Of a stretch of DNA of 10,987 bases, positions 1 to 10,987 are shown piece by piece. The stretch's first letter is position 1. The number at the start of each line of letters is the position of its first letter. The notes beneath the pieces were generated by a model. It saw nothing but the letters and a program-made list of their open reading frames with translations. It did no database searches and was not told the origin of the DNA. The translations under genes were made by a program, and so were the position numbers. Source of the stretch: a bacterium (lineage in GTDB: Bacteria; NPL-UPA2; JAGMAN01); NCBI GenBank assembly GCA_023130215.1, contig JAGMAN010000060.1, positions 1 to 10,987 of the forward strand. The letters run 5' to 3'.

Positions 1-140
1 CTATCCCTATCTCTCTGGAAGAGAGAACGATAGTGATGCTCCTCTTCCGGATGAACCCTCCCCCGGCTATCCTTGCTCTTCATAGCGTAAGGGGCAAGAA
101 TCCTCTCCTCTTGTTTCTGGAGTTGGCTTCTAGTCAGCAT
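1..140 (-). CDS. dgt: dGTPase-like HD-domain triphosphohydrolase, N-terminal fragment (cut by the window edge)
   Basis: Only the first 46 codons are present, and the frame is open to the left edge. The translation begins MLTRSQLQKQEERILAPYAM and continues with a K-S-K-D-S-R-G-R segment and then F-Q-R-D-R-D-R. This is the characteristic opening of bacterial deoxyguanosinetriphosphate triphosphohydrolase-like proteins, in which LAPYA..S.DSRGR and the FQRDRDRI segment precede the HD metal site. Family members hydrolyse dNTPs to nucleosides and triphosphate in the cytoplasm. The catalytic HD residues would lie beyond the edge, so activity cannot be judged. The ATG at 138-140 lies 9 bases after the stop of the upstream HTH gene and has no clear ribosome site, so translation is probably coupled. 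The thymidylate synthase and HIT genes nearby give a loose nucleotide-metabolism context. Identification rests on recall of the family N-terminus. Confidence 0.85.
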   Translation of the reverse strand, partial: MLTRSQLQKQEERILAPYAMKSKDSRGRVHPEEEHHYRSLFQRDRD

Positions 141-149
141 GGTAGCAGG

Positions 150-800
150 TTAAAAAATTCTGTTGGCAAACCGGAGGGCAGGCTTCAGGAACGCAGGAAT
201 GGGAACCTCTAAAATGGGCAGGAGGAGGATACCAATAGCAGACAGGATAAGAAGCAGTGAGAGAATAAAGAGAAAACTGAAAAATGGACCGGCCTTCTTC
301 TTTGTTACTGGCAGGGCAACTTCGGCCCTGGCTGGTCTGGCAGGAGGAATAGAGGGCTCCTCCTTCACCTCCGCCTCTGGACGAACTTCCTCCTCCTTAA
401 TTCCGGGCATTTCCACTGTCTCCTCCTCCTTTGGAGGAAAAGGAGACGGTCTTGCCTCCTTAGGCTCTATGCGGATTGGCTTCTCCTCCCCCAAGGGTAA
501 CGTCTTTCCCTCTTCTGATGGCTTCTCTTCCTCAGGGGTAGCAAGAAAGGGCGGCTCTTCAGTAACTGCCTCAGACTTTTCCTCTGCTTTTTCCTCCTTT
601 ACCCCAGGCGCAGTTTCCTCCTTCATTCCGGGGGATTCTTCAGTCATATAATTAACGACATCATCTTCCTTAAATTTGGCCAGATCGCCCTCACCGGTTG
701 GTTCAAGTTTACCTTGTTTAATCAAATCATTTAGTTTAGCCTGGTCAACCTTTAAGAGTTTCAGTACATCTTCCCGGCTCAGATAAGGTTCCTCAGCCAT
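150..800 (-). CDS. Helix-turn-helix protein with acidic linker and C-terminal membrane anchor
   Basis: This is a 216-residue protein from the ATG at 798-800. Residues about 6-52 (YLSREDVLKLLKVDQAKLND, then ...GKLEP...FKEDDVVNYM) look like the excisionase/MerR-type winged HTH (HTH_17-like) that binds DNA. Residues about 55-165 form a Glu/Lys/Pro-rich, probably disordered linker containing three PG[MVI]KEE motifs (about 57, 65 and 132). A KKK stretch precedes one hydrophobic segment at about 173-196, followed by a short tail of about 20 residues. The positive-inside rule puts the HTH in the cytoplasm and the tail outside. It overlaps the end of the upstream coiled-coil gene by 8 bases, so the two are probably co-translated and may work together. 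I infer a DNA-to-membrane tether or a membrane-bound regulator. RodZ is a loose architectural analogue (HTH plus membrane segment) but has a different HTH class and a large periplasmic domain. Confidence 0.85.
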   Translation of the reverse strand: MAEEPYLSREDVLKLLKVDQAKLNDLIKQGKLEPTGEGDLAKFKEDDVVNYMTEESPGMKEETAPGVKEEKAEEKSEAVTEEPPFLATPEEEKPSEEGKTLPLGEEKPIRIEPKEARPSPFPPKEEETVEMPGIKEEEVRPEAEVKEEPSIPPARPARAEVALPVTKKKAGPFFSFLFILSLLLILSAIGILLLPILEVPIPAFLKPALRFANRIF

Positions 801-1785
801 TTTCCCCTCCTCTCTCAATTACCTCTACTCGATCATTCTCCCTGATCCCTTTGATGGTCATCTTATCAGCTACTTCCACCACAATAGTCACCGGCTCAAT
901 TCTGCTCAGTTTCATCTCCTTCACCAATCTGCCATCTCTATAGACAGAGAGAAAGGGAGAAATGGTAGAGCCTGCTTCCTTTCCCAGAGCCACCGTTAGA
1001 AAGCTTGGACTCTGAACAGCCCATATCTTTCCGCTCAACTTCTCAGATTCCAAGAGATGGCTCACTCCCGGCAACAAGTTCAGCTTCACCTGGTCATTTT
1101 CCTTAATTCCTTTCAAAGAGGTTGCCTCGGCAACCCTGGCCACCATGGTCATATAATGGATCTGCTTCGCTTTCACTTCCTTAATTAATTTCTCACCTCT
1201 ATAGACTAAGATAGTTGGTTTAACATCACCGGCTGCTCCCTTCTCCAGTTCAATGCTCAGAAAAGGACTATAGACATAGGAAAGTTTTCCTCCAATCTCC
1301 CTGGATGGTAAGGCAGAAATTGCTTCTCCAGGAACTTCAATTTGTCCCTTCACTTCAGGGGCAGCTTCTTCCACCATCTTCCTCAGGGCTAACCATTTCT
1401 GCTCTATCCCTTTATATTCCTTCTCATAAAAATTTTTGGCTGTCTTTAACTTTTTGAATTCTTCCTCCAGGGTGGCTCTTTCTTTCCTCTCCTTCTCTAA
1501 GTCTTTTTTCAGGGAAGCTGCTATTCGGTTGAGGCTCTCCCGGAGTTCATTCCTTAACTTCTTCTCTTGCTTTAGCTCTTCCTGGAAGGCAACTTTTTGA
1601 CACTCGTTCTCTTTCTCCAGGGCATCTTTTTCCCGGGTGACTTTGATTAACTGGCCTTCTTTCTCCTCTAAAGACGAGGACAGGGCCTCTATCTGCTCTT
1701 CCCAACTTCCTACTACTTTAAGGACAACGATGATTGCTCCCAGGCTGATGAGAAATAGTTTTATAGTTGCGCTTTTTCTGATCAT
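793..1785 (-). CDS. Membrane-anchored coiled-coil protein with two tandem beta-rich C-terminal modules
   Basis: This is a 330-residue protein that I cannot match to a named family. A short basic N-terminus (MIRKSATIK) is followed by one transmembrane segment at about 8-26. A long charged heptad-like coiled coil runs over about 28-142, and two copies of a module of about 75 residues follow at about 164-237 and 250-324. Both copies read G-K-[LI]-x2-V-x-SP, then VYR-x-G-x-L-[IV]-KE, and end in KGI-[KR]-END-x-V. The topology predicts an inner-membrane anchor with the coiled coil and modules outside the cytoplasm. A near-perfect AAAGGAGGT site lies 9 bases before the ATG, and a strong promoter lies just upstream. 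The last 8 bases overlap the HTH membrane gene, suggesting a partner role. The module resembles the C-terminal domain of the CsgG-like protein at 7645-8568. Function is unknown; a periplasmic scaffold is an inference. Confidence 0.87.
   Translation of the reverse strand: MIRKSATIKLFLISLGAIIVVLKVVGSWEEQIEALSSSLEEKEGQLIKVTREKDALEKENECQKVAFQEELKQEKKLRNELRESLNRIAASLKKDLEKERKERATLEEEFKKLKTAKNFYEKEYKGIEQKWLALRKMVEEAAPEVKGQIEVPGEAISALPSREIGGKLSYVYSPFLSIELEKGAAGDVKPTILVYRGEKLIKEVKAKQIHYMTMVARVAEATSLKGIKENDQVKLNLLPGVSHLLESEKLSGKIWAVQSPSFLTVALGKEAGSTISPFLSVYRDGRLVKEMKLSRIEPVTIVVEVADKMTIKGIRENDRVEVIERGGENG
804..813 (-). promoter_or_regulatory. Ribosome binding site that fixes the HTH-gene start
   Basis: On the minus strand the sequence AGAGGAGGGG lies 3 bases before the ATG at 798-800. 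It supports that ATG over the in-frame TTG six codons upstream (816-818), which has no such site and would place the purine run inside the gene. Confidence 0.8.
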
Positions 1786-1810
1786 TTCTCCTTACCTCCT
1801 TTACATATTG

Positions 1811-1839
1811 ATTTTACCACAACCATTAAAACCTGTCAA
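1811..1839 (-). promoter_or_regulatory. Sigma70-type promoter for the coiled-coil/HTH gene pair
   Basis: On the minus strand, TTGACA (1834-1839) is followed by a 17-base spacer and TAAAAT (1811-1816), preceded by TGG as an extended -10. The -35 box lies in the last codons of the HIT gene. The predicted transcript starts near 1804, about 18 bases before the ATG, leaving room for little more than the ribosome site. Confidence 0.7.
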
Positions 1840-2341
1840 AGATTTTATGTTCCTCTCCCGCGGCCCTGGACGCGGCCACTAATTTCTGATAAGTGTCCCT
1901 CAGAAGCTCAGGAATCACCTTCGTCTCCGAGATTACAGGCATGAAATTGGTGTCCTCCGTCCATCGGGGCACGATGTGAAGGTGAAGGTGGTCCTTCACC
2001 CCAGCCCCCGCTGCCTCTCCTAAATTCATCCCAATATTAAATCCATGAGGATGTAGTGCTTCTTTTAGGAGCTTTATTGCTTTCCTGGTCAGAACCATCA
2101 ACTCTAAGAGCTCCTTCTCCTCTAATCCCTCCATGCTGGACACGTGTCTTGCCGGAACGACCATCAGATGTCCATTGTTATACGGATAGATATTCAGGAC
2201 GATAAAACAGCTTTTCCCCCTGGACAGGACATAGTTTTCTCTATCTTTGGTGTCCTTCCAGTTTTCGCAGAAAAAACAGCCTGAGCGCTTCCCTATAGCC
2301 ATGATATATCCCATCCTCCAGGGAGCCCAGATTCTCTTCAT
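1826..2341 (-). CDS. HIT-family (histidine triad) nucleotide hydrolase/phosphorylase
   Basis: This is a 171-residue cytoplasmic protein. The histidine triad H118-L-H120-L-H122-I-V, followed by PRW, is complete; H120 is the expected nucleophile that forms the nucleotidyl-histidine intermediate. The N-terminus reads IWAPWRMGYI and then C22-F-F-C25, which with His66 could form the zinc site seen in Ap4A-phosphorylase-like HIT proteins. The core N-x-Y-P-Y-N-N-G-H-L-M-V-V-P-x-R-H is typical of the fold. Members of this branch cleave diadenosine polyphosphates (Ap4A, Ap3A) or other AMP-linked compounds; the exact substrate cannot be read from the sequence. The ATG overlaps the stop of the thymidylate synthase gene by 4 bases (ATGA), so the two are translationally coupled. 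The end of the gene also carries the promoter of the next operon. Confidence 0.92.
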   Translation of the reverse strand: MKRIWAPWRMGYIMAIGKRSGCFFCENWKDTKDRENYVLSRGKSCFIVLNIYPYNNGHLMVVPARHVSSMEGLEEKELLELMVLTRKAIKLLKEALHPHGFNIGMNLGEAAGAGVKDHLHLHIVPRWTEDTNFMPVISETKVIPELLRDTYQKLVAASRAAGEEHKIFDRF

Positions 2342-3159
2342 GGAATGTTTTCTTTAGCCAGTCTCCTTCTTCCTTCCTCAAAGAAGGGCTCGGCAGACTG
2401 AGTTGTCCAGGTTCTCTCCCGGAAACTTCGCTTCTTTAGTGTCTCTAAAAATTTTTTGAATTCCTGGTAATACGAGCCATAAATGTGGAAACTATCTGTT
2501 ATATCCACATGGCGTCCGACCAGGACCTCTTCTCTTAGTTTCTCTCCCAACTTTTCTGCCAATATCCTCTGCATGTCAGTAAAGACAAATAGGTTCATAA
2601 AAGCGGCCTTATAACCATCCCTGGAACGCCAGTGACTATTCATATTGAGAATAGCTTTGCCATCTGCTCTACGGGAGATACGGAAGAAGAGACGCTGGAG
2701 ACAAGGAGGGTCTGAAGCAGGAGGGTCGCTCTGCACATTCCAGGTAATAGCCTGAGCCCGGCGAGAGTAAGGAATCTTAGCTAACTTATCAATAATGTAG
2801 TTAATCTGGTCTATTTTCTTTCCTTCCATCTCATATTTAAACAATCTCTGATGATAGGTATAAGTCCATTTCCCCTCGTCCGGCTTAATCCAGTGGTCAT
2901 GCACTCCATTTATAACTTCCTGCCGATAAACTTCCAGGTCTTCCAATCCTCCCGGGAAAGCCCGGTGGATTCTCGGCTCGGCCATTGGCTCCTGGATAAC
3001 CATAATCATAGTGCAGTCACGACTTGGAGGGTCTCCTTCCCGATCGTATTCAGTCCGGATAGCAAGCCCCTTTTCCCAGGTAGCCAGGACGGCTTTCTCC
3101 CAAACCTCTGGAACAGTTCTCCCCTCAACTTTTATGACTGGAATGCTCACGCCTGACAC
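2338..3159 (-). CDS. thyA: ThyA-type thymidylate synthase, divergent
   Basis: This is a 273-residue protein, close to the family's usual length of about 264. ThyA converts dUMP and methylene-tetrahydrofolate to dTMP and dihydrofolate in the cytoplasm. The nucleotide-site landmarks are present: S132-R133-R134, the catalytic Cys153 in DPPCLQ, R178-S179-x-D181, N189 (8 residues after the Asp, as in E. coli D169/N177), and H225-x-Y227 in DSFHIYGSY. Asn at 189 favours dUMP over dCMP. The N-terminal third lacks the usual ELLWFL-type segment, and the C-terminus (KENIP) differs from the classic ...VAI, so this is a distant branch or a related pyrimidine methylase/hydroxymethylase. The start is uncertain: GTG at 3157-3159 and GTG at 3148-3150 both lack a ribosome site, and the frame is open back to 3180. 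It follows the peptidase gene by about 21 bases and overlaps the HIT gene. Confidence 0.85.
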   Translation of the reverse strand: MSGVSIPVIKVEGRTVPEVWEKAVLATWEKGLAIRTEYDREGDPPSRDCTMIMVIQEPMAEPRIHRAFPGGLEDLEVYRQEVINGVHDHWIKPDEGKWTYTYHQRLFKYEMEGKKIDQINYIIDKLAKIPYSRRAQAITWNVQSDPPASDPPCLQRLFFRISRRADGKAILNMNSHWRSRDGYKAAFMNLFVFTDMQRILAEKLGEKLREEVLVGRHVDITDSFHIYGSYYQEFKKFLETLKKRSFRERTWTTQSAEPFFEEGRRRLAKENIP

Positions 3160-3180
3160 TGAAATTTGTCCATTGGCACT

Positions 3181-3876
3181 TTATGGTAAGTAGCCCAGTG
3201 GATTCACTGCCTGATGTCCCTTCCTTACCTCGAAATGGAGATGGGGCCCGGTGGAACGTCCGGTGCTACCCACCTGACCAATTCTCTGGCCCCTTTTTAC
3301 CCTATCTCCCTCCTTAACTAAATTCTTTGAATTGTGGGCATAGACTGTAGAATAACCATTCTCATGGTCAATAATAATAAGATTTCCGTATCCACCCAGT
3401 ACCCCGGAGTAGACAACCATCCCACTAGCCGCGGCAACAACCCTGGTTCCGGTAGGAGCAACGATATCAATCCCCTTATGTTGCCTCCCCTTCCTCGTCC
3501 CGTAATGGGAGGTTATCCTTCTGGAATCTACAGGCCAGGTAAATGAGCCTTTCTTTAAGGAAATGGGAGACTTATGAGTCTCAACTGTCAAAACCGCCTT
3601 AGCCTTAGGAATGAAGAGATACTGGCCAACTCGCAGCTTGTTAGGGTCGGAGAGGCGGTTTGCTCTCATAATGACCTTCATGTCCACTCCATAAATCTTG
3701 GCTATCCTCCAGAGATACTGTCCTTTCTTTACCTGGTGATAGACTCCAGGAGCTTCAGCTACCTTAAGGGTACAGCTTCCCATCAGAAACACAAGAAATA
3801 TTGCCAGAGAACAGGCACATAGACACTGAGGCATAAAGGTACAGAATTTCTTATTCAATAATCTTTTATGATTCAT
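3181..3876 (-). CDS. NlpD-like lipoprotein: LysM domain plus M23 metallopeptidase
   Basis: The protein has 231 residues from the ATG at 3874-3876; an upstream in-frame ATG at 3901-3903 would add 9 residues. In numbering from that longer start, a basic N-terminus (NHKRLLNKKF) and hydrophobic stretch end in the lipobox L-M-G-S-C44, predicting a lipid-anchored envelope protein. A LysM peptidoglycan-binding domain spans about 54-99. A LytM/M23 domain spans about 121-237 with H142-x3-D146, H190 and H221-x-H223. All expected zinc and catalytic residues are present, unlike E. coli NlpD, whose domain is degenerate, so it is probably an active cell-wall endopeptidase. I prefer the internal start because the upstream ATG sits inside a 12-base direct repeat and lacks a ribosome site, but the internal one has only a weak site too. 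It lies between tRNA-Gly and the thymidylate synthase gene. Confidence 0.9.
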   Translation of the reverse strand: MNHKRLLNKKFCTFMPQCLCACSLAIFLVFLMGSCTLKVAEAPGVYHQVKKGQYLWRIAKIYGVDMKVIMRANRLSDPNKLRVGQYLFIPKAKAVLTVETHKSPISLKKGSFTWPVDSRRITSHYGTRKGRQHKGIDIVAPTGTRVVAAASGMVVYSGVLGGYGNLIIIDHENGYSTVYAHNSKNLVKEGDRVKRGQRIGQVGSTGRSTGPHLHFEVRKGHQAVNPLGYLP

Positions 3877-3900
3877 TTTCTTTTGTGCATCAACTATTGT

Positions 3901-3926
3901 CATTTTGATTTTTGCATTTTGATTTT
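3901..3926. repeat. Tandem 12-base direct repeat between tRNA-Gly and the lipoprotein gene
   Basis: CATTTTGATTTT occurs at 3901-3912 and again at 3915-3926, separated by TG. On the minus strand each copy ends in ATG. One of these is the upstream candidate start of the lipoprotein gene; the other opens a five-codon frame that stops at once. The repeat is A/T-rich and looks non-coding. Confidence 0.75.
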
Positions 3927-3931
3927 CTTAA

Positions 3932-4002
3932 AGCGGGCAAAGGGAATCGAACCCTCGTACCAAGCTTGGGAAGCTTGTATTCTACCACTGAATTATGCCC
4001 GC
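3932..4002 (-). tRNA. tRNA-Gly (anticodon CCC)
   Basis: A complete 71-base cloverleaf can be folded by hand. The acceptor stem is GCGGGCA/TGCCCGC with discriminator T, the D stem is ATTC/GAAT, the anticodon stem is CAAGC/GCTTG around loop TTCCCAA, the variable loop is GTAC, and the T arm is GAGGG-TTCGATT-CCCTT. The anticodon CCC reads GGG (glycine). CCA is not encoded; the bases after the discriminator read TTA, so it must be added enzymatically. The gene starts 6 bases after the stop of the PfkB kinase gene and ends 28 bases before the lipoprotein frame, with no obvious promoter of its own. It is probably cut out of the operon transcript by RNase P and RNase Z or an equivalent nuclease. Confidence 0.96.
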
Positions 4003-4008
4003 AACAAC

Positions 4009-4908
4009 CTAAAATTCAGTTAGTTTCTTAAATTCCTGATATCTTTCCTCTATGTCAGCCTTAGTAAGTGATTTCAGGCGGTTGAAGCTAAATCCCTCCA
4101 CTGTATAGGAAGCCATGACGGAGCCGTAAACGACGGCCTTTCTTAGATTCTCCTCCTCTTCATTCCCACTTTTAGCTAAATAGCCAAGGAAACCACCGGC
4201 AAAGCTGTCTCCCGCTCCGGTAGGGTCGTAGATGGACTCTACAGGATAAGCAGGAGCGGTGAAATAGCTGCCTTCAGAAAAAAGCAGTGCCCCGTGTTCA
4301 CCTTTCTTGATGACGGCTATCTTCGGTCCTAAGGTGAGAATGCTTTTACCTGCTCTGACTAAATTCATCTCCCCGGTTAACATCCTGGCCTCAGAGTCAT
4401 TGAGGATAAGAATGTCTACCTTGCCCAGTGTTCCTAAAAGTATCTCTTTCTTAGTCTCTATCCAGATATTCATAGTATCGCAGGCAATCAACTTTGAACC
4501 GCTAACCTGCTCTAAAATCTCTAAATGTAACTGCGGATCTATATTGGCTAAGAAGACATATTCAGAGCTACGATAATCCTCTAAAAGCTGAGGATGGAAA
4601 TCCTGGAAGACATTTAAACATAATGAAAGAGTCTCCCTCTCATTAGGGTCTTCGCCATAACGGGCCTTCCATCGGAAGGTCTTGCCCGCCTTCCTCTCCA
4701 ACCCTCTCAGATCTACTCCGCGGCTCTTTAAGAGTTCCAGATGCTCCGATGGGAAATCAGCCCCCACTATCCCCACTAAGTTTACCCGGGAGAAGTAGCT
4801 GGCTGAGTAAGCAAAATAGGTAGCCGAGCCACCTAATACTTCCTCTGCCTTACCAAAAGGAGTCTCCACGGTGTCCAGGGCTACTGAACCGACAACTAAG
4901 ATACTCAT
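4009..4908 (-). CDS. PfkB/ribokinase-family sugar or nucleoside kinase
   Basis: This is a 299-residue cytoplasmic protein of normal family length. The N-terminus shows VVGSVALD and the GG of the substrate site (26-27, VLGGSATYFA). The N-x2-E phosphate/Mg region appears as NDSEA (170-174). The second PfkB signature DPTGAGDSFAGGF spans 228-240, with Asp234 as the catalytic base of the GAGD anion hole. The family phosphorylates ribose, fructose, adenosine and similar alcohols using ATP; the substrate here cannot be assigned. The ATG overlaps the thiC stop by 4 bases (ATGA), indicating tight co-expression with ThiC. A role in handling the sugar or nucleoside by-products of the ThiC reaction is possible but is only inference. 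ThiD, the pyrimidine kinase of thiamine synthesis, shares the ribokinase fold, but this protein carries PfkB rather than ThiD signatures. Confidence 0.92.
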   Translation of the reverse strand: MSILVVGSVALDTVETPFGKAEEVLGGSATYFAYSASYFSRVNLVGIVGADFPSEHLELLKSRGVDLRGLERKAGKTFRWKARYGEDPNERETLSLCLNVFQDFHPQLLEDYRSSEYVFLANIDPQLHLEILEQVSGSKLIACDTMNIWIETKKEILLGTLGKVDILILNDSEARMLTGEMNLVRAGKSILTLGPKIAVIKKGEHGALLFSEGSYFTAPAYPVESIYDPTGAGDSFAGGFLGYLAKSGNEEEENLRKAVVYGSVMASYTVEGFSFNRLKSLTKADIEERYQEFKKLTEF

Positions 4909-6200
4909 TTTTTAAAAAATTCATTTACTACTTTCAGAGCGCAGTATTGGCCGCACATGGTGCAGACATCGCTCATCTCAGGTTTACTTTCCTGGCGATA
5001 CTTTCTCGCCCTCGCTGGGTCAAGGACTAACTTCATCTGCTCTTCCCACTTTCGTTCCTTTCGAAGCCGCGAAACCTTAAGGTCCCAGTCTGAGGCTCCC
5101 TTTATCCCCTTGGCTATATCAGCCGCATGAGCCGCAATGCGAGTGGCAATTACTCCCTCCCTGACATCCTCAACTGTTGGAAGCCTGAGATGCTCGGAAG
5201 GAGTGACATAACAGAGGAAATCAGCTCCGGCACCTGCGGCTATGGCTCCTCCAATAGCGGCCGTAATGTGGTCGTAACCCGGAGCAATATCAGTAACCAG
5301 GGGGCCTAAGACATAAAAAGGAGCTTCCCGGCAGAGCTTCTTCTCTAAGATGACATTAGCCTCTATCTCATTCAAAGGAATATGGCCTGGTCCCTCAATC
5401 ATTGCCTGGACGCCCTCATCCCAGGCCCTCTGGGCTAATTCTCCCAAGAGGATGAGTTCCTGAACCTGAGTTCTATCGGTAGAATCAGCAATTGAGCCTG
5501 GTCTCATTCCATCACCTAAGCTGAGAGTTACATCATATTTCTTGGCTATCTCTAAAATGCGGTCGTATTTTTCATAGAGTGGGTTCTCCTGTTCATTGTG
5601 AACCATCCAGGTGACCAGAAAAGCTCCTCCTCGACTGATGACATCAGTAACCCTTCCTTCTCTTCTCAGACGTTCTAAGGTCTCCAGGGTCACCCCACAA
5701 TGAAGGGTGACGAAGTCCACTCCATCTTCAGCCTGTCTTTCAATAGCCGAGAATATATCATCCTCCTCCATATTGATAATGCCTTTCTTATTCTTAGCCG
5801 CTTCTATGGCAGCCTGGTAGATGGGAACAGTGCCCAGGGGAAGACTGCATTCTTTAAGAATTCCTCTCCTTATCTCATCTAAATCACCATCGGTGCTCAG
5901 GTCCATGAGGGTATCAGCTCCTGCTTCTACGGCGGCCTTCATCTTCTGCAGTTCCCCCTCTAAAATAGTTTCGTCCTGAGAAGTGCCAATATTGGCATTG
6001 ACCTTAGTCCTCAACCCTTTTCCTATCCCACATACTTTTAAAGAGTGCCGATTAACATTTGCAGGAATGACTATGGTGCCCTCAGCCAACCCCTTCTGAA
6101 TGAATTCCTCCCCTACCCCCTCCTTCCGGGCTACTTCTTTCATCTCTTTAGTTATATTGCCCCTCCGGGCTTCAGCTATCTGGGTCATCATTTCCTTCAT
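4905..6200 (-). CDS. thiC: Phosphomethylpyrimidine synthase ThiC (short form)
   Basis: This is a 431-residue radical SAM enzyme that rearranges aminoimidazole ribotide to HMP phosphate, the pyrimidine half of thiamine. Diagnostic stretches are present in order: MDLSTDGDL, LPLGTVPIYQA, DFVTLHCGVT, SRGG, SLGDGMRPG, MIEGPGHIPLNEI, GPLVTDIAPGYDHI, CYVTPSEHL and AAHAADIAKG. The C-terminal cluster motif is C413-x2-C416-x3-C420. The length matches the short clade that lacks the N-terminal extension of proteobacterial ThiC. The paralogue BzaF (hydroxybenzimidazole synthase) is similar in size and cannot be fully excluded, but no cobT or bza gene is nearby. Starts at 6200, 6191 or 6188 are all possible: AAGGAA lies inside the first codons and would favour the later ATGs, and family members usually begin MTQ. 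No TPP riboswitch was seen in the leader. The gene heads a run ending at the HIT gene. Confidence 0.94.
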   Translation of the reverse strand: MKEMMTQIAEARRGNITKEMKEVARKEGVGEEFIQKGLAEGTIVIPANVNRHSLKVCGIGKGLRTKVNANIGTSQDETILEGELQKMKAAVEAGADTLMDLSTDGDLDEIRRGILKECSLPLGTVPIYQAAIEAAKNKKGIINMEEDDIFSAIERQAEDGVDFVTLHCGVTLETLERLRREGRVTDVISRGGAFLVTWMVHNEQENPLYEKYDRILEIAKKYDVTLSLGDGMRPGSIADSTDRTQVQELILLGELAQRAWDEGVQAMIEGPGHIPLNEIEANVILEKKLCREAPFYVLGPLVTDIAPGYDHITAAIGGAIAAGAGADFLCYVTPSEHLRLPTVEDVREGVIATRIAAHAADIAKGIKGASDWDLKVSRLRKERKWEEQMKLVLDPARARKYRQESKPEMSDVCTMCGQYCALKVVNEFFKK

Positions 6201-6255
6201 AACTTGCTAAATTCACCCCAAAACTCAATTAAATAGTGTTCTCCTTCTGGGAACA

Positions 6256-6283
6256 ATTGTATCACAGTTGAGAACGATGTCAA
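6256..6283 (-). promoter_or_regulatory. Sigma70-type promoter of the thiC operon
   Basis: On the minus strand, TTGACA (6278-6283) is followed by a 16-base spacer and TACAAT (6256-6261), preceded by TGA as an extended -10. The predicted start near 6249 gives a leader of about 50 bases, too short for a TPP aptamer. Confidence 0.72.
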
Positions 6284-6342
6284 TCTATTCTGTTTAAGTC
6301 TAATTTTAATTTTTGGTGGACATCTCATTTTTTAGGATGTGT

Positions 6343-7551
6343 CTATTCTTTTTTAAGAGAGAGCCCGGCTTGTATAATTACTCCAACCAGCACCAGGCTT
6401 AAACAAAACCAGTATACAGTGGACATTGAATATCTCTGATAGAGTACTCCCCCAATAGAGGTACCACTGATAAAACCGGCAGATAGGACAGACTCATGTA
6501 TAGCCATCCTTTTTGCTCTATTCGTACTGCCGGATACACCATGGAAGAGGCTATTGGAATAACTTAAAGCCATCAACAATCCTATAAAAGCAAGAACAGG
6601 TCCTAACAATAAAGGTGAACGAACGTAGGTCATAAAAATTAATGAAATGGCAAGACATACCTGCCCTAAAAGCATCAGTGAACTTTTGAAATGCCAGAAG
6701 GTTATTCTCCCTAAGATGACAAAACCAATCGTCATAAAAAGCGCACGTGACAGGAGCAGTAGCCCAATGATACTTTTGCTCATGGACAAATTATCTCTGG
6801 CATAAACCGGGAAAATAATGAGGATTACTCCCATCACAACATAAGTAGTATAAAGACTGACCCAGGCAGGATAACGAAGTGGTGTATCTTTACCGTTTTC
6901 ACGGTTCTGGGTTCTAACTGACAGTTCGGTGTCTCTGTCCTTCCGGATGCCGGGGAGCACAAGAATTGCCCCAACAATCATGAAACTGGTTAAAAGAAAA
7001 AGTGAACTGCCGAAATAAAGCGGCAGTTCCGCAGCTCTTTCACTCAACCATCCTGCCAGGAAAGGGCTGATGATTAATCCCGCGCTCCAGGAAAAATTAA
7101 ATTTAGAGATTGTCTTACCCAGCTCAACTCCCTCAATTTTCCGTGAAAACCATGCCATTAGAGGCGGCCAAAAAAGTGAAGTTGAGAAACCGAAGAAGCC
7201 ATACAATACATAGATCCAGACGATTGAGCCAATAAAATGTATTGAGAGAGTAAGAACAGACATACAAAACGTTGCTATTATCATCGTGTAGCGAGGTAAG
7301 ATGTGGTCAAAAAGCGGCCGCAGGAATATGCAGCCTGAAATATAACACAGTGACCAAAGTGCCGCCAGCAATCCAATCTGGCTTGCAGATGCATTAAAAA
7401 CATCTCGCATGTAAAAAACTATTCCGAGAGCTATCAATCCCGACCCGACAGCTGCCAGAAATGCTGATGGGAAAATGACCGCTGTTTTACCGATGCCGGT
7501 GTAAAATGATTTTATCAGCTGGCGCCGTTGACTAATATATCGCAGTTTCAT
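6343..7551 (-). CDS. MFS-type transporter, 12 transmembrane segments
   Basis: This is a 402-residue integral membrane protein with about twelve hydrophobic segments in two halves of six, separated by a charged loop at about 200-225 (IRKDRDTELSVRTQNRENGK). Length and layout are those of the major facilitator superfamily: a hydrophobic first helix with G-x-G-L and FYMRDVFNAS, and charged cytoplasmic loops such as FSRKIEGVELGK. MFS proteins move small solutes by uniport, symport or antiport; the substrate cannot be deduced. The ATG at 7549-7551 lies about 20 bases after a terminator T-tract and has no recognisable ribosome site or promoter, so expression may be low, leaderless or dependent on read-through. 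The thiC operon downstream has its own promoter, so a link to thiamine is not supported. No clear terminator follows the stop. Confidence 0.88.
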   Translation of the reverse strand: MKLRYISQRRQLIKSFYTGIGKTAVIFPSAFLAAVGSGLIALGIVFYMRDVFNASASQIGLLAALWSLCYISGCIFLRPLFDHILPRYTMIIATFCMSVLTLSIHFIGSIVWIYVLYGFFGFSTSLFWPPLMAWFSRKIEGVELGKTISKFNFSWSAGLIISPFLAGWLSERAAELPLYFGSSLFLLTSFMIVGAILVLPGIRKDRDTELSVRTQNRENGKDTPLRYPAWVSLYTTYVVMGVILIIFPVYARDNLSMSKSIIGLLLLSRALFMTIGFVILGRITFWHFKSSLMLLGQVCLAISLIFMTYVRSPLLLGPVLAFIGLLMALSYSNSLFHGVSGSTNRAKRMAIHESVLSAGFISGTSIGGVLYQRYSMSTVYWFCLSLVLVGVIIQAGLSLKKE

Positions 7552-7571
7552 AATAAAATATCAACAGTATC

Positions 7572-7605
7572 AAAAAAAGCCGCTGGGCAAGATTTACGCA
7601 GCGGC
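7572..7605 (-). terminator. Rho-independent terminator after the CsgG-like gene
   Basis: On the minus strand, GCCGCTG (7599-7605) pairs perfectly with CAGCGGC (7579-7585) across a 13-base loop and is followed by seven T residues (7572-7578). One further G-T pair can extend the stem. It lies about 40 bases after the stop codon and separates the gene from the MFS transporter. Confidence 0.9.
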
Positions 7606-7644
7606 CAAGAGTCCGAAAACCACCCCTTTACTTATGAAGAAATT

Positions 7645-8568
7645 CTACGGTAGGTGTATTTTCATACCTTTCTTGATTTTATCAGCACCCTCCAGCATTG
7701 AGCAGATGGATAGTTTCTTCTTCACAGTAACAACTTCAATCTTTCCAACTATCTCAATTGATTCATCCAGAAGTTCCCCGGTATCCGGGTCTCTAATTTC
7801 TTCAACATTGCCCACTACAAACGCCTGTCCCTTCCGGACACCTTCTCTTTCTCCGCGGTTAATGTAAACTTTATCGTTTCGGACAAGCACCACTGACCCG
7901 GTCCACTGAATGTCATCAAGCTGCCCAACAATAAATTTGACAGCTTCGTCAATAGCGGCTTCCATTGCTTTGCCAACATTTGTTTTCTTGAAGCCCCCCA
8001 GGTCTGTGCCCCAATCCTTATCTGCGAAACCAAATCCCAGAGAACTCTTGCTTGCTTTTCCAACGACCTTCTTTGAGGCACAAACCTGCCCGGTAGTTGA
8101 GTCAACTACGTATATCACTGCATTGATTTCAGCCGTGTCTTTGCCTGCCTTCACCTTGAACCCCTTTATCCTGATGCCTCCGCCACCTCCAGTTGTGCTA
8201 GCCTGGAAATGGGTTATTTCCCCTTTCACCATGAGTTGTGCCGGGGTCATATAACCGATCTTTGGTGTCTTCTTTCCTCCGGCAGCTCTTCCGCTTGCAC
8301 CAAAATCCTGTTCAGCCATTGCTGTGGCACGCATATCACTTTCACCGAGGACAATAAAGCGCCCTGTCTGATTGAGCGAATCTGTAAGGATGGCCCCAAA
8401 GGTGTCACCTATTGCCAACTGTCCGGTCCAATTAGACCTGTTCTCAAATCTTGCTACTGTGATGGAATACCGTAGATTACCTTCCGCTTCTGCTCCTGCT
8501 TTTGCGTAAACACACATTGCAAGAACAAAGAAGCAAACTGTCAGCACTGTCATCTTTGCAATTCTCAT
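7645..8568 (-). CDS. CsgG/FlgT-like secreted protein with C-terminal beta-rich module
   Basis: This is a 307-residue exported protein. The signal peptide covers about 1-24, with a likely AKA/GA cleavage. LAMC (16-19) resembles a lipobox, but Met before Cys is unfavourable, so lipidation as in E. coli CsgG is doubtful. Residues about 32-216 match the CsgG family: SITVARFENRS, IGDTFGAILTDSL, GRFIVLGESDM, then an AQLMVKGEITHF strand and NAVIYVVDSTTGQV. Gly-rich GGGGG sits at about 127-131. Residues about 222-306 form a separate domain (WTGSVVLV...VYINRGEREGV...IVGKIEVV...ADKIKKGM) like the C-terminal domain of FlgT and like the repeated modules of the protein at 793-1785. CsgG proteins build outer-membrane or periplasmic complexes; no curli or flagellar gene is nearby. 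A strong GGAGGAGGT site lies 5 bases before the ATG. The gene is a single unit between its own promoter and terminator. Confidence 0.88.
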   Translation of the reverse strand: MRIAKMTVLTVCFFVLAMCVYAKAGAEAEGNLRYSITVARFENRSNWTGQLAIGDTFGAILTDSLNQTGRFIVLGESDMRATAMAEQDFGASGRAAGGKKTPKIGYMTPAQLMVKGEITHFQASTTGGGGGIRIKGFKVKAGKDTAEINAVIYVVDSTTGQVCASKKVVGKASKSSLGFGFADKDWGTDLGGFKKTNVGKAMEAAIDEAVKFIVGQLDDIQWTGSVVLVRNDKVYINRGEREGVRKGQAFVVGNVEEIRDPDTGELLDESIEIVGKIEVVTVKKKLSICSMLEGADKIKKGMKIHLP

Positions 8569-8617
8569 AACTTACCTCCTCCTTTTTATTCACAACCCGT
8601 CAAAAGTTCATAATATA

Positions 8618-8683
8618 GCGTAATCTCGAAGTTTCAAGAAGGCTTTTTTTGCTGAGCGTCCTTCGGAGACTTTGAGATTATGC
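8618..8683. other. Long imperfect hairpin in the leader of the CsgG-like gene
   Basis: Arms at 8618-8632 and 8669-8683 pair over 15 positions. After an internal loop, a second 5-base stem pairs GAAGG (8638-8642) with CCTTC (8660-8664). The two non-matching outer positions are A-C on the minus strand but G-U on the plus strand. The terminal loop carries a run of seven T (plus strand). It matches no riboswitch class I recognise. Confidence 0.6.
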
Positions 8684-8708
8684 TTCCCATTATATCTACC
8701 ACAATTAT

Positions 8709-8737
8709 AATTTAGCATACCAAATAACCCATGTCAA
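8709..8737 (-). promoter_or_regulatory. Sigma70-type promoter of the CsgG-like gene
   Basis: On the minus strand, TTGACA (8732-8737) is followed by a 17-base spacer and TAAATT (8709-8714), preceded by TGC as an extended -10. A TATAAT overlaps slightly downstream but is too far from the -35. The predicted leader is about 134 bases and contains the hairpin at 8618-8683. Confidence 0.6.
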
Positions 8738-8746
8738 CAAAATTTA

Positions 8747-8770
8747 AGTGATGCTGCTGATATCATCACT
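8747..8770 (-). terminator. Weak hairpin at the end of the AsmA gene, possible terminator
   Basis: On the minus strand, AGTGATG (8764-8770) pairs with CATCACT (8747-8753) across a 10-base loop, then T-AAA-TTTT follows. It overlaps the stop codon (TGATGA). The stem is A/T-rich and the T-tract is interrupted, so termination would be inefficient. Confidence 0.4.
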
Positions 8771-10505
8771 CGAAGATTCCCTTCAGTAAATCCTCAATCC
8801 CTTTCTCAAATTCCTTCTTGATTTTCTTCTCTATTATCCGCTTTATCTGGGCTTTCAATATATCAGTTTCGGGATGTTCAAACGTGCCACCTACTTTCGC
8901 TCTTATTATCGTCCGTCCTTCCTCGTCTTGAAGATACTCCGCTTTGAGAAAAGACTTAGCAGATAGCTCGGGTGAAAATCTGATGGTCAATTCGTAGTTG
9001 AGATTGGTATCAAAGTCAAATGAGCCCCTGGCAAATATATCAACATCCTTGCTAATTAATCGGACATTGTCAGTCTTAACTATCTTATTCTCAATGGCAA
9101 AATCACTGAAGATTTCCTCAAACTCAATTTCCCCCAGAAACGGCGCATCAAGCAGGATAGCCAGCAATCGCATGATGGGCATCCCGATGAGCTTTCCTTC
9201 CTTTATCTTCAGCTCTCCCCGGCCCGAGGCTGCCTCAGGTGAGAACCCATCGCCTTCAATAGAGGCCTGACACTCCAACCTTCCAGAGATCATATCATTG
9301 GATGCACCAACTGAGGACAGGAAACTACCCACATCAAAATTCTTCAAATCAGACTTAAAAGAGTAGGCGAGCCTGGAGAAGTTCAGGTAGCCCTCCCCTT
9401 TCAGATTGCCCTGGTAAAGATTGCATCTAATATCCCTTAACTTCACTTCCTTATCAAGTAATGACAGATGAGTATCAAAGTTATTAAATTCAATCGGTTC
9501 AGGTGTTGAAGTTAGTTTCACCTTTCCCTGATCAATATCAAGGCTACCTTCTAACTGAGAAATTTTTAAAGGGTGACTGATTTCGCCTATTAGGTTAATT
9601 TCGATTGAGGCATCCACGTTATCTAACCGCTCCAGGGGTAGTTTCTTGACACCAGGCTGACCGAGAAATTTCAATCCCACACCTTCCACGGCCATCTTCC
9701 CGGTTAAATTTAAATGTTTCTCCTTATCTATTCGGCAATTCAGGTTCAGGTTGGATTTGCCGGTCAAGTCTTCAAGAAGAACATATTCCTGAAGGTAGGG
9801 TCCGTAGTGAGATAGGACAATGTTGTTTATGAGGAGACTGGCATCCAGGCTGGAAATAGATGGTAGGTTCAATCTCCCTTTCAAACTGAGCTTTGTCGCC
9901 TCTCCCCCCACTAAAGTTCCGGTTAGATTGAATTGGAATGGAGAGGTGAGGGAAAAGCCGGAAACCATAAGCTCCAAATTCTCTAATCCGGTCTTGGTGG
10001 GTGGATGGGAGATTTTCCTGTCCAGAAGATTTACTTTGCCGCCAGTAATAATAATTCTGGAAACCAGAAGGGAGATTTTCTTTGCTGAAGGCCGAGCTTT
10101 CGGAGTGGGAGGCTTACCTTCTAAGAGGTCAGAGAAATTCCAACCACCTTCCTGATCACGCTCAATGAGTACCCGGGGATTGATAAGGGAGACTTCGCCT
10201 ATAACCAACTTCCTGCGCAGAAGAGGCAATAACTTGTACCTGACGATGAGTTTCTCTCCCTGGACAAAGGGTCCTGGCTGAAAATCTTTATGGTTTTCAA
10301 TGGATAGTTCCCTTATTTCTATTCCTCTCCAGAGGTTGACCCTCAGCTCCTCTATGATCACCTGACGTCCCAGCGCCTTTTCCAATTGGGCGACAGCCAT
10401 ATCTCTCAGTTTAGGAGCGCTGATGGTAATGTTCATTAAAACAATTATGCCTATCAAGAAAAGCAGTAGCAAAAACAGAAGAATTTTTAATTTCTTTTTC
10501 CTCAT
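8766..10505 (-). CDS. AsmA-family inner-membrane protein
   Basis: This is a 579-residue protein. A basic N-terminus (MRKKKLK) and one membrane segment at about 8-25 are followed by an AsmA-type opening: APKLRDMAVAQLEKALGRQV, then the typical ...LWRGIEIRELSI and KLIVRYKLLPLLRRKLVIGEVSL stretches. The rest is a long series of beta-strand-like repeats such as LTGKMAVEGVGL and LKGEGYLNFS. An AsmA_2-like C-terminal region spans about 425-530 (GRGELKIKEGKLIGMPIMRL), and a charged amphipathic helix closes the protein at about 553-579. AsmA/TamB-type proteins span the periplasm and are thought to move phospholipids or help outer-membrane assembly, so this supports a double-membrane cell. The ATG has AGAGGA 8 bases upstream and a promoter at 10569-10597. 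The gene precedes the CsgG-like gene, which has its own promoter. Confidence 0.88.
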   Translation of the reverse strand: MRKKKLKILLFLLLLFLIGIIVLMNITISAPKLRDMAVAQLEKALGRQVIIEELRVNLWRGIEIRELSIENHKDFQPGPFVQGEKLIVRYKLLPLLRRKLVIGEVSLINPRVLIERDQEGGWNFSDLLEGKPPTPKARPSAKKISLLVSRIIITGGKVNLLDRKISHPPTKTGLENLELMVSGFSLTSPFQFNLTGTLVGGEATKLSLKGRLNLPSISSLDASLLINNIVLSHYGPYLQEYVLLEDLTGKSNLNLNCRIDKEKHLNLTGKMAVEGVGLKFLGQPGVKKLPLERLDNVDASIEINLIGEISHPLKISQLEGSLDIDQGKVKLTSTPEPIEFNNFDTHLSLLDKEVKLRDIRCNLYQGNLKGEGYLNFSRLAYSFKSDLKNFDVGSFLSSVGASNDMISGRLECQASIEGDGFSPEAASGRGELKIKEGKLIGMPIMRLLAILLDAPFLGEIEFEEIFSDFAIENKIVKTDNVRLISKDVDIFARGSFDFDTNLNYELTIRFSPELSAKSFLKAEYLQDEEGRTIIRAKVGGTFEHPETDILKAQIKRIIEKKIKKEFEKGIEDLLKGIFE

Positions 10506-10530
10506 TTGACATTCCTCTCTAACAGAGTCC

Positions 10531-10555
10531 AGTTCAAGGTATAGTTCAATACCTT
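10531..10555. repeat. Perfect short hairpin and overlapping direct repeat in the AsmA leader
   Basis: AAGGTAT (10536-10542) and ATACCTT (10549-10555) form a perfect 7-base inverted repeat with a 6-base loop. AGTTCAA occurs at 10531-10537 and 10543-10549, a 12-base period. The element lies just after the predicted transcription start, so it could be an operator or a stabilising 5' hairpin. Confidence 0.6.
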
Positions 10556-10568
10556 AAAACCTGGTTCT

Positions 10569-10597
10569 AATATACAACAATCAGATATCAGAGACAA
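10569..10597 (-). promoter_or_regulatory. Sigma70-type promoter of the AsmA gene
   Basis: On the minus strand, TTGTCT (10592-10597) is followed by a 17-base spacer and TATATT (10569-10574). The predicted start near 10562 leaves a leader of about 57 bases containing the hairpin at 10536-10555. Confidence 0.58.
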
Positions 10598-10631
10598 CCA
10601 AATAATACCACGGTACTCCCGGTTATGGCTC

Positions 10632-10987
10632 CTAAAATATCTTGCCTGGATTCAATATACTATTGGGATCGAACAGCCCTTTTATCTTCCTCATCAGCTC
10701 AATTTGTATTGAGTCAATAAATTTAGGTAGATATTCCATTTTTACCAGTCCTATGCCATGTTCTCCAGAGACCATTCCTCCAAACCTTTTAGCCGCTTCA
10801 TGAAGCTCCTCTCGGACAACCGGATATTTATCTTTCCATCCCTCTATCTCTCTTTCATCTAATTTCCCATCTTTTACTCTCACCTTCATAATATGGGTGT
10901 GAACATTACCATCTCCTGCATGGCCATAATTGGGTAACCACATGTTATGTTTTTCTGAAATCTCATGCACTTTGGATACAAACTCTG
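10632..10987 (-). CDS. GlcD-type FAD-linked oxidase, C-terminal fragment (cut by the window edge)
   Basis: The last 118 codons are present and the frame is open to the right edge; the in-frame GTG at 10970 is internal, not the start. The fragment belongs to the FAD-linked oxidase C-terminal domain of glycolate oxidase subunit GlcD and D-lactate dehydrogenases. It carries NYGHAGDGNVHTH, whose histidines are part of the family's metal and substrate site, then GGMVSGEHGIGLVKMEYL, and ends in FDPNSILNPGKIF, the family's usual C-terminus. These enzymes oxidise D-2-hydroxy acids (glycolate, D-lactate, 2-hydroxyglutarate), passing electrons from FAD to an iron-sulfur partner, a quinone or an ETF. 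The exact substrate cannot be told without the N-terminal part. No clear terminator follows; the AsmA promoter lies in the 126-base gap. Confidence 0.93.
   Translation of the reverse strand, partial: EFVSKVHEISEKHNMWLPNYGHAGDGNVHTHIMKVRVKDGKLDEREIEGWKDKYPVVREELHEAAKRFGGMVSGEHGIGLVKMEYLPKFIDSIQIELMRKIKGLFDPNSILNPGKIF

Follow-up and report, generated by a model that had tools for sequence, protein, structure and literature searches.

The window, that is, the whole stretch of 10,987 nucleotides that was analysed, carries two neighbouring minus-strand genes, one for a coiled-coil protein (CC) and one for a membrane anchor protein with an N-terminal HTH domain, and on comparative sequence evidence these two genes are one evolutionary unit. 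Their products probably form one inner-membrane complex (a probability of about 0.55 was assigned), a trans-envelope scaffold that connects a partner in the cytoplasm with a rod in the periplasm. The window corresponds to contig C94 of the NPL-UPA2 genome G000 (1.01 Mb, 136 contigs, ~90% complete). As the NPL-UPA2 genome Unc8, of the same size class, encodes lipopolysaccharide and peptidoglycan pathways (PMC6305446), a periplasm is expected in the host.

The CC gene (793–1785, minus strand, 330 aa) was assigned from its ORF and translation, hydropathy, AlphaFold2 model m2fe4328b07e3, the repeat of its C-terminal module, and homologues in 3 phyla. The anchor gene (150–800, minus strand, 216 aa) starts with an ATG at 800 behind a good ribosome site and ends at 150; its assignment was made from the ORF, an HTH_17 match, AlphaFold2 model m6f3a47605624, the excisionase/BldC/MerR/CbpM fold and a linker motif. 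Both minus-strand ORFs and their 8-base overlap (793–800) are as given in the preliminary description. The overlap is not conserved, and the spacing between CC and anchor genes ranges from about -8 to +53 bases in relatives. Just 5' of CC, the promoter claimed for the pair was recovered as a minus-strand promoter-like site (1839–1811; TTGACA-17-TAAAAT with an extended TG, 11/12 consensus matches), and similar sites were located 5' of CC in G007 and G005. At the other side of the pair is the start of a dGTP triphosphohydrolase-like (dGTPase) gene (1–140, minus strand), which is cut by the contig end and was identified by the NCBIfam dGTPase match of the G007 orthologue. Compared with same-genus genomes, dN/dS was 0.22–0.23 for the anchor protein and 0.24–0.36 for CC; by this measure, purifying selection acts on both genes.

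Profile searches located CC in all nine NPL-UPA2 genomes examined and also in two further small phyla (the G258 group and the G224 group). Elsewhere, two overlapping genome sets (290 and 386 genomes, mostly outside the three phyla) gave coiled-coil noise only, and a single-protein scan of GTDB contigs gave no matches. Weak CC matches in G035, G140, G081 and G067 were discarded as coiled coil only, with no pair, and NCBIfam SMC matches to CC as coiled-coil noise; the matches in G185 and G233 were weak and of a similar coiled-coil type. With the anchor profile, one gene each was found in 17 of the 21 genomes of the three phyla, and none in 20 other, control genomes (0/20). For G006 (contig C25, L018 5226–5450), an N assembly gap lies inside the CC start, and the gene start is repeated before the gap.

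In 16/16 genomes in which the contig continues (G000–G008, G258, G121, G292, G293, G224, G295 and G296), CC is followed immediately by the anchor gene on the same strand; G082 and G291, which look like exceptions, are broken contigs. A dedicated trans-membrane pair had been proposed for the window, and co-inheritance, seen as adjacency in all testable genomes of three phyla, together with the pair's own promoter, agrees with that proposal. The neighbours of the pair differ by phylum while the pair itself stays together: a dGTPase gene is directly downstream in every NPL-UPA2 genome examined, scpAB in the second phylum (G258 group), sometimes preceded by an M50 peptidase gene, and ktr potassium-uptake genes in the third (G224 group). 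That CC and the anchor protein are unrelated membrane proteins merely sharing an operon is highly improbable, as 16/16 adjacency across three phyla in changing surroundings argues against it.

A methanogen-type thymidylate synthase-like gene is present at or near the upstream side of the pair in parts of two phyla. In the window, the divergent thymidylate synthase-like protein encoded at 2338–3159 is closest to TIGR03283, below the cut-off (tested on the G007 orthologue), and a relative lies immediately next to CC in G292 and G293, which belong to another phylum. Directly upstream of CC, an AAA ATPase gene was observed in G003 (L021 12981–14612) and G004 (L022 10406–12034). At 7645–8568 the window encodes a CsgG-like protein with a FlgT_C-like C-terminal domain.

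By hydropathy, CC has a single strongly hydrophobic segment (residues 8–26), for which the positive-inside rule predicts an N-in/C-out topology. Structure prediction gave a coiled-coil helix plus two beta domains for CC, and an HTH, disordered linker, membrane helix and tail helix for the anchor protein, in AlphaFold2 models built on shallow alignments (11–12 sequences). The CC model (mean pLDDT 80.8) consists of one helix (residues 4–141) and beta domains at 162–237 and 249–323, with a flexible hinge between the end of the coiled coil at residue 141 and the beta modules. The coiled coil comprises ~115 residues, which as one continuous helix would span at most 17 nm. The beta modules are tandem duplicates of each other (41% identity over 78 residues, E 3e-19), and a single module is found in CC outside NPL-UPA2 and in family f4. 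A PDB sequence search with the CC profile matched mostly coiled-coil proteins. When the CC model was compared with PDB folds, no match had an E below 0.001, and for the beta part VIA gave Z ≤4.4, so no PDB fold was assigned to that part.

Two related proteins were noted outside the pair. In G296 (contig C115, L070 6353–7471), a T2SSB/PilP-like protein encoded between pilO and a secretin gene has a coiled coil and a C-terminal CC-type beta module, and the module is thus also present in a pilus/secretion operon. In G001 and G002 (L046 442–1167; L048 2575–3276), a one-module CC paralogue without an anchor gene separates hisA from hisI within the histidine operon.

The anchor protein likewise has a single strongly hydrophobic segment (about 168–200), preceded by KKK, and the positive-inside rule predicts that it is N-in with a short external tail. 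With one hydrophobic segment in each protein, this predicted topology puts the HTH inside and the coiled coil outside, which is the arrangement that the preliminary description had given. In its AlphaFold2 model a confident HTH (residues 6–55) is followed by a disordered linker (56–165), a membrane helix (172–197) and a tail helix (203–215); this domain order and the HTH_17 match substantiate the excisionase-like HTH, linker and C-terminal membrane anchor described earlier. The linker is long and acidic/proline-rich. After the membrane helix, the external tail is only 15–20 residues long and is modelled as helical. A PDB sequence search with the anchor (HTH) protein alone gave no matches.

Conserved across lineages in the anchor protein are the membrane helix, the tail (usually IPxFL) and a linker motif, with the variants RIEP (residues 110–113 in the window protein), VIEP, IIEP, VFTP and VIKP. 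The motif [VRI][IF][EKT]P occurred in 9/9 lineage representatives vs. at most 4/9 in 5000 composition-preserving shuffles, a wide margin, although the pattern was defined after inspection of the alignment and the shuffle test therefore overstates significance. A likeness between the tail (IPAFLK) and the C-terminal peptide of FtsZ was rejected because the tail is on the predicted outer side and varies.

The domain orders of both proteins invite comparison with the cell-elongation machinery. The anchor protein resembles RodZ in its cytoplasmic HTH, linker, one membrane helix and external C-terminus, and CC has the domain order of MreC, in which a membrane helix leads into a coiled coil in the periplasm and then into a pair of beta domains; Foldseek with the CC model also returned weak MreC rows (E 0.02–0.09), and the VIA match covers a helix. 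The HTH of RodZ serves MreB binding, not DNA, according to work cited in PMC6705773. On such grounds the pair could be a divergent RodZ/MreC-type part, with the HTH arm binding MreB and CC acting as a second MreC, but this is unlikely. RodZ has HTH_25, for which there was no Pfam match, whereas the anchor protein has HTH_17, a long disordered linker and a dispensable HTH, and its short tail stands where RodZ has an external C-terminal beta domain. The MreC profile (PF04085) had no match in the window CC, whose modules, unlike those of MreC, are tandem-duplicated, and a true MreC is encoded in a separate mreB-mreC locus of G000 (contig C93). G004 and G258 also have the pair, and MreC was found in neither of them (both are ~92% complete, and this may reflect incomplete assemblies). 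As there is no Pfam match, as MreC is elsewhere in G000, and as the pair is kept in these two genomes, the CC-anchor unit is probably neither RodZ nor MreC.

The window HTH matched Pfam HTH_17 (PF12728) with E 1e-5 and 26.1 bits in the protein scan and with 29 bits in the genome scan, which is borderline at the curated cut-off of 27 bits (below it in the former, above it in the latter). In hmmscan of the anchor proteins, only HTH_17 was matched, plus one weak MerR_1, and HTH_17 matches at E ≤0.5 were obtained for 5/16 anchor proteins. In fold, the domain belongs with excisionases, BldC, MerR proteins, CbpM and DafA (Z 5–7 over 50–60 residues, all tied); in the test against the CbpM/DafA fold, 3ucs_B (Z 6.9, 60 residues, 2.8 Å) was tied with the DNA binders.

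Presence of the HTH was variable. It is present in 8 anchor proteins (G000, G006, G007, G008, G258, G121, G292 and G293; families f1, f3, f118 and f223) and absent in 8 others (G001–G005, G224, G295 and G296; families f2, f4, f5 and f79), and 4/8 families are without it while the rest of the pair is kept. The G082 anchor sequence is cut and was placed in neither group. The G005 anchor protein keeps the first residues of the HTH proteins (MGEETPLSQED) without the remainder of the domain, and the loss there looks like a deletion. Where present, the HTH domain is under strong constraint (dN/dS 0.13 within the genus). Sequence charge counts gave net charges of -2, 0, 0 and -5 in NPL-UPA2 and of +2 and 0 in the second phylum, with at most two Arg in the pair's HTH domains, vs. 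+2 to +7 (mean 4.3) in control HTH_17 domains from other proteins (n = 25). In G258 and G292 the wing of the HTH carries a basic patch (RKFK) and the domain is neutral to slightly positive, which makes DNA binding possible in these two.

The preliminary description had the pair link DNA, or a regulator, to an envelope scaffold, and the link to DNA was not supported. A membrane-tethered DNA binder, in which the HTH fixes the chromosome, or some regulatory site, to the membrane while the rod in the periplasm acts as sensor or anchor, would suit a fold shared with DNA-binding excisionases, BldC and MerR proteins, and a pair that adjoins scpA/scpB in one phylum and lies near dNTP-pool genes in NPL-UPA2. 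However, neither scpAB nor the dNTP genes are neighbours in every lineage, the HTH is absent from eight anchor proteins whose pair is kept, and its charge (-5 to +2 vs. +2 to +7 in the 25 controls) and ≤2 Arg argue against DNA binding, which makes this an improbable account. BldC, phage Xis and other HTH_17 DNA binders have the same fold and Pfam family as the N-terminal domain of the anchor protein, but they are basic, whereas the latter is acidic to neutral and membrane-anchored. As the pair is kept without it and its charge is acidic to neutral, the HTH is not the defining part of the pair. Dispensability, charge and a dN/dS of 0.13 agree better with binding to protein than to DNA, and the HTH is probably an optional protein-binding adaptor.

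CbpM has a MerR fold without DNA-binding residues and binds a J-domain via acidic residues (PMC4063869), which is a precedent for protein binding by this fold. CbpM and DafA resemble the anchor HTH in having a MerR/excisionase fold that is acidic and probably protein-binding, although they are soluble and the anchor protein is held in the membrane. The CbpM-CbpA and DafA complexes were among the structural matches, and in G006 and G007 dnaJ follows two genes after the dGTPase gene. Even so, recruitment of a J-domain chaperone to the membrane by an acidic HTH acting like CbpM or DafA is very unlikely, since these matches tie with DNA-binding members of the fold, dnaJ was not seen in the pair's cluster in G008, G258 and G224, and the HTH is dispensable.

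The statement that no named system has this layout was in line with a literature search on membrane-anchored excisionase-type HTH proteins, in which no matching system was found. One of the closest comparisons is SweD of Bacillus subtilis, a membrane HTH protein that works with its partner SweC; the two are FtsEX-CwlO co-factors, each stabilises the other, and the HTH is needed for function (PMC6705773). HTH-bearing membrane pairs thus exist and act in the envelope. Like CC and the anchor protein, SweD and SweC are small, cross the membrane once each and are encoded in one operon; one of the two bears an HTH, and there is a coiled coil in addition. Compared by architecture, the two pairs differ: coiled coil and HTH are in one protein in SweD/SweC but are divided between CC and anchor here, and both Swe proteins have N-terminal membrane helices and wholly cytoplasmic soluble parts, whereas here the anchor protein has its membrane helix at the C-terminus and the prediction for CC is external. 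In the LmdC-bactofilin system (PMC10945521), a bitopic coiled-coil membrane protein joins a cytoplasmic scaffold to the periplasm. Unlike CC, LmdC has an M23 peptidase domain, and no bactofilin gene was noticed next to the CC-anchor pair. On the best reading, the CC-anchor pair is comparable to RodZ, SweD and CbpM and is a member of none of these groups.

In the proposed trans-envelope scaffold, CC would cross the membrane once, with its coiled coil as a periplasmic rod and one or two small beta modules at the rod tip contacting an envelope partner. The anchor protein would span the membrane next to it and place its short external tail at the foot of the rod, and the complex would form via the membrane helices of both proteins and this tail. 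Into the cytoplasm the anchor protein would send its long disordered arm, on which the conserved motif would dock a cytoplasmic protein; in some lineages, the excisionase/MerR-fold HTH at the tip of the arm would dock as well. Put tentatively, the pair may be a new trans-envelope coupling system of at least 3 candidate phyla, in which a DNA-binding fold is now a detachable cytoplasmic adaptor on a motif-bearing disordered membrane arm, paired in every case with a coiled-coil rod in the periplasm.

Almost all that is known of the three phyla comes from metagenomes, and few aspects of their envelope biology have been put to a test. That the HTH has been lost while the pair otherwise stays is a warning against equating every HTH match with DNA binding. 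In the conserved linker motif there is a concrete candidate docking site, and a two-gene unit kept across phyla amid changing surroundings gives good access to a conserved envelope process.
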